From: Nitrospirota bacterium
GTDB lineage: Bacteria; Nitrospirota; Thermodesulfovibrionia; Thermodesulfovibrionales; UBA6898
Direction of reading: 5' to 3'
DNA length: 64,000 nt
Assembly (NCBI GenBank): GCA_021811105.1
Contig: JAJZPM010000011.1
Span: 1 to 64,000, forward strand
Below are positions 1-64,000 of the stretch, in pieces (the first letter of the stretch is position 1; each line of letters starts with the position of its first letter). The position numbers and the translations under genes were made by a program. Under the pieces are notes generated by a model, which searched no databases, was not told the DNA's origin, and was given only the letters and a program-made list of their open reading frames with translations.

Positions 1-152
1 TATCTCGTAGTAAGACGGGGTTTTCGGTTCCGGTGAGGGAGTGGATGATCGGGGAGAATGGGGGAAGCGGGGAGAGGGGATTGAGGGGATGGGCAAAGAG
101 GGTGTACAAGAAAATTGTGGACATAAATTAAAGTCATGCGAATAGGAACAAA

Positions 153-1466
153 TTGACCTTCCCCAGTTTGTCATTAATTCTCAATCATCCTGTCTGGCAA
201 GACAGCATCGTCAAGCGCATTGGAAAAAATGCGATGTGGTCGTTGTCCGGTGAAGTTATCGGGCGTGGGTCGTCAGTCCTTGCGGGCTTTATGACAGCTA
301 GAATATTGGAGGTTAATGGATTTGGACAACTCGGAATGATAAGGAGTACTATAGGAACTTTTAGCGTCTTTGCCGGGTTTGGTCTTGGTGCCACGGCAAC
401 ACGGTACGTGGCAAAATACCGAAATAGCGATCCCACAAAGGTCGGTGAAATAATCGGCATGTGCAATACGTTTGCGATGATGCTTGGCGTTATCATGGCC
501 ATCTGCCTTTTTGTCTTTTCTTCTTTCTTGGCGCGGACGGCCCTCGCTGCTCCCGAGTTGAGATCTGCTTTGAAAGTGGGCGCAGCTATGCTTTTGTTTG
601 GCTCCATGACTGGGGCTGGAATCGGCACTATTGCCGGCTTTGAGGGCTTTCGCGGGCTTGCGGCGGCTTCAGCAATGGAAGGGATAACTGTGCTGGTGAC
701 AACTATTCCGTTGGCCTACTTGCTGGGGGTCAATGGGGCGGTATTAGCGCTTGTGCTCAGCCAGGTTGTGAAGTTTATCATGGTGAGGAGGATTGCATCG
801 CTGCGATGCCGTGAATTCGGTATTGTTGTTAAGAATCATTGGTTCAAAAAACATTTGTCAGTTATCTGGAACTATTCTTTCCCTGCATTTTTGTGCGGCT
901 TTATGTATGGCCCTGCAATCTGGGTTCTCAACCAGATCGTTGTTAGGCAACCTGCCGGTTACAAAATGCTTGGCATTATGTCGGCAGCCGATCAGTGGAA
1001 AACCTTGATATTGTTTGTCCCTGCTGCCCTGGGAAATGTAACCCTTCCTGTGCTGGCTAACTTGAGAAGTACGCAGATGTCATCTTATAAAAGAACAGTC
1101 TTATTAAATCTGGTTATGCAGGTGGCAATTGCTGTTTGCGTTGCTCTGCCGGTAGCAATTTTCAGTGGACCGTTCGCCAGTTTGTACGGCAAGTCTTTTG
1201 AGGGATTAAATGTGATCATCACAATTTCGTGCGCAACCGCTATAGCCCATACGGTTGGCAATGCTGCCGGCAATGCATTGATGACAGCGGCGACGATATG
1301 GCCTAATTTCCTTCTCAATATGCTCTGGGCCGTGTGTCTGATTGTCTCAGGTTTCTTCCTAATCAGAATATATGGCGTCATGGGCATTGCGCTTTCGTAT
1401 CTTATCGCATATCTTCTTCATGGCTTTGTAATGACATTTTTTGCGCTTCAGCTACACAAGAGGTAA
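153..1466 (+). CDS. Oligosaccharide flippase (Wzx / polysaccharide biosynthesis protein family)
   Basis: 437-aa multi-TM ORF, MATE/Wzx-like (VIGRGSSVLAGFMTARILEVNGFGQLGMIRSTIG), first gene of a glycosyltransferase run. Confidence 0.85.
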   Translation: MTFPSLSLILNHPVWQDSIVKRIGKNAMWSLSGEVIGRGSSVLAGFMTARILEVNGFGQLGMIRSTIGTFSVFAGFGLGATATRYVAKYRNSDPTKVGEIIGMCNTFAMMLGVIMAICLFVFSSFLARTALAAPELRSALKVGAAMLLFGSMTGAGIGTIAGFEGFRGLAAASAMEGITVLVTTIPLAYLLGVNGAVLALVLSQVVKFIMVRRIASLRCREFGIVVKNHWFKKHLSVIWNYSFPAFLCGFMYGPAIWVLNQIVVRQPAGYKMLGIMSAADQWKTLILFVPAALGNVTLPVLANLRSTQMSSYKRTVLLNLVMQVAIAVCVALPVAIFSGPFASLYGKSFEGLNVIITISCATAIAHTVGNAAGNALMTAATIWPNFLLNMLWAVCLIVSGFFLIRIYGVMGIALSYLIAYLLHGFVMTFFALQLHKR

Positions 1467-1562
1467 CCAAAATGTGGCCGTTCAAATTGTTGTTGAGGTA
1501 TGCCAACGGTGAGTGAATTCGATTATAAGGTGTATATTACTTCTTCGTAAGAGAGGACATTG

Positions 1563-2240
1563 ATGAAAGAGATTGACATCCATTATTTTACTATGATGGC
1601 CAAGCTTGGGTATGTGAATGAGCCTTTTCTTGAAATAGGTTCACAAAAAGTTCAAGAAGCAGAAGTCCCTAACTTATGTGAAGTTTCCAAGACGTTAGGT
1701 TTAAAAAATGTTGTGGGTGTGGATATGGCGTACGGTGAGGGGGTTGATATTACATTTGACTTTTCCATTCCTAACGATCAGTTCAATGCTGCATGGAAAA
1801 ATGATCTGTTCAATACTGTGGCAATTTTTAATGTCTTGGAGCATACTTATGATCCAATCACTGTTTTAAAAAACGCGTTAGTGTGTGTTAAACCGGGTGG
1901 AACGCTTATAGCATTAGCTCCCACTATATGGTCAATTCACGGCTATCCCAAGGACTATGTTAGGCTTCTTCCCGACTGGTTTGAAGAATTTGGTAAAAGA
2001 AATGACCTTACAATTATGGGTGACACATTTCTTTTTTTGTCTGTATTTGGAATGCAGGATGTCAATATGATGAGGAGCAAGTCTGATATTGTGTTTCCCA
2101 GCTATATAAATTCTGGAAAGGAACAGTCTTTATTTCGTTATTGGACATCGAGGTTTATTCATAAACTATTTAATACATACGGACGTAATCATAATTTTAC
2201 GCACTGTTCAATTGGCTGCACGTTTAGCAAGCAAGAGTAG
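1563..2240 (+). CDS. Class I SAM-dependent methyltransferase
   Basis: NVLEHTYDPITVLKNALVCVKPGGTLIALAPT motif; in polysaccharide cluster. Confidence 0.75.
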   Translation: MKEIDIHYFTMMAKLGYVNEPFLEIGSQKVQEAEVPNLCEVSKTLGLKNVVGVDMAYGEGVDITFDFSIPNDQFNAAWKNDLFNTVAIFNVLEHTYDPITVLKNALVCVKPGGTLIALAPTIWSIHGYPKDYVRLLPDWFEEFGKRNDLTIMGDTFLFLSVFGMQDVNMMRSKSDIVFPSYINSGKEQSLFRYWTSRFIHKLFNTYGRNHNFTHCSIGCTFSKQE

Positions 2241-2247
2241 AATAAAT

Positions 2248-3207
2248 ATGCTAGTGAATAAGGCGACATCGCTTTCTATTGTGGTCGTTTCCTTCAACTG
2301 TAAAGAACTGCTCATGGGGACTATTCGTTCCGTTATAGAAGGTGATCTTGACGACTATGAAATAATAGTCGTCGAAAATGGCAATGATGGTGGCGCAGAA
2401 TATGTGTCGAGACTATTTCCGATGGTCAAAGTGGTAATGAATGATAAAAATACTGGATTTGCAGCAGCGAATAATAAAGGGTTCCAACTCTCTACCGGCG
2501 ATTATGTACTCTTGCTCAACCCAGATACTATTGTTTTGCCGAACACGATCAACCCGCTGGTTGAGTTCATGAAAAGGAACAAAAAATGCGGGATTTGTGG
2601 TCCGAAGATATTAAATGCCGCTGGTTTTCACGCAACGAATCCATGCTCTGCATTAAGGCCCTCGAAAATGATTTCTGACCTTTTGTTAAAACGGCTGTTG
2701 CGATTGAGAAAAGAGGCCGCCAAGGCTGAAGAATCTTGCAGGTCTGATTTCGTACATGGATCATGCATGTTAATCAGGCGAGCCGTCTATGATTCATTGG
2801 GTGGACTTGATGAACGTCTCTTTATGTACTGTGAAGAATTTGAATTTTCAAACAGGGCTTCTGCTGCCGGATGGGAAACATGGTACGTAAGCGACGCAGA
2901 GGTCATTCATTTGGGAGAGGGGGCAAGCGACGAAAGTCTTCGATGGGCCATTCCCTTGAGATGGCACAGCGCCCTCGCAGTATATGGCAGATACAGGAGT
3001 ACTGGCTGGGTGCTGACCCTGAGGGTTGCGGCAATACTGAATCTGATAGTGGATTTTGTGAGCACGGTCGTGAGCTCTGTTACTGGCAAATTGAGGGGTA
3101 GCTTCTCAAAGCGAATGGAAGGGTTGGGCAGAGCGTTGTTGACCTTGCTTTTGCCCGTGGCGGTTGGGGCGAAGTTTATTCCTAATCCCCAACAAAACTT
3201 AGATTGA
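2248..3207 (+). CDS. Glycosyltransferase family 2 (rhamnosyltransferase-like)
   Basis: LSIVVVSFNCKELLMGTIRSV...NTGFAAANNKGFQLSTGDYVLLLNPDT; ATG at 2248 preferred to the ORF start at 2212. Confidence 0.88.
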   Translation: MLVNKATSLSIVVVSFNCKELLMGTIRSVIEGDLDDYEIIVVENGNDGGAEYVSRLFPMVKVVMNDKNTGFAAANNKGFQLSTGDYVLLLNPDTIVLPNTINPLVEFMKRNKKCGICGPKILNAAGFHATNPCSALRPSKMISDLLLKRLLRLRKEAAKAEESCRSDFVHGSCMLIRRAVYDSLGGLDERLFMYCEEFEFSNRASAAGWETWYVSDAEVIHLGEGASDESLRWAIPLRWHSALAVYGRYRSTGWVLTLRVAAILNLIVDFVSTVVSSVTGKLRGSFSKRMEGLGRALLTLLLPVAVGAKFIPNPQQNLD

Positions 3208-3836
3208 TGCGAGGAATATTCGGCAGATTACTAGGTGCTGTAAAGAAATACCGGTATAGGGTGTTATTAATCATTTATTTAAAGGCTTTAAGAACAATGC
3301 TTTATAAATGCTATTGGTTAATTTATTGGCTGAGAGTTCAGCATATCGATAGGTCAGTTCTTATCTGGGGATTTCCCATGATAGAAACCCCTTATTCAAA
3401 AATCTCTATAGGGGCTGGTGCCTCTATTGGTCCGAATGTAACCATTGCGGTGGCGGCGGATGGCCACTTGACTGTCGGAGCACATTCAGCCCTCACGAGA
3501 AACATAGTGATAGGATGCAATAGCGCTATCACTATCGGGGATGACGTTTTGGTAGGTGAGTTCGTGACTATAAGAGACATGAGGCATAGGTTCGACAGGG
3601 TTGATATCCCAATTTCGAGGCAGGGTGAAATCTCAGAAGCGATCTTTATAGAAGACGATGTATGGATCGGGAGAGGCAGCATTATCATGGGGGGGGTTAC
3701 AATAGGTCGCGGTGCTATAATCGCCGCTAATAGCGTAGTAAATGACAATGTTGAACCTTATGCAGTCGTAGCTGGTGCACCTGCAAAACTGATTAAATAT
3801 AGGCTTGATAATAGTGCAATTCAAACAAAGTCATAG
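3204..3836 (+). CDS. Left-handed beta-helix (hexapeptide) acyltransferase
   Basis: Hexapeptide repeats (ISIGAGASIGPNVTIA, VWIGRGSIIMGGVTIGRGAIIAANSVVN...VVAGAPAKLI). Confidence 0.88.
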   Translation: MMRGIFGRLLGAVKKYRYRVLLIIYLKALRTMLYKCYWLIYWLRVQHIDRSVLIWGFPMIETPYSKISIGAGASIGPNVTIAVAADGHLTVGAHSALTRNIVIGCNSAITIGDDVLVGEFVTIRDMRHRFDRVDIPISRQGEISEAIFIEDDVWIGRGSIIMGGVTIGRGAIIAANSVVNDNVEPYAVVAGAPAKLIKYRLDNSAIQTKS

Positions 3837-4569
3837 AATTTATCATTCTTATGCATCTACACATACTGGCCAGCAGTATGGTGACCTGCTGCTCTATAAA
3901 AATAGTCTCAAAGTTTTTGATTGGAGACTGAAAGGGCTATTGCCTGAAGACAGGGATGCCCGATGCCTTGATATTGCCTGCGGTGCGGGCATGTTTCTGA
4001 ATTATCTGAAGGAGAGAGGTTATAGAAATATCACAGGTGTGGACATAAGCTCTGAGCAGGTGGCCCTTGCCAAACAGGTCTGCGATAACGTGTCTGAATG
4101 CGATTTCAATAACTTTTTGACTGACGAAAGAAAGTTCGAGCTTATTACCATATTTTCTTTCATAGAACATCTTACCAGGGACGAGGCGATGGAGTTGCTT
4201 GATAATGTTCATCGGGCGTTGGCCCCAGGCGGTCGCGTCATTCTAATAACGCCGAACGCAGACAGCCCTTTTGCGTCGCATATGCGTTATGGAGATGTCA
4301 CCCATGAAGTAATATATAACCAGAGCTCGCTGTCATCTCTTCTGCGAGCCTGTGGTTTCACAAATTGCAGGGCCTTTGAGACTGGCCCCGTCCCTCATGG
4401 CCTAAAAAGCGGCATTAGATGGGCATTGTGGAAAATCATTTCGGGCGGTCTGAAGGCATACCGTCTCATCGAGGGCGGCAGTTCAAATGGGTGGATATTC
4501 ACAACGGAGTTTATTATGGTGGCTGACAAATTTGCCGGTAGCCCTTCAAACATTACAGAAAGATTTTAA
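3805..4569 (+). CDS. Class I SAM-dependent methyltransferase
   Basis: CLDIACGAGMFLNYLKERGYRNITGVDISSEQVALAK; HRALAPGGRVILITPN. Confidence 0.85.
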   Translation: MIIVQFKQSHRIYHSYASTHTGQQYGDLLLYKNSLKVFDWRLKGLLPEDRDARCLDIACGAGMFLNYLKERGYRNITGVDISSEQVALAKQVCDNVSECDFNNFLTDERKFELITIFSFIEHLTRDEAMELLDNVHRALAPGGRVILITPNADSPFASHMRYGDVTHEVIYNQSSLSSLLRACGFTNCRAFETGPVPHGLKSGIRWALWKIISGGLKAYRLIEGGSSNGWIFTTEFIMVADKFAGSPSNITERF

Positions 4570-4583
4570 AGGGAGTAATTAAA

Positions 4584-5480
4584 ATGACAATTATAAAGAC
4601 CTTGCGTTCTATTATTAGTCATCCGTTGAATAGGCATCGACAGATAGAGGCAATCAGGCGATGGTTGCAATGGCAGATAGGAAGTCGGTGCTTGCCTGGC
4701 GATTGTATGTTGAAGTGGGTCAATGAGTCATTACTTATTGTAAAGAAAGGGATGACTGGTGCCACAGGCAACATATATACTGGCTTGCTTGAATTTGAGG
4801 ATATGTCTTTCCTATTGCATATGCTACGCCAAAATGATTTATTTGTAGATGTAGGTGCAAATGTTGGCGTATATACTATTTTGTGCGGCGCAGTTGCTAG
4901 GGCAAAGTGTATTAGCATTGAACCAATCCCAGCTACCTTTGACTATCTTTGGAAGAATATAATTGTTAATGAAATTAATGACTTAACTACTGCTCATAAT
5001 ATCGGCGTAAGTAGTAAAGAACAAGTGCTTACATTCACTGAGGATTTAGGTCCGATGAATCGTGTTATTACCGTTGGGACAACTTATCCTCCAATGAACA
5101 CCGTTGAAGTTAAAGTTAAGTCTCTTGATGAAATCATTGGTGAGTCGCAACCGAGCTTAATCAAGATCGATGTCGAGGGATTGGAGACAGAGGTTATCGC
5201 AGGGGCTCATAACGTGATGTCAAGGGCATCACTGCATGCCGTTATCATGGAACTCAACGGTAGCGGTACTTATTATGGCTACGATGAGACAAAACTTCGA
5301 AACAAGATGAGCGGCTATGGTTTTGCGCCTTTCAGATATTCGCCATTTGACCGTCTATTAATCCCGACCAGTGGCATGAAAAATCAATCAGGTAATACGC
5401 TTTATATTAAGAATCTTGATTACGTCAGAGAGCGATTGATCAAAGCAGGTGCTTTTCGTATAAATGGTCTTTCAATATAA
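4584..5480 (+). CDS. FkbM family methyltransferase
   Basis: DLFVDVGANVGVYTILCGAVA...KSLDEIIGESQPSLIKIDVEGLETEVIAGA. Confidence 0.88.
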   Translation: MTIIKTLRSIISHPLNRHRQIEAIRRWLQWQIGSRCLPGDCMLKWVNESLLIVKKGMTGATGNIYTGLLEFEDMSFLLHMLRQNDLFVDVGANVGVYTILCGAVARAKCISIEPIPATFDYLWKNIIVNEINDLTTAHNIGVSSKEQVLTFTEDLGPMNRVITVGTTYPPMNTVEVKVKSLDEIIGESQPSLIKIDVEGLETEVIAGAHNVMSRASLHAVIMELNGSGTYYGYDETKLRNKMSGYGFAPFRYSPFDRLLIPTSGMKNQSGNTLYIKNLDYVRERLIKAGAFRINGLSI

Positions 5481-5523
5481 GAAAATAATTATTATTTATT
5501 CTTCCCATCCATGAGTAAAAATT

Positions 5524-6600
5524 ATGCAGAATGACTATTATGCGTTGCTTTGCTTAAATAATTTGGGCGATGGAGTGATGATCGCTGCATGCATAACTGC
5601 ATTGGCTGATCACATGCCTCGTAAACAATGGGTATTAGTTGCTAAGCCGTCAGTGTGCGAATTGTATAAGCACGATAAGAGGATCGCAGCATTTATTCCG
5701 TATACTTGCAGTTGGTTCCCTGGGGTATCAGGAGTTAGTGATGGTATGCACGGGTTCTGGAGGACGGTAGGCCGTTTGCGCGCATTTAAATGTGCTGCAG
5801 CACTCAACACGGTAAGTGACACAAGATCGAATCTCTTGGTTCGACTTGCTGGAATTAAGAAACTCATTTCTGCATACGGGCGCCATGGCCACTGGTTATC
5901 AAGTGATGTAGTGGGTTATGAAATAAGGTATCAGCACGAAGTTGAACGACACCTAGAGATGGCTGCACGACTGGTCGGACAGCCTCTCGCCCCTCTCCAT
6001 CTTGATATTCGCATTTCTCTTGAAGACGAACAATCCGCTGATATTTTGATTCATGAAATGGGCGACGATAATTCGTTGATAGCAGCAATTCATCCGGGAG
6101 CAAATGTTGATTTTAAAGAATGGCCGCTTAACCATTTCGCAGCAGTAGGAAGATTCTTGGTTCAGGAAAAGAAATGTAAAGTTCTTGTCTTGGGAGCGCC
6201 AGGGCGTGAAGAAGGGTTAGCGGCGGAGTTGATAGGGAAGATTGGCAGCGGTGCATATAATCTTGCTGGCAAGACTCCTGTCAGGACTCTCTTGGCGTTA
6301 CTGAAAAGATGCGCTTTATACATTGGAAACGATTCAGGTCCTACGCATCTTGCTGCTGCCGCGGCATGTCCGACCGTTGCCATCTTCGGTGCCACAAATC
6401 CCTACCGTTTCGGTCCGTATCTTGCTGAGGATTCTAAACGAATAATCCGCTCGCCGCTCTTCAATTTTGACGCTATTGGCAAAGCACGGGAAAGCGGCAA
6501 GGGCATGCTCGATGCGGTGACGGTCGAAATGGTGACTACTGCCATTGATGAATTGTGGGAAAAAGTTACTGAACGGCATGCATTAAAAGAAGCTAGATAA
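5524..6600 (+). CDS. Glycosyltransferase family 9 (heptosyltransferase-like)
   Basis: AIHPGANVDFKEWPLNHFAAVGRFL...YIGNDSGPTHLAAAAACPTVAIFGATNPYRFGP. Confidence 0.88.
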   Translation: MQNDYYALLCLNNLGDGVMIAACITALADHMPRKQWVLVAKPSVCELYKHDKRIAAFIPYTCSWFPGVSGVSDGMHGFWRTVGRLRAFKCAAALNTVSDTRSNLLVRLAGIKKLISAYGRHGHWLSSDVVGYEIRYQHEVERHLEMAARLVGQPLAPLHLDIRISLEDEQSADILIHEMGDDNSLIAAIHPGANVDFKEWPLNHFAAVGRFLVQEKKCKVLVLGAPGREEGLAAELIGKIGSGAYNLAGKTPVRTLLALLKRCALYIGNDSGPTHLAAAAACPTVAIFGATNPYRFGPYLAEDSKRIIRSPLFNFDAIGKARESGKGMLDAVTVEMVTTAIDELWEKVTERHALKEAR

Positions 6601-6614
6601 AAACAACCACAGCC

Positions 6615-7862
6615 ATGTCCAAGATTGGTAAATATATCAGAAATAATTTCTTTGCACTATTTGTCTCCGCTCTTTGGCTATTCCCAGTCACTTTTTTCGG
6701 TTACTGGACTGCGCCTGTGGGAACGGAATTATTTGCTAATTTGCGATATCCCGTTATTGCGCTGGCATTGCTTGCGCTTATGTTTCGGGGATTTAACGCG
6801 ATAAATTGGCGGTTGTTGCTTTTCTTGCTTGTTGCCTTCGTTGCCTCTTTTCTCAGTGGCGACAACATATATTCGTTGGTGAAGATGGGCGGTCTTGCGG
6901 TCATAGTTGCAGCATTCAGCCCATTAATACGGTCCGACGCGGCGAGGATCATGAGAGACGGTCTATGGCGGAATCTCTGCTGGAGCACTGTCCTGATTAC
7001 ATTGCTATCGATTGTCTGGAAAATTGGCGGACTTCCAGGCCCGGTTTTGTATACGAAGGAAGGGTTCCCGGGCATCACCACCCATGCAATGTTGTTCGGG
7101 CCACTTGCAGGAATTGCGACGCTGTTTCTTTTTTCGAAATCATTATCCCAAAAAAAATACTGGCTCTTAACTGTGGTCATAATTTGTTTTTTTGCGACTT
7201 TTGCATCTTCGTCAAGAGCGGCGATTGGGGGAACGATAATCGGCACTGTTGTTATTCTTTTGATGGCACTCAAGCAAGGAAAATTGGTGACATGGCTTCG
7301 GATATTGTCGCCGGTTGTCTTTGTGTTCATTCTGTATATGATGGTTAACCCTGCAAGGGAAACTACCTATAATCTTTTGGAGATCCAAGACCTGCAAAAG
7401 AAAGGCTTAGTCAACACGAGAGAGGGTCGCTGGGATTTGCGCATTGAGGAGTTCAAAGAAAGCCCGATCATTGGATTGGGCATAGGGATGTCCAGCGTAT
7501 ACAGGGAAGCATTGACTGAGGGGTTCGGTAGCGGGTATACAACTACTGTCGAGCCGGGTTCCGCCTATTTAGTTGTCTTATCTATGACAGGCGCAGCAGG
7601 TGCTCTAAGCCTTCTTTTAGTGATAGGAGTCGAACTGGATGGCTTAAGAAAGAAATGGGGCAAGATCCCCGTTGAAAGAAAATATCAAATCGCAGGGATC
7701 GGCTCATTACTTTTTGTGCACGGTATCGCCGAGGGCTGGATTTACAGTGCGGGAGTAGTTTTATGCCTTTTCTTCTGGCTTTGGTTGGGTATTGTTCGAG
7801 ATAGTTCAGATTCTGTTCTTCTTCAGGAGAACCGGCTGCGAAAATGGAAGGTGACGCTATGA
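6615..7862 (+). CDS. O-antigen ligase/polymerase family membrane protein
   Basis: Multi-TM; NTREGRWDLRIEEFKESPIIGLGIGMSSVY Wzy_C-like segment. Confidence 0.8.
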   Translation: MSKIGKYIRNNFFALFVSALWLFPVTFFGYWTAPVGTELFANLRYPVIALALLALMFRGFNAINWRLLLFLLVAFVASFLSGDNIYSLVKMGGLAVIVAAFSPLIRSDAARIMRDGLWRNLCWSTVLITLLSIVWKIGGLPGPVLYTKEGFPGITTHAMLFGPLAGIATLFLFSKSLSQKKYWLLTVVIICFFATFASSSRAAIGGTIIGTVVILLMALKQGKLVTWLRILSPVVFVFILYMMVNPARETTYNLLEIQDLQKKGLVNTREGRWDLRIEEFKESPIIGLGIGMSSVYREALTEGFGSGYTTTVEPGSAYLVVLSMTGAAGALSLLLVIGVELDGLRKKWGKIPVERKYQIAGIGSLLFVHGIAEGWIYSAGVVLCLFFWLWLGIVRDSSDSVLLQENRLRKWKVTL

Positions 7863-8935
7863 GAAGGGCGATATTGCTGACGTCGATGCCTTCACCTTAC
7901 ATGGTCGAGTTGATAGAGGCCGTCAATGCTACTGGCAGGTGGCAACTCATTCCCCTTTATGAAAACCGTAGCTCACAGGGAAGACGCTGGAGTCATTCTC
8001 ATCTGAATCACGAGCATGTTTTTCTGGATGAAAAAGAATGTAAGGCCGTGGCCCCATATATAAAAGCAGCGGATCTGGTTGTAATAGGGCACCTTTGGGG
8101 TGAGGCATGCAGTGCCGTGCTGAAACAACAGATGAGGTATTCAAAACCATTCGTTTTTTGGGGAGAACGCCCCGGTGCCGTGAGAAGGAGTCTTATTGCG
8201 AATGCAATTAGGCCCTTGCTTATATCTCGTCGTTTCAGTCATGCAAAAGCGGTCTGGGGCATAGGCGAGTGGGCAGTGAAGGAGTACAAAAGGTGCCTTC
8301 CTTCGGTCGAGGTATTTGCGAATATGCCTTACGCATCAAATCTTGAACCATATTTCAATATACCGCGCGATGATGAGCAGTCAGAGGGGCGTCCTGTGCG
8401 ATTTCTTTATAGCGGATCACTTATACATAGGAAGGGCGTTGACTTGCTGATGCCTGCATTCTTGAAACTGGTAAAGGAGGGACATAAGGCAAGACTTACA
8501 TTGATGGGGCACGGAGAACTCGAAAATAGGCTGATATCCATGATCCCGCAGGAATACAAGGGACAGATAAATTTCATAGGCTTCAAAGAGTGGCACGAAC
8601 TGCCGTCAGTTTATGCACAACATGACATCCTTGTGGCTCCTTCGAGATATGATGGCTGGGGTCTAATTGTGGTTGAAGGCCTTGCCTCGGGCATGCCGGT
8701 GATTGCGACGGACATGATGGGCGCGACCATAGATTTTGTCAAGCAAGGCGAAAACGGATGGGTAGCACTCGCTGGTGATGGGGACGCGCTTTATAACATA
8801 TTGAAGGAAGCCGTGAACGCGGTTCTTCCGCGCATGAGAATGAAAGCGAGGGCGTCCGTCGAATGCTGGACTCTCGACAAGGCCGCGGGTCGCTGGTGCG
8901 AATTGGCGGATACGGTTCTTACGAAGGCAATTTGA
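7844..8935 (+). CDS. Glycosyltransferase family 4
   Basis: FLYSGSLIHRKGVDLLMPAFLKL...APSRYDGWGLIVVEGLASGMPVIATDMMGA. Confidence 0.87.
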   Translation: MEGDAMRRAILLTSMPSPYMVELIEAVNATGRWQLIPLYENRSSQGRRWSHSHLNHEHVFLDEKECKAVAPYIKAADLVVIGHLWGEACSAVLKQQMRYSKPFVFWGERPGAVRRSLIANAIRPLLISRRFSHAKAVWGIGEWAVKEYKRCLPSVEVFANMPYASNLEPYFNIPRDDEQSEGRPVRFLYSGSLIHRKGVDLLMPAFLKLVKEGHKARLTLMGHGELENRLISMIPQEYKGQINFIGFKEWHELPSVYAQHDILVAPSRYDGWGLIVVEGLASGMPVIATDMMGATIDFVKQGENGWVALAGDGDALYNILKEAVNAVLPRMRMKARASVECWTLDKAAGRWCELADTVLTKAI

Positions 8936-8938
8936 TCC

Positions 8939-10108
8939 GTGAAAATCCTTCAGGCTATCTCAGGGATATGGGAACATACGGGCGGTCCCGCCGAATCGGT
9001 TCCAAAACTGTGTTCTGCTTTAGCAAGATATGGCAATAACGTTTCTATCTTGACGCTGGATGGTCTTTTATCATCTGCTACGGAGGAATGTAGGGCTGAC
9101 GGCGTTGAAATTTGCACTGTCTCTCATCATCGTCAAGTGAGCTTTGCGGTTTTTAAGGCAAGTTTGGTTTTATCCAAACAGGTTGATTTAGTTCATGGAC
9201 ACGGGTTGTGGCTGCCGACGAACTGGGCTGCGGGGAGAGCGGCACGTAGAAATAACAAGCCGCTTGTGATTAGTCTCAGAGGAAGCTTGAATCCGAAAGC
9301 TCTTAATCATTCCAGATGGAAAAAGCTCGTTGCCGGATTCTTGTTTGACAACAAATACTTGAGAGCGGCTCGCTGTCTTCACGCGACTTCAACGGAAGAG
9401 TATAAGGCAATTCGTTCTTACGGCCTCAAGAATCCGGTGGCAATAATCCCGAATGGTGTTGAAACAAAGTTCTTTGTCAATCTGTCGGTTGAGAATGAGT
9501 TCTTTAAGAGACATTATGTTTCGGAGGACAAAAAAATATTGCTTTATTTATCGCGTATAAGCTGGGAGAAAGGATTGGAGGATCTTGCAGTTGCGTGGGG
9601 GAAAGTTGCTGGAGATTTTACGGACTGGGAGCTTGTCATAGTGGGTCAGGGGAGGCCGGATTACGTTTCAAAAGTTAAAGGTATCTTTCAAAAAGGTCCT
9701 GGCTGGGACAGGGTCAAATGGTTAGGATTGCTGACCGGCGCTGATAAGTTTGCAGCCTACGCTGCAGCAAGTCTGTTCGTCTTGCCCTCGCATACAGAAA
9801 ATTTCAGTTTAGTCACCGCCGAGGCATTAGCAGCTGGTTTGCCGGTGATTACAACTCATGGCACACCTTGGTCCGAGCTGCCGGAGAAAGGTTGCGGCTG
9901 GTGGATCCCCATTGGTGCTGAATCGCTCACAAAGACATTGTGTGCGGCTTTGGCGCTCCCTGAAAATATTCTTAAAGAAATGGGCGTTCGCGGTAAGGCC
10001 TTGATTGGAAGTAAGTATTCGTGGTCCGTGATCGCGGAGGAAATGATAAACGTATACGAATGGGTAATGGGCAACCGTGAAATTCCTTCCTGTGTGCGGC
10101 TGGATTAA
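8939..10108 (+). CDS. Glycosyltransferase family 4
   Basis: GGPAESVPKLCSALARYG...LLYLSRISWEKGLEDLAVAW...LPSHTENFSLVTAEALAAGLPVITT; GTG start. Confidence 0.88.
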   Translation: MKILQAISGIWEHTGGPAESVPKLCSALARYGNNVSILTLDGLLSSATEECRADGVEICTVSHHRQVSFAVFKASLVLSKQVDLVHGHGLWLPTNWAAGRAARRNNKPLVISLRGSLNPKALNHSRWKKLVAGFLFDNKYLRAARCLHATSTEEYKAIRSYGLKNPVAIIPNGVETKFFVNLSVENEFFKRHYVSEDKKILLYLSRISWEKGLEDLAVAWGKVAGDFTDWELVIVGQGRPDYVSKVKGIFQKGPGWDRVKWLGLLTGADKFAAYAAASLFVLPSHTENFSLVTAEALAAGLPVITTHGTPWSELPEKGCGWWIPIGAESLTKTLCAALALPENILKEMGVRGKALIGSKYSWSVIAEEMINVYEWVMGNREIPSCVRLD

Positions 10109-10111
10109 CGC

Positions 10112-10963
10112 ATGAAGAGTCGAATTTCCGTTCTGATTTCCGCCCTGAATGAAAAAGAAAACCTTGCCTTTGCCCTTGATAGTTGCAAATTCGCCGATCG
10201 GATGTTTGTTCTAGATTCCGGCTCAACGGACGGGACTCAGGCGATTGCGAAGAAGCTCGGTGCCGAGTTTGTCTATCACCCTTGGGAAGGATATGCAAGG
10301 CAGAAGAACTGGGGTCTTGATAATCTCCCGATTGAAACAGATTGGATATTTATTCTCGATGCCGACGAAGAGATTACGCCGCAGCTTCGCGAGGAATTGC
10401 TGGCGATTTCCACAGGCAAGGTGCAGACCGATAAGGTCGGCTTTTATGTAAACAGACACTTCGTCTGGCGGGGTAAGAAGATTAGTCATTGTGGTTATTA
10501 CCCTTCATGGAATCTTCGCTTTTTCAGACGCGGAAAAGCACGCTATGAAGAGCGAGATGTGCATGAGCATATGATTGTTGACGGCCCTGTAGGATATCTA
10601 AAAGGTGAAATGCGACACGAGGACAGGCGCGGGCGTGATTACCTCTGGCAGAAACATATACGATACGCCGAGCTTGAAGCAAAGGAAATGTTCAAGGCGA
10701 TGAATGGGACTGTGACGGCGGGGCTTAAGCCTTCATTCTTTGGGAACTCGCTTGAGCGTCGCAGGGCGATCAAGGAAAGGGTCTGGCCTTATCTCCCGGC
10801 ACGCTGGCTCTTCAGGTTTGTCTATATGTATTTTATAAAGCTTGGTTTTCTTGACGGGACTGCGGGACTGGACATGTGCATTTTTATGGCACGATATGAA
10901 AAAGAAATTGCGGCGGCCTTTCAGCGACTGAAGGCCGCTACAGCTGCAAACCTCGTTCAATGA
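10112..10963 (+). CDS. Glycosyltransferase family 2 (WaaE/KdtX-like); 3' end fused into a carbamoyltransferase remnant
   Basis: ISVLISALNEKENLAFALDSCKFADRMFVLDSGSTDGTQAIAKKLGAEFVYHPWEGYARQKNWGLD; the stop codon lies inside carbamoyltransferase-derived DNA. Confidence 0.87.
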   Translation: MKSRISVLISALNEKENLAFALDSCKFADRMFVLDSGSTDGTQAIAKKLGAEFVYHPWEGYARQKNWGLDNLPIETDWIFILDADEEITPQLREELLAISTGKVQTDKVGFYVNRHFVWRGKKISHCGYYPSWNLRFFRRGKARYEERDVHEHMIVDGPVGYLKGEMRHEDRRGRDYLWQKHIRYAELEAKEMFKAMNGTVTAGLKPSFFGNSLERRRAIKERVWPYLPARWLFRFVYMYFIKLGFLDGTAGLDMCIFMARYEKEIAAAFQRLKAATAANLVQ

Positions 10964-11067
10964 AAACGAACCGATCGTCTGCAAACCCGAAGAGGCGCTC
11001 GACTGTTTCCTCAGGACGAAGATGGATGTGATTGTGATGAATGACTGGATCGTGAAAAGAAGGTAAT
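10938..11067 (+). pseudogene. Carbamoyltransferase (NodU/CmcH family) C-terminal remnant
   Basis: Frame reads LQTSFNENEPIVCKPEEALDCFLRTKMDVIVMNDWIVKRR*, the conserved C-terminal block of the family; no upstream body of the gene. Confidence 0.8.
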
Positions 11068-11250
11068 AGGATATGGGTAATAGGTGATGGGAAAACAAAA
11101 GACAAGGTCATAGGTAATGGGTGATAGGACAAAGAAAAGGTAATAGGCTACAGGTAATAGGTAATAGGATAAGACAAAAAAAAGACGAGGTGATAGGTGA
11201 TGGGTCATGGTTTTTGCCCATAACCGATAACCTATAACCCATAACCTAGA
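11041..11250. repeat. Phrase-hairpin repeat block (GGTAATAGG words, then CCCATAACC/CCTATAACC words)
   Basis: Many degenerate copies of ggtaatagg/ggtgatggg followed by cccataaccgataacctataacccataacc, approximately the reverse complement. Confidence 0.8.
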
Positions 11251-11298
11251 AATACGTAAGCGGAGGCTGCAAGAACGGTTGTGTGATATAATCCCAAT

Positions 11299-11700
11299 AT
11301 GGAAATGACGAACAGTAAACTTACTGATCCGGGGCGCGTTATCAGGGTCCTCAGGGAGTTTCTGTCAAGAGACGACAACGTTCTTTTTGCTCTCTTGTTC
11401 GGCTCTTATGCTGCGGGAAGGCAGAAAAAGGGGAGCGATATCGACCTTGCGGTCTATTTTGAAAATCCGCCAGCCGGTCTTGACCTCCTTGGCCTGGTCA
11501 ATACGCTGTCCGGAGTGTGTTCTGCAGATATCGACCTGGTGGTCTTGAACGGCGCATCCCCGTTTCTCAGACATCAGGTTATGAAATACGGCGTGCCGCT
11601 TGAGGTCAAAGACAGGGTCCTTTACCGGGAGTTCAGGGAGAAGGTTATCTCAGAGTATGATGATTACAAGTATATTTCGGGAATGGCGGCCTATGATTGA
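11299..11700 (+). CDS. MNT-type minimal nucleotidyltransferase (MntA-like antitoxin)
   Basis: LLFGSYAAGRQKKGSDIDLAVYF (GSX10DXD); C-terminal ISGMAAYD typical of MntA. Confidence 0.83.
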   Translation: MEMTNSKLTDPGRVIRVLREFLSRDDNVLFALLFGSYAAGRQKKGSDIDLAVYFENPPAGLDLLGLVNTLSGVCSADIDLVVLNGASPFLRHQVMKYGVPLEVKDRVLYREFREKVISEYDDYKYISGMAAYD

Positions 11701-11752
11701 CAAGATACTGATCCGCCCCTTCCAGGTAATCTTTAAGGTTTCTGATAAGTCA

Positions 11753-11989
11753 ATGATCATCCTTGGCTTAAACGCCTATCACGGCGACAGGCCCCAGACT
11801 GTCAGGCAGCAGGACAATCCCAGGTACTGGCAGCTGATAGAAGAGTTCAGGAAGATCACCGGTGTGCCGGTTGTTCTTAACACCTCGTTCAATGAAAACG
11901 AGCCGATCGTCTGCAGGCGCGAGGAGAGCTACACAGTCTATCAAGGCAATCCGGCAGTAGCAGTGAAACAAAGAACAATCACCTCATAA
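11753..11989 (+). pseudogene. Internally deleted carbamoyltransferase (N-terminus joined to C-terminal block)
   Basis: MIILGLNAYHGD (family N-terminus) joined directly to RPQTVRQQDNPRYWQLIEEFRKITGVPVVLNTSFNENEPIVCRREE (family C-terminal block). Confidence 0.8.
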
Positions 11990-12060
11990 TGACGCACCCT
12001 ATTGTCAGCCAAGCGGATCAACTCCGCAGTGCCTCTGAGATCGGACATCGGACGGCGGTT

Positions 12061-12669
12061 ATGAAGAAGACGATCACGTTCTGTTGCCTATTTCTCCTTC
12101 TCTCCAGCACCGCACTCTTTGCCGCATATCGTAATGCCGGGCGATTGATGGCGTTGGCCAGTTGCGCGCCTGGAAGGGCCGACGCGGTGGTCGTCCTCGG
12201 CGGCGACCCCGACGGACGGAGCGTCACCGGGGCGGACCTCGTGAGGAGGGGTTATGCGTCTGCAGCACTGATAATCAGCGGCAGGCCTGGAGGGAAGGCC
12301 GAAGCCCTTTTTCTGGCTGCAGGGGCAAAGGCTCATGATATCCATTTCGACGGTCGCCCCCATAATTCCTATGAAGAAGCAGAAGTGGGCCTTGAGGCGA
12401 TGCGAAAATACGGATGGAAAAGGGTCCTGGTGGTGAGCGATCCCCCTCACATGCTCCGCGTGTCCTGGGTTTGGCATCATGTACTGTCAGGCACCGGATT
12501 GGAAGTTATACCCGTTGCTAGGACCGACTGGGAGTGGCATCCGGACCACTGGAGGCAGGACAGGAAGACGAGGGAATATGTGACTTTGGAATACAAGAAA
12601 CTGGGCTATTACCTCCTCGTCTACGGCCTTGGGATACCGGCGGAATGGATTGATCGTTTTCGGTCATGA
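12061..12669 (+). CDS. YdcF/ElyC family (DUF218) protein
   Basis: ADAVVVLGGDPDGRSVTGADLVRRGYASAALIISG...HNSYEEAEVGLEAMRKYGWKRVLVVSDPPHMLR. Confidence 0.82.
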   Translation: MKKTITFCCLFLLLSSTALFAAYRNAGRLMALASCAPGRADAVVVLGGDPDGRSVTGADLVRRGYASAALIISGRPGGKAEALFLAAGAKAHDIHFDGRPHNSYEEAEVGLEAMRKYGWKRVLVVSDPPHMLRVSWVWHHVLSGTGLEVIPVARTDWEWHPDHWRQDRKTREYVTLEYKKLGYYLLVYGLGIPAEWIDRFRS

Positions 12670-12714
12670 AAATCTCAATCGTCGCTGCTTATTGCGTGCG
12701 TGGTAATATATGAC

Positions 12715-13110
12715 ATGAGCGGATTCGATACGACCAAGACAATTGCCTATTGGACTGAGGGCGCAAAATATGATCTGGGTGTGGCAAATGCGATGTTGAA
12801 AGCCAGAAAATATCCTTATGCGCTTTTCATGGGGCATCTTGCGTTGGAGAAAATCCTTAAGGCTTTGGTTGTGAAACGCACCGGGAAGCATGCTCCGTTT
12901 ACTCATTCGCTTCCTTATCTCGCTGAGAAATCGGGCCTTAGGTTCCCGGAGCACATAGAAGTCAGCCTGCGGGAATTTATGGAATTTCATTTGGAAGGGC
13001 GGTATCCGGATGCAAATAGGGCGTTTTATCGGAAATGTACGAAGGAGTTTACGGTCCGGAATCTCAAAGCTATTAAAGAGGTTTTCAGATGGATAAAAGA
13101 GAAGTTATAA
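12715..13110 (+). CDS. HEPN domain protein
   Basis: YWTEGAKYDLGVANAMLKARKYPYALFMGHLALEKILKALVVKRTGKHAPFTHSLPYLAEKSGL; overlaps downstream MNT gene. Confidence 0.85.
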   Translation: MSGFDTTKTIAYWTEGAKYDLGVANAMLKARKYPYALFMGHLALEKILKALVVKRTGKHAPFTHSLPYLAEKSGLRFPEHIEVSLREFMEFHLEGRYPDANRAFYRKCTKEFTVRNLKAIKEVFRWIKEKL

Positions 13111-13412
13111 AGATCATCGTCAAATTTGTTAGAGAATTAAAGCAACAGAATATAACGGTCGATCATGTCTTCTTGTATGGCTCATATGCCCACGGCAGGG
13201 TCCGGCCTGACAGCGATATAGATGTGGCCGTGGTGTCCAGAGATTTTGGCGTGGATCGAGTGGAGGAAGGAATGCGCCTGTTCAGGATTGCAGGGCGCAT
13301 TGACACTCGCCTTGAACCGGTCCCTGTTGCTTTAGAATCATATGAAAATGACACTTGGGTGCCGCTGATTCATGAAATCAGGGAAAAGGGCGTTAAGCTG
13401 AAAGTTGCGTAG
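13089..13412 (+). CDS. MNT-type nucleotidyltransferase, partner of HEPN gene
   Basis: FLYGSYAHGRVRPDSDIDVAVVS; overlaps HEPN ORF by 22 nt. Confidence 0.88.
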   Translation: MDKREVIKIIVKFVRELKQQNITVDHVFLYGSYAHGRVRPDSDIDVAVVSRDFGVDRVEEGMRLFRIAGRIDTRLEPVPVALESYENDTWVPLIHEIREKGVKLKVA

Positions 13413-13496
13413 CAATAGCACCTCATTTCTTGTAACGGCAGTCGAATAGTCGAGAGTCGAAAGACAGTCAAAGACTAAGGCACTTAGCAATCAAAC

Positions 13497-13868
13497 ATGA
13501 AAATACAGAGGTTTGAAGATATTATTGCCTGGCAGAAAGCAAGGGAACTGGTCGCGGAGATCTACAGACTGACGAATGCCTCAGAAAACTTCAAAAAAGA
13601 CTTTGGGCTTAGAGAACAGGTTCGCAGGGCGGCTGTTTCCGCCATGTCAAACATTGCCGAGGGGTTTGGTCGCAATAGTGACAAGGAGATGGCGAATTTT
13701 CTGAATATTGCCAGTGGATCGTTATCAGAAGTTCAAAGCCAGATTTATGTTGCACTCGACCTGCAATACATCGGGACAGATTCTTTTGATACGGTTTATT
13801 CTTTAGCAGGTGAAACAAGCCGGCTTCTTACTGCTTTCATGAAATATCTCCGAAAGCCAACCAAATGA
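13497..13868 (+). CDS. Four helix bundle protein (23S rRNA intervening-sequence protein family)
   Basis: FEDIIAWQKARELVAEIYRLT...LREQVRRAAVSAMSNIAEGFGRNSDKEMANFLNIASGSLSEVQSQIYVALD. Confidence 0.9.
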   Translation: MKIQRFEDIIAWQKARELVAEIYRLTNASENFKKDFGLREQVRRAAVSAMSNIAEGFGRNSDKEMANFLNIASGSLSEVQSQIYVALDLQYIGTDSFDTVYSLAGETSRLLTAFMKYLRKPTK

Positions 13869-13906
13869 CCCCTAACCTCCCAGACTCTCGACATGTTCGG
13901 ACTTAA

Positions 13907-14935
13907 ATGACTGTTTCTATTATCACGGCCGTATTTAACAATGCCCGTCACATCGGAAGCTGCATCGAAAGCATTCACTCCCAGACCTGGCCCGATATCG
14001 AACACATCATCATCGACGGCGGGTCGACGGATGGAACGCTTCAGGTCATTGAAGAAGTCATGAGTCGAGAGTCGCGAGCAATGAGTCAAAAGGACAGTAA
14101 AAGAGTCGAAGAGTCGGGAGTCAAAGGGTCAAAGGCAGCCGGGCGTCAGGAGCCGGATGTCTACTCTCCGCTCTCTGCTCCATGCTCTGTGCTGAGGGTT
14201 ATAAGTGAAAAGGACAACGGCATCTACGACGCGCTCAATAAAGGCATCCGGCTGGCGACCGGAGACGTGATCGGCTTCCTCCACGCCGACGACATCTATG
14301 CAGATGAAACAGTTATAAAAAAAGTCGTGAAGACCATGACCGAAAGCAATTTAGACAGCTGCTACGGGGATCTTGTATACGTAAAAGACAATGGTAATAG
14401 GTCAGGGGGCACAGACAAAGAGGATAAGAGGTTAAGAGGTCAAGAGGATAGGCTCACAAGCCTGCAAGCCGACAAGCTGACAGGCAAAAAGGGTAAAAGG
14501 ACAAGAGGACAAGAATCAAGTGACCGGTCAACTCAAAACCCGGAACTCATAACTCATAACTTCAAAACCGTGCGCTACTGGAAATCAGGGCCTTTTGAAA
14601 AGGGGCTTTTCAAAAAGGGCTGGATGCCTCCCCATCCTACTTTTTTTGTGAGGCGCGAGGTGTATAGAAGGTTAGGAGTCTTCGATACCGGATTCAGGAT
14701 CGCGGCCGACTACGAGCTGATGCTCAGGTTCCTCTGGAAAAATAATATCTCGACCTGCTACATCCCCGATGTGCTCATAAAGATGCGGACAGGGGGCGCA
14801 AGCAACGGAAGCCTCCGCAACATTCTTAAAAAATCGGCCGAGGACTACAGGGCTATGAGGATGCACGGGCTTGGCGGCCTCGCAACGCTCGTGAGAAAGA
14901 ATTTGGCGAAGATACCGCAGTTTCTCACACGGTGA
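13907..14935 (+). CDS. Glycosyltransferase family 2 with two in-frame low-complexity insertions
   Basis: VSIITAVFNNARHIGSCIESIHSQTWPDIEHIIIDGGSTDGTLQVIEE ... DNGIYDALNKGIRLATGDVIGFLHADDIYAD ... VRYWKSGPFEKGLFKKGWMPPHPTFFVRREVY. Confidence 0.87.
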   Translation: MTVSIITAVFNNARHIGSCIESIHSQTWPDIEHIIIDGGSTDGTLQVIEEVMSRESRAMSQKDSKRVEESGVKGSKAAGRQEPDVYSPLSAPCSVLRVISEKDNGIYDALNKGIRLATGDVIGFLHADDIYADETVIKKVVKTMTESNLDSCYGDLVYVKDNGNRSGGTDKEDKRLRGQEDRLTSLQADKLTGKKGKRTRGQESSDRSTQNPELITHNFKTVRYWKSGPFEKGLFKKGWMPPHPTFFVRREVYRRLGVFDTGFRIAADYELMLRFLWKNNISTCYIPDVLIKMRTGGASNGSLRNILKKSAEDYRAMRMHGLGGLATLVRKNLAKIPQFLTR

Positions 14936-15085
14936 AGATAAGAAGATCGGAAGGTGGGAAGTTGGGAAGATAAGGGTAAAGAAGGCAAGAGGATAGGAAC
15001 GTGAGAAGATGAGAAGTTAGGAAGATAACGGGACAAGAAGTTGGAAAGACGAGCAGATAAGAGGATAAGAGGATGAGAAATATGG
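14933..15085. repeat. Phrase repeat block (AAGATAAGAGG / GGGAAG words)
   Basis: gaagataagaagatcggaaggtgggaagttgggaagataaggg... agaggataagaggatgag. Confidence 0.75.
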
Positions 15086-15155
15086 AAGAGAGAGAAAGAG
15101 AACTCTTCGTCATTTCCGTGACCTCGAAGCATACCGACAGGCGTTCCAGCATGCC

Positions 15156-15470
15156 ATGAAGATATATGAGATCAGTAAGTCATTTCCGCAGGAGGAAAGG
15201 TATTCGCTGACCGATCAGATCAGGCGCTCATCCCGTTCCGTATGCTCTAATCTTGCGGAGGCTTGGCGAAAGAGAAAGTATAAGGCTGTCTTCAAAAATA
15301 AGATGACGGATGCAATGCAGGAGGCATCTGAAACTCAAAGCTGGCTCGAATTCTGTCTCGCCTGCAACTATATCGATCAAAATACATTTCAGGCTCTCGA
15401 TGCGGAATATGAAAGGGTCATTGCCATGCTGAATTCCATGGAGAAGAAATCCGATTCGTTTTGTTTTTAA
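15156..15470 (+). CDS. Four helix bundle protein, probable 5' frameshift or truncation
   Basis: MKIYEISKSFPQEERYSLTDQIRRSSRSVCSNLAEAWRKRKYKAVFKNKMTDAMQEASETQSWLEFCL; upstream in-frame sequence LRHFRDLEAYRQAFQHA belongs to the family but has no start codon. Confidence 0.82.
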   Translation: MKIYEISKSFPQEERYSLTDQIRRSSRSVCSNLAEAWRKRKYKAVFKNKMTDAMQEASETQSWLEFCLACNYIDQNTFQALDAEYERVIAMLNSMEKKSDSFCF

Positions 15471-15735
15471 TAGTTTCTCAACGTCCGAGCTTCTTATCCT
15501 CAAAGACCGGAAGATAGGAAGATGTGCGCAAAGCAAGAAGATAAGAACATGAGAAGATGAGACGATATTGCCGTGATCTCAACTTCTGAGCTTTTTGTCA
15601 TCTCAATTTCTATCTTTAAACTGTTTCTGGCAGTTTCTCAACGTCCAAGCTTCTTATCTTCACAATTTCTATCTTTAAGCTGTTATTGATATGTTCTTAA
15701 CTTCTGAGCATCTTATCCTCATAACTTCTTGCTTT
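15471..15735. repeat. Phrase-hairpin block (GAAGATAAGAAC words; CTTCTTATCTTCA / TTTCTATCTTTAA words)
   Basis: Direct duplicate gtttctcaacgtcc[g/a]agcttcttatc[c/t]tca at ~15473 and ~15634; purine arm between. Confidence 0.7.
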
Positions 15736-15737
15736 TC

Positions 15738-16853
15738 ATGAACCCAGAAGAAGAAATTATCCTGATCCTTTCAAGGCCCACGCCTTCGGATGCCGGGCAA
15801 AAGCGCGTCCGTGGACTGACAGCGAAGGGTACCGTCGACTACGACCGGCTGCTCCGTCGTGCCGGCGACAACGGCGTCTCGCCTTTCATCTTCAGGAATC
15901 TGACCGGTGACGAAGGCATTCCCGGACCGGTTGTTGAGCGGCTTCGTACAATATATTACCAGACTCTCAGACGGAACCTCGGCCACCTGAACGAGACGCT
16001 CAGGCTCGCAGGCCTTCTGGGCGACGCCGGGATCGGGGCTGTACCGCTGAAGGGCCCTCTCGCAGCAGAGCAATTTTTCGGAGATGCGGGGCGATATCCG
16101 ACTTCCGACATCGATATACTCGTAAGACCAGTGGACCTCGGCAGGGCACGGCAGGTCTTGGAGGCTGCAGGATACCGCAATGCCGAGAGAATCGCCTGGG
16201 AGGACCTGAAGACCGGCACCTACCATGCGGTCATGACGAACGGCAATTACCATATCGAGCTGCACTGGAACCTTGCGATGCGGTACTTCAGCGTCGAACC
16301 TGAATTCTGGTGGCAGAAGACGTCGCGCACGGTCCATGAAGGCCGGAAGATCATCGTTCTAGCTCCGGAGCGATATCTCCTTTATCTGATCTTCAGGGCC
16401 TTTGCAAAGGGCTTCTTTCCCCTTAAGTATCTGGTGCTCGCGGCAGGCCTGATCGAGGCTGCCAGGAAAGATTTTGACTGGGATGCTTTTTCCGCCCTGG
16501 CCGAAGAATGCGGGATGGGCCGTCTGGCGGCCTTCACCCTCTCATTTCTCCGGAACGAGCTGGGAGTCGATTGCCCCGCGCAGGTCACCGGGAGTTCCGC
16601 CGGCTACCGGCTCTTCAGGAAGCTTGTCGTCTCCGGATTATTTACCCCGGGCAGGAGGGTCCACATCAGGATGCTCTTGTACACCCTGTTTCTTCTGCCG
16701 CCGAAGAAGAGCCTTCCGGTGCTCCTCAGGAGACTCTTCCCGGGCTTCGGCGAGATCCGGCTCCGGTACGGCCTCCCGGCGAAATCAAAGGCACTCTATC
16801 TCTATTATCTTTTGAATCCTGTTTTTTTGATTACAAAAAAAGGTAATAGGTAA
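15738..16853 (+). CDS. Putative nucleotidyltransferase (NTP_transf_5 / PF14907-like)
   Basis: GIGAVPLKGPLAAEQFFGDAGRYPTSDIDILVRPVDLGRARQVLEAAGY...YHIELHWNL. Confidence 0.8.
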   Translation: MNPEEEIILILSRPTPSDAGQKRVRGLTAKGTVDYDRLLRRAGDNGVSPFIFRNLTGDEGIPGPVVERLRTIYYQTLRRNLGHLNETLRLAGLLGDAGIGAVPLKGPLAAEQFFGDAGRYPTSDIDILVRPVDLGRARQVLEAAGYRNAERIAWEDLKTGTYHAVMTNGNYHIELHWNLAMRYFSVEPEFWWQKTSRTVHEGRKIIVLAPERYLLYLIFRAFAKGFFPLKYLVLAAGLIEAARKDFDWDAFSALAEECGMGRLAAFTLSFLRNELGVDCPAQVTGSSAGYRLFRKLVVSGLFTPGRRVHIRMLLYTLFLLPPKKSLPVLLRRLFPGFGEIRLRYGLPAKSKALYLYYLLNPVFLITKKGNR

Positions 16854-16937
16854 TAGGTTAGGGGTAATGGGATATAGGTCTCTCCCATATAGGCAGTCAT
16901 CGCCTTTGCTAAATTACTTTTATTGGGTTATTGTTTA

Positions 16938-17176
16938 CCTTCCAGTTGCATAAAGATTGTAAATTAACAGCCACAAAAGCTTGATTGACGGGCTCTTGAG
17001 CCTGATGACACTCCTTATGCTGGAGTTCACCGAATGTTACCTCCAGGTCAAAGTTCTTTTTCCGTCATGCCCGAGGTTCTCAGTCGGGCATCCATGTTTT
17101 CTTAAGAATGGATTCCCGCCTAAAGACTGCGGGAATGATAACGGCCTAAATACACACACTTTATGCAACGTTAGGG
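16938..17176 (+). mobile_element. MITE-like element copy A (239 bp), TSD TTTA
   Basis: TIRs CCTTCCAGTTGCATAAAG / CTTTATGCAACGTTAGGG; flanked by TTTA on both sides. Confidence 0.8.
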
Positions 17177-17214
17177 TTTAGTCAGTTCATGGAACGCATC
17201 TTAAGGAGGAATGT

Positions 17215-17460
17215 ATGACGGACCGCGTATCTGTCGACAAGAACATTTTGCACGGCAAACCCTGTATAAAGGGCACGCGGATACCGGTGTTCCTTATCCT
17301 GGACCTCCTTGCCGGCGGGTCTACCAATGCCGATATCCTGGCTGATTATCCCGATCTTTCGGTAGAGGATATCCGTGCCTGCGTTGAATATGCCGCTATG
17401 CTGGCAAGAGAAGAGGCTGGTGAAGAAAAGGATAAGCACGGGTCATTTGTTGGTGTATAA
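17215..17460 (+). CDS. DUF433 domain protein (VapB45-like antitoxin family)
   Basis: VSVDKNILHGKPCIKGTRIPVFLILDLLAGGSTNADILADYPDLSVEDIRACVEYAA; SD aaggagg. Confidence 0.88.
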   Translation: MTDRVSVDKNILHGKPCIKGTRIPVFLILDLLAGGSTNADILADYPDLSVEDIRACVEYAAMLAREEAGEEKDKHGSFVGV

Positions 17461-17467
17461 CGCAATG

Positions 17468-17551
17468 GATAAATAATTAGGTAAGAGGTGGCGGATAACA
17501 GGAGTATAATGTGCCCATAACCGCTAACCTATAGCCTGTAACCTATAACCG
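17468..17551. repeat. Phrase hairpin between DUF433 gene and wecA-like gene
   Basis: ggtaagaggtggcggataacagg ... cccataaccgctaacctatagcctgtaacctataacc. Confidence 0.7.
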
Positions 17552-17556
17552 GATTT

Positions 17557-18975
17557 ATGACCGTCAAGGTCCTCTATTATTTCATCTCATACGCCTCGGT
17601 GGCGTTTATCATCGCCCTTGCGCTGACGCCTCTGATGCGGCCGCTTTCCTTCAGGCTCGGCGCGGTCGACAAGGGCACGGGCAGGAGGGTGCACACCGGG
17701 ACCGTCCCGCGGCTCGGCGGAGGCGCCATCTTCCTCGCCTTCATGCTGCCGGTCGTCTTTTCGCTTACTCGCGGCCAGTGGGACCTCTTCCACGACAGGA
17801 TGGTCGGCATCCTCGTCGCCTCTGCCCTCGTGTTCTGCATCGGCGTCTACGATGACCTGAAGGTGGCGACCGTAAATAACAAGCTCATTGCCGAGGTGCT
17901 GGTGGCGGTAATCATCTACCTCTGGGGCATCAGGATCACTGTACTCAGCAACCCCCTCGGCCCTGCGATCCAGCTCGGCTGGTGGGGCCTCCCGGTGACC
18001 GTCCTATGGATCGTGATCGTGACTAACGCGGTGAACCTGATCGACGGCCTCGACGGGCTCGCGGCAGGCACCGGCATCCTGATATCCCTGGCGCTTCTCG
18101 CCGTGTCCGGCGATACGCATATGCAGCTCGTCTATGTCGTGCTCGCCGGCAGCCTCGCCGGCTTCCTCGTCTATAACTTCCCGCCCGCCTCGATCTTCAT
18201 GGGCGACGCAGGCAGCCTCTTTACCGGCTTTTTCCTCGGCGCGATCTCGATCATCTCTTCTCACAAGGCTACCGCAATGGCGACGATCATGATCCCGGTC
18301 ATCGCCTTCAGCTTCCCGCTTATGGACATGGCCTATGCGGTGCTGCGGCGCTACTACCGGGGCGTGCCGCTCGGCGAGGCGGACAGGGAGCACATCCACC
18401 ACAAGCTCCTCGAAAAAGGGCTCTCGAAGAAGAAGGTCCTGTTCCTTCTTTATTTTATCAACGGCGGCCTGCTGCTGGCTGTGCTGATACTGGTGAGGAG
18501 ACAGCTGAACGTCGACTTCCTTGGCCTCATCCTTATCGTGGTCGTCGCGGTCCTGGGACTCCGCCTCTTCGGATATATCGAGTTTCAGCCCTTTCTCAGG
18601 GACACGCTGAGGAACTATGAGATCGGCAGGAAGAGGAAATATTTCAACTACATCATCAAACGGTTCAGGCGGAACGCGAAGAAATGCGGGTCGCTCGACG
18701 AGCTGAAACCGCACCTGTCTGAGCTGATGAGGGAGTATAACTTCAGGAAGGTGAACATCTTCTTTTATCCGGCCCATCTCGCCGACCCGCTTTATTCCTA
18801 CATCTCCGACAGTGGCCATGAGCCGGAAAAGCCGCTCTTCCTCTCCTTCCCGGTCGTCGGCGGCAACGGCTATACCGGCAGCGTGAATATCAGCAAGGAG
18901 ACGGACGACGACTACTTCCTCTGCACGGCCGAGCTGGTAAGGGCGGTGTCGGAAGAGGTGGGAAGGTTTTTGTAA
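17557..18975 (+). CDS. MraY/WecA family undecaprenyl-phosphate GlcNAc-1-phosphate transferase with C-terminal cytosolic extension
   Basis: NAVNLIDGLDGLAAGTGI...FPPASIFMGDAGSLFTGFFLGAIS...DREHIHHKLLEKGLSKKK. Confidence 0.88.
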   Translation: MTVKVLYYFISYASVAFIIALALTPLMRPLSFRLGAVDKGTGRRVHTGTVPRLGGGAIFLAFMLPVVFSLTRGQWDLFHDRMVGILVASALVFCIGVYDDLKVATVNNKLIAEVLVAVIIYLWGIRITVLSNPLGPAIQLGWWGLPVTVLWIVIVTNAVNLIDGLDGLAAGTGILISLALLAVSGDTHMQLVYVVLAGSLAGFLVYNFPPASIFMGDAGSLFTGFFLGAISIISSHKATAMATIMIPVIAFSFPLMDMAYAVLRRYYRGVPLGEADREHIHHKLLEKGLSKKKVLFLLYFINGGLLLAVLILVRRQLNVDFLGLILIVVVAVLGLRLFGYIEFQPFLRDTLRNYEIGRKRKYFNYIIKRFRRNAKKCGSLDELKPHLSELMREYNFRKVNIFFYPAHLADPLYSYISDSGHEPEKPLFLSFPVVGGNGYTGSVNISKETDDDYFLCTAELVRAVSEEVGRFL

Positions 18976-19059
18976 AAGATGTGATAATCCTTATCTCTTT
19001 AATCCTTGATCCTTCTTCAAGACTTAGAACATTGAACCTTTAACTTTTAACATAGAACT

Positions 19060-20157
19060 TTGAACTCCTCACGCTTTACGCTTTACCTTTTTGCCTCGGC
19101 TGCATTTCTGGCCGCGGTCTATCTCTTCCTCACGTTCCGCATCGTGCCGGTGAACGAGGACGCAGGGACCTTCATCCCGATCGCAAAGGAGGTCTTGCAG
19201 GGCGCGGTCCCTACAAAGGACGTGATGACATGGAAGACTCCGGGCATGTACTACCTCACCGCGCTCTGGATGAAGTTCTTCGGCACGGCGTATGAGAGGG
19301 TCGTCCTGCTCGTGTACCTCGTCAACGTCCTCAACTGCCTCCTCCTCTATCTGGCCCTTTCCCGGTTCGTCAGCTCGCGGATACCGAGGCTGCTGCTATG
19401 CCTTTCGTATTTCTATTCCGCGCTGCTCTTTGAGGGCTTCTGGGTCGTGCTCGAGCCCTTCCAGGTGGCCTTCATTTTCGCGGCTTACCTGGTCTATCTT
19501 GGCCGGCGGGAGGGTTTTTTCAAGTACGGTCTCGCCGGGCTCCTCCTCGGCTGCTCGATAATGATCAAGCAGTATTCCGTCTTTGTCCTGGCAGGTTTTT
19601 TGGTCGCAATATGGCTCGACCGTCCGAAGGTTGTGATCGCGCTCTTCACGCTCCTCTTCCTGGGTGTTGTACTCGGCGTGCTGTATGCGGGGTCCCGCTT
19701 TTCCGGATACCGGTTCGATGCATCGGCTGTTGTCGTGGCTCTCTGCGCAACAGTCTTCTTCGAGACGCTCTTCCTCGGAATGAAGCTGCCGTTCAGGGAA
19801 CTCCGGGTGCTGAAGCAGGAGCAGGCGAGTGAGGCAAAGGAGATCAACAGGGTATTCCCAAAGGGAAGCAGCGTTTATGTTATAGGGTATCGTCCGTATG
19901 TCTATGTTACCTGTGACTTTGTGAACCCGATGCATGACTATGAGTTCGGCAATGCGCAACGGCCGGTGGACGACTGGGACCGGATAGGGTCTGTGCTGAT
20001 CGGACAGGAGAGCGTCCCGTCCTACCGGAGCATCCTCGAAGCCCACGGGTTCAGGAAGGTCGGGGAATTGGAAGGAAGGGCGGAATTCTTTGAAAAGAGT
20101 AAACCCTACCGCGACCTTAAAGTGTGTGTATTTAGGCCGTCATTCCCGCAGTCTTAA
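19060..20157 (+). CDS. GT39/ArnT-like membrane glycosyltransferase, likely internally shortened; C-terminus encoded by repeat DNA
   Basis: Multi-TM; NEDAGTFIPIAKEVLQGAVPTKDVMTWKTPGMYYLTALWMKFFG; last ~18 aa (PYRDLKVCVFRPSFPQS*) are MITE sequence. Confidence 0.65.
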   Translation: MNSSRFTLYLFASAAFLAAVYLFLTFRIVPVNEDAGTFIPIAKEVLQGAVPTKDVMTWKTPGMYYLTALWMKFFGTAYERVVLLVYLVNVLNCLLLYLALSRFVSSRIPRLLLCLSYFYSALLFEGFWVVLEPFQVAFIFAAYLVYLGRREGFFKYGLAGLLLGCSIMIKQYSVFVLAGFLVAIWLDRPKVVIALFTLLFLGVVLGVLYAGSRFSGYRFDASAVVVALCATVFFETLFLGMKLPFRELRVLKQEQASEAKEINRVFPKGSSVYVIGYRPYVYVTCDFVNPMHDYEFGNAQRPVDDWDRIGSVLIGQESVPSYRSILEAHGFRKVGELEGRAEFFEKSKPYRDLKVCVFRPSFPQS

Positions 20158-20232
20158 GGCGGGAATCCATTCTTAAGAAAACATGGATGCCCGACTGAGG
20201 ACCTCGGGCATGACGGGAAAAGAACTGTGACC
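20105..20232 (-). mobile_element. Truncated MITE-like element copy E, overlapping the 3' end of the preceding CDS
   Basis: ccctaccgcgaccttaaagtgtgtgtatttaggccgtcattcccgcagtcttaaggcgggaatcc...cgggcatgacgggaaaagaactgtgacctgga. Confidence 0.7.
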
Positions 20233-20404
20233 TGGAAGCGGGTATCCAGAACTCCTCGAATACACTGGATTCCCGCCTGCCTGCCGGCCGGCAGGTCTTC
20301 ACGGGAATGACGGCGAGAGGCGCACTTTTTGAAGAACTGAATTTTGAGATAGGTTCTACTTACTTTTAACTTTTTACGGTATAATTATTAAACTTAGAAC
20401 TATA

Positions 20405-20525
20405 TTAGACAAAGAGGTGCAGAGGATAAAGGGCTTGCTAAAAGGTTAATGGCGCTGCAGGGTTAGCCCTTATCTCTTTTAATCCTTTTTTCAAAACTTA
20501 GAACTTTGAACGTAGGACTTTTTTA
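20405..20525. repeat. Phrase hairpin upstream of manC
   Basis: agaggataaagggct ... agcccttatctcttttaatcc, plus aacttagaactttgaacg words. Confidence 0.65.
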
Positions 20526-20543
20526 TAGGAAAGAGGTGACGGT

Positions 20544-21971
20544 ATGTATGCGGTGATACTTGCCGGCGGAAGCGGCACAAGGTTCTGGCCTTTGAGCAGG
20601 GAGACGACCCCGAAGCAGATGCTCCGTGTCTTCGGCGATCTTACGATGGTCCAGCAGACAGTCTCAAGGCTCGGCGAAGCATTGCCGCTCGCGAACATCT
20701 ATATCGTCACCGGACAGAAATACGCCTACGACATCCGGAGCCAGCTGGTGGAGGTCGACTGCAGCGGAGGGGTGAAGCTCCTGAACGAGCCCGAGGGGAA
20801 GAACACGGCGCCTGCCATCGGGTTTGCGGCTGCGCATATCATGAAAAAATCCCCGGATGCTGTCATGGCGGTGATGCCGTCGGACCACATCATTACGAAG
20901 AACGACGTTTTCCTTAAGGTGCTGAAGCAGGCTGAGAAGCTTGCGGGGAAGGGGTATCTCACCACTATCGGGATAAAACCTGACAGGCCGGAGACCGGCT
21001 ATGGATATATCCAGATCGGGAAACGCCTCTCGAAGGTGGCCGGGACCGGGGGCTTCGAGGTGGAGCGCTTTGTCGAAAAGCCTGACGTGAAGACCGCGAA
21101 GTCCTACGTGAAATCAGGCGACTACCTCTGGAACAGCGGCATATTCGTTTGGCGGGTGAAGGACATCCTGTCGGAGATCAGCAGGCAGATGCCGGACCTG
21201 TACAAAGGGATCGTCTCGATGCGGAAGGCGATCGGGAAAAAGGACGAAGGGGTAGTGGTGGCGGAGGTCTTCAGGGGCCTGAAGCCTGTATCGATCGACT
21301 ACGGGGTGATGGAGAAGGCGAAGAAGGTCGCGGTCGTCTCTGCGGACATGGGCTGGTCCGACATGGGCAGCTGGCGCGCGATCGAAGACATCTCGGAGAA
21401 GGACGAATCGGGGAACATCATCGCCGGCAACGTCATCGACATCGGTTCGAGGGACTCCATCGTGTATGCCGGCAAGAGGCTGGTCGCTACGGTAGGGCTG
21501 CAGGACATGGTAGTCGTCGACACGCCGGACGCGACGCTCGTCTGCCACAAGGACCATACGCAGGACGTCCGTAAGGTCGTCGACGAGCTCAAGAAGAAGA
21601 ATGCGGACGAGCTGATCGAGCATCTGACGGTTAACAGGCCCTGGGGCTCCTATACCGTGCTGGAGGTCGGCAGCAGATATAAGATCAAGCGGATCGTCGT
21701 GAACCCAGGGGCGAAACTAAGCTACCAGATGCATCACCACAGGTCGGAGCACTGGGTCGTGGTCTCCGGAACCGCCAGGGTCACGGTGGGCGACAAGAGC
21801 TTCAACGTCCACCCGAACGAATCCACGTACGTGCCGATGTCTACCGGCCACAGGCTCGAAAACCCGGGCAAGGTACCGCTGCACCTAATCGAGGTCCAGA
21901 ACGGCGACTATATGGCCGAAGACGACATCGTGAGATTCGACGACGAATATGGAAGGAAAGACAGTAAATAG
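20544..21971 (+). CDS. manC: Mannose-1-phosphate guanylyltransferase / mannose-6-phosphate isomerase
   Basis: MYAVILAGGSGTRFWPLSRETTPKQMLRVFG; C-terminal NRPWGSYTVLEVGSRYKIKRIVVNPGAKLSYQMHHHRSEHWVVVSGTA. Confidence 0.95.
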   Translation: MYAVILAGGSGTRFWPLSRETTPKQMLRVFGDLTMVQQTVSRLGEALPLANIYIVTGQKYAYDIRSQLVEVDCSGGVKLLNEPEGKNTAPAIGFAAAHIMKKSPDAVMAVMPSDHIITKNDVFLKVLKQAEKLAGKGYLTTIGIKPDRPETGYGYIQIGKRLSKVAGTGGFEVERFVEKPDVKTAKSYVKSGDYLWNSGIFVWRVKDILSEISRQMPDLYKGIVSMRKAIGKKDEGVVVAEVFRGLKPVSIDYGVMEKAKKVAVVSADMGWSDMGSWRAIEDISEKDESGNIIAGNVIDIGSRDSIVYAGKRLVATVGLQDMVVVDTPDATLVCHKDHTQDVRKVVDELKKKNADELIEHLTVNRPWGSYTVLEVGSRYKIKRIVVNPGAKLSYQMHHHRSEHWVVVSGTARVTVGDKSFNVHPNESTYVPMSTGHRLENPGKVPLHLIEVQNGDYMAEDDIVRFDDEYGRKDSK

Positions 21972-22020
21972 TTAAAAGTGAAAGGTGAAAAGTTCAACAG
22001 CCTTTAACCTTTTTAAAAAG

Positions 22021-23385
22021 ATGGTCGACAAAAAGATATTCAGACAATATGACATCCGGGGCGTATGGAACGATGATCTGACGGCCGAGACGGCGCTGCT
22101 CATCGGAAGGGCCTTTGGCACCCTCTGCAGGGAGGCGTGCGGGAAGGAGAAGGTCCTGCTCACGGTCGGCAGGGATGTGAGGCTGAGCTCGGCCGCGATC
22201 TCTGAAAACCTGATCAGGGGCATCGCCTCGACCGGCGCGGACGTGACCGACATCGGCGAATGCCCGACCCCGGTGCAGTATTATTCGCTTTACCGGCTCG
22301 ATGCCGACGGCGGGGTGATGGTGACAGGCAGCCATAACCCGCCCGAGTACAACGGCTTCAAACTGAGCATCGGCAAGGAGACGATCTACGGGGGCGAGAT
22401 ACAGCGCATCAGGCAGATCATCGAGAGCGGAAGGTTCGCCGAGGGAAAGGGAAGGACTGAAAAGAAGGAGATCATCGCCGACTACATCGACCACCTCAAA
22501 AAAGATTTCCCTGACCTCTCCGGCATCAGGGTCGTGCTCGACGCAGGCAACGGCACGGCAGGGCTCGCGGCCCCCGCACTTGTCGAAGGGCTCGGGGCGG
22601 ATGCCATCAGACTCTTCTGCGAACCCGACGGGAATTTCCCGAACCACCATCCCGATCCGGTCGTTCCCGGGAACCTTGCTGCGCTGATACGGACGGTCAG
22701 CGAGAAGGGAGCGGACATCGGGGTCGCCTTTGACGGCGATTCCGACAGGATAGGCGTGGTCGATGCGGACGGGGAGATAGTATGGGGCGACCGTCTCATG
22801 ATACTCTTTGCCAGGGAGATCCTGAGGAAGTCCCCCGGGGCCGCGATCATCGGTGAGGTGAAGTGTTCGCAGATACTGTATGACGATATCCGGCGGAACG
22901 GCGGCACCCCGATCATGTGGAAGACCGGCCATTCGCTGATCAAGAAGAAGATGAAGGAGGAGAAGGCCCTTCTGGCGGGCGAGATGAGCGGCCATATATT
23001 TTTCGCAGACCGGTATTTCGGGTACGATGACGCGATTTACGCTACACTCAGGCTGCTCGAGCTGCTGAAGAAAAACGGCAGGCCTTACAGGTTGAAGAGG
23101 CTGCTCGGGGGGCTTCCCGAGGTCTGGTCTACGCCCGAGATCAGGTTCGACTGTCCGGATGAGCGGAAGTTCGGCGTGGTCGAGGAGATGCGGCACGCCT
23201 TTGCCGGCCATGACGTAAATACGATCGATGGGGCGAGGGTCAATTTCGGGGACGGCTGGGCACTGGTACGTGCCTCGAACACGCAGCCTGCGCTCGTGAT
23301 GAGGTTCGAGGCCGAAAGCGAGGCGTCGCTGAAGAGGATACAGGCGTTTGTGGAAGAAAAATTGAAAAGGACGTTGAGTCGTTGA
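22021..23385 (+). CDS. manB: Phosphomannomutase/phosphoglucomutase
   Basis: FRQYDIRGVWNDDLTAETALLIGRAFGT...VMVTGSHNPPEYNGFK...AFDGDSDRIGVVDADGEIVWGDRL. Confidence 0.93.
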   Translation: MVDKKIFRQYDIRGVWNDDLTAETALLIGRAFGTLCREACGKEKVLLTVGRDVRLSSAAISENLIRGIASTGADVTDIGECPTPVQYYSLYRLDADGGVMVTGSHNPPEYNGFKLSIGKETIYGGEIQRIRQIIESGRFAEGKGRTEKKEIIADYIDHLKKDFPDLSGIRVVLDAGNGTAGLAAPALVEGLGADAIRLFCEPDGNFPNHHPDPVVPGNLAALIRTVSEKGADIGVAFDGDSDRIGVVDADGEIVWGDRLMILFAREILRKSPGAAIIGEVKCSQILYDDIRRNGGTPIMWKTGHSLIKKKMKEEKALLAGEMSGHIFFADRYFGYDDAIYATLRLLELLKKNGRPYRLKRLLGGLPEVWSTPEIRFDCPDERKFGVVEEMRHAFAGHDVNTIDGARVNFGDGWALVRASNTQPALVMRFEAESEASLKRIQAFVEEKLKRTLSR

Positions 23386-23505
23386 ACCGTTGAGGTGTTG
23401 AGTCGAACGAGTAAACAGAAAGGAAGTTGAAACGTTGAAACAGAAAATGACGCTAGGCATCTCAACATTTCAACATCTTAACAATTCAACAATTCAACGT
23501 TTTAC
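23383..23505. repeat. Phrase hairpin (CGTTGAGTCGTTGAAC / TTCAACATCTTAACAATTCAACG)
   Basis: Left arm cgttgagtcgttgaaccgttgaggtgttgag; right arm ctcaacatttcaacatcttaacaattcaacaattcaacg is approximately its reverse complement. Confidence 0.8.
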
Positions 23506-23520
23506 CCAAGGAGGGAAGAA

Positions 23521-24852
23521 TTGAAAAGGAAGAATAATCATATTCTGACAGAGTTGCTCGGGGCTGTCGAAAACAGGCAGGCCTCAGTCGGCATCGTTGG
23601 CCTGGGGTATGTGGGGCTTCCGCTGGCGATAGCATTTCACGGGGTGGGGTTTGTTGTCCGGGGGTTCGACGTTGACTCGAAGAAGGTCCCCTTGCTGAAG
23701 GCCGGGAAGAGTTATCTGCGGCATATCCCCTCCAGAGAGATCAGGGCTATGGCCCTCTCGGGCAGGTTCATCCCGACGGACGACTTCTCCCTCATAAAGG
23801 ATACCGACTGTGTCTGTATCTGCGTTCCGACGCCGCTGAGCAGGTTCAGGGAACCCGATCTCTCTTATGTGATCAAAACCGCGGAGTCGATCGCCCGTTT
23901 TCTGCGGCCCGGCCATCTCATCGTGCTCGAAAGCACCACGTATCCCGGCACCACCGAGGAGGACGTAAGACCGATACTCGAACGCACAGGACTGAAGGCA
24001 GGCAGGGACTTTTTCCTCGCCTTCTCCCCGGAGAGGGAAGACCCGAACAATCCGAAGTTTTCTACGTCTACGATCCCGAAGGTCGTGGGCGGCACCTCGC
24101 CGTCCTGCCTGAAGGCCGCACAGGCGCTCTACGGGAAGGTCATCGGAAAGACGGTCCCGGTCTCTTCGACGCGCGTTGCCGAGGCATCCAAACTCCTCGA
24201 AAACATCTACCGGTCGGTGAACATCGCGCTGGTGAACGAACTGAAGGTCTGCTTCGACAGGATGGGCATCGACATATGGGAGGTGATTGAGGCGGCAAAG
24301 ACGAAGCCGTTCGGTTTCCAGGCCTTCTACCCGGGGCCCGGCCTCGGCGGCCACTGCATACCGATAGACCCGTTTTACCTTACCTGGAAGGCGAGGGAGT
24401 ATGACTTCCATACGCGGTTCATCGAACTCGCCGGCGAGATCAATACTGCCATGCCCTATCATGTCGTCTCACGCGTCATCGAGGCGCTCAACGCGAAGGG
24501 CAAAGGGGTGAAGGGTTCGCGCATCCTCGTGCTCGGCATCGCCTATAAGAAGGACATCGACGATGTCAGGGAATCTCCCTCCCTCAAGCTGATCGCGCTG
24601 CTCAGGGAGAAGGGCGCGAAGGTCGATTATCATGACCCGTATATACCCAGGACGAAGAAGACGCGGGAGTACGACCTCAAGATGGTCTCGGTACCGCTGA
24701 CGCCGAAGAACCTCGGCAGGTATGACTGCGTGCTCATCTCGACCGACCACTCGGCCTTTGATTACGGGTCCATCGTGAAACACAGCAGGCTCGTCGTGGA
24801 CACGCGGAACGCCGCCGGCAGGATAAGGTCGAAGAAGATAGTAAAGGCGTGA
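23521..24852 (+). CDS. UDP-N-acetyl-hexosamine 6-dehydrogenase family (WbpA/WecC-like nucleotide sugar dehydrogenase)
   Basis: VGIVGLGYVGLPLAIAFHGVGFVVRGFDVD...AEASKLLENIYRSVNIALVNELK...PGPGLGGHCIPIDPFYL. Confidence 0.92.
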   Translation: MKRKNNHILTELLGAVENRQASVGIVGLGYVGLPLAIAFHGVGFVVRGFDVDSKKVPLLKAGKSYLRHIPSREIRAMALSGRFIPTDDFSLIKDTDCVCICVPTPLSRFREPDLSYVIKTAESIARFLRPGHLIVLESTTYPGTTEEDVRPILERTGLKAGRDFFLAFSPEREDPNNPKFSTSTIPKVVGGTSPSCLKAAQALYGKVIGKTVPVSSTRVAEASKLLENIYRSVNIALVNELKVCFDRMGIDIWEVIEAAKTKPFGFQAFYPGPGLGGHCIPIDPFYLTWKAREYDFHTRFIELAGEINTAMPYHVVSRVIEALNAKGKGVKGSRILVLGIAYKKDIDDVRESPSLKLIALLREKGAKVDYHDPYIPRTKKTREYDLKMVSVPLTPKNLGRYDCVLISTDHSAFDYGSIVKHSRLVVDTRNAAGRIRSKKIVKA

Positions 24853-24907
24853 TAACTACAGTAAAAAGTGAAAAGTTAAAAGACCAATAGGCAAAAAGGA
24901 CCTCTTA

Positions 24908-25144
24908 CCCTACCGCGACCATAAAGTGTGTGTATTTAGGCCGTCATTCCCGCAGTCTTTAGGCGGGAATCCATTCTTAAGAAAACATGGATGCCCGACT
25001 GAGAACCTCGGGCATGACGGAAAAAGAACTATGATCTGGAGGTAACATTCGGTGAACTCCAGCATAAGGAGTGTCATCAGGCTCAAAAGCCCGTCAATCA
25101 AGCTTTTGTGGCTGCTAATTTACAATCTTTATGCAGCTGGAAGG
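24908..25144 (-). mobile_element. MITE-like element copy D (full length, minus orientation) inserted inside a phrase hairpin
   Basis: ccctaccgcgaccataaagtgtgtgtatttaggcc ... ctttatgcagctggaagg; same 235-bp consensus as copies A-C in reverse. Confidence 0.78.
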
Positions 25145-25193
25145 TTAACCCTCTTAATCTTTTCGCCTTTAACCTATAACCTTTAACTTTTAA

Positions 25194-26182
<989 letters not shown>

Positions 26183-26183
<1 letters not shown>

Positions 26184-26283
26184 GTTTCGAGTGTTAGGTC
26201 TTAGGTAGAAAACTCGCTAATTCCCCGTCACGGGTTTTTCGGTAAAACTCATAACTTAAAACCTAAAACCTAAAACCTAAAAC
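26183..26283. repeat. Phrase hairpin (GTGTTAGGTCTTAGGT / ACCTAAAACCTAAAAC)
   Basis: aagtttcgagtgttaggtcttaggtag ... cataacttaaaacctaaaacctaaaacctaaaac. Confidence 0.75.
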
Positions 26284-26287
26284 TTTC

Positions 26288-26722
26288 TTACAATTTCAAC
26301 AGCACCATCCCGGATTCGGGGTCGAGTTCCCTCCGCGCGGTTACTCCTTCCATCTCGATAATCACCGCTTCGAGCACGAGGAAGGTCTCGGAGTTCTCGC
26401 GGAGGCATCCGACCTTCACCATATCTTTCTTGCCGAAGGCCCCGTGAAAGTGCACCTTCGGCGTCTCTCCCTGCCAGAAGATCGTGCCCACGCCCATCAC
26501 CTCGTGGCTCTCGCCTAACTTCTTCCATACCGGCGTCGGAGGGAATTCGTCCTTCTCCGGACCGACTACGATGCTCCCCTCCCGCATGCCTCCCACCAGG
26601 TACAGGACGGCTGCCCTGATCTTCTCTCTTTTCGCGAGCTCGACGAGGTCCCCGAGCACATCGTCATGGTCCTCGAACCGTACGATTACGACCCTCCCGG
26701 GCCTTCCTACCTGATATTTCAT
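26288..26722 (-). CDS. PPC domain (DUF296) DNA-binding protein
   Basis: VVIVRFEDHDDVLGDLVELAKREKIRAAVLYLVGGMREGSIV...HEVMGVGTIFWQGETPKVHFHGAFGK. Confidence 0.88.
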   Translation of the reverse strand: MKYQVGRPGRVVIVRFEDHDDVLGDLVELAKREKIRAAVLYLVGGMREGSIVVGPEKDEFPPTPVWKKLGESHEVMGVGTIFWQGETPKVHFHGAFGKKDMVKVGCLRENSETFLVLEAVIIEMEGVTARRELDPESGMVLLKL

Positions 26723-26826
26723 ATCTCCTCCCGTGTTGAGCTATGAACTTCGTGAATAAGTGACGTCATTCGTAAAATCTCCCCGCCCCCCCTCTTTGCC
26801 AAAGAGGAACAACAATAATTAGTTTA

Positions 26827-26939
26827 CCCTACCGCGACCATAAAGTGTGTGTATTTAGGCCGTCATTCCCGCAGTCTTTAGGCGGGAATCCATTCTTAAG
26901 AAAACATGGATGCCCGACTGAGAACCTCGGGCATGACGA
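26827..26939 (-). mobile_element. Truncated MITE-like element copy F
   Basis: ccctaccgcgaccataaagtgtgtgtatttaggccgtcattcccgc...cctcgggcatgacg. Confidence 0.7.
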
Positions 26940-26962
26940 TATTTAATTGCCGGGTTAATAGT

Positions 26963-27040
26963 AAAATCCCCCCGCCCCCTTCTTTGCCAAAGAGGGGCAA
27001 CTTTCCTCCCTTTAGCAAAGGGAGGTTAGGAGGGATTTTA
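26963..27040. repeat. CCTCCCTTTGCCAAAGGGAGG-type double hairpin repeat
   Basis: aaatccccccgcccccttctttgccaaagaggggcaactttcctccctttagcaaagggaggttaggagggatttt. Confidence 0.8.
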
Positions 27041-27358
27041 TGGACAATGTCTCCAAACTTCCGTAATCATCAGTAACTGCCTTCGAAACAGAGTCTCGTA
27101 CCGGCTGACCGCCGGATAATTAGTTTACAATGTCGGCCCGGCAAAATAAACCTTCCGGCCGGGGAAAGCATTAAGGGGGAAGGATTAAGCAGTAAGGGGA
27201 CAATACGAGAGACAGGTGAAGATAGAGGTAGAGGTAAAGAAGTGAGGGGTGAAACAGCTACTCTATCTGTTCGCCTGTGAGCCTGTGAGCCGGATTGACA
27301 TGGCGTCCTGTTTTGCTATGCTTTATTCAGAGAACGGAAGTCCGCATCCGGGGAGAAA

Positions 27359-28057
27359 ATGGACAGACCGAGGCAGGAAAAAAGGCAACGCAAAAGGTTT
27401 GTGGTCGAGGACATGGAAATCCATGGCAAGATGGTGTTTGCCACGGAAGTCAGGGTCCTGAACATTAGCGTCAGCGGGATCTCGGTGAAGGCGGACCGCC
27501 GCCTCGACATCGGCAAGGATTATGCTCTGAAGCTTGTCGAAGGGGACAAGGAGATGTCTTTGAAGGGAACAGTTGTCTGGTCTTCCATCAGCGGGAGCAG
27601 GGCAGGCCCGCGGGGCGAGGCGGTCCCGCTGTATACTGCGGGCCTGAAATTTTCGAACCTCGTCACCGACAAGATGACGGAACTCGCCCAGTTCATAGGG
27701 ATGCATCTCAATGGGGACGATCATCGGCTTGGGGGTCTGCGCGTGGCGGTCATGGGACAGGAAAAGGCGGTCCTCGACTATCCCTCTCAGTACCGTGTGA
27801 AGAAGCTCAGCCTGAGCGGCATGCAGATCGAGAGCACGCAGGCGATCAGGCCTGACGCCAGGTTCCCGATGGAGATGTCGCTTCCCGAGGAGGGGCCGAT
27901 CCGCTTCACCGGAAGGGTCACCTCGTGCCGGCTTGTGCGTGACGAGGGCGCGGACCATTACGACATAGGGATCGCCTTCATGAACATGACCGAGAAGGAC
28001 ATCGACCGGCTGAAGGAGTTCATCAGCCTCCTCCTCCGCATGAACGATATGACGTAG
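27359..28057 (+). CDS. PilZ domain protein
   Basis: DRPRQEKRQRKRFVVEDMEIHGKMVFATEVRVLNISVSGISVKADRRLDIGKDYALKL; second RFTGRVTSCR...HYDIGIAFMNMTEKDIDRLKEFI. Confidence 0.8.
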   Translation: MDRPRQEKRQRKRFVVEDMEIHGKMVFATEVRVLNISVSGISVKADRRLDIGKDYALKLVEGDKEMSLKGTVVWSSISGSRAGPRGEAVPLYTAGLKFSNLVTDKMTELAQFIGMHLNGDDHRLGGLRVAVMGQEKAVLDYPSQYRVKKLSLSGMQIESTQAIRPDARFPMEMSLPEEGPIRFTGRVTSCRLVRDEGADHYDIGIAFMNMTEKDIDRLKEFISLLLRMNDMT

Positions 28058-28137
28058 CCTGCGGTTCCCTGCTGCTGCATTCAGCCAAGCTACGAAGACC
28101 AGCTCGATACTTCTTATTTTTTCTACAGACAGTCCCT

Positions 28138-31100
28138 TTAATGGCCGTTTGTGCCATATTGCATAAGTGTAATACCCGTGAGGATCGCCCCGTCAGAAAA
28201 GGCGCCCGCCGAAATAAGGCTGCCTTCGCCCTGGTAACTTCCGATATTGGGGGTATACAGGCAGGTCTCGTTCGATTCGCAGAGGCCGTTTTCATTGCCG
28301 ATGCCGTCCCCGAAAATTTCCACTGCGTTTCTCAGGAATGTCGTCGTACAGGTCGAAAGGCCGCTGTTCCATGTTGCGCCGTCGATAGCATTGCAATCCG
28401 CCTCACCGGCCGCGGACCAGGTGTGCGTGAGCACATCTTCAGCGTTGCCTGTAAGGTGTATGGGGAGAACGCCCCTCACAGTGGTGTCCGAAGCCAGGAG
28501 TGACCAATCCAGAATCCTGCAGGTCATACCCGAAATGCAGGCGCCGCGGTAGTCCAGATCGGCACCCCAACCCCTGTATGCATTTTCAAAGTGCGTCCAG
28601 TCCGTGATCGAGTCGTATAACGCTGCGCCGGTCCCGCCGCCAGGGTTGACGGAATCGTGAGAGGATTTCCCGATAAATGATGGGGTAAGGGTGATGCCGG
28701 TGACGAGAGCGGCGTCGGATTGACCATTATTTGCGCACGTGCCGCTTATAAGCCCGGGATTTGTCCCTCCATAAACAGAGCAATTTCCTGCCTGTCCGTT
28801 ATTCCCCACCTTCAGAAGTCCCGTAAAATAATTGCCCGGAGAGTTATAGAGACTGATCCCTATATCGCGATTATCGGCAACAGCCAGGTTGCGGTACATG
28901 TTGCGCCCAGCGTAACCGCTATAGTATGAGTCGGAGTCGAAAAGGCCGGTTACATTGTTGGAGATCGAAATATTTATGAGGGAGTTGAAAGACGAACTGG
29001 GTACGTTGAGTCCATATCCGGCATTATACGCAGACGACATATTCGATATAAAATTGTTCGATGAGTACGCGGCGAGGGAAATCCCATTGCTGCTGTTGAA
29101 ACTGGTCACATCAATGAATCTGTTATTCGAACCACCTATGCTGATGCCGCCGTCGCTCGCAATAATATTGCTGAATGTATTGTTCGTACCTGCGATGTCG
29201 AGGCCGGTCCCGTTATTCGCTGAGATCAAGTTCTTGAAGGTGTTCTTTGATGAAGAAGTAAGATACACCCCGGTCATGGCGCCCGCAATCTCCATGTCCT
29301 CAAAAGTATTGTTCGAAGAATTGTTTACGCTGACGCCGTTTCCGCAACCGCTGCCGCTGCCGGCAACAGTTATGTTTGAAGCAGTGTTAAATGACGAATT
29401 CGTAAGGACAAGGCCTGCGCAGTCCGCAGAATAATGCGTTATTTTATTGTTCGAGGAATTATAGAGAGAAACGCTGCCTTTCGATCTTACGTTTCTCACA
29501 ACGGATTGATTTACGTTGCCTAAGTTGATGGAGTTCCAGCTTTCATGTTTATCGTAATTGCCTTCGATCCAGAGAAATTTATATGTGTTTGCGACTATAG
29601 CGACTTGAGGCGCGACAGTGCCGGGTGCTGCACTCGGCGCAGTTACGACTGCCTCCTTATCGGCATAGATAGTCACAAAAGGGTATATATAAGTGTTGAC
29701 GGGCAGAATGTAGACAGTGCCTGCATTATAAAAATTCGGAGATTGGGGATTAATCGTGACTATCGGATTGTTCCACCAGGGAGCATAGGCAGGACTGATC
29801 CTTGCGGACCCCCGGCCGTCTGTAATGCTGACGGGAGGTGTAGCCGACAATGTTCCTCCTCCCGATGTATTGTTGACCCAGCCGTATTGTCCCCATACCG
29901 CGGAATCGATACCCGAACTGAAATCATCGTAAAGGACGGTCCCGGCCGAATTGGAAAGAATAAAGTTATCGATGTCCGCCTTTAGGCTGACCGGTTCATT
30001 TGTTTGGGCATATTGCTGTATTGTGACATGGACTGCCGCGGCTGTTGACGCTCCTATCGCCTGCTGGATCAAGGCCCAGGTCCCCTGAGTCCAAGCGTAG
30101 GCGTTTATGGCGCTGCCGACCCTTTGTATCCTCAGTTTCCCCGAGGTGTCCCAAGCATAGCTGGGAGGAGCAGCCCCCTGCCTGACAGTCCCATCCACCC
30201 GGATAACACCGTTGTAATAGTTGCTTCCCTGCCAGGCTTCGCGCTCAACATAGGCCTGGTTTGCTCCTCCGGCGGTATTGGGGAAGTCGATCTGAAGCCT
30301 CGTGTAGACCTGATACTGCTGAGAAGTAATCTGGCCGTCAGGGAGGCTGTAATCGACCTGGATATCGAAGTCGCCCTGCACGACCCCGGGATCTTTAAGA
30401 TAAATCTGAGAGTTATTATAAGTCGCGGCAGCTCCACCGCCCGTGCTTGTCGTATACAGCTCAACCTTTGATGCGGGAAGCGAAAGATAGGGGTTGCCGT
30501 CGGCATATACCGTCACGTTGTTCGATCTCCATTTGGGGGTCCCGGAAAAATCAATCAGGTCCGTAAGCATCTTTCCGTCTTTGAGGCCGGTCGAGACCAT
30601 CCTAACCGTGCCGGTGCCGGAGTCGCAGACCCAGTTGAATGCATCCAGGGCATCAACGGCCGTAAGTCCGTTGCAGGCGGACTTTCCGATAACGTCGACT
30701 TTTCTCATCTCCCCGCCGTGCAGACAGACGGTATAACCCCCTGTCTCCGTTCCGGTGCAGGCCGTATCAGTGGCGGAAAAACTGTTTGCACCATCGTTCT
30801 TTACGTAGTCGTTCCAATTTCCGCCGTTGTTCGGATAAAGCGCTCCGATAGCACCTCTGAAAGATACAACCGAAAGCGTTGCGCTTCCGGAGATCGGACC
30901 GATGGCGGCAGTGATGGTAGTCGGACCCGTGGCTATAGCAGTCGCAAGACCATAGGTGTCGATGCTTGCGACAGCAGGGTTCGAGGAACTCCATGCTGCC
31001 TGGCTCGACACATCCCGGACGGAGTTATCTGTATACGTGCCGGTGGCCGTGAACTGCTGTGTGGTGCCGACGAGCAGGGCCTGATTCGGAGGCGTAACTG

Positions 31101-33675
31101 TAATTGAGGTCAATCGGGCCGGCTCGACGATCAAACTCGTGTTGCTGGAGACGGTTCCAAGTGTAGCGCTGATATTTGCCGTCCCTTCGCCGACGGAGGA
31201 GGCCAGCCCTGCTCCGTTGATTGCCGCCACGGCTGTGTTTGATGACTGCCATTTCACCCAGTTGGTTATGTCCACTGTGCTTCCGTCCGAATACTTGGCC
31301 GTTGCTGCGAATTGCTCAGTTTGGCCGAAAGGTATTGAAGTGTCCCCTGGGGTGACCGTAATGGAGACGAGAGACGGAGTGACTTCCAGCGTGGCGCTTG
31401 AGGAGAGGCCATTCAAAGAGGCGGTAATGGTGGTAGTCCCCGTGGTCGGGCCGGCTGTTGCAAGTCCATACCTGTCAATGGTCGCAATTGCAGGGTTTGA
31501 AGAAGTCCAGGTCACAGGGATTGTGGCGTCCTTCTTCATCGTATTTGAAAAAGTCCCGGAAGCAGTAAACTGCTGTTGTTTGTCGACTTCGACTCTCGGA
31601 TTTGAAGGCGATACCGACAGAGAAACAAGCGTCTCGGTGCCTCTGAAAGGATTGTTTGACGCATGGCATCCGGCGCTTCCGCAGCTGCCCATGCTTGGCC
31701 CTCCCCAATAAACGGTAGTCCCTCTGTGGCAACTGACGCTGAAGCACTGTCCGCCTGTAGGCAGTGGCGTGTAAATGAACGATACCGGAATATAGACTGA
31801 CTGCTGGGAACCGTTGGCCTTAACGTCGTATTTATGATTCACGTGCAGTAATTTGTCCGCAATGGTGGTATCGTCAGTCGTGGTTGAAAAATGGCAGGTC
31901 TTGCACGTTATTAAGGTAGGTCCATTCCAGTGACTTTGCTTGTTTACATGCGCCGCGTGGGTGTTTGCCTTGGGCGATCCGTTCGGATAATTTGGCATGC
32001 CGTTGCCTGTCCCGGACCCATGGCAGGAATCGCATGCAAGCGGGCCTGGAGTACCCCATGTCGGAGAGGTATTGCCCGGAATTGTCCCCGTTGAAACTGA
32101 TGTGCCGTTGCTGTGACAATATAAGTTCGAACAGCTTCCATATGACGCACTGGGAGCATGCTGCCCGGTCGCCCCGCTTGAGGAGCCCTTATACATACCC
32201 CCGCTTGTCCTTGGATCGGTCGCATTGATGGACCAGGCGACACTTCCGGCTACATGTTTGCCGGCTGTTGCCACATCCGTATGACAAAGACTGCATTCAA
32301 AGCTGTAGCCTGATGCTGAGCCCACATGTTTTTGATGGCTTCCCCTCGTCGGCGGGCTTGCAGCCGTCGCCCCGTGGCATGTTCCGCAAACGGCCGTCGA
32401 GGGATCGTCCCAAACAGGGGTTACGTTGCTCCCCCCGCTGGGAGACATGGATGCACCGTGACAATAGACATTGCTGCAGCTCTTTGATCCGAGTTTCGAG
32501 ACGCTCGTTGCAGGGGTTGTTGCCGTGGCGTCGTAGTTTGCCGATGCCTGTCCGTCATAGGCGCCACCCTGCGTTGTGCCCCCAAAATTATTGAATCCCA
32601 TAGTGATACTGCCGTCGTTATGCGTGGGGCCGCCGGCAACGCTGTTGTAATGGCAGGCGCTGCAAACTATCCCCTTGACGTTTACATGCGTGTTGTGGGC
32701 CCCTGCCGTCGCGGAGCCTGTCACCGTCGTCCAGACAAGGCCGTTTGGAGGGGCCGCCGCATCCACTACCGGAGGGCCGCCGTGACAGTTGGCGCAGGTA
32801 GGCTCAAAACCAAGCGGATGTGTATGGCATTCTTTGCACTTGCCGCGGTCGTTGTGCACGGTATCGCCAGCCAAAGACCAGTGATTGGCCGTCCTGTGAC
32901 AGACGTAACAGACGCTGTTTGATGCATTGGCAGAGTCCCCCGGCCCGTTTGCCCCGCTTTGGTCGTAGAGCTTTATCGTCCCCCCTACGGGCGTGCCCCC
33001 GGGGTTCGCATAATTTATGTACTCCCTGACGTTCTTCCCATATACGATCGCGTAGCCCCCTGTCTTAACATACTGCTCCAGCACGTCCCCCTTCACCTTA
33101 AAGGTGTCCGTATCCGTGGTGTCCGTTGCGATCTTGTAATAGAAGGGATAATTCTTATCAGGCAGGAGATAGTATCCGTAGTAATTCTGCGTAAGCGTCC
33201 CTGCCACCGTAATCTGCGTCCGGTTGCCGGTTTCCCAGTTGCCGATCACCGGCGGCGGTCCCGTGACAATATAGGTCAACGTCCCCCATGCCCTCGTCTG
33301 CCTCTGCTGATGCGGGTCATGACAGGTGACGCATTCCGTCTTCCAGCCCCCTTTTGCCGACCAATAGGCACTTCCAGTCGTCGAAGACGAGTGGGTCTTC
33401 ACCCCGGGGATAGCGGACTTGCTGCCGTCATGACAGGTGTAGCACCTTCTGTTGTTGATCGTGTCGTCGGCAGGGGCAGGAGGGTTCTGTACCGACGACC
33501 ACGGAGGCGTCGCCGAACTCTGCGTCCAGTGGCAACTCCCACACTCGATTCCGTATCCGGGCAGGTTCGTATGGGGGGCGTCGAGGGCAAAGGCAAGGGA
33601 TGTACTGAAGAGAAGAAGAAATGCCAGAACGTGATGGGCTATTCTGCCGGATCGTTCTATCACATATACCCCCAC
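28138..33675 (-). CDS. Secreted multihaem (11 CXXCH + 4 CX4CH) protein with Big_2-like repeats and right-handed beta-helix
   Basis: Signal peptide (VLAFLLLFSTSLAFA); haem motifs counted by eye; three SITVTP...QFTATGTY... Big_2-like repeats; NosD-like N-rich beta-helix; ENGLCESNETCLYTPNIGSYQG tail. Confidence 0.88.
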   Translation of the reverse strand: MGVYVIERSGRIAHHVLAFLLLFSTSLAFALDAPHTNLPGYGIECGSCHWTQSSATPPWSSVQNPPAPADDTINNRRCYTCHDGSKSAIPGVKTHSSSTTGSAYWSAKGGWKTECVTCHDPHQQRQTRAWGTLTYIVTGPPPVIGNWETGNRTQITVAGTLTQNYYGYYLLPDKNYPFYYKIATDTTDTDTFKVKGDVLEQYVKTGGYAIVYGKNVREYINYANPGGTPVGGTIKLYDQSGANGPGDSANASNSVCYVCHRTANHWSLAGDTVHNDRGKCKECHTHPLGFEPTCANCHGGPPVVDAAAPPNGLVWTTVTGSATAGAHNTHVNVKGIVCSACHYNSVAGGPTHNDGSITMGFNNFGGTTQGGAYDGQASANYDATATTPATSVSKLGSKSCSNVYCHGASMSPSGGSNVTPVWDDPSTAVCGTCHGATAASPPTRGSHQKHVGSASGYSFECSLCHTDVATAGKHVAGSVAWSINATDPRTSGGMYKGSSSGATGQHAPSASYGSCSNLYCHSNGTSVSTGTIPGNTSPTWGTPGPLACDSCHGSGTGNGMPNYPNGSPKANTHAAHVNKQSHWNGPTLITCKTCHFSTTTDDTTIADKLLHVNHKYDVKANGSQQSVYIPVSFIYTPLPTGGQCFSVSCHRGTTVYWGGPSMGSCGSAGCHASNNPFRGTETLVSLSVSPSNPRVEVDKQQQFTASGTFSNTMKKDATIPVTWTSSNPAIATIDRYGLATAGPTTGTTTITASLNGLSSSATLEVTPSLVSITVTPGDTSIPFGQTEQFAATAKYSDGSTVDITNWVKWQSSNTAVAAINGAGLASSVGEGTANISATLGTVSSNTSLIVEPARLTSITVTPPNQALLVGTTQQFTATGTYTDNSVRDVSSQAAWSSSNPAVASIDTYGLATAIATGPTTITAAIGPISGSATLSVVSFRGAIGALYPNNGGNWNDYVKNDGANSFSATDTACTGTETGGYTVCLHGGEMRKVDVIGKSACNGLTAVDALDAFNWVCDSGTGTVRMVSTGLKDGKMLTDLIDFSGTPKWRSNNVTVYADGNPYLSLPASKVELYTTSTGGGAAATYNNSQIYLKDPGVVQGDFDIQVDYSLPDGQITSQQYQVYTRLQIDFPNTAGGANQAYVEREAWQGSNYYNGVIRVDGTVRQGAAPPSYAWDTSGKLRIQRVGSAINAYAWTQGTWALIQQAIGASTAAAVHVTIQQYAQTNEPVSLKADIDNFILSNSAGTVLYDDFSSGIDSAVWGQYGWVNNTSGGGTLSATPPVSITDGRGSARISPAYAPWWNNPIVTINPQSPNFYNAGTVYILPVNTYIYPFVTIYADKEAVVTAPSAAPGTVAPQVAIVANTYKFLWIEGNYDKHESWNSINLGNVNQSVVRNVRSKGSVSLYNSSNNKITHYSADCAGLVLTNSSFNTASNITVAGSGSGCGNGVSVNNSSNNTFEDMEIAGAMTGVYLTSSSKNTFKNLISANNGTGLDIAGTNNTFSNIIASDGGISIGGSNNRFIDVTSFNSSNGISLAAYSSNNFISNMSSAYNAGYGLNVPSSSFNSLINISISNNVTGLFDSDSYYSGYAGRNMYRNLAVADNRDIGISLYNSPGNYFTGLLKVGNNGQAGNCSVYGGTNPGLISGTCANNGQSDAALVTGITLTPSFIGKSSHDSVNPGGGTGAALYDSITDWTHFENAYRGWGADLDYRGACISGMTCRILDWSLLASDTTVRGVLPIHLTGNAEDVLTHTWSAAGEADCNAIDGATWNSGLSTCTTTFLRNAVEIFGDGIGNENGLCESNETCLYTPNIGSYQGEGSLISAGAFSDGAILTGITLMQYGTNGH

Positions 33676-33880
33676 GATAATGAGAATTTAAATCAGATGA
33701 AAATGTTACTACAGTAGCAATTTGGCTGCCCAAAACAAGGCTAATGCTGTTTCTGATCTTTTTTCTCCCTAATTTTGAAAGAAAACTTGCTTAATCTTCG
33801 CTGTTCGGGCGGAATGCCGGTCCGTATGAAGATGCACGAAGACAGTCACCCCGGAATTACGTCCATGACTGCCTGGCAAC

Positions 33881-33903
33881 GGCCGCGAATGCGGCCTTTT
33901 TTT
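33881..33903 (+). terminator. Orphan rho-independent terminator-like hairpin
   Basis: ggccgcgaatgcggccttttttt; no + strand gene obviously upstream. Confidence 0.6.
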
Positions 33904-34030
33904 GTGGTATATGGCATAGACAATGCGCCAAATGCCGCATGAAGAGTCGGTGTCGGTACACGCGAGGGAATAGACGACAGGAGATGGCCTGCCTCAACCA
34001 TGCCGCAAGTGATTCCACTGGAGAAGTAAA

Positions 34031-34105
34031 TGGTGGGCGATGCGGGTTTCGAACCTGCGACCCCTGCCGTGTGAAGGCAGTGCTCTCCCACTGAGCTAAT
34101 CGCCC
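34031..34105 (-). tRNA. tRNA-Val (anticodon CAC), CCA encoded
   Basis: Reverse complement GGGCGATTAGCTCAGTGGGAGAGCACTGCCTTCACACGGCAGGGGTCGCAGGTTCGAAACCCGCATCGCCCACCA folds as a cloverleaf. Confidence 0.95.
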
Positions 34106-34106
34106 T

Positions 34107-34275
34107 TTAAAAAGTGAATAGTAAATAGTAAAACAAAATACACCGGAAAGGTCAACTCCTAGCTGCTGTAAAATGTGAAAGGTAAAAGGTGAAAGGCGCT
34201 ATCAAGACCCCAGGCTAACAAGCTAACAAGCCTCTTGTCCTTTTTACCCCTTACTCCTTACCCTTTATTTACCTT
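34107..34275. repeat. Phrase hairpin between ugd and tRNA-Val
   Basis: gtgaaaggtaaaaggtgaaagg ... cctttttaccccttactccttaccctttatttaccttt. Confidence 0.75.
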
Positions 34276-34302
34276 TACCTGCCTCATTATCTTTGTCTGT
34301 CT

Positions 34303-35607
34303 TTACGCCCTTCCGACGCTGAAGTATTCGAATCCCAGTTTCTTCATCTTCTCCGGCTCATAGATGTTCCTGAAATCGAAGAAGAGAGTGCCCCGCAGGG
34401 ACTTCCTGATCTTCGAAAGGTCGAGGTTTCTGAATTCGTTCCATTCGGTCACGATAACGAGGGCGTCGGCGCCTTTGGCGCACTGGTATACCCCGTCCGC
34501 ATACTTCACCCTCCCCTGAAAGATCTTCTTCGCGTCGTCCATCGCCACAGGATCAAACACCCGTACAGAGGCCTTTTCCCTGAGGAGATGCTCGATGATA
34601 AAGACCGACGGTGCCTCCCGCATGTCGTTCGTGTTCGGCTTAAAGGAGAGGCCGAGCACCGCGAAGGTCTTGCCGCCGACCTTCCCGGCCGCCTCCCTGA
34701 TCTTGTCGACCATATGCGCCTTCTGTTTCTCGTTCGCGTCTACCGCGGACCGCACGATGCCGAGGTCCATCCCGTTTTGCTCTGCGAGTGCCAGCAGCGC
34801 TCTCGTGTCCTTCGGAAAGCAGGAGCCGCCGTACCCCGGTCCGGTATGAAGAAACTTTGCTCCTATACGTTTGTCGAGCCCCATGCCCTTCGCCACGGTC
34901 TGGATGTCGGCGCCGACCCTTTCGCAGAGCTTCGAGAGCTCGTTGATGAACGATATCTTCACCGCGAGGAAAGAGTTTGCTGCATATTTGATCAACTCGG
35001 CGGTCTCTATGTTCGTGATCACGAAGGGCGTCTCGATAAGATACAGAGGCCTGTACAGGTCCTTCAGGATCGCCACCGCCTGCTGGCTCGAGGCGCCGAC
35101 GATCACCCTGTTCGGCCTCATAAAGTCCTCGATCGCGGATCCCTCCCTAAGGAACTCGGGGTTCGAAACGATGTCGAAATCGACCCGTTCGGTCAGTTTC
35201 TTCGAGATGATCTTGCGGAGCCTGGCACCTGTGCCAACCGGGACCGTGCTTTTGGTGACGATCACCTTATATCCCTTTATCTCGCCCGCGATCTCACCGG
35301 CCACTTTCTCGACATAGCTCATGTCTGCGGAACCGTCGCCGCGGGGAGGCGTGCCGACTGCAATGAAGATGACGAGCGAGGACTCCACCGCGTCCCTGAT
35401 CTTCGTAGAGAAATTGAGCCTGCCGTTTTTCAGGTTCCTCTTCACGAGTTCCTCGAGTCCCGGCTCGTAAAAGGGCACGATGCCTTTCCTGAGCGCTTTC
35501 ACCTTCTTTTCATCTTTGTCGATGCAGGTGACAAAGACGCCGAACTCGGCAAAGCAGGCCCCTGTGACGAGTCCCACGTAACCTGTTCCGATTATCCCTA
35601 TATGCAT
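34303..35607 (-). CDS. ugd: UDP-glucose 6-dehydrogenase
   Basis: MHIGIIGTGYVGLVTGACFAEFGVFVTCIDKDEKKV...LHTGPGYGGSCFPKDTRALLALAEQ. Confidence 0.94.
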   Translation of the reverse strand: MHIGIIGTGYVGLVTGACFAEFGVFVTCIDKDEKKVKALRKGIVPFYEPGLEELVKRNLKNGRLNFSTKIRDAVESSLVIFIAVGTPPRGDGSADMSYVEKVAGEIAGEIKGYKVIVTKSTVPVGTGARLRKIISKKLTERVDFDIVSNPEFLREGSAIEDFMRPNRVIVGASSQQAVAILKDLYRPLYLIETPFVITNIETAELIKYAANSFLAVKISFINELSKLCERVGADIQTVAKGMGLDKRIGAKFLHTGPGYGGSCFPKDTRALLALAEQNGMDLGIVRSAVDANEKQKAHMVDKIREAAGKVGGKTFAVLGLSFKPNTNDMREAPSVFIIEHLLREKASVRVFDPVAMDDAKKIFQGRVKYADGVYQCAKGADALVIVTEWNEFRNLDLSKIRKSLRGTLFFDFRNIYEPEKMKKLGFEYFSVGRA

Positions 35608-35687
35608 GGATCCTCCGAAGACATATTATACAGGATCATGCTTAATTCTTGTCCAAAAAGAACAGGAAGATCCAAACGCCTCAAAGT

Positions 35688-35764
35688 CCGTCATACCCGC
35701 GAAGGCGGGTATCCATGTTCTCTAAAGAAGAATGGATTCCCGACTAATGCCTCGGGAATGACGG
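35688..35764. repeat. dRS3/REP-like palindromic repeat (solo core of the MITE)
   Basis: ccgtcatacccgcgaaggcgggtatccatgttctctaaagaagaatggattcccgactaatgcctcgggaatgacgg. Confidence 0.85.
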
Positions 35765-35903
35765 CGAATGAACGCTTTATAGCAATGACCGAAAAAAACC
35801 GATGGTTTTCAGAAAGTGTCCCTCGGCTTATCCGGAACTTTGCTTCTGGCGATTCGTAGCGCTGAAGACGTCCCTCTCCATTTGCAAAACTCAGGGCGAC
35901 GGC

Positions 35904-37037
35904 CTATTTGTTCCCCAGCAGCCCGTAAAAGACCCTCTCCGTTTCTTCCACGGTCCGCCGGATATCGAATCGCTTCACCTTTTCCCTTCCGTTCGATACA
36001 AAGAGGTCCCTTTTGGTTTTGTCGCCGCGCATGATGCGGATCTTTTCGGCAAGTTCCCGGCTGTCGCCGTGTCGGAAGAGCAGACCGTCGACCCCGTCGG
36101 TGATGATCTCCCTGATCCCCCCGCTGTCCGCGCCGATGCAGGGGACCCCCGCGGCCATCGCCTCGATCAGGGTAAGGCCGAGCCCTTCGTTCCTGGACGG
36201 CAGCACATTGAGGTCCATGATCTTATAGAAGGCTGCGATCTCTTTCTGAAAATCGCAGAAGGTGAGCCTTTCGGAGGAGAGTCCGCAATATTCCGCGACC
36301 CCCCGTAAATTGCGGATATCACTTTCCCCCCAGACGCCGAGCACCAGCACCTGAAAGTCATCCCCCATCGCGGACAGCGCCCGGAAGAGAAACTCATGTC
36401 CCTTCATCGAGGGACTATCGGGCCTGAACGTCTTGCCTCCGAAATACCGTCCGACGATCCCTATCGTAAACGCCCCTTCCCGGCGGTATTCCCGCCGTAT
36501 GCGAGATACCTCCTCTTCGGGCGGTTGGCCGAACTTCGGGATGTCGATGCCGCCGCAGATCATCGCCACCTTCTTCCTCGAGACTCCGCCCCTCAGAAGG
36601 CTCTCTTTCACGACATTGCTCACCGCGATGTTCAGATCGAGAAGATTATAGTAAAAGGCGCCAATGTAGGGGATCCCCGAGAGAATGCAGTGCCTCGTAA
36701 AGACGATCTTCGGGCGAAGGTCGAGAAAGCGGGCGCTGAAAAGCAGGTGCCTGTCCTTCGAGTGATGAGAATTCACGATATCGATCGCCTCGTCCCTGCA
36801 GAATCTCACGAGGGCCCTGGGCGCGGACACGCCCTTTTCCGCAGGAGGATAAGGGTCGTAGAGTTCGAGCCCGGCATCAAGCGCCTCTCCGTTCAGCTCG
36901 CACGATTCAGGGGCCCCCCAGATGACCCTGTGGCCGCACCGCTTCAGCCCCTTCGAGATATCGAGGGCGAGCCTGTCCGATCCCCCTCTGCCGTTGCCCG
37001 AGATCAGGTTTATGACCGCAAGCCGCCTATCTCCCAT
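35904..37037 (-). CDS. Glycosyltransferase family 4
   Basis: NLISGNGRGGSDRLALDISKGLKRCGHRVIWG...LPSRNEGLGLTLIEAMAAGVPCIGADSGGIREII. Confidence 0.87.
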   Translation of the reverse strand: MGDRRLAVINLISGNGRGGSDRLALDISKGLKRCGHRVIWGAPESCELNGEALDAGLELYDPYPPAEKGVSAPRALVRFCRDEAIDIVNSHHSKDRHLLFSARFLDLRPKIVFTRHCILSGIPYIGAFYYNLLDLNIAVSNVVKESLLRGGVSRKKVAMICGGIDIPKFGQPPEEEVSRIRREYRREGAFTIGIVGRYFGGKTFRPDSPSMKGHEFLFRALSAMGDDFQVLVLGVWGESDIRNLRGVAEYCGLSSERLTFCDFQKEIAAFYKIMDLNVLPSRNEGLGLTLIEAMAAGVPCIGADSGGIREIITDGVDGLLFRHGDSRELAEKIRIMRGDKTKRDLFVSNGREKVKRFDIRRTVEETERVFYGLLGNK

Positions 37038-37788
37038 AGACAGCCTTCCAGATATCATAATACTCATGCGCCGAATACCTCATGAAGCCCTCGGCGTATG
37101 TTCCGGCCCCGGAGGTGACCCCGCGGTAGCGGTTGAGGGAGATGGCCGCGTCGAGCCAGTCGTTCGATGCGAGCTGGCTCCTGTAACGGGAAAGGGCCTC
37201 TTTCTTCGCGTCGATCGTATCGGTAATATTTATCAGGAGGTTCGGTACGAGCGCGGTCCAGACCTCGCAGGCGCAGACCGTGAAGTGGCAGCCTCCCTTT
37301 TTATGAAGGGCCGCCAGGTGATGGTTCACCGCAAGGTGGTCGTTGTGCCGGTCGAAGAGGGACGGCAGGTAGACAAACTCAGGGTTATATCGATCGATGA
37401 TCCCCGACAGTCTTCCGGGAATTTCTGCGTTTTCGAGGAGTCTTTTCGACTCATATCCCAGGAATTCGAGATCAACGAACCCCATGACATCGGCTGCCTC
37501 TTCCGCCTCCCGTATCCGCTCTTCGGTACAGTCGGCGAAGTAGACGACCTTTACGGCGTCTCCCGCAAGGACATGTTTTCTGAGACTTCCGCCGGCCCCG
37601 ATGACGTCGTCATCGATATGGGGAGCAAGCACAAGGACCCTGCCGCGTTCGGGGCTGTCCATTTTGATCGGGGACGCCTTCAGGAGAGGCGCCAGCTTTT
37701 CATAGAGCCGGCCTACATGTCTCCATTTTATCCGCGGCGGAGGTCTCACCTGTCTGCACTCCGGCGCATAATCACGCCTGTACCGCAC
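37027..37788 (-). CDS. PIG-L family deacetylase (LmbE-like)
   Basis: RVLVLAPHIDDDVIGAGGSLRKHVLAGDAVKVVYFADC...YLPSLFDRHNDHLAVNHHL. Confidence 0.9.
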   Translation of the reverse strand: MRYRRDYAPECRQVRPPPRIKWRHVGRLYEKLAPLLKASPIKMDSPERGRVLVLAPHIDDDVIGAGGSLRKHVLAGDAVKVVYFADCTEERIREAEEAADVMGFVDLEFLGYESKRLLENAEIPGRLSGIIDRYNPEFVYLPSLFDRHNDHLAVNHHLAALHKKGGCHFTVCACEVWTALVPNLLINITDTIDAKKEALSRYRSQLASNDWLDAAISLNRYRGVTSGAGTYAEGFMRYSAHEYYDIWKAVYGR

Positions 37789-38032
37789 GGTTGCATAAAA
37801 AAATATCTAAAAGAGGGCGGGTGTGCTGAAAGACTGCCATAGTCGAGGCTCCTTTAAAAAAGGTGGACAAACCAGACCACACTTTCAGAGAGCGCCATGC
37901 GATGATTCTGCGTTTACGTGAATCACAATAAAATCCTGCCGCTTGTATGGCGACTTTCAGCATGTCTGCCCTCCTACATTCACCATCATGTTATTTTATC
38001 CTAAATTAGTAAATGTAAACGAAAGATATCGT

Positions 38033-39118
38033 TCACTTCTGCCCGAGCGACACCAATACCTTCTCGAACCGTTCGCCGAGCGTTTCTTCCGAAAAAGCGG
38101 CTTCCACGGTCCGCCTCCCGCTGAGGGCAATCCCCGCCGCGAACTCGCCGTCGTCCAGATATTTTTTTATCGCATCGGCAAGGGCCGCTTCATCCGCGGG
38201 GGGGACAAGGAGGCCGTTTTCCCCGGAGGAGATGAGTTCGGGAATCCCTCCGACTCGAGTGCCGATGACCGGCTTGCCCATTGCCATCGCCTCGATTATC
38301 ACCATGCCGAAGGCCTCGTCGCATGTCGAAGGAAGCACAAAGATGTCCATTGCGGCATACATCCGCTCGACATCGCGGCGGATGCCGGTGATGATCGTTC
38401 TCTCCGCGATACCCAGCCGCCGGGCCTCCCGGATGATCCCCTCCTTCTCCGGTCCGTCGCCGACGAAGAGCAATGTGACAGGGCGTTCTCCTCCGGTCCC
38501 GGCTGCCGCGCGGAGGAGTTCGTATACCCCTTTGCCCTGATGGAGCTTTCCTGCGGCGCCGATCACGAAGTCCTTAGCACTGATCCCGAGCTCACCGCGT
38601 ACCTCGGTCCGGTCGATGCGCGACGGATCGAAGCTGCGGAGGGAGACGCCGTTGTGGATCACCTCGATTTTCCCCTCGGCTATGCCGCTCGACAGAAGTG
38701 CATTTTTCACTGCCCCGCTCACGGCGACGACGCCGTCTGCATGGTTATTGATAAGCCACCGTGTGGTTTTTCTGATGCGGTCGGTCTGGTGCCTGACAAA
38801 GAGTATCTTTCTGCCGAGGAGCTTTGCCGCGACAGCGGCAGGCCAGTATTCCTTCCCTGAGTTTGCGATCAATACGCCGATCTCTTCCCTGCGGATGATG
38901 ATCGCCAGTTTGGCGATTGAGACCAGATCTCCCGAGTTTACCACCTCCAGGTCCTCCACAGGCAGTGCCGCTGCCTCGGCGTTCTTTCTCACGTGACCCC
39001 CGGGGGAACAGGCGACGATCACCCTGTGACCTCTTCCGGCAAGCTCCGACGCGAGCACGACCGAGTGCGATTCAATCCCGCCCCATCCCCTGCCGGCATT
39101 GACGATGAGGACGTTCAT
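38033..39118 (-). CDS. Glycosyltransferase family 4
   Basis: GWGGIESHSVVLASELAGRGHRVIVACSPGG...LPSTCDEAFGMVIIEAMAMGKPVIGTRVGGIPELI. Confidence 0.9.
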   Translation of the reverse strand: MNVLIVNAGRGWGGIESHSVVLASELAGRGHRVIVACSPGGHVRKNAEAAALPVEDLEVVNSGDLVSIAKLAIIIRREEIGVLIANSGKEYWPAAVAAKLLGRKILFVRHQTDRIRKTTRWLINNHADGVVAVSGAVKNALLSSGIAEGKIEVIHNGVSLRSFDPSRIDRTEVRGELGISAKDFVIGAAGKLHQGKGVYELLRAAAGTGGERPVTLLFVGDGPEKEGIIREARRLGIAERTIITGIRRDVERMYAAMDIFVLPSTCDEAFGMVIIEAMAMGKPVIGTRVGGIPELISSGENGLLVPPADEAALADAIKKYLDDGEFAAGIALSGRRTVEAAFSEETLGERFEKVLVSLGQK

Positions 39119-39847
39119 TCAGTCAGCCCTTTTCCGGTCTTCATACCCTGAATGCAGCCGCAGGAAAAACAGGAGGGGATTGGTGCTGCCCCTGATGAAG
39201 GAACGCCGTATCTCGTAGGGGTCGCTTCCTTCATGGACCAGTCCCCTCTTCGTCGTCACGGCAAGAGTGTATCCGGCCTCTTTGACCATATCGACTGCTC
39301 CCGGACCATAGTCGCCGTAAGGGTAGCAAAAGAAATCGACAGGAAGCTGCAGTTCTGCTTCGAGGCGGGACTTGGAGCCGGATATCTCGGCCCTTAGTGC
39401 GTCCGGAGAAAGGCGGTTCAGAAAGGGATGGGTCCGGGAATGGGACCCGAAGGCCACTCCTTCTGTTTTGATCGCATGGATCGCATCCCAATCGAGGAGT
39501 CTCCGCCTCCCCATGCGCGGGTCTTCCTCCCAGCTGTTTTCCCTTCCGATGAGGTCGGAAACAAGAAAGACCGTCGATGGATAGCGGTAGCGCCGGAGGA
39601 CCGGATAGGCGTTTTCGTAAAAGTCCTGATACCCGTCGTCGAAGGTGAGCGCGACCTGTCTTTCTCCCGAATGGTCCCCTTCAATGAAAGAAAGTACGTC
39701 ACGAAGAGATACCACACTGAATCCCGCGGTCTTCAGATACCACATCTGAAAACGGAACATCCCGGGAGAAACATACAACCCGAGGGGGTCCTTGCCGGCC
39801 GGGGGATCGGCGATATTGTGGTACATGAGCACGATGGCGCCGTTCAT
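39119..39847 (-). CDS. Polysaccharide deacetylase (NodB homology)
   Basis: MNGAIVLMYHNIADPPAG...ALTFDDGYQDFYENAYPVLRRYRYPSTVFLVSDL...GSHSRTHPFLNRLS; start chosen at the ATGA overlap with the upstream GT2 stop. Confidence 0.9.
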   Translation of the reverse strand: MNGAIVLMYHNIADPPAGKDPLGLYVSPGMFRFQMWYLKTAGFSVVSLRDVLSFIEGDHSGERQVALTFDDGYQDFYENAYPVLRRYRYPSTVFLVSDLIGRENSWEEDPRMGRRRLLDWDAIHAIKTEGVAFGSHSRTHPFLNRLSPDALRAEISGSKSRLEAELQLPVDFFCYPYGDYGPGAVDMVKEAGYTLAVTTKRGLVHEGSDPYEIRRSFIRGSTNPLLFFLRLHSGYEDRKRAD

Positions 39848-40599
39848 CCCGTCCTGTCTCTGCTCTGGAGTTCGAGGAGTTTCGCATACTTGAAGAAGGA
39901 GCCGCCCGCCTTTGTCAGGGCGGTCACGAGGCCGTCCATCCCGTCGAGAAAGCCTCTTTCGACGAAGTAGATCTTGAGGAACATTCCGATTCCATGATAT
40001 ACGGGAGAGATGCCGTTTGCCCTTCGGCCTGAGGAATATAGTTCCTCCGCGATAATGGTGGAGTAGTCGTTGAGGGTCTTCAGCATGTCCGAGTAACCCG
40101 GGAAGGCGTAGTGGTCGATATGGGCATCGAGGTCGGCCACTCTTCCCCCGGTTGCCCACTGTTCGTGGATCGTGCCGCGGAAGGAGCCGAGATTTCTGTT
40201 GACCAGGCGTATCTGGCGGTCGGGCCAGTACCCCGAATGCCTCAGCCACCTGCCATGGAGATAGTTCTTTCTCCTGAAGCTATATGCATCGGCCAGAGGG
40301 TTTTCGACCACGTCTCTTATCACCCCAGCGGTCTCCGGAGGTATTCGCTCGTCGGCGTCCAGGAGCAGTACCCATTCGTGCCGGCACTTCCAGACTGCGC
40401 TGTTCTTCTGAGGACCGTATCCTTTCCAGTCCTCGACCGAGACTCTGCATCCGAATTCCCGCGCGATCCCAACCGTCTTATCGGTACTTCCCGAATCGAC
40501 GAGCACTACATCATCGGCAAAGGAGACGCTCTCCAGCAGTCGGGGAAGGTTCGCCTCCTCGTTTTTCGTGATGACGGCGACCGAAAGCGGGAGCTTCAT
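39844..40599 (-). CDS. Glycosyltransferase family 2 (WaaE/KdtX-like)
   Basis: LSVAVITKNEEANLPRLLESVSFADDVVLVDSGSTDKTVGIAREFGCRVSVEDWKGYGPQKNSAV. Confidence 0.9.
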   Translation of the reverse strand: MKLPLSVAVITKNEEANLPRLLESVSFADDVVLVDSGSTDKTVGIAREFGCRVSVEDWKGYGPQKNSAVWKCRHEWVLLLDADERIPPETAGVIRDVVENPLADAYSFRRKNYLHGRWLRHSGYWPDRQIRLVNRNLGSFRGTIHEQWATGGRVADLDAHIDHYAFPGYSDMLKTLNDYSTIIAEELYSSGRRANGISPVYHGIGMFLKIYFVERGFLDGMDGLVTALTKAGGSFFKYAKLLELQSRDRTG

Positions 40600-41885
40600 T
40601 CGGCATCTCCCGCGGAAGGCAGGGGAGAATACCTGGCGGCCCGACCGTTCCCGTTCATGACGAAAAGCGCCAGCGATAGCACGTAGGAGATGAGGAGGGC
40701 TATCAGCAGGGTACCGAAATTATTTTCGAAGAACCCGCCGATACACAGGTTCACTATCGCGAAGGCGGCGCCGAGGATCAAGCCCCTTGCGAAGCCGTCA
40801 CGGGCCGCTGAGGCCGAGGCCCGGAAAAGGATGACCAATAGCGAGAGCCAAAATGCGAGGAAGAGTGCGAGTCCGACAAGGCCGGTCTCGGCCGCCACAT
40901 GGAGGTAGACATTGTGCGCATGATGGAATGAGGCGTCGGTGAATTTCCATTCCGACGCGTATCTTCCTGAATACTCGGAGATCCTGTTCCCCCACTGCCG
41001 GTAGCCGATGCCCGCAATCGGTTTCGACTCTATCATGTCCCTCGCGACCCTCCATAGGTAAAGCCGCTCCACATTGCTCGGATTCTGCTTCAGGTCGAGG
41101 ATGCTCGTCACACTGCTTTTCACGGGGGGGAAGAGCAGGACCGCTGCTACGATGAAAAGCGCGGTCGCTGCCGAGCCGATCACCGCCGCACGGAGATTTT
41201 TTTTGAAGAACAGGAGCGGGAGCGTGAATAAGAGCGAAACGAAATAGGTCCTGGACAGACTCAAAAGGGAACCTGAGAGAAGCAGCATGAAGAGTATTCC
41301 CAGAAATATCTTCGTCCTCACGGATGACTTCCAAAAAAGGAAGAGACATGCGGAAATGACCGCGAGGGTGCTGAAGAAGCCGCCCGCCGGAATATGGTGC
41401 GAGAAGAACCCGAGGAGATTTCCGTCGGAGAAAGGCTGAACAGGAAAGGGGTAGACTGTTCCTGTTGCCGCCTGGAACAAGCCGAGCAGGATGATGAGCG
41501 CGGTGAGGGAGGTCAGCGAGAAGACCGAGACCTTCGCCGCCTTTTCTTTCCATTCCTCGTTAATGGGTAACCCGGCCAGCAGAAAGACCGGCGCAAAGTC
41601 GAGCGCCCGGGCCACAGGGGCGGCGGAGAAGGTGTCGCCGTTTGCGATGAGAGTAGCGAGTTGCCATGTCGCGATCAGGGTCCAGAGCACGGCGAGGCGG
41701 GCCACTCCCCGGGGCAGTTGAAAGCCCCCGCCTGCCGCACGAAGACGCAGGGCCAGACCGAATGTCGCAGCGGCATAAAGGGGGAAATACGTAGCGCTCT
41801 TGGATATCGGGGAGCAGAGCGCGCAGAGCACGAGCGAGACTGCGAGAGCGCGGTGTAATACACGCTCCCTTCCGGCAGGGTTCAT
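40596..41885 (-). CDS. O-antigen ligase family protein
   Basis: Multi-TM; LYLWRVARDMIESKPIAGIGYRQWGNRISEY...HHAHNVYLHVAAETGLVGLALF. Confidence 0.88.
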   Translation of the reverse strand: MNPAGRERVLHRALAVSLVLCALCSPISKSATYFPLYAAATFGLALRLRAAGGGFQLPRGVARLAVLWTLIATWQLATLIANGDTFSAAPVARALDFAPVFLLAGLPINEEWKEKAAKVSVFSLTSLTALIILLGLFQAATGTVYPFPVQPFSDGNLLGFFSHHIPAGGFFSTLAVISACLFLFWKSSVRTKIFLGILFMLLLSGSLLSLSRTYFVSLLFTLPLLFFKKNLRAAVIGSAATALFIVAAVLLFPPVKSSVTSILDLKQNPSNVERLYLWRVARDMIESKPIAGIGYRQWGNRISEYSGRYASEWKFTDASFHHAHNVYLHVAAETGLVGLALFLAFWLSLLVILFRASASAARDGFARGLILGAAFAIVNLCIGGFFENNFGTLLIALLISYVLSLALFVMNGNGRAARYSPLPSAGDAE

Positions 41886-42695
41886 CCCTCGGTGACCTCT
41901 GCGTGGGGCGATGTCTTTACCAGACCGTTCCTGCAGAAGTAGGTCCCCGACGAGACTGTGGCGGACAGGAGCATTTTGTTGCAGTGCGTCACGATCTTGT
42001 TCGTCGGGTGCCAGAGGTGGAAACAGACGACCATGAAGGGATGGACTTTCTTAAGGAGGCTGAAGTTGAAAAACCTGCAGGCGAGTTCCGAATCTTCATT
42101 CCCCCATCCCTCGAAATCTTCGTTGAACCCGTTCACCGCGACGATGTCGCTCTTGAAGACGCTCATGTTGCAGGACTTGATGCCCTTCAATTTTCTGTTC
42201 TTGAACCCCGGATAATAGGGAAGCCGCATGAGGTGATGGGAATTCGAGATCTTGCCGGTCAGCGCCATTCTGAGCAGCGCGAGAGGCGAATCCGCATCGC
42301 CGGGCGAGAATGATGCCACCGCCTTTTTATTGACATGGATCCTCTTGCCCTGGATGAAACATCCCTTTTCAGCAAGCTCCAGATGGTCGGCGACAAAATG
42401 TCTGTTCATCACACAGTCGCCGTCAAGCAGGATGAGGTAGTCCCCGGAAGACCTCCCGATCGCCTTGTTCCGTATCTTCGCAGCCCTGAACCCTCTGTCT
42501 TCCTGCCAGACATGGATCACTGGAAAGGCCGCTTTCGCGGCAAAGGCCTTTACGACGGAAGCAGTCTCCTCTCCGGACCCGTCGTCGGCGATCAGTACCT
42601 CGTCGGGACATCGAGCCTGGCGCAGCGCGCTTTCGGCCACCTTCTCCAGTGCCGAAGGGTTGTTGTATGTCGTTATGATGAGCGATACCTTCACA
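41882..42695 (-). CDS. Glycosyltransferase family 2
   Basis: VKVSLIITTYNNPSALEKVAESALRQARCPDEVLIADDGSGEETASVVKAFA...GWGNEDSELACRFF; GTG at 42695 preferred because the upstream ORF extension reads MITE DNA. Confidence 0.85.
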
Positions 42696-42726
42696 ATTAT
42701 GCCGTACAGGACTCGACCATTATTAA

Positions 42727-42959
42727 CCTTCCAGTTGCATAAAGATTGTAAATTAACAGCCACAAAAGCTTGATTGACGGGCTTTTGAGCCTGATGACAC
42801 TCCTTATGCTGGAGTTCACCGAATGTTACCTCCAGGTCATAGTTCTTTTTCCGTCATGCCCGAGGTTCTCAGTCGGGCATCCATGTTTTCTTAAGAATGG
42901 ATTCCCGCCTAAAGACTGCGGGAACGGCCTAAATACACACACTTTATGCAACGTTAGGG
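42727..42959 (+). mobile_element. MITE-like element copy B (233 bp), TSD TTAA
   Basis: CCTTCCAGTTGCATAAAG ... CTTTATGCAACGTTAGGG flanked by TTAA on both sides. Confidence 0.82.
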
Positions 42960-42992
42960 TTAAGTGTCTCTCAAGTGAATGCACTTTCACGC

Positions 42993-43094
42993 AAAATCTC
43001 CCCTTGCCCCTTTGCCTCAGCCCCGGCTGATCCGCCGAGGCGGAAAAGAGGGGTAATCCCTCCCTTTGGCAAAGGGAGGTTAGGAGGGATTTCC
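42993..43094. repeat. CCTCCCTTTGGCAAAGGGAGG-type hairpin repeat
   Basis: aaaatctccccttgcccctttgcc...gccgaggcggaaaagaggggtaatccctccctttggcaaagggaggttaggagggattt. Confidence 0.8.
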
Positions 43095-43174
43095 TGATGT
43101 TTACGTGCACGCTATTTCGAGCCCATCAATATTTTACAGGAATGACAGAACAAAAACCCAACGAACCCTCCCGC

Positions 43175-44902
43175 TCAGGCGGTCTCCTGTGCGCTGAACT
43201 GCAGGTCGTACAGGTTTTTGTAGAGGCCGCCCCTGGCGTACAACTCGCGATGAGAACCCGACTCGGCGATCCTCCCTTTGTCCAGGACGAGGATGCGGTC
43301 GGCCTTCTTTACCGTGGAGAGCCGGTGGGCTATAACAAGGGTGGTCCTGTTTGCCATCAGATTTTCGAGGGCCTTCTGGACCATCATTTCGGAGGCGGTA
43401 TCGAGCGAGGAGGTCGCCTCGTCGAGGATGAGGATAGGCGGATTTTTCAGTATCGCGCGCGCGATCGAAAGCCTCTGCCTCTGGCCGCCGGAAAGCCTCA
43501 TCCCGCGTTCACCGATCATTGTATCATACCCCCGGGGGAGTTCGGCGATGAAATCATGGGCGTATGCCGCCTGCGCCGCAGCTACGATCTCCTCCCCGGC
43601 AGCCCCCGGTTTCCCGTATGCGATATTGGCGGCGATAGTGTCATTGAAAAGTATCACTTCCTGCGTGACGATCCCGAACTGCCCCCTCAGGGAGGCGAAG
43701 GTGGCGGTCGAGGTATCGACGTCGTCGATACAGACTGTCCCCTCCGTGGGGACATAAAATCTCGGAAGGAGGTTTGCGAGCGTGGTTTTTCCCCCTCCGC
43801 TTTTCCCCACAATCGCGATGATCTCCCCCTTGCTTATCCTCAGGTTTATGCCGTGCAGGGCCTTCTGCCTGGCTGAGGCATATATAAACGAAACGTTTTT
43901 GAAATCGATGCTCCTACGGATGGGCGGGAGGTCTTCTGTGCCGTCTTTTTCTCCCGGCTCGGAGAGCAGTTTCTGCACCCGTTCGAGCGGGGGTCTCGCC
44001 TGCTGGACGCCGATATTTATTTGGGCGAGCCTCTTGGCCGGGGTATAGACGAGGAAGATCGCCGTCAGGAAAGAGGTGAAATCGCCCGCGGTCATGGCCC
44101 CGCTGATGATCAGCCTGGCCCCATACCATATTACGAAGGCGATCCCGAGTCCGCCGACCGCTTCCATGATAAGCGCCGCAAATTGCGATACCCTCGTGGC
44201 CCTCATGTTATCGCGATAGTACTCCCGCGTGATCTCCTCGAACCGGCCGGTCTCGGCGCTCTGCCGGCAGAAGGCCTTGATGATCTTGACCCCCGCGTAG
44301 CTCTCGCTCAGAAATTCGGTGATGAGGGATATCTTCTCCTGCGCCCTTTTGCTGATCCGGCGCATCCTCTTGCCGAGCGTGCCGACGCCGTAGAGCGCCA
44401 GAGGAAGAACGGTGATCGAGATGAGGGTGAGGTCCCATCTCCGCCAAAACGCCACCCCGAGAAGGGCCAGGGCTGTTGCGCCTTCTTTGAAGAGGTCCTT
44501 GACGGTAAATATCAGAAGGTTCTGCAGGGCCGTTACGTCGTTGATCACCTTCGATATCATTTCGCCGCTGGAGTTCTTCCCGAAGTATCCCATCGGCAGT
44601 TCGAGGCTGCGGGAGTAGAGGCCGTTTCTGAGGTGCATCACCAGTTTCTGGCTTGCCGACTGCATCAGGTATTCCTGAAAGAAGGTGAAGATGCCCCTGC
44701 CGAGGAAGATAATGAATAGCGCAAGCGGCAGGAGCACCAGCAGCCTTGCGTCTTTCTTTATAAGGACGTCGTCCATCGCGGGCTTCGCCAGCCAGGCCAT
44801 GGAGGCGTTCAGTCCGGAGATGACGAGCCCCGCCACGATGGCGAGCAGCACCCTCGGCCAGTAAGGCAGCACGAGCCGGAATATCTTTCGGTAGTCTTCC
44901 AC
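43175..44902 (-). CDS. msbA: Lipid A/oligosaccharide export ABC transporter (MsbA-like, fused TMD-NBD)
   Basis: TMD then IIAIVGKSGGGKTTLANLLPRFYVPTEGTV...LSGGQRQRLSIARAILKNPPILILDEATSSLD. Confidence 0.92.
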   Translation of the reverse strand: MEDYRKIFRLVLPYWPRVLLAIVAGLVISGLNASMAWLAKPAMDDVLIKKDARLLVLLPLALFIIFLGRGIFTFFQEYLMQSASQKLVMHLRNGLYSRSLELPMGYFGKNSSGEMISKVINDVTALQNLLIFTVKDLFKEGATALALLGVAFWRRWDLTLISITVLPLALYGVGTLGKRMRRISKRAQEKISLITEFLSESYAGVKIIKAFCRQSAETGRFEEITREYYRDNMRATRVSQFAALIMEAVGGLGIAFVIWYGARLIISGAMTAGDFTSFLTAIFLVYTPAKRLAQINIGVQQARPPLERVQKLLSEPGEKDGTEDLPPIRRSIDFKNVSFIYASARQKALHGINLRISKGEIIAIVGKSGGGKTTLANLLPRFYVPTEGTVCIDDVDTSTATFASLRGQFGIVTQEVILFNDTIAANIAYGKPGAAGEEIVAAAQAAYAHDFIAELPRGYDTMIGERGMRLSGGQRQRLSIARAILKNPPILILDEATSSLDTASEMMVQKALENLMANRTTLVIAHRLSTVKKADRILVLDKGRIAESGSHRELYARGGLYKNLYDLQFSAQETA

Positions 44903-45016
44903 CAGGCTCCTTTCAGCAGTCTTCTAACGACGTCAGTCGCGGTGCGAAATTCCGGACCAAAACCATTATAATCGAACGAAGCCTGTTATATAAACCCTAA
45001 GGTTGGGTTGTACACC

Positions 45017-45181
45017 GACAGGCATAGAGTCCGGAAAAACTTTATCATGGCGACAGGAATCCATATTTGGAATGCTCACGTCGGAATTCCAGTTGGGTGG
45101 AGTCCGGAGAGCGGGACGATTGGCACGAGCCGGCCGCAAATAAGGTGTCGCATAAAGCTTTTTCCAGTCTCCATGCCTGTC
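45017..45181. repeat. 165-bp inverted-repeat element with ~30-bp imperfect termini
   Basis: Left gacaggcatagagtccggaaaaactttat; right cataaagctttttccagtctccatgcctgtc (reverse complement gacaggcatggagactggaaaaagctttatg). Confidence 0.7.
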
Positions 45182-45201
45182 TTGCAACTGCATCAAATGA
45201 A

Positions 45202-45437
45202 CCTTCCAGTTGCATAAAGATTGTAAATTAACAGCCACAAAAGCTTGATTGACGGGCTTTTGAGCCTGATGACACTCCTTATGCTGGAGTTCACCGAATG
45301 TTACCTCCAGGTCATAGTTCTTTTTCCGTCATGCCCGAGGTTCTCAGTCGGGCATCCATGTTTTCTTAAGAATGGATTCCCGCCTAAAGACTGCGGGAAT
45401 GACGGCCTAAATACACACACTTTATGCAACGTTAGTG
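45202..45437 (+). mobile_element. MITE-like element copy C (236 bp), TSD TGAA
   Basis: CCTTCCAGTTGCATAAAG ... CTTTATGCAACGTTAGTG flanked by TGAA on both sides. Confidence 0.82.
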
Positions 45438-45759
45438 TGAACTCTAAGTCATTACTGTTCAAAATATCCGGGAAATGGCTGAATGCTGAATAAAAACAAT
45501 GACGACTCCTTATAAAATTAATCCACGCCTGAAATTCCGGGAGAGGATAATACCAACTGCTCCTGATTATCCCTGATACCAAAAAGAGGTTTGCACTCAC
45601 AAAACCATGTCGATTCGTTGTTATTATGAGGTGTTCTGACATTTTCTCCCATCTACTTTGGACGAGAGTGCTCCAACGTAAACCTTGATGGACTTTCCCG
45701 GCATATTTGCTTTTTCGATGATGCAGCGATAAGGTAAGCTGTTCCAGTTTGGCCGGTCG

Positions 45760-46299
45760 TCATTTCTTCTTTTTTCGTCTTGAATAATATTGCGCGAGCC
45801 GGTACGAGTCCCACGGCTTGCAGTCTTTCGCGGTGAACCCGAGCAGCCGCGCGAAGGAGCGGACCGTTTCCACATCGGGTCCCTCGATCTCGAGAAACTC
45901 GGGGATGTATCCGTACATGCCGGAGTACTTGTCGAACTCGAAATGCCCGCCGCGCAGTCTATAGGAAGTCCTGTGCTTCTGCATCTCGAGCCAGACGGAA
46001 AAGCCCAACGATTCAAGTATCGATCTTGTCGCGTCGAAGTCGGAAACGCGCACCTCTCTCTCGTCTCTGATCTTCGCTCCACGGTCCCCGACATGGCCCT
46101 TATAGGTCAATACTGATTTATTCCCCTCTCTTCTGAGTCTAAGGGCGCCCTTTCGTTTCCTTACCGATCCCGCGGAATCGTCGTAATAAAGAGCGTGTAT
46201 CTCGTCGTCGAAGACCTTTCTGGCACCGAGTGCACGGAGTTTCTTTTCGACCTTTTCCCTGTCGATCTCGAGTATCTTAATTTCGGTTTCCCGCATCAT
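45760..46299 (-). CDS. CYTH domain protein (class IV adenylate cyclase/thiamine triphosphatase-like)
   Basis: MMRETEIKILEIDREKVEKKLRALGARKVFDDEIHALYYDD...RLRREGNKSVLTYKG...VWLEMQKHRTSY. Confidence 0.85.
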   Translation of the reverse strand: MMRETEIKILEIDREKVEKKLRALGARKVFDDEIHALYYDDSAGSVRKRKGALRLRREGNKSVLTYKGHVGDRGAKIRDEREVRVSDFDATRSILESLGFSVWLEMQKHRTSYRLRGGHFEFDKYSGMYGYIPEFLEIEGPDVETVRSFARLLGFTAKDCKPWDSYRLAQYYSRRKKKK

Positions 46300-46454
46300 G
46301 ACTTATGCCTTCCATTATAGCCTATTCAATTACAGTGCAGAAACATAGGCAATTTCCGGATATCCATTAAACCTGCAGTTTCAGAGTAATATAAAAATGC
46401 CGCTTGAGGGCTTCTGTACACGTTTTCCCCGGCACGGGAAGCGGTTTTTTGGGC

Positions 46455-46483
46455 TTGACAAAAAAAAAAGTTCTTGATAGTGT
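46455..46483 (+). promoter_or_regulatory. Candidate sigma70-type promoter for HU gene
   Basis: TTGACA, 17-nt spacer, TAGTGT. Confidence 0.45.
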
Positions 46484-46535
46484 TTAACACAGATTGTCTG
46501 CAGACACCACTACCAAAGGAAAGGGGGGAAAGAGA

Positions 46536-46811
46536 ATGACGAAGACGGAACTTATCGACAAAATTGCATCAGGTGCCGGTCTCAGCAAGGCTGATGCAAC
46601 GCGTGCCTTTGATTCGACTCTTGACGCGGTCAAGGCAGCGCTGAAGAAGGGGCAGAAGGTCACGATCGTCGGTTTCGGCACTTTTTCGGTTACGAAGAGG
46701 AAGGCCAGGAAAGGGCGCAACCCGAGGACCGGTCAGGTTATCAATATACCTGCCGCCAAGACTCCCAAGTTCACCGCCGGCAAGGCATTAAAAGACGCAG
46801 TAAAGAAATAA
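46536..46811 (+). CDS. HU family DNA-binding protein
   Basis: [89 protein letters not shown]. Confidence 0.96.
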
Positions 46812-46835
46812 GCGATACCCCGGCCTACTGATAAG

Positions 46836-46870
46836 AAAGGGACAAACGGCTGTTTGTCCCTTTAATTTTT
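46836..46870 (+). terminator. Rho-independent terminator after HU
   Basis: aaagggacaaacggctgtttgtccctttaattttt. Confidence 0.85.
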
Positions 46871-46934
46871 GTCCGGTATCTGATATGCTTTTCCTGTAAA
46901 CCCCGTATAAACCCGTCAAGAGAAGGAGGAGTTC

Positions 46935-47240
46935 ATGCTTGCGGAATTCAGCGTAGTACCGATCGGTTCGGGGAGCAGCATAGGCGACAGGATCGCCGAG
47001 GTCCTGGCACTCGTCGATGCGAGCGGCCTGCCCTACAAGGTGAACCCTATGGGTACGGTGGTGGAAGGCGAATGGGGCGAGGTGTTCAGGCTTATCAGGA
47101 AGTGCCATGCCGCGGTGATGAAAGAAGAGGAAAGGGCCATGACGTGCATCACGATAGACGACCGTAAGGGAAAGCCGAAGCGGCTCGACCGGAAGGTGAG
47201 ATCTGTCGAGAAGAGGTTGGGCAAGAGCCTCAGAAAGTGA
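46935..47240 (+). CDS. MTH1187/YkoF family thiamine-binding protein (DUF77)
   Basis: MLAEFSVVPIGSGSSIGDRIAEVLALVDASGLPYKVNPMGTVVEGEWGEVFRLIRKCH. Confidence 0.9.
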   Translation: MLAEFSVVPIGSGSSIGDRIAEVLALVDASGLPYKVNPMGTVVEGEWGEVFRLIRKCHAAVMKEEERAMTCITIDDRKGKPKRLDRKVRSVEKRLGKSLRK

Positions 47241-48109
47241 CCGAAAAGCCTCGTCTCGTCGCAGGGATAGACCTCGGGCCGGAGACGGAACCCGTCGTCT
47301 CTTACGCGGCCTTTTTTGCGGCCGCGCAGGGTGCCTGCGTGCGGCTTCTGTATGTCATCGATTATCTTCTTACCCCGCCTTCCTACCTTTCTGAATACGT
47401 TGAAGAAGAGAAAAAAAGGGAGGAGGCAGAGATGACCTCCTGGAAGCTCAGGCTCCGGAGGGAAGGGATAGACGCGGAATGCGGTATTCTGCTCGGCCGT
47501 CTCCACGAATCCTTTGTGAAGGCCATAGAGGAGACCTCCCCGGATCTCCTGGTGATCGGCTTCAAATCGCACATGATAAGACCGAGCAGTTCGGAGCGGC
47601 TCATTAAGTCCCTGAAGGTGCCAATCCTGGTCGTCAGGGGGAAAAAGGCCTCCGGCGCGGTGATCGGGTGCGTCGGCATTAAAAGGATACTCTGTCCGGT
47701 GGACTTTTCCGACAACTCCCGCAAGGCGGCGGCCGCCGCCAAGAAATACGCCTCTCTTTTCTCTGCCGACCTGAGCGTGGTAAATGTGGTGCCTTCCTAC
47801 CTCATCAAGGAGAAGTGGCCGGTATGGAAGAAGCTGGATGAGGCCGAAAAGGAAAAATTCGATGAGACGGTCCGTTCCGAGGCGGAATTGAAACTCGATG
47901 CGTTCTGCAGGGAGATGGAGATCGAAAAGAAGGGAGCGATAACTCAGGGGCATCCCGGAGAGGCGATCGCCGCGCTCGCTGAGGAAGGGGAATACGACCT
48001 TATCGTGATCGGCGCGAGGGGCCTTTCATACGTCGAGAGCGTCCTTATCGGCGGTACGACCGAGGCGGTACTGAAATCTTCGCCCTGTCCGGTCCTCGTT
48101 GTCCATTGA
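47237..48109 (+). CDS. Universal stress protein, tandem UspA domains
   Basis: KRILCPVDFSDNSRKAAAAAKKYASLFSADLSVVNVV...GEAIAALAEEGEYDLIVIGARGLSYVESVLIGGTTEAVLKSSPCPVLVV. Confidence 0.92.
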   Translation: MTEKPRLVAGIDLGPETEPVVSYAAFFAAAQGACVRLLYVIDYLLTPPSYLSEYVEEEKKREEAEMTSWKLRLRREGIDAECGILLGRLHESFVKAIEETSPDLLVIGFKSHMIRPSSSERLIKSLKVPILVVRGKKASGAVIGCVGIKRILCPVDFSDNSRKAAAAAKKYASLFSADLSVVNVVPSYLIKEKWPVWKKLDEAEKEKFDETVRSEAELKLDAFCREMEIEKKGAITQGHPGEAIAALAEEGEYDLIVIGARGLSYVESVLIGGTTEAVLKSSPCPVLVVH

Positions 48110-49128
48110 TGGTAATCCAGATCTCGTTTCTTCTTTTCGGGCTCGTCATGATACTTGCCGCAGCGGAATTTTTCACAAACGGCATTGAGGCATTCGGCAG
48201 GAGGTTTTCATTCTCCCAGGCGGTGGTCGGCAGCATCTTCGCCGCTGTCGGCACGGCGCTGCCCGAGACGATCCTGCCGATGGTTGCGATATTTCTGTAC
48301 GGCGGGCGTGCATCGAAGGAGATAGGGGTGGGTGCGATATTGGGGGCGCCGTTCATGCTTTCGACGCTCGCTTTTTTTCTCGTAGGGCTGACCGCCTCTG
48401 TCGCGGCCCTCAATAAGAAAAGACCTTTTGAGCTCCGCGTCGAGATCCATTCGGTCAGGCGCGACCTCTCCTTCTTCCTTGTGATGTATTGTCTTGCGAT
48501 CCTTCTGCCGCTGCTCCTGGGCAGTTCGGTCCTTGTACCGCTCGCCGTTGCTCTCGTGTTCGGATATGTGTTCTACGCATGGCTCACCTTCCGGGGCGAA
48601 AGCGCCGAAATCGAGCACTCCGGTGATATGTACCTCTGGAAAGCGGCGACAAGGGTCAGCCGCTCCCATGCTGCGGCATCGCCGCCGCTTTCCCTGATCC
48701 TCCTCCAGATATTCACTGCCCTTGGGGTGATGATCAAGGGCGCCCATACCTTCGTCAGCAGCCTCGAACAGGTATCGGTGAGGTTCGGGATGGACCCCCT
48801 TCTCTTTGCGCTTCTGCTCGCCCCCGTTGCAACGGAACTGCCGGAGAAATTCAACAGCGTCACATGGACGTGGAAGGGGAGGGACACGCTCGCGATCGGC
48901 AATATCACCGGGGCGATGGTCTTCCAGGCGACATTCCCGGTTTCGGTCGGGCTTGTCTTCACGGGCTGGAGGCTGACCGGCATGGCCCTTTTTTCGGCGG
49001 TGATCGCCATCGTCTCCTCTGTCTTTCTCCTTGGGACGGTCCTCGTGAAGAAGCGGATCTCTCCGCTCACGATGCTCTTTTCGGGATGCCTTTACCTCGT
49101 CTACGCGCTCGTGCTGATACTGAGGTGA
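48106..49128 (+). CDS. Sodium/calcium exchanger family membrane protein
   Basis: AAEFFTNGIEAFGRRFSFSQAVVGSIFAAVGTALPETILPMVAI...LLLAPVATELPEKFNSVTW. Confidence 0.85.
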   Translation: MMVIQISFLLFGLVMILAAAEFFTNGIEAFGRRFSFSQAVVGSIFAAVGTALPETILPMVAIFLYGGRASKEIGVGAILGAPFMLSTLAFFLVGLTASVAALNKKRPFELRVEIHSVRRDLSFFLVMYCLAILLPLLLGSSVLVPLAVALVFGYVFYAWLTFRGESAEIEHSGDMYLWKAATRVSRSHAAASPPLSLILLQIFTALGVMIKGAHTFVSSLEQVSVRFGMDPLLFALLLAPVATELPEKFNSVTWTWKGRDTLAIGNITGAMVFQATFPVSVGLVFTGWRLTGMALFSAVIAIVSSVFLLGTVLVKKRISPLTMLFSGCLYLVYALVLILR

Positions 49129-49133
49129 AAAGA

Positions 49134-49275
49134 GTGGTTAACCACGGAGACACTGAGTCATGGAGTTGAAAAATAGGGGAAAAGGCCGGAATAAGCCGCT
49201 CACCTCAGTGGAGATATATAATACTTCCTACCTCCCTGTTTGTTTTCTCAGTGTCTCTGTGCCTCTGTGGTAAAT
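49134..49275. repeat. Phrase hairpin of the widespread ACCACGGAGACACTGAG / CTCAGTGTCTCTGTGCCTCTGTGGT type
   Basis: ggttaaccacggagacactgag ... ctcagtgtctctgtgcctctgtggtaaa. Confidence 0.8.
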
Positions 49276-49304
49276 GAACTGCCGCTACTTTGTTGCGCAC
49301 GAAA

Positions 49305-49595
49305 TCATTTCTTGAACAGGTCGTTCAGTTTTTTCAGCGCATCTTCTCTTGCCTTATCAGAAGAAGGAGACCCGCCTTTGCGGAAGACAAAGTAGTCGCA
49401 GAAGTTCGCCTTGTCCCGGCTCCTCTGGAATTCGGCCTTCGGCTCGAGGCATTTGTTGTGGGCCGTCTCCGAGTAGAACCTGCAGTTCAGGCATATATGC
49501 AGGTCACCGCCGCATTCGGGGCATATTGACTTGCGGGAAAAGTACTTGTCTGCCGCGACTTCTTTTCCGCAGAGTGCACAAACCTTCATATTCAC
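49305..49595 (-). CDS. Small zinc-ribbon-like protein
   Basis: CALCGKEVAADKYFSRKSICPECGGDLHICLNCRFYS...C...CDYF Cys pairs. Confidence 0.75.
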   Translation of the reverse strand: MNMKVCALCGKEVAADKYFSRKSICPECGGDLHICLNCRFYSETAHNKCLEPKAEFQRSRDKANFCDYFVFRKGGSPSSDKAREDALKKLNDLFKK

Positions 49596-49699
49596 CCCCT
49601 GAATTGGCCGTTATCTGACCTATGATAACAGGACGAAGAGGGTTTTGTAACGGAGTGCCATACGTTGTGCCGCTGGCACGCGACAGACTTGGGGACATA

Positions 49700-49772
49700 A
49701 CTCCCCAACCCCTGGTTTAACTTAAGAGGGGAGCTTATTCCTCCCATTAAGCTAAGGGGAGGTGAGGAGGGG
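49700..49772. repeat. CTCCCC hairpin repeat (degenerate member of second hairpin family)
   Basis: aactccccaacccctggtttaacttaagaggggagcttattcctcccattaagctaaggggaggtgaggaggggg. Confidence 0.65.
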
Positions 49773-49883
49773 GTATGATTCTTCCACGCGTTCACCGAGG
49801 GGTTACCCCTCGCTATTTCGTAATTGACAGCCATCTTTAGGTGTGATATTTTGAAAAAAGAATTCTCAAAGAGGAGGTCCGAT

Positions 49884-49961
49884 ATGCCCTGCAAGTCAAA
49901 AGGTCCGTGTGGTACCGGAAAGAAGACGGCTGCAAAGGCCCCGAAGAAGACGAAGAAATAG
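49884..49961 (+). CDS. 25-aa Lys/Cys-containing small protein (not in ORF track)
   Basis: MPCKSKGPCGTGKKTAAKAPKKTKK*; strong SD gaggagg and a terminator immediately downstream. Confidence 0.65.
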   Translation: MPCKSKGPCGTGKKTAAKAPKKTKK

Positions 49962-49983
49962 CTGCTTCGGGTCTCCCGGTTTT

Positions 49984-50011
49984 GAGGATGGCTTCGGCCA
50001 TCCTTTTTTTT
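49984..50011 (+). terminator. Rho-independent terminator
   Basis: gaggatggcttcggccatcctttttttt. Confidence 0.85.
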
Positions 50012-50075
50012 GCTGCTCCGCGGGCTTTTCCGCGGGCCCCTCTTTAGGTGGTCGTCTCTGTGTTAATATGTAGCC

Positions 50076-51215
50076 ATGTTCGAGAAGGAACTGAATGAGC
50101 TCCGGAAAAATGACCTCCTCCGGCAGTTTGTATCGAGGGGTTCTCCGCAGGGGCCTGTAATTACTATCTCGGGGAAGAGATACATCAACTTTTCCTCGAA
50201 CGATTACCTCGGTCTCGCCGGCAGCCCCGAGTTACTCAGGGCTGCAGAGACGGCCGGGAGAAGGTTCGGCTTTGGCGCCGGTGCCGCGAGGCTCCTTGCG
50301 GGAGGAAGCATCCTGCACGAAAGACTCGAAAAGGCTGTCGCGGCCTTCAAGATGACCGAAGCGGCGTTGTTGCTCAACTCGGGGTATACAGCTAATACGG
50401 CGGTCATCCCGGCTATTGCGCCGGAGGGCAGCGCCATATTCAGCGACGAACTGAACCATGCGAGCATCATCGACGGCTGCAGGCTCAGCAGGGCGAAGGT
50501 GCTGGTCTACCGGCATAAAAATATTGGGCACCTCGAAGGACTCATGAAGAAAGAGCCGGCGTGGAGGAAGGTTGTCGTCACCGATTCAGTCTTCAGCATG
50601 GACGGAGATATTGCGCCACTGCCGGACCTCTGCACGGTCTCACGCAAACATGGTGCGGTCCTCTACCTGGACGAGGCCCACGCCACCGGCGTGCTCGGAA
50701 AAGGGAAGGGTTCGCTCGCGCATTTCGGATTGGACCAGGAACCATGGATTATCCAGATGGGGACGTTTTCGAAGGCCCTCGGCTCTTTAGGTGCGTTCGT
50801 CGCGGGGACGCGGGATATGATCGGATGGCTGACAAATGCGGCGCGGGGCTTTATCTTCTCGACGGCGCTTCCTGCCCCGGTTGTCGCTGCCTCGATCAGG
50901 GCGCTCTCTATACTCGAAAAGCGTCCCGGACTTGTGAAAAGACTTCTGGAGAACACGCATAGGACCGCGGAGGGACTTAAGACTACCGGCTATGATCCGG
51001 GAGATGCCGAAACACCGGTCCTGGCTATCAAACAGCGGAGCGTCCGGGAGGCGCTTGCCCTGTCCGCTTTTTTATGGAAGAAAGGGGTCTATGCCCCGGC
51101 GATAAGGCCCCCGACCGTGAAGGAGCCCCGGATCAGGGTCACCGTTACTGCGGCGCATACCGCGGAGCATATACAGACGCTTATTCGCGCGATGCAGAAA
51201 TACGGGAAGCTCTGA
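50076..51215 (+). CDS. bioF: 8-amino-7-oxononanoate synthase (alpha-oxoamine synthase family)
   Basis: YINFSSNDYLGLAGSPELLRAAETAGRRFGFGAGAARLLAGGSILHERLE...YLDEAHATGVLGKGKGS...GTFSKALGSLGAFVAG. Confidence 0.92.
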   Translation: MFEKELNELRKNDLLRQFVSRGSPQGPVITISGKRYINFSSNDYLGLAGSPELLRAAETAGRRFGFGAGAARLLAGGSILHERLEKAVAAFKMTEAALLLNSGYTANTAVIPAIAPEGSAIFSDELNHASIIDGCRLSRAKVLVYRHKNIGHLEGLMKKEPAWRKVVVTDSVFSMDGDIAPLPDLCTVSRKHGAVLYLDEAHATGVLGKGKGSLAHFGLDQEPWIIQMGTFSKALGSLGAFVAGTRDMIGWLTNAARGFIFSTALPAPVVAASIRALSILEKRPGLVKRLLENTHRTAEGLKTTGYDPGDAETPVLAIKQRSVREALALSAFLWKKGVYAPAIRPPTVKEPRIRVTVTAAHTAEHIQTLIRAMQKYGKL

Positions 51216-51249
51216 CGGTTTTTACTCCGGCAACAAAACTCCGTGATTT

Positions 51250-51327
51250 GTCATTCCCGCAGTCTTTAGGCGGGAATCCAGAAAGAACAGAGATCCTGGA
51301 TGCCCGACAAAAAACCTCGGGCATGAC
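51250..51327. repeat. dRS3/REP-like palindromic repeat (solo)
   Basis: gtcattcccgcagtctttaggcgggaatccagaaagaacagagatcctggatgcccgacaaaaaacctcgggcatgac. Confidence 0.85.
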
Positions 51328-51369
51328 TGATAGAGAGAGGAAATGGGTAAATAGTATTATGGGACCGGT

Positions 51370-52020
51370 TCAGACCTTGGGGATGAGATAGACGCAGGAC
51401 TCCGCGCCTTCCGCGACCGACTGCTCCCTCGTGATGTTCCTGTCGATCAGGTCCCGGTACATCTGGAGTTCGTATTTGCAGGCATCACTGAATTCCCTGG
51501 CCACCTTATTGATAGGGCAGTGATACTGCTTCAGATGGTAATGGTCGGAATTCTTGCTGATCTCGACGAAATGTCCGTCCGCCTCCAGGATTTCTTTCAG
51601 GGCGTTCAGCGTGTCCTCGACGCTTCCCTTTCCGGCGAGCGCGGCCTTCCCTGCCTTAAAGAGTCTGTCCCTGCGCCAATCGAAGATCCTGTCTATCTTT
51701 TCATCGCCTTCGTGTTTTCTGATGTCCCTCAGAAGGCCGACCGCGAATTTATCGTAGGCCTTGGGGAAGAGGTCGTTGGCTGCCTCAGTCAGCATATAGA
51801 TGAAGCCGGGCCTGCCTATGCCCCGTCTCCTTGAAACATAGGTGACGATGCCTTTTTTCTCGAGCGCAAGCAGATGCTGCCGGATTCCCATCGGGGTGAT
51901 TTCGATGACCTTGCTCAGACCGTCGATCGACATCCCTCCGTTTTTTTTCAGGAGAAGGATTATGTTTTTCCTTGTAGAATTCTCGTCGATCAAGATATCC
52001 ATACTGGAAGAAAATAGCAT
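51370..52020 (-). CDS. SufR-like winged-helix transcriptional regulator with conserved C-terminal cysteines
   Basis: STRKNIILLLKKNGGMSIDGLSKVIEITPMGIRQHLLALEKKGIVTYVSRRRGIGRPGFIYMLTEAANDLFPKAY; CPINKVAREFSDAC (C-X12-C) and a third Cys downstream. Confidence 0.78.
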   Translation of the reverse strand: MLFSSSMDILIDENSTRKNIILLLKKNGGMSIDGLSKVIEITPMGIRQHLLALEKKGIVTYVSRRRGIGRPGFIYMLTEAANDLFPKAYDKFAVGLLRDIRKHEGDEKIDRIFDWRRDRLFKAGKAALAGKGSVEDTLNALKEILEADGHFVEISKNSDHYHLKQYHCPINKVAREFSDACKYELQMYRDLIDRNITREQSVAEGAESCVYLIPKV

Positions 52021-52025
52021 AAAAA

Positions 52026-52059
52026 AAAGTTTTTGTAAATAAAAAAGTAAAAAAACTTT
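52026..52059. promoter_or_regulatory. Candidate operator: inverted repeat AAAGTTTTT-N16-AAAAACTTT
   Basis: Inverted repeat in the divergent promoter region between SufR-like gene and ferritin-like gene. Confidence 0.4.
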
Positions 52060-52156
52060 GTAAAAGGGGTGCTATTTCGTTCCCGGCATATATATGATAA
52101 TATTGCTTGGATTGCAGGGCCGAATCCCTTACAATATTCAGAAAAAGGAGATGACT

Positions 52157-52651
52157 ATGGTTACAGGGAAGGAAGATCTCTTGAGGTCCCTTATCGAGGC
52201 TTTCCTCATGGAAAAAGGGACGCATGAATTTTATTCGAAGGCCGCGACAAAGGCGTTGAGCGAGGACGCGAGGGCCACCTTCAGGGACCTTACCGAATGG
52301 GAAGAAAAGCATATGGATTATATCCAGTCCCTCTACCTGTCGATCCAGGACGACAGGGACGTCGAGCACTTCGAAGAATTCAAAAAAAGAGCGGAAGCCC
52401 CGGTCACCGAGGGGGGTATCCCGGTCAAGGACCTCGAATCAAAGGTGGAGGAGTCGGTTTTTCTCGACGACATGGGCGCACTCATCATGGCGCTCGAGAT
52501 AGAGGGCAAGGCCTACAATCTGTACCGGAACCTCTCCGAAAAGGCGGCCGACGGAAACGCACGCGTGGTGTTCAGGGAGATGATGGGGATGGAACTCAGC
52601 CATATTGATTATCTCAAGAAGCTTAGGAACAAGCTTGCTGAAACTGCGTGA
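52157..52651 (+). CDS. Ferritin-like/rubrerythrin-type protein
   Basis: LIEAFLMEKGTHEFYSKAATKALSEDARATFRDLTEWEEKHMDYIQSLY...MALEIEGKAYNLYRNLSEKA...FREMMGMELSHIDYLKKL. Confidence 0.87.
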   Translation: MVTGKEDLLRSLIEAFLMEKGTHEFYSKAATKALSEDARATFRDLTEWEEKHMDYIQSLYLSIQDDRDVEHFEEFKKRAEAPVTEGGIPVKDLESKVEESVFLDDMGALIMALEIEGKAYNLYRNLSEKAADGNARVVFREMMGMELSHIDYLKKLRNKLAETA

Positions 52652-53480
52652 CGGCATCGTAGAGCTTTACAAAAAGGTCGCCACTTCTCTGCCGCCGGAT
52701 GTCGAGGAGGCGCTCCGCTCCGCGCTGCCGGCCGAGGAAGAAGGCTCTGCGGCGGCATCTTCCCTCTCCGTGATGCTGGAGAATGTGCGCATGGCGAGAG
52801 AGAATGCGAAGCCGCTCTGCCAGGACACGGGGGTGCCTGTTTTTTTCGTGAAGGTCCCGATGGGGCTGAGCCAGCTCGACATGAAAGAGACCATCCTCGA
52901 TGCGACACGTATTGCGACTGTGAAGGTCCCTCTCAGGCCGAACGCAGTAGACGTGGTCACCGATAAAAACTCGGGTGACAATACGGGCGCCGGTTTCCCC
53001 ATAATCTACATGGAAGAGACGCGGAGCGGGACTTTATCGATCGACCTGATGCTAAAGGGCGGGGGCTGCGAAAATGCAGGTCAGCTATACAAACTTCCCC
53101 TTGAGGAACTGGGCGCACAGAGGGACCTCGACGGCGTGCGGCGGTGCGTACTCGATGCGGTCCAGAGGGCGCAGGGCAGGGGATGCCCGCCCTATATCAT
53201 CGGCGTGGGCATCGGTGCTTCGAAGGACCAGGTGACGAGGCTGGCGAAGGACCAGCTAATGCGCAAACTGAACGACGCCAATGCGAACAGTGATCTTGCG
53301 GCGCTCGAAAAAAAGATTCTCACGGAGATCAACGGTCTTGGGATAGGGCCCCAGGGGCTGGGAGGGAGGATTACTGCGCTGGGCGTCAAGATCGGCGCCA
53401 ACCACCGCCATCCGGCTTCCTATTTCGTGGACGTATCAGTCGGCTGCTGGGCCCATAGGAGGGGAAGGCTGATATGGTGA
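52635..53480 (+). CDS. Fumarate hydratase class I, N-terminal (alpha) subunit
   Basis: CQDTGVPVFFVKVPMG...RPNAVDVVTDKNSGDNTGAGFPIIYME...GIGASKDQVTRLAKDQLMRKLND; TTG start inferred. Confidence 0.9.
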   Translation: MLKLRDGIVELYKKVATSLPPDVEEALRSALPAEEEGSAAASSLSVMLENVRMARENAKPLCQDTGVPVFFVKVPMGLSQLDMKETILDATRIATVKVPLRPNAVDVVTDKNSGDNTGAGFPIIYMEETRSGTLSIDLMLKGGGCENAGQLYKLPLEELGAQRDLDGVRRCVLDAVQRAQGRGCPPYIIGVGIGASKDQVTRLAKDQLMRKLNDANANSDLAALEKKILTEINGLGIGPQGLGGRITALGVKIGANHRHPASYFVDVSVGCWAHRRGRLIW

Positions 53481-54070
53481 CCCCGGTCGCCCTCAATCTT
53501 CCTCTCTCCGGTTCCGACGTGAGTGGTCTGACGGCCGGGGACATCGTGACCCTGAGCGGAAGGCTCGTCACCGGCAGGGACAGGATCCATAAGTACCTGG
53601 CCGAGAGGCCCCGGAAGGAAGAGGTCCCCTTTGATCTGTCCGGGACGGTCCTGTACCACTGCGGTCCGGTGGTCGAGAAGGCCGACGGGGAATTCAGGGC
53701 CGTTGCCGCGGGGCCGACGACGAGCATGCGCGTCGAGATGTACGAGGCCATCGTTATACGTGAATACGGGCTGAGAGGTATAATGGGCAAGGGCGGCATG
53801 GGCGAGGGTACGCGCCGTGCCCTGAAGGAGTGCGGCTGCGTCTACTTTCACGCCATCGGCGGGGCCGCGGTCTATCTCGCGGCAAGGATCAGAAAGACCG
53901 TCGGCGTCTGGAAGCTTGAGGAGTTCGGGCCGACCGAGGCGATGTGGCTTTTTGAGGTCGAGGGTTTCCCGGCGATCGTGACTATGGACTCGCATGGGAA
54001 CGACCTGCACCGGGAAGTGGAAGAGGCGTCCCTAAAGAGATTTTCGGAATTAATAAAAAAAAGTAAGTAG
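53474..54070 (+). CDS. Fumarate hydratase class I, C-terminal (beta) subunit
   Basis: LTAGDIVTLSGRLVTGRDRIHKYLAE...YHCGPVV...GPTTSMRVEMYE...IMGKGGMGEGTRRALKECGCVYFHAIGGAA. Confidence 0.92.
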   Translation: MVTPVALNLPLSGSDVSGLTAGDIVTLSGRLVTGRDRIHKYLAERPRKEEVPFDLSGTVLYHCGPVVEKADGEFRAVAAGPTTSMRVEMYEAIVIREYGLRGIMGKGGMGEGTRRALKECGCVYFHAIGGAAVYLAARIRKTVGVWKLEEFGPTEAMWLFEVEGFPAIVTMDSHGNDLHREVEEASLKRFSELIKKSK

Positions 54071-54107
54071 TTATGAAGAAGTTCATAAGTATGAAGACAT
54101 TCTGTTA

Positions 54108-54260
54108 TAAAATCCCTCCTAACCTCCCTTTTGCTAAAGGGAGGTTAGGAGCCCCTTTTTGGAGTAACGCCCTCCCGAAAGCATTCGGGACACCCCCTCT
54201 TTCCGCACTCAGGCGGATTCGCCGAGGAGAAAAGATAAGAGGGGGTGAAGGGGGAGTTAT
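54108..54260. repeat. CCTCCCTTTTGCTAAAGGGAGG-type hairpin repeat (long form)
   Basis: aaaatccctcctaacctcccttttgctaaagggaggttaggagcccc...aggcggattcgccgaggagaaaagataagagggggtgaagggggag. Confidence 0.75.
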
Positions 54261-54292
54261 GATTCTCAAAAGGGTAAGGGGAAAGGGGTAAT

Positions 54293-55186
54293 TTGATCTT
54301 TATCGCCGGCGCAACAGGTTTTGTGGGCGGGCACCTCGTCGACGACCTGCGGTCGAAGGGGGACAGAGTGAAGTGCCTCGTCCGCTCAGGCAGAAACGCG
54401 GGACAGTTCGCCGCAAAGGGGGTCGAGGTCGTCCGCGGTGATATCACTGATCCGCGTTCGATCGAGGGCGTTGTCGGCCCGGACGACTTCGTGGTCCATC
54501 TCGTCGGGATAATCGAGGAAAAAAGGGGGGTGACGTTTCGGGGGGTGCATGTCGAAGGTACTGCCAACCTGGTCGCCGAGGCCAGACGCGCGGGGGTAAG
54601 GCATTTCTTCTATCAATCGGCCCTGGGCGCCGACAGAAATTCCTGGTCCGGCTATCTGAAGACAAAGGCGGAGGCCGAGGAGATTGTGACCAAGAGCGGG
54701 CTGGACTACACGATATTCAGACCGTCTCTCATCATCGGGCCCTGGGACGGGTTTACCAAAAAGATGCTGGACATGCTGAAGCTTTCGCCTGTGATTCCGG
54801 TACCGGGGGACGGCAGGGCTAAGATACAGCCGGTCTATATCAAAGACTGGCTTAGGTGCATTGGTGCGGTCATCGGAAATCCTCAGGCATACCGGGCGAC
54901 GTTTGATATCGGCGGGCCGGAGCAGCTCACATATAAGGAGATTGTCGAAATGCTCGCCGAATCGGCCGGCAAGAAGAAGCCTGTCTTCAACGTCCCGATG
55001 GGACTGATGAAGATATCCGCTCTGTTCCTCGAAACCCTGCTCTCTTCTCCGCCCGTCACCTCTGAGCAGCTGAGGCTAATAGGGTCCGACAACATCTGCG
55101 ACCCGGAGGCAATCGAGAAGCATTTCGGGTTCAGGCCGACGCCGCTGCGCGACGCACTGAAGGAATTTATCAAGCGGGAGAACTAA
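54293..55186 (+). CDS. NAD-dependent epimerase/NDUFA9-like SDR protein
   Basis: IFIAGATGFVGGHLVDDLRSKGDRVKCLVRSGRNAGQFAAKGVEVVRGDITDPRS...SALGADRNSWSGYLKTKAEAEEIV. Confidence 0.87.
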   Translation: MIFIAGATGFVGGHLVDDLRSKGDRVKCLVRSGRNAGQFAAKGVEVVRGDITDPRSIEGVVGPDDFVVHLVGIIEEKRGVTFRGVHVEGTANLVAEARRAGVRHFFYQSALGADRNSWSGYLKTKAEAEEIVTKSGLDYTIFRPSLIIGPWDGFTKKMLDMLKLSPVIPVPGDGRAKIQPVYIKDWLRCIGAVIGNPQAYRATFDIGGPEQLTYKEIVEMLAESAGKKKPVFNVPMGLMKISALFLETLLSSPPVTSEQLRLIGSDNICDPEAIEKHFGFRPTPLRDALKEFIKREN

Positions 55187-55221
55187 TAACGGGCTCGAAA
55201 TAGTATGCATATGATTATCCC

Positions 55222-55298
55222 AAAATCCCTCCTAACCTCCCTTTGCCAAAGGGAGGAATCCACCCCTCTTTGGCAAAGAGGGGCGAGGGGAGATTTTT
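55222..55298. repeat. CCTCCCTTTGCCAAAGGGAGG / CCCCTCTTTGGCAAAGAGGGG double hairpin
   Basis: aaaatccctcctaacctccctttgccaaagggaggaatccacccctctttggcaaagaggggcgaggggagatttt. Confidence 0.85.
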
Positions 55299-55392
55299 CG
55301 ATCAAATATGCATGCAATCATGAGACTCTTGATAATTAGGTAAAACTTTCAGCCGGCTGCCTGTCAGTCTCTCCGGTGACCGTTAGCCCCTA

Positions 55393-55812
55393 CTACTTTT
55401 TTACCACCAGCACATCGCATTCGGCATGGTCCACGACCTTTGAGGAGACGCTCCCGAGAAGGAATTTCTGCGCGCCGTGCCTGCCGTGCGAACCAGTGAC
55501 GATCACGTCGGCCTTAATTTTTTTTGCGGTCTCGAGGATCTCCTCCGCGGGATTGCCCTGGCTGATGAGGGTCTTCAGGGACTTTATCTTCCTCGGCTTC
55601 GACTTGATCTTCTCCATCATGCGCCCTGTCTCTTCGGTGAGCGTGGCGACTATCCTGGTCCTGTCCATCTCCATCAATTCGGTGAGGTAAAGTTCAGGAA
55701 CGACGGAAAGGACAGTGACCGAGGAATTGAACGTCTCGGCGATCGCGAGCGCTTTTTTCAATGCTTTCTCAGAAGATTCCGACCCGTCATGTGCAACAAG
55801 AATTTTTTTCAT
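55393..55812 (-). CDS. Universal stress protein
   Basis: [38 protein letters not shown]...[39 protein letters not shown]. Confidence 0.94.
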
Positions 55813-55930
55813 CTGTCTCCCCTTTTTTCCGGTTTCTAAAAATTTTACCAGAAGGCGAACAGTTTGTCTTTTTTTTTGCTGCAGGAAAGATTACAATATA
55901 AGATTCGTTTTGCATGAAAGGAGAAGACAC

Positions 55931-57082
55931 ATGGCAAGAAAGGACTATTTTTTTACTTCGGAGTCGGTCACCGAAGGCCATCCCGATAAAATAGCGGACC
56001 AGATTTCCGATGCCATCCTCGACGCGATCCTTGCGCAGGACCCCGTTGCCAGGGTCGCGTGCGAGACCCTCGTGACTACCGGGCTCGCCTTTGTGGCCGG
56101 AGAGATCTCGACGACCTGTTACGTGCATATCCCCGATATCGTGAGGGAGACGATCAAGAACATAGGATATACAAGGGCCAAGTACGGTTTCGATTACGAG
56201 ACCTGCTCTGTGATCACCTCGATAGACCAGCAGTCTCTGGACATTGCCATGGGTGTTGATACGGGAGGCGCAGGCGATCAGGGTCTGATGTTCGGCTTTG
56301 CCTGCAACGAGACCGAAGAACTGATGCCGCTTCCGATCATGCTGGCTCACAAGCTCTCGATGCGTCTGGCCGAAGCGAGAAAGAACGACGTGCTTGCGTA
56401 CCTGAGGCCGGATGGAAAATCCCAGGTGACGATTGAATACAAAGACGGCAGACCCTTCAGGATCGATACGATAGTGGTATCGACGCAGCACAGCCCCGAC
56501 GTGCATCTCAAGGACCTGAAGGACGACATCATCGAAAAGGTGATCAGGCCGGTCGTCCCGAAAGACCTGCTGGACGAAGAGAAGATCAAGTATTACATCA
56601 ACCCCACCGGCCGCTTTGTTGTGGGCGGTCCGATGGGCGATACCGGCCTGACCGGCAGGAAGATCATAGTGGACAGCTACGGCGGCGTGGGCAGTCACGG
56701 CGGCGGCTGTTTTTCCGGTAAGGACCCGACTAAGGTCGACCGCTCCGGCGCCTATATTTCGCGCTATATCGCAAAGAACATCGTTGCTGCTGGTATTGCC
56801 GGGAGGGTCGAGGTCCAGCTGGCATATGCTATCGGCGTTCCCGAGCCGGTCTCGATTCTTGTCGACACCTTCGGGACCGGGAAGGTCGATGAGGAGAAGA
56901 TCGTTCCTCTGATCAGGAGGAACTTCGATCTCACGCCGAAAGGGATCATCGAAAAGCTGAATCTCAGGAGGCCTATTTATAAGAAGACCGCAGCATACGG
57001 TCATTTCGGCAAGAACGATCCCGACTTCACCTGGGAGGCGACGGACAAGGCGAAGACGTTAAGGAGAGAGGCGGGACTGTAA
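55931..57082 (+). CDS. metK: S-adenosylmethionine synthetase
   Basis: [51 protein letters not shown]...[17 protein letters not shown]...[19 protein letters not shown]. Confidence 0.97.
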
Positions 57083-57095
57083 AAAGGGTGATAAA

Positions 57096-58418
<1,323 letters not shown>

Positions 58419-58449
58419 GATCAAATTCAGGTATTACCGGATTTCTTAG

Positions 58450-58483
58450 AAAAATCCCTCCTGCCGCAGGAGGGATTTTTTTT
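58450..58483 (+). terminator. Rho-independent terminator after ahcY
   Basis: aaaatccctcctgccgcaggagggatttttttt. Confidence 0.9.
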
Positions 58484-58542
58484 GCCGCGTGCGGAAATCC
58501 TGAACATATCGTGATATAGTGGAAAAAAAGGAGGAGGGAGTT

Positions 58543-58830
58543 ATGCTTTCAAAGATCCCTGTAAATCTTGATAAGTTGGCGAAGACAGATGTCGACAAAG
58601 CAGTCCTGAGGGCAGCAATAATCGCTGAGTTGGATGCGATAAATCTCTACGAACAAATGGCATATGTGACGACAAATAAAGATATCAGGAAAATCCTTCT
58701 GGACGTGGCGAAAGAGGAGAAGACGCATGTCGGGGAATTTCAGGCGCTGCTCTTAAGGGAGGACAGGCAGCAGGAAGAAGAATTAAACGAGGGTAAAAAA
58801 GAGGTAGAGGGTCTGCTGAAAAAGGAATGA
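58543..58830 (+). CDS. Encapsulated-ferritin-like protein (EncFtn family)
   Basis: MLSKIPVNLDKLAKTDVDKAVLRAAIIAELDAINLYEQMAYVTTNKDIRKILLDVAKEEKTHVGEFQALLLREDRQQEEELNEGKKEVEGLL; resembles the Flp domain of archaeal encapsulins from memory. Confidence 0.8.
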   Translation: MLSKIPVNLDKLAKTDVDKAVLRAAIIAELDAINLYEQMAYVTTNKDIRKILLDVAKEEKTHVGEFQALLLREDRQQEEELNEGKKEVEGLLKKE

Positions 58831-58912
58831 TCTCTATCCTGATGTTGCATAGACGCCGGACACCCGATACCGTTTCTCAGAAGAAAATCGGAAAATAGCT
58901 TATACTATAGCT

Positions 58913-59119
58913 ATGAAACCCAAAGCATCATTCTGTCTCCGTCGCATGCCTGACGGAGAGGTCATCGGACAGGTCATCGATGAACATGGTTTTGTCGTCG
59001 AGACGAGGAACTTCGGCAAGTTCTCCGTCGAAGAGTTCGAGAAGTGCTCGGCGGTCCTCAACCTGGCAATGCCGGACCTCCATCTACAGCCCATCGATGT
59101 GACTGTCTCTGATAATTAG
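58913..59119 (+). CDS. Small hypothetical protein (68 aa)
   Basis: MKPKASFCLRRMPDGEVIGQVIDEHGFVVETRNFGKFSVEEFEKCSAVLNLAMPDLHLQPIDVTVSDN; TATACT 6 nt upstream of ATG. Confidence 0.5.
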   Translation: MKPKASFCLRRMPDGEVIGQVIDEHGFVVETRNFGKFSVEEFEKCSAVLNLAMPDLHLQPIDVTVSDN

Positions 59120-59426
59120 TTTTCGTCCTTTGTCGCCAACGGATAGGGCCGGAAACTTATAGGTATCTACCTCGATCCGGTCTTTCCATTACGCTGCCGT
59201 AAATTCCCTGATCTGTTCCTCGGTCCCGTCCATCTTCAGATACTGCCTCGTGCCCCATTTCTTACCTGCAATGTGCCTGAGGGTGCTGCGACTAGCAGCA
59301 ATGACGGGTTGCAGGGCCGGTGCCGATTAAAATGATTTAATCCGCACTTAATCGTATTTTCATACAGGGTGGTTATAGTTTCTAAGTTAATAAACAAATT
59401 TGGCACTGAATAAAAGTAAAAAAAGC

Positions 59427-59720
59427 ATGAACTGGGACAGTAGACATCTATCGATCATTTTTATCGCGGCCCTTCTATACTCCGGGCTGTTTACCTCTTT
59501 CTATCATCACAATGATTTTTCACCTTACTCAGGCTGCAGCCTCTGTAAATTTGTTGGCGAAGTCTCCTTTGCGGACACCGCGGCGCCGCAGCAACCGGTT
59601 AAACCGTATTTCACCTCGCTCTATGCCTTTCCGGAGACTTCCCTACATATTTCCACAACATTCCCCATCGGGCTGATAGCCCGCGCGCCTCCCGCCTCCG
59701 CCCTCTCCGGGCAGATTTAA
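59427..59720 (+). CDS. Hypothetical secreted/membrane protein (DUF2946-like, uncertain)
   Basis: N-terminal hydrophobic segment HLSIIFIAALLYSGLFTSFYHHN, CSLC pair. Confidence 0.45.
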   Translation: MNWDSRHLSIIFIAALLYSGLFTSFYHHNDFSPYSGCSLCKFVGEVSFADTAAPQQPVKPYFTSLYAFPETSLHISTTFPIGLIARAPPASALSGQI

Positions 59721-59744
59721 GCATAAGTCCAATAAAGATGCAAC

Positions 59745-59773
59745 ACAGATTGGGGGCGTACGCCCCAATCTGT
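59745..59773. terminator. Strong inverted repeat upstream of haem protein gene
   Basis: ACAGATTGGGGGCGTACGCCCCAATCTGT followed by aaaaatc. Confidence 0.55.
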
Positions 59774-59850
59774 AAAAATCATGAAAAGGAGACATGCGTG
59801 AAAAATCGTAGTTTGCAGAAATTAAAAAAATATATCAGGAGGTTTCAGAA

Positions 59851-61677
59851 ATGAAGAAACTGTATATTATTTCGTTTCTCTTGATCCTGCTGGCGGCCGG
59901 GTACGGTACGGCCAACGCCGACGGCCATCGCGACCGGACGGCCCCAATAGTGACGGTATTTACGATACCTTCGACGTACGGTTCACTGACGGTACCGATA
60001 TCCGCATTCGCGGCAACGGACAACGTCGGCGTGACAGGGTACAAGGTGACCCAGACATCGACAAAACCGGGGGCAAGCGCCTCGGGTTGGACTCAAACTC
60101 CCACCGCGAGTTACACGTTCAGCTCGGCAGGAACGAAGACGTTGTATGCATGGGCTAAGGACGCGGCAGGCAACGTATCCGCGAGCAAGAGTGATACTGT
60201 TACTATTACTCTTAGCAGCGGCGGAGGGTCCGGCGGTACCGGCGGAAGCGCCTCGATATCCGGTGTGGCAGTGGACATAGTTACCGGCTCGGCCATTTCC
60301 GGGGCGGTTGTAAGCGACGGGACGAACAGCACGACGACAAGCAGCACAGGCGCCTATTCGTTAAGCGGAACGGCAGGCAACCACACCCTCAATATCTCAA
60401 AATCCGGCTATCTGACAACATCCCAGACTGCTGCCGTCGTGTCGGGTGCGACAACGACCGTGAACTGGGCATTGACAAAGTCTTATGGAAACCAGGCAAT
60501 TCCTGCTGCAGGCATGAGCTACGTGATCCTTGCATGGAACGACCTTGGAATGCATTGTGACCAGAACGACTATTCCTATTTCATGGTGCTTCCTCCATAC
60601 AACACGCTGCATGCGCAGGTATTCCGGCGCGGCGGTGAAGGTGCAAGCCTTATCACCAGCGGCGTCACCGTAAGCTATTCATTCCCGAAGAAGACAAATT
60701 CGGCTCTTCATACGAACTTCTGGGCCTACGCGCCGCAGTATGGATTTAGTGTTCCTACCAATGTCGGCATCAGCGGAACACCCCTTGCGGGGAACATGAC
60801 CCTTGATGCAAAAGGCCTGAGCTGGGAGGCGGTCGGTATCCCGATTACGCCGTATGATGACGATGGGACATGGGACCCTTACGGGACGGCTGTGATTACC
60901 GTGAAAGACAGTTCCGGCAATGTCCTCCAGAGCGTAAACGTCGTGGCGCCAGTTTCGACAGAGATGATGTGCAGCAACTGCCACGGCGACGGCACCGGAA
61001 ACCAGCAGGCGATGCAGCTCAGCATCCTGCAGGCCCATGATTCGCTCAACGGCACGACGTTGGCAGCTGACCAGGCCGTCGGCAAGGTCCATTCCTGCTC
61101 GGAGTGCCACTCCGACAATGCACTCGGCGCTCCCGGGAAGGCCGGTGTGGAGAGCCTGTCCCTGGCAATGCACAACTTCCACAAGGACAAGATGAACACC
61201 ACTCCGACGGCCGCGGCCACGACCCCCGGCTGCTATAACTGCCATCCCGGACCGAAGACCCAGTGCATGAGAGGAATCATGTTCAGGGCAGGCAAGACCT
61301 GTACCGACTGCCATGGCGACATGTACGGGATGACGACTTCACTCCAGAACGGGCGTCAGGCATGGCTGCAGGAGCCCCAGTGCGGAGGATGCCATGACGC
61401 CGCACATGCCGAAAACAGTAATACACTCTACCGCAACTCGGTGATAATGAATGCACCCGAGGGAATGAGCGGCAAGATTTACTGCGAGGCATGTCATAAC
61501 GGCACCCATGCGGAGTTGACTACTGCCAATCCGGCAGACCCGACGATTCCTCAGAAGTTCCAGGGTGATACTTACTGGATATGGAGTTGTACGGTTTGCC
61601 ACAGCAGCCAGTCTCAGCGGTCGATGCATAGCGGAAGCGGTACGACTACTTCCGGTGGATCTACCGGCGACAACTAG
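59851..61677 (+). CDS. Secreted 7-haem c-type cytochrome with Ig-like/carboxypeptidase-regulatory-like N-terminal modules
   Basis: Signal peptide; seven CXXCH motifs (CSNCH, CSECH, CYNCH, CTDCH, CGGCH, CEACH, CTVCH); AWNDLGMHCDQNDYSYFMVLPPYNTLHAQVFRRG block. Confidence 0.88.
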   Translation: MKKLYIISFLLILLAAGYGTANADGHRDRTAPIVTVFTIPSTYGSLTVPISAFAATDNVGVTGYKVTQTSTKPGASASGWTQTPTASYTFSSAGTKTLYAWAKDAAGNVSASKSDTVTITLSSGGGSGGTGGSASISGVAVDIVTGSAISGAVVSDGTNSTTTSSTGAYSLSGTAGNHTLNISKSGYLTTSQTAAVVSGATTTVNWALTKSYGNQAIPAAGMSYVILAWNDLGMHCDQNDYSYFMVLPPYNTLHAQVFRRGGEGASLITSGVTVSYSFPKKTNSALHTNFWAYAPQYGFSVPTNVGISGTPLAGNMTLDAKGLSWEAVGIPITPYDDDGTWDPYGTAVITVKDSSGNVLQSVNVVAPVSTEMMCSNCHGDGTGNQQAMQLSILQAHDSLNGTTLAADQAVGKVHSCSECHSDNALGAPGKAGVESLSLAMHNFHKDKMNTTPTAAATTPGCYNCHPGPKTQCMRGIMFRAGKTCTDCHGDMYGMTTSLQNGRQAWLQEPQCGGCHDAAHAENSNTLYRNSVIMNAPEGMSGKIYCEACHNGTHAELTTANPADPTIPQKFQGDTYWIWSCTVCHSSQSQRSMHSGSGTTTSGGSTGDN

Positions 61678-61785
61678 AAAAGATAGTCCATTGGCAGGAG
61701 GGCATTGTCCGCCCTCCTGCCGAAATTCCGTGATGATCAATATCTGATGAAAAAGGAAAAGACCGAAATGAAGGAGAGGTTATCA

Positions 61786-62187
61786 ATGAAGAAAATCTGT
61801 TCGTTATTTGTGATGCTGGCGGCAGCAGCGCTTTTATTTGCAGGGACCGGTTGCCGGTCGAAAGACAACGGAGGGCCCAAGGCACTCCTTGACAGGTATT
61901 TCTCTTCTGCTGTTAAACAGGATTATGCGGCCACGTATGACTGTTACTATGCCACGTACATGAAGAAGGTGAGCAAGGAAGACTATGTAAAGCACAGGAA
62001 AGAGGCATCGGTTTTACAGTCTTATCAAATTCTCGCCCTGAACCAGGAGGGTGACATCGCTGCACATGCAGAGGTGAAGCTGACGTTTGCCCCTTCGGAG
62101 AAATTGCACAGGCCGGTTCCTGTCTCTACGACTGTGAAGGAAGATCTGATCAAAGAGGGGGGGGAGTGGAAGATCAAGGTATGGTAA
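61786..62187 (+). CDS. Putative lipoprotein, DUF4878-like
   Basis: MKKICSLFVMLAAAALLFAGTGCRSKDNGG lipobox (AGTGC); LLDRYFSSAVKQDYAATYDCYYATY. Confidence 0.65.
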   Translation: MKKICSLFVMLAAAALLFAGTGCRSKDNGGPKALLDRYFSSAVKQDYAATYDCYYATYMKKVSKEDYVKHRKEASVLQSYQILALNQEGDIAAHAEVKLTFAPSEKLHRPVPVSTTVKEDLIKEGGEWKIKVW

Positions 62188-62459
62188 CGGATAGCCTTTT
62201 TGCGCGTTTGTGCTGCGGACAGGAGCGCCGAAAAAGTCTTGTAATGACGACATGATTATTTTTGTCTTTCACGTGGCCGCAGTTTCAAGTCGGGTATTTT
62301 TAAAAAAAAGGCAGGTTGGGTCTCTTATAGCTCTGTAAAAGGTGTCGCGACAAGACATTTTTCAGCGTTCCTGTCCGGCTATGTAAAGACTGGTTTGCAG
62401 TTGCAAAGCAAAGAGGCTGCAAAAGTTGTCCGGCGGTGGCTTTTATGTTAATGTAAGAT

Positions 62460-62915
62460 ATGTCCGCGAAGATCATATCCGTCAATATCAGCGATAAAAA
62501 AGGCATCAGAAAAAAGCCGGTCGAAGAGGTCGTCCTGAAGGCTGAATACGGCATCGAAGGCGATGCCCACGCATCTTCCGAATGGCACCGGCAGGTGAGT
62601 CTCCTGGCGCTTGAGAGCATCAACAAGATGCGGGAGATGGGGCTTGATGTGTCGCCGGGAGATTTCGCCGAAAATATCACCACGGAAGGGATCGACCTTG
62701 TCTCCCTGCCTGTCGGCACGAAGATGCAGATCGGCGACGAGGTCGTCGGCGAGGTGAGCCAGATAGGAAAGGAATGTCATACAAGGTGCGCGATCTATTA
62801 CCAGGCAGGCGACTGTGTGATGCCGAAAGAAGGGATATTCATCAGGGTCCTCCGCGGTGGGAAGGTGAGGGCAGGGGACAGTGTCAGCACTGACCGCTCC
62901 AGTCTGACATTATGA
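62460..62915 (+). CDS. MOSC domain protein
   Basis: SAKIISVNISDKKGIRKKPVEEVVLKAEYGIEGDAHASSEWHRQVSLLALESINKM...GDFAENITTEGIDL...GKECHTRCAIYYQAGDCVMPKEGIF. Confidence 0.92.
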   Translation: MSAKIISVNISDKKGIRKKPVEEVVLKAEYGIEGDAHASSEWHRQVSLLALESINKMREMGLDVSPGDFAENITTEGIDLVSLPVGTKMQIGDEVVGEVSQIGKECHTRCAIYYQAGDCVMPKEGIFIRVLRGGKVRAGDSVSTDRSSLTL

Positions 62916-63409
62916 TCACCGTAGCGGTCATTACCATCAGCGATAAGGGGTCCCGCGGGGAGCGCGAAGATCTCAGCGGTCCGGCGATCGGGGAGATGAT
63001 GTCGCGGATCGGCGCCAGGGTTGAGTTCAGCGTCATAATCCCGGACGAAAAGGAATTGATAAAAGAAAAGCTTATCGAGTACAGTAAGGGCGTGGACGTG
63101 ATATTGACGACAGGAGGGACCGGACTTTTCCCCCGCGATGTGACGCCCGATGCGACCCTGGAAGTGATCGACCGTGAGATACCCGGGATCGCAGAGGCGA
63201 TGAGACTGGAAGGCCTCAGGAAAACGAATAGGGCCATGCTTTCGCGGGCGGTGGCCGGAGTCAGGGGGACTGCGTTGATAGTGAACCTGCCGGGAAGCCC
63301 CAAGGCGGTTAAGGAGGGACTCGGAGCGATTGTCGAGGTCATCCCGCACGCTGTCGAAAAGATCAAGGGGAGCACTGAGGACTGCGGCCGGAGGGACCCT
63401 GTGCCATGA
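62912..63409 (+). CDS. MogA/MoaB family molybdenum cofactor biosynthesis protein
   Basis: VAVITISDKGSRGEREDLSGPAIGEMM...VDVILTTGGTGLFPRDVTPDATLEVIDREIPGIAEAMR. Confidence 0.94.
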   Translation: MITVAVITISDKGSRGEREDLSGPAIGEMMSRIGARVEFSVIIPDEKELIKEKLIEYSKGVDVILTTGGTGLFPRDVTPDATLEVIDREIPGIAEAMRLEGLRKTNRAMLSRAVAGVRGTALIVNLPGSPKAVKEGLGAIVEVIPHAVEKIKGSTEDCGRRDPVP

Positions 63410-64000
63410 TGAAGGAAGTCTCTTTTCCTCTCGCCTTTTTTGCGGGAGTATTGTCGTTTCTGTCTCCCTGTGTCCTTCCCCTTGTCCCTTCCTATGTTTC
63501 CTTTATCACCGGCATTTCCTTCGAGGACCTTCGCGAGGGGGCCGACAGGAAGAAGATACACTTTCTGACGATCACGAATTCACTCACCTTTATCGCCGGG
63601 TTCTCGACGGTCTTTATTGCACTCGGGGCCTCGTCTTCAGCCGTAGGGAAATTCTTCTTCGAATACCAGGACTGGATCAGGATCATCGGCGGGGCACTCG
63701 TCATATTTTTTGGGCTCTTTGTTTCGGGCGTGATCAGGATGGACTTCCTGACCAGGGAGAGGAAGTTTCATATGACCGGAAAGCCGGCCGGGTATATCGG
63801 CTCTTTCTTTGTCGGCATGACCTTCGCGGCCGCATGGACGCCCTGCATAGGGCCGATCCTCGGGACGATACTGCTCTATGCGAGTTCTCAGGGGTCTGCC
63901 GCATACGGGTTCAAGCTCCTTGCCGTATATTCCCTTGGTCTCGCCCTGCCGTTTTTCCTCTCGTCCCTGATGTTCAATACCTTTCTCAGTTACGTGGTAA
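63406..64000 (+). CDS. ccdA: Cytochrome c biogenesis protein CcdA (partial, runs off window)
   Basis: Manual translation MMKEVSFPLAFFAGVLSFLSPCVLPLVPSYVSFITGISFEDL...GMTFAAAWTPCIGPILGTILLYASS. Confidence 0.92.
   Translation, partial: MMKEVSFPLAFFAGVLSFLSPCVLPLVPSYVSFITGISFEDLREGADRKKIHFLTITNSLTFIAGFSTVFIALGASSSAVGKFFFEYQDWIRIIGGALVIFFGLFVSGVIRMDFLTRERKFHMTGKPAGYIGSFFVGMTFAAAWTPCIGPILGTILLYASSQGSAAYGFKLLAVYSLGLALPFFLSSLMFNTFLSYVV

Follow-up and report, generated by a model that had tools for sequence, protein, structure and literature searches.

The 64,000-nucleotide stretch of Nitrospirota DNA analysed here (the window) contains a stand-alone gene for a lysine-rich protein of only 25 residues, MPCKSKGPCGTGKKTAAKAPKKTKK, which belongs to a conserved family found in the class Thermodesulfovibrionia of the phylum, is under purifying selection at the protein level, and has its own promoter, Shine-Dalgarno (SD) sequence and intrinsic terminator (Table 1). 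We regard it as nearly certain that the open reading frame (ORF) is a real coding gene. The preliminary description of this DNA had proposed a deliberate monocistronic gene and had listed the ORF, its cysteine pair, the SD and the terminator; the sequence is as described at verified coordinates and the proposal is now strongly supported, although the promoter was absent from that description. The protein consists of a head, residues 1–12, with Cys3 and Cys9 (C-x5-C), and a K/A/T/P tail, residues 13–25, and has a net charge of about +11.

Table 1. Features of the microprotein gene and its flanks, in window coordinates
Feature	Position	Strand	Evidence and remarks
Divergent neighbour, 96-aa Cys-rich zinc-ribbon-like protein	49305..49595	-	In 14 compared loci; context only, outside the cassette
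Near-consensus sigma-70 promoter: -35 TTGACA, 17-nt spacer ending in extended -10 TGA, -10 TATTTT	49824..49852	+	Sequence; genome pattern count; homologue promoters
Shine-Dalgarno AGGAGG, 6 nt 5' of ATG	49872..49877	+	Sequence; homologues also have a strong SD
Microprotein gene, 25 aa	49884..49961	+	ATG at 49884, TAG at 49959-49961; ORF translation, homologues, pN/pS
Intrinsic terminator, GAGGATGGCTTCGGCCATCCTTTTTTTT	49984..50011	+	Hairpin and T-run; hairpin terminator 3' of most homologues, often of unrelated sequence
Downstream neighbour, bioF-like (8-amino-7-oxononanoate synthase), independent gene	50076..51215	+	Context; microprotein gene occurs without bioF elsewhere

Expression signals

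The terminator lies about 22 nt past the stop codon and comprises a nine-pair hairpin (49984–50005) followed by a T tract ending near 50011. Within the window this is the sole ATG-initiated ORF of 15–40 codons to have a GGAGG-type SD as well as a strong terminator close by, and no short ORF with both signals was present in 20 Markov-simulated windows, so that their coincidence at one short ORF is not attributable to chance. The site corresponds to no known RNA family in Rfam.

The promoter looks to be among the strongest in the genome and belongs to a rare class, TTGACA-N14-TGnTATnnT, with five sites in the 3.94-Mb genome and none in the reversed control; at least three of the other four sites have plausible ORFs directly 3'. 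We note that an HU-like gene in the window (46494–46811) has a promoter at 46455–46483 that departs from this strong class at a single position. Among the homologues described below, TTGACA is present upstream of 44 of the 56 testable copies, compared with 12 of 484 ordinary ORFs at least 200 aa long, and the full extended promoter, TTGACA-N14-TGnTAnnnT, precedes 42 of the 56 copies but only two of the 484 controls; the key used to find the homologues did not include the promoter. A strong SD is present in nearly all copies and a near-ideal promoter with a terminator in most, and the terminator sequence differs between groups while the protein is retained. To judge from these signals, the microprotein gene is probably very highly expressed.

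Homologues and their distribution

A lack of conservation, which the preliminary description had named as part of what would refute its proposal, is not what we observe. A search with the 25-residue sequence identified homologues in 19 of 61 genomes (its own and relatives) at E≤10, with a best relative at 8e-8, and the homologues in relatives have the same length and the same ends. A profile search across the phylum added others, and the pattern M-A-C-K-x-K...C-G..K-K, scanned against 84,980 species, returned 23 stretches, 21 of them in Nitrospirota. A further key, in which a strong SD is followed by M-x-C-K (AGGAGGN{2,9}ATGNCNTGYAAR), was run over the genomes of the class and gave matches in 62 of 231, compared with about a dozen control matches.

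The family as assembled comprises 54 distinct proteins of 22–68 aa (mostly 22–31 aa), with members in at least 56 of the 231 class genomes and in eight family-level groups, the loci being counted by eye. Using anonymous labels for these groups, members are present in 21 of 27 genomes of the window's own family (f1) and 10 of 16 in f2, with nine in f13, eight in f11, four in f5, two in f4, and one each in f9 and f17, the last of which is in another order; these counts are lower bounds, as individual searches overlook known members, and they include divergent subtypes whose homology is recognised through the common head, tail and promoter without a significant pairwise score. The subtypes include MSCKPGHKGAPCGTKKTAKKKKK and the longer MACKPGHKAKTKCAAKKKTAKKKTATKKTVKKKTAKKKKK in f2, MACKPGHKEPKKTAKKTAAKKKKK, which lacks the second cysteine, in f11, MACKPSQKGSPCGTKKTAPKKKK in f5, MACKGKCGTGKTKGKEADKGTKKK in f4, and a 68-aa form beginning MACKTCGTKKAAKKPATKRVAKKATAKKAAKKPAAKK in one f13 genome. 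Two genomes without a match in the earlier profile search, G005 and G012, have the divergent members MACKTKGGSCCTTKKTAPKPKAKPEKTSKK and MACKSKSSKCKTAKKSSKKTASKSSKKTKKK at the expected place upstream of bioF, and because these were located by synteny with bioF and not by their own sequence, they constitute an independent check of the gene.

Elsewhere in the phylum the searches revealed no member, and the pattern matches there proved on inspection to be unrelated (an Rrf2-like regulator, a PtsI-like protein and others). One of the two non-Nitrospirota matches in the species scan, L064, is not a like protein. The other (L053:3151–3204, MACKGKSKGGCGGGKKK) is a 17-aa ORF on a Bacteroidaceae contig, where it follows phage-like genes, and is probably unrelated; a second look-alike (L099:1761–1811, MACKKKSKGCGGGKKK) lies between tRNA-Asn and tRNA-Ala genes in a phage contig with identified terminase and portal genes. 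These look-alikes of 16–17 aa are perhaps related to each other and probably convergent with the Nitrospirota family. An apparent second copy in G017 has the same synteny as the first and probably derives from a second strain in the bin, and we do not count it as a paralogue. Some genomes of the window's family, such as G021 and G023, yielded no member, suggesting that the gene may not be essential, within the limits set by fragmented assemblies and search sensitivity.

Selection and constant features

Comparison of synonymous and nonsynonymous changes, a check proposed at the outset, gives a pooled pN/pS of 0.21 for 29 distinct coding sequences (0.13 in the head and 0.29 in the tail), a value biased downward by the choice of homologues on protein similarity; the other two frames give 1.05 and 3.84. 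Mismatches affect a fraction of 0.235 of first, 0.12 of second and 0.523 of third codon positions. Selection thus acts on the amino-acid sequence of the microprotein.

All 54 distinct proteins end with KK and start with M-[A/S/P/T]-C-K, the constancy of the start being partly by construction, as the search key required C-K at residues 3–4 and an NCN codon at residue 2. Residue 2 is always small, and the initiating methionine is therefore probably removed. Lysine accounts for 29–52% of residues in the individual proteins, and the tails consist of 52% K, 21% A, 16% T and 5% P; 44 of the 54 proteins contain no acidic residue (D/E), and the same number contain none of F, W, Y, L, I or V. Length varies from 22 to 68 aa while the composition stays constant. 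The cysteines are more variable: there are one to three per member, the loop between them differs in length, four members lack the second cysteine, and in members of this kind, which are CKPGH variants, a histidine is present (C-x3-H). Neither the 25-mer nor typical members match any entry in Pfam or NCBIfam.

Genomic context

The f1 copies are usually flanked by bioF and by the divergent gene for the 96-aa Cys-rich protein, which itself has no Pfam match. At other loci it adjoins ilvN-like, argF-like, secretin, acyl-CoA-synthetase-like, nifS-like or CHASE2-like genes (named by eye from translations), often facing them, and in two f4 genomes (L124:1414–1590 and L125:1411–1590) the homologue and a tRNA-Ala gene ending 28–31 nt ahead of its start have the same orientation and apparently a common transcript. 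The copies that lack the full extended promoter include these tRNA-Ala-adjacent ones, which are probably transcribed together with the tRNA.

Two side observations concern the flanks. There is no SD at 50050–50080 in front of bioF, and a TAATAT-like -10 sequence lies a few bases 5' of its ATG with similar spacing in L068 and L069; the bioF transcript may, on this pattern, be leaderless. On the other side, an imperfect inverted repeat at 49136–49275, ttaaccacggagacactgag ... cagtgtctctgtgcctctgtggt, surrounds about 100 bases and is REP/MITE-like; its core has one match in the window, and a similar piece, tctctgtgttctctgtggtta, is located just 5' of the homologue in L025.

The arrangement in the window, in which a Lys-codon-rich ORF is directly followed by a terminator and then, 114 nt on and on the same strand, by bioF, is that of a leader peptide with an attenuator, where Lys codons would be sensed through ribosome stalling. 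We reject a bioF leader as having a negligible probability, because the context varies and the next gene at many homologous loci (ilvN-like, argF-like, acyl-CoA-synthetase-like or secretin) is on the opposite strand and convergent; moreover, cysteine and glycine positions are kept as well as the Lys codons, and terminators of different groups do not share a conserved sequence. As the cassette is autonomous and its surroundings change from locus to locus, a general leader or attenuator role is ruled out, and likewise no partner for guilt by association emerges. A strong promoter separated from a terminator by about 150 nt would also suit a small regulatory RNA in which the ORF is incidental, but substitutions concentrate at codon position 3 with the low pN/pS given above, length changes are in-frame only, the terminators diverge, and the predicted fold is no stabler than shuffled sequences (z -0.92). 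A noncoding RNA as sole function is rejected by the codon statistics, and we give the incidental-ORF reading practically no credence.

Possible functions

We suggest, tentatively and with somewhat less than even confidence, that the microproteins are polycationic, disordered, nucleic-acid-binding proteins whose short cysteine-containing head forms a disulfide or contacts a metal. The K/A/T/P-rich tail, probably disordered, would bind DNA or RNA electrostatically, in the manner of histone-H1-like tails, while the head thiols would provide a second function through a disulfide, as a loop or a dimer, or through a shared metal site, which would allow the peptide to form cross-links or to act as a switch that responds to redox or metal state. 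A tail that changes in sequence and length and yet holds its composition fits charge-driven binding of a polyanion. Among the candidates, nucleic acid is the most plentiful, although rRNA, polyphosphate or some other polyanion would be an equally suitable partner for such a polycation. Because the second cysteine (or histidine) is at a variable distance, a disulfide loop, a dimer or a shared metal site is favoured over a rigid zinc knuckle. The C-x5-C noted in the preliminary description is present in the 25-mer, but it is not a fixed motif of the family; a strict two-cysteine site in the head is excluded by the four members without the second cysteine, and a strict zinc site is unlikely. Of the nucleic-acid or metal binding proposed there, the first is thus plausible and a strict metal site is less so. 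A more specific version, in which this is a minimal chromatin peptide, a top-expressed polycation of 22–68 residues resembling an H1 tail that serves as a lineage-wide nucleoid or ribonucleoprotein (RNP) component and whose Cys-Lys head controls the bridging of nucleic acids in response to redox state or metal, is speculative and in our view rather unlikely.

The constancy of the head also invites another interpretation, namely that the protein is a thiol or metal buffer, an abundant cytosolic peptide whose N-terminal cysteine, with a second cysteine or histidine, binds a soft metal or persulfide and whose lysines confer solubility. The strong promoter, the invariant Cys3-Lys4 (54 of 54, partly imposed by the search key), the tighter constraint on the head than on any other part, and the histidine of the CKPGH variants all accord with such a buffer. 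It leaves the strict composition of the tail unexplained, however, nearly all members have only one or two cysteines at variable spacing, and no metal-resistance genes recur beside the gene in the loci compared; we therefore think a buffer would be a fairly unlikely outcome. A ribosome- or RNA-associated basic peptide, like bTHX of the Thermus 30S subunit, would fit the small size, the charge, the lack of hydrophobic residues and the tRNA-Ala linkage in the two f4 genomes, but this is unlikely for a family restricted to one class with no locus seen in a ribosomal operon. Still less probable is a peptide that binds polyphosphate or organises granules, working like AlgP of Pseudomonas aeruginosa, whose K/P/A-rich H1-like C-terminus is needed for polyphosphate granule positioning (PMC9239181): the tail chemistry is similar and polyphosphate is a general polyanion, but the microprotein has no further domain and no polyphosphate gene was recognised alongside it in an unsystematic reading of the loci. 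Finally, small size and positive charge are also features of secreted or membrane-active cationic (antimicrobial) peptides and of type I toxins, an identity that we consider very improbable here, since the proteins have neither a signal sequence nor any amphipathic or hydrophobic stretch, and no antitoxin or export gene recurs in the loci compared; the hydrophobic transmembrane stretch of a type I toxin is missing, with 44 of the 54 members having no F, W, Y, L, I or V beyond Met1.

Significance and detectability

The family is thus a conserved one with a highly standardised strong-expression cassette that has gone unrecognised by Pfam and NCBIfam, at a length of 25 aa that is below usual annotation limits. 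Ordinary proteomics is expected to be nearly blind to the protein, as lysine makes up more than a third of its residues and trypsin leaves almost no usable peptide. The metaproteomic study of Nbg-4 (Candidatus Sulfobium) used tryptic digestion (PMC5812927), and absence of the microprotein from that metaproteome would mean little, because its tryptic pieces are mostly too short to identify. The cassette itself, a strong SD with M-x-C-K, is a useful search key, which recovered members where profile searches failed. Should the protein prove abundant, it could rank among the principal constituents of the nucleoid or of RNPs in these Nitrospirota, which are largely uncultured and include sulfate reducers; were the chromatin-peptide version true, a lineage-wide component would have been invisible both to annotation length limits and to tryptic proteomics.

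Comparison with known systems

The family's motif strings are absent from the papers searched, which revealed no described family, distribution, promoter or function. The GMSC small-protein catalogue predicts ORFs down to 30 nt (PMC11364881), and catalogues of this type may hold single family sequences as unnamed entries. Zinc ribbons and knuckles have four Cys/His ligands at fixed spacing, whereas these proteins have one to three cysteines, variably spaced, including the four one-cysteine members.

The closest compositional likeness is to the bacterial H1-like proteins (Hc1/HC2 of Chlamydia, the Burkholderiales H1-like proteins and AlgP), with which the family shares a K/A/P/T-rich polycationic tail of low complexity and almost no acidic residues. 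The histone-H1-like tail proposed in the preliminary description is therefore borne out as a family-wide composition, expanded in the 68-aa member, but the profile matches are weak: that member scores 22.3 bits (1.6e-4) against PF07382 (HC2), below the cut-off of 40, and 20.2 bits (5.6e-4) against NF038053 (hist_H1_lk_Burk), below the cut-off of 80, and the HC2 match reflects low-complexity composition. In contrast to the H1-like proteins, the microproteins are mostly of 22–31 aa, have no other domain, carry a conserved N-terminal M-x-C-K head and are known from one Nitrospirota class only, and the 25-mer matches no profile. At about 26 aa, bTHX from the 30S subunit of Thermus is comparable to the microproteins in its general description, with a similar size, strong basicity and a tiny gene, but the Nitrospirota proteins differ from it in having a cysteine-containing head and a basic tail made almost purely of lysine, not arginine.
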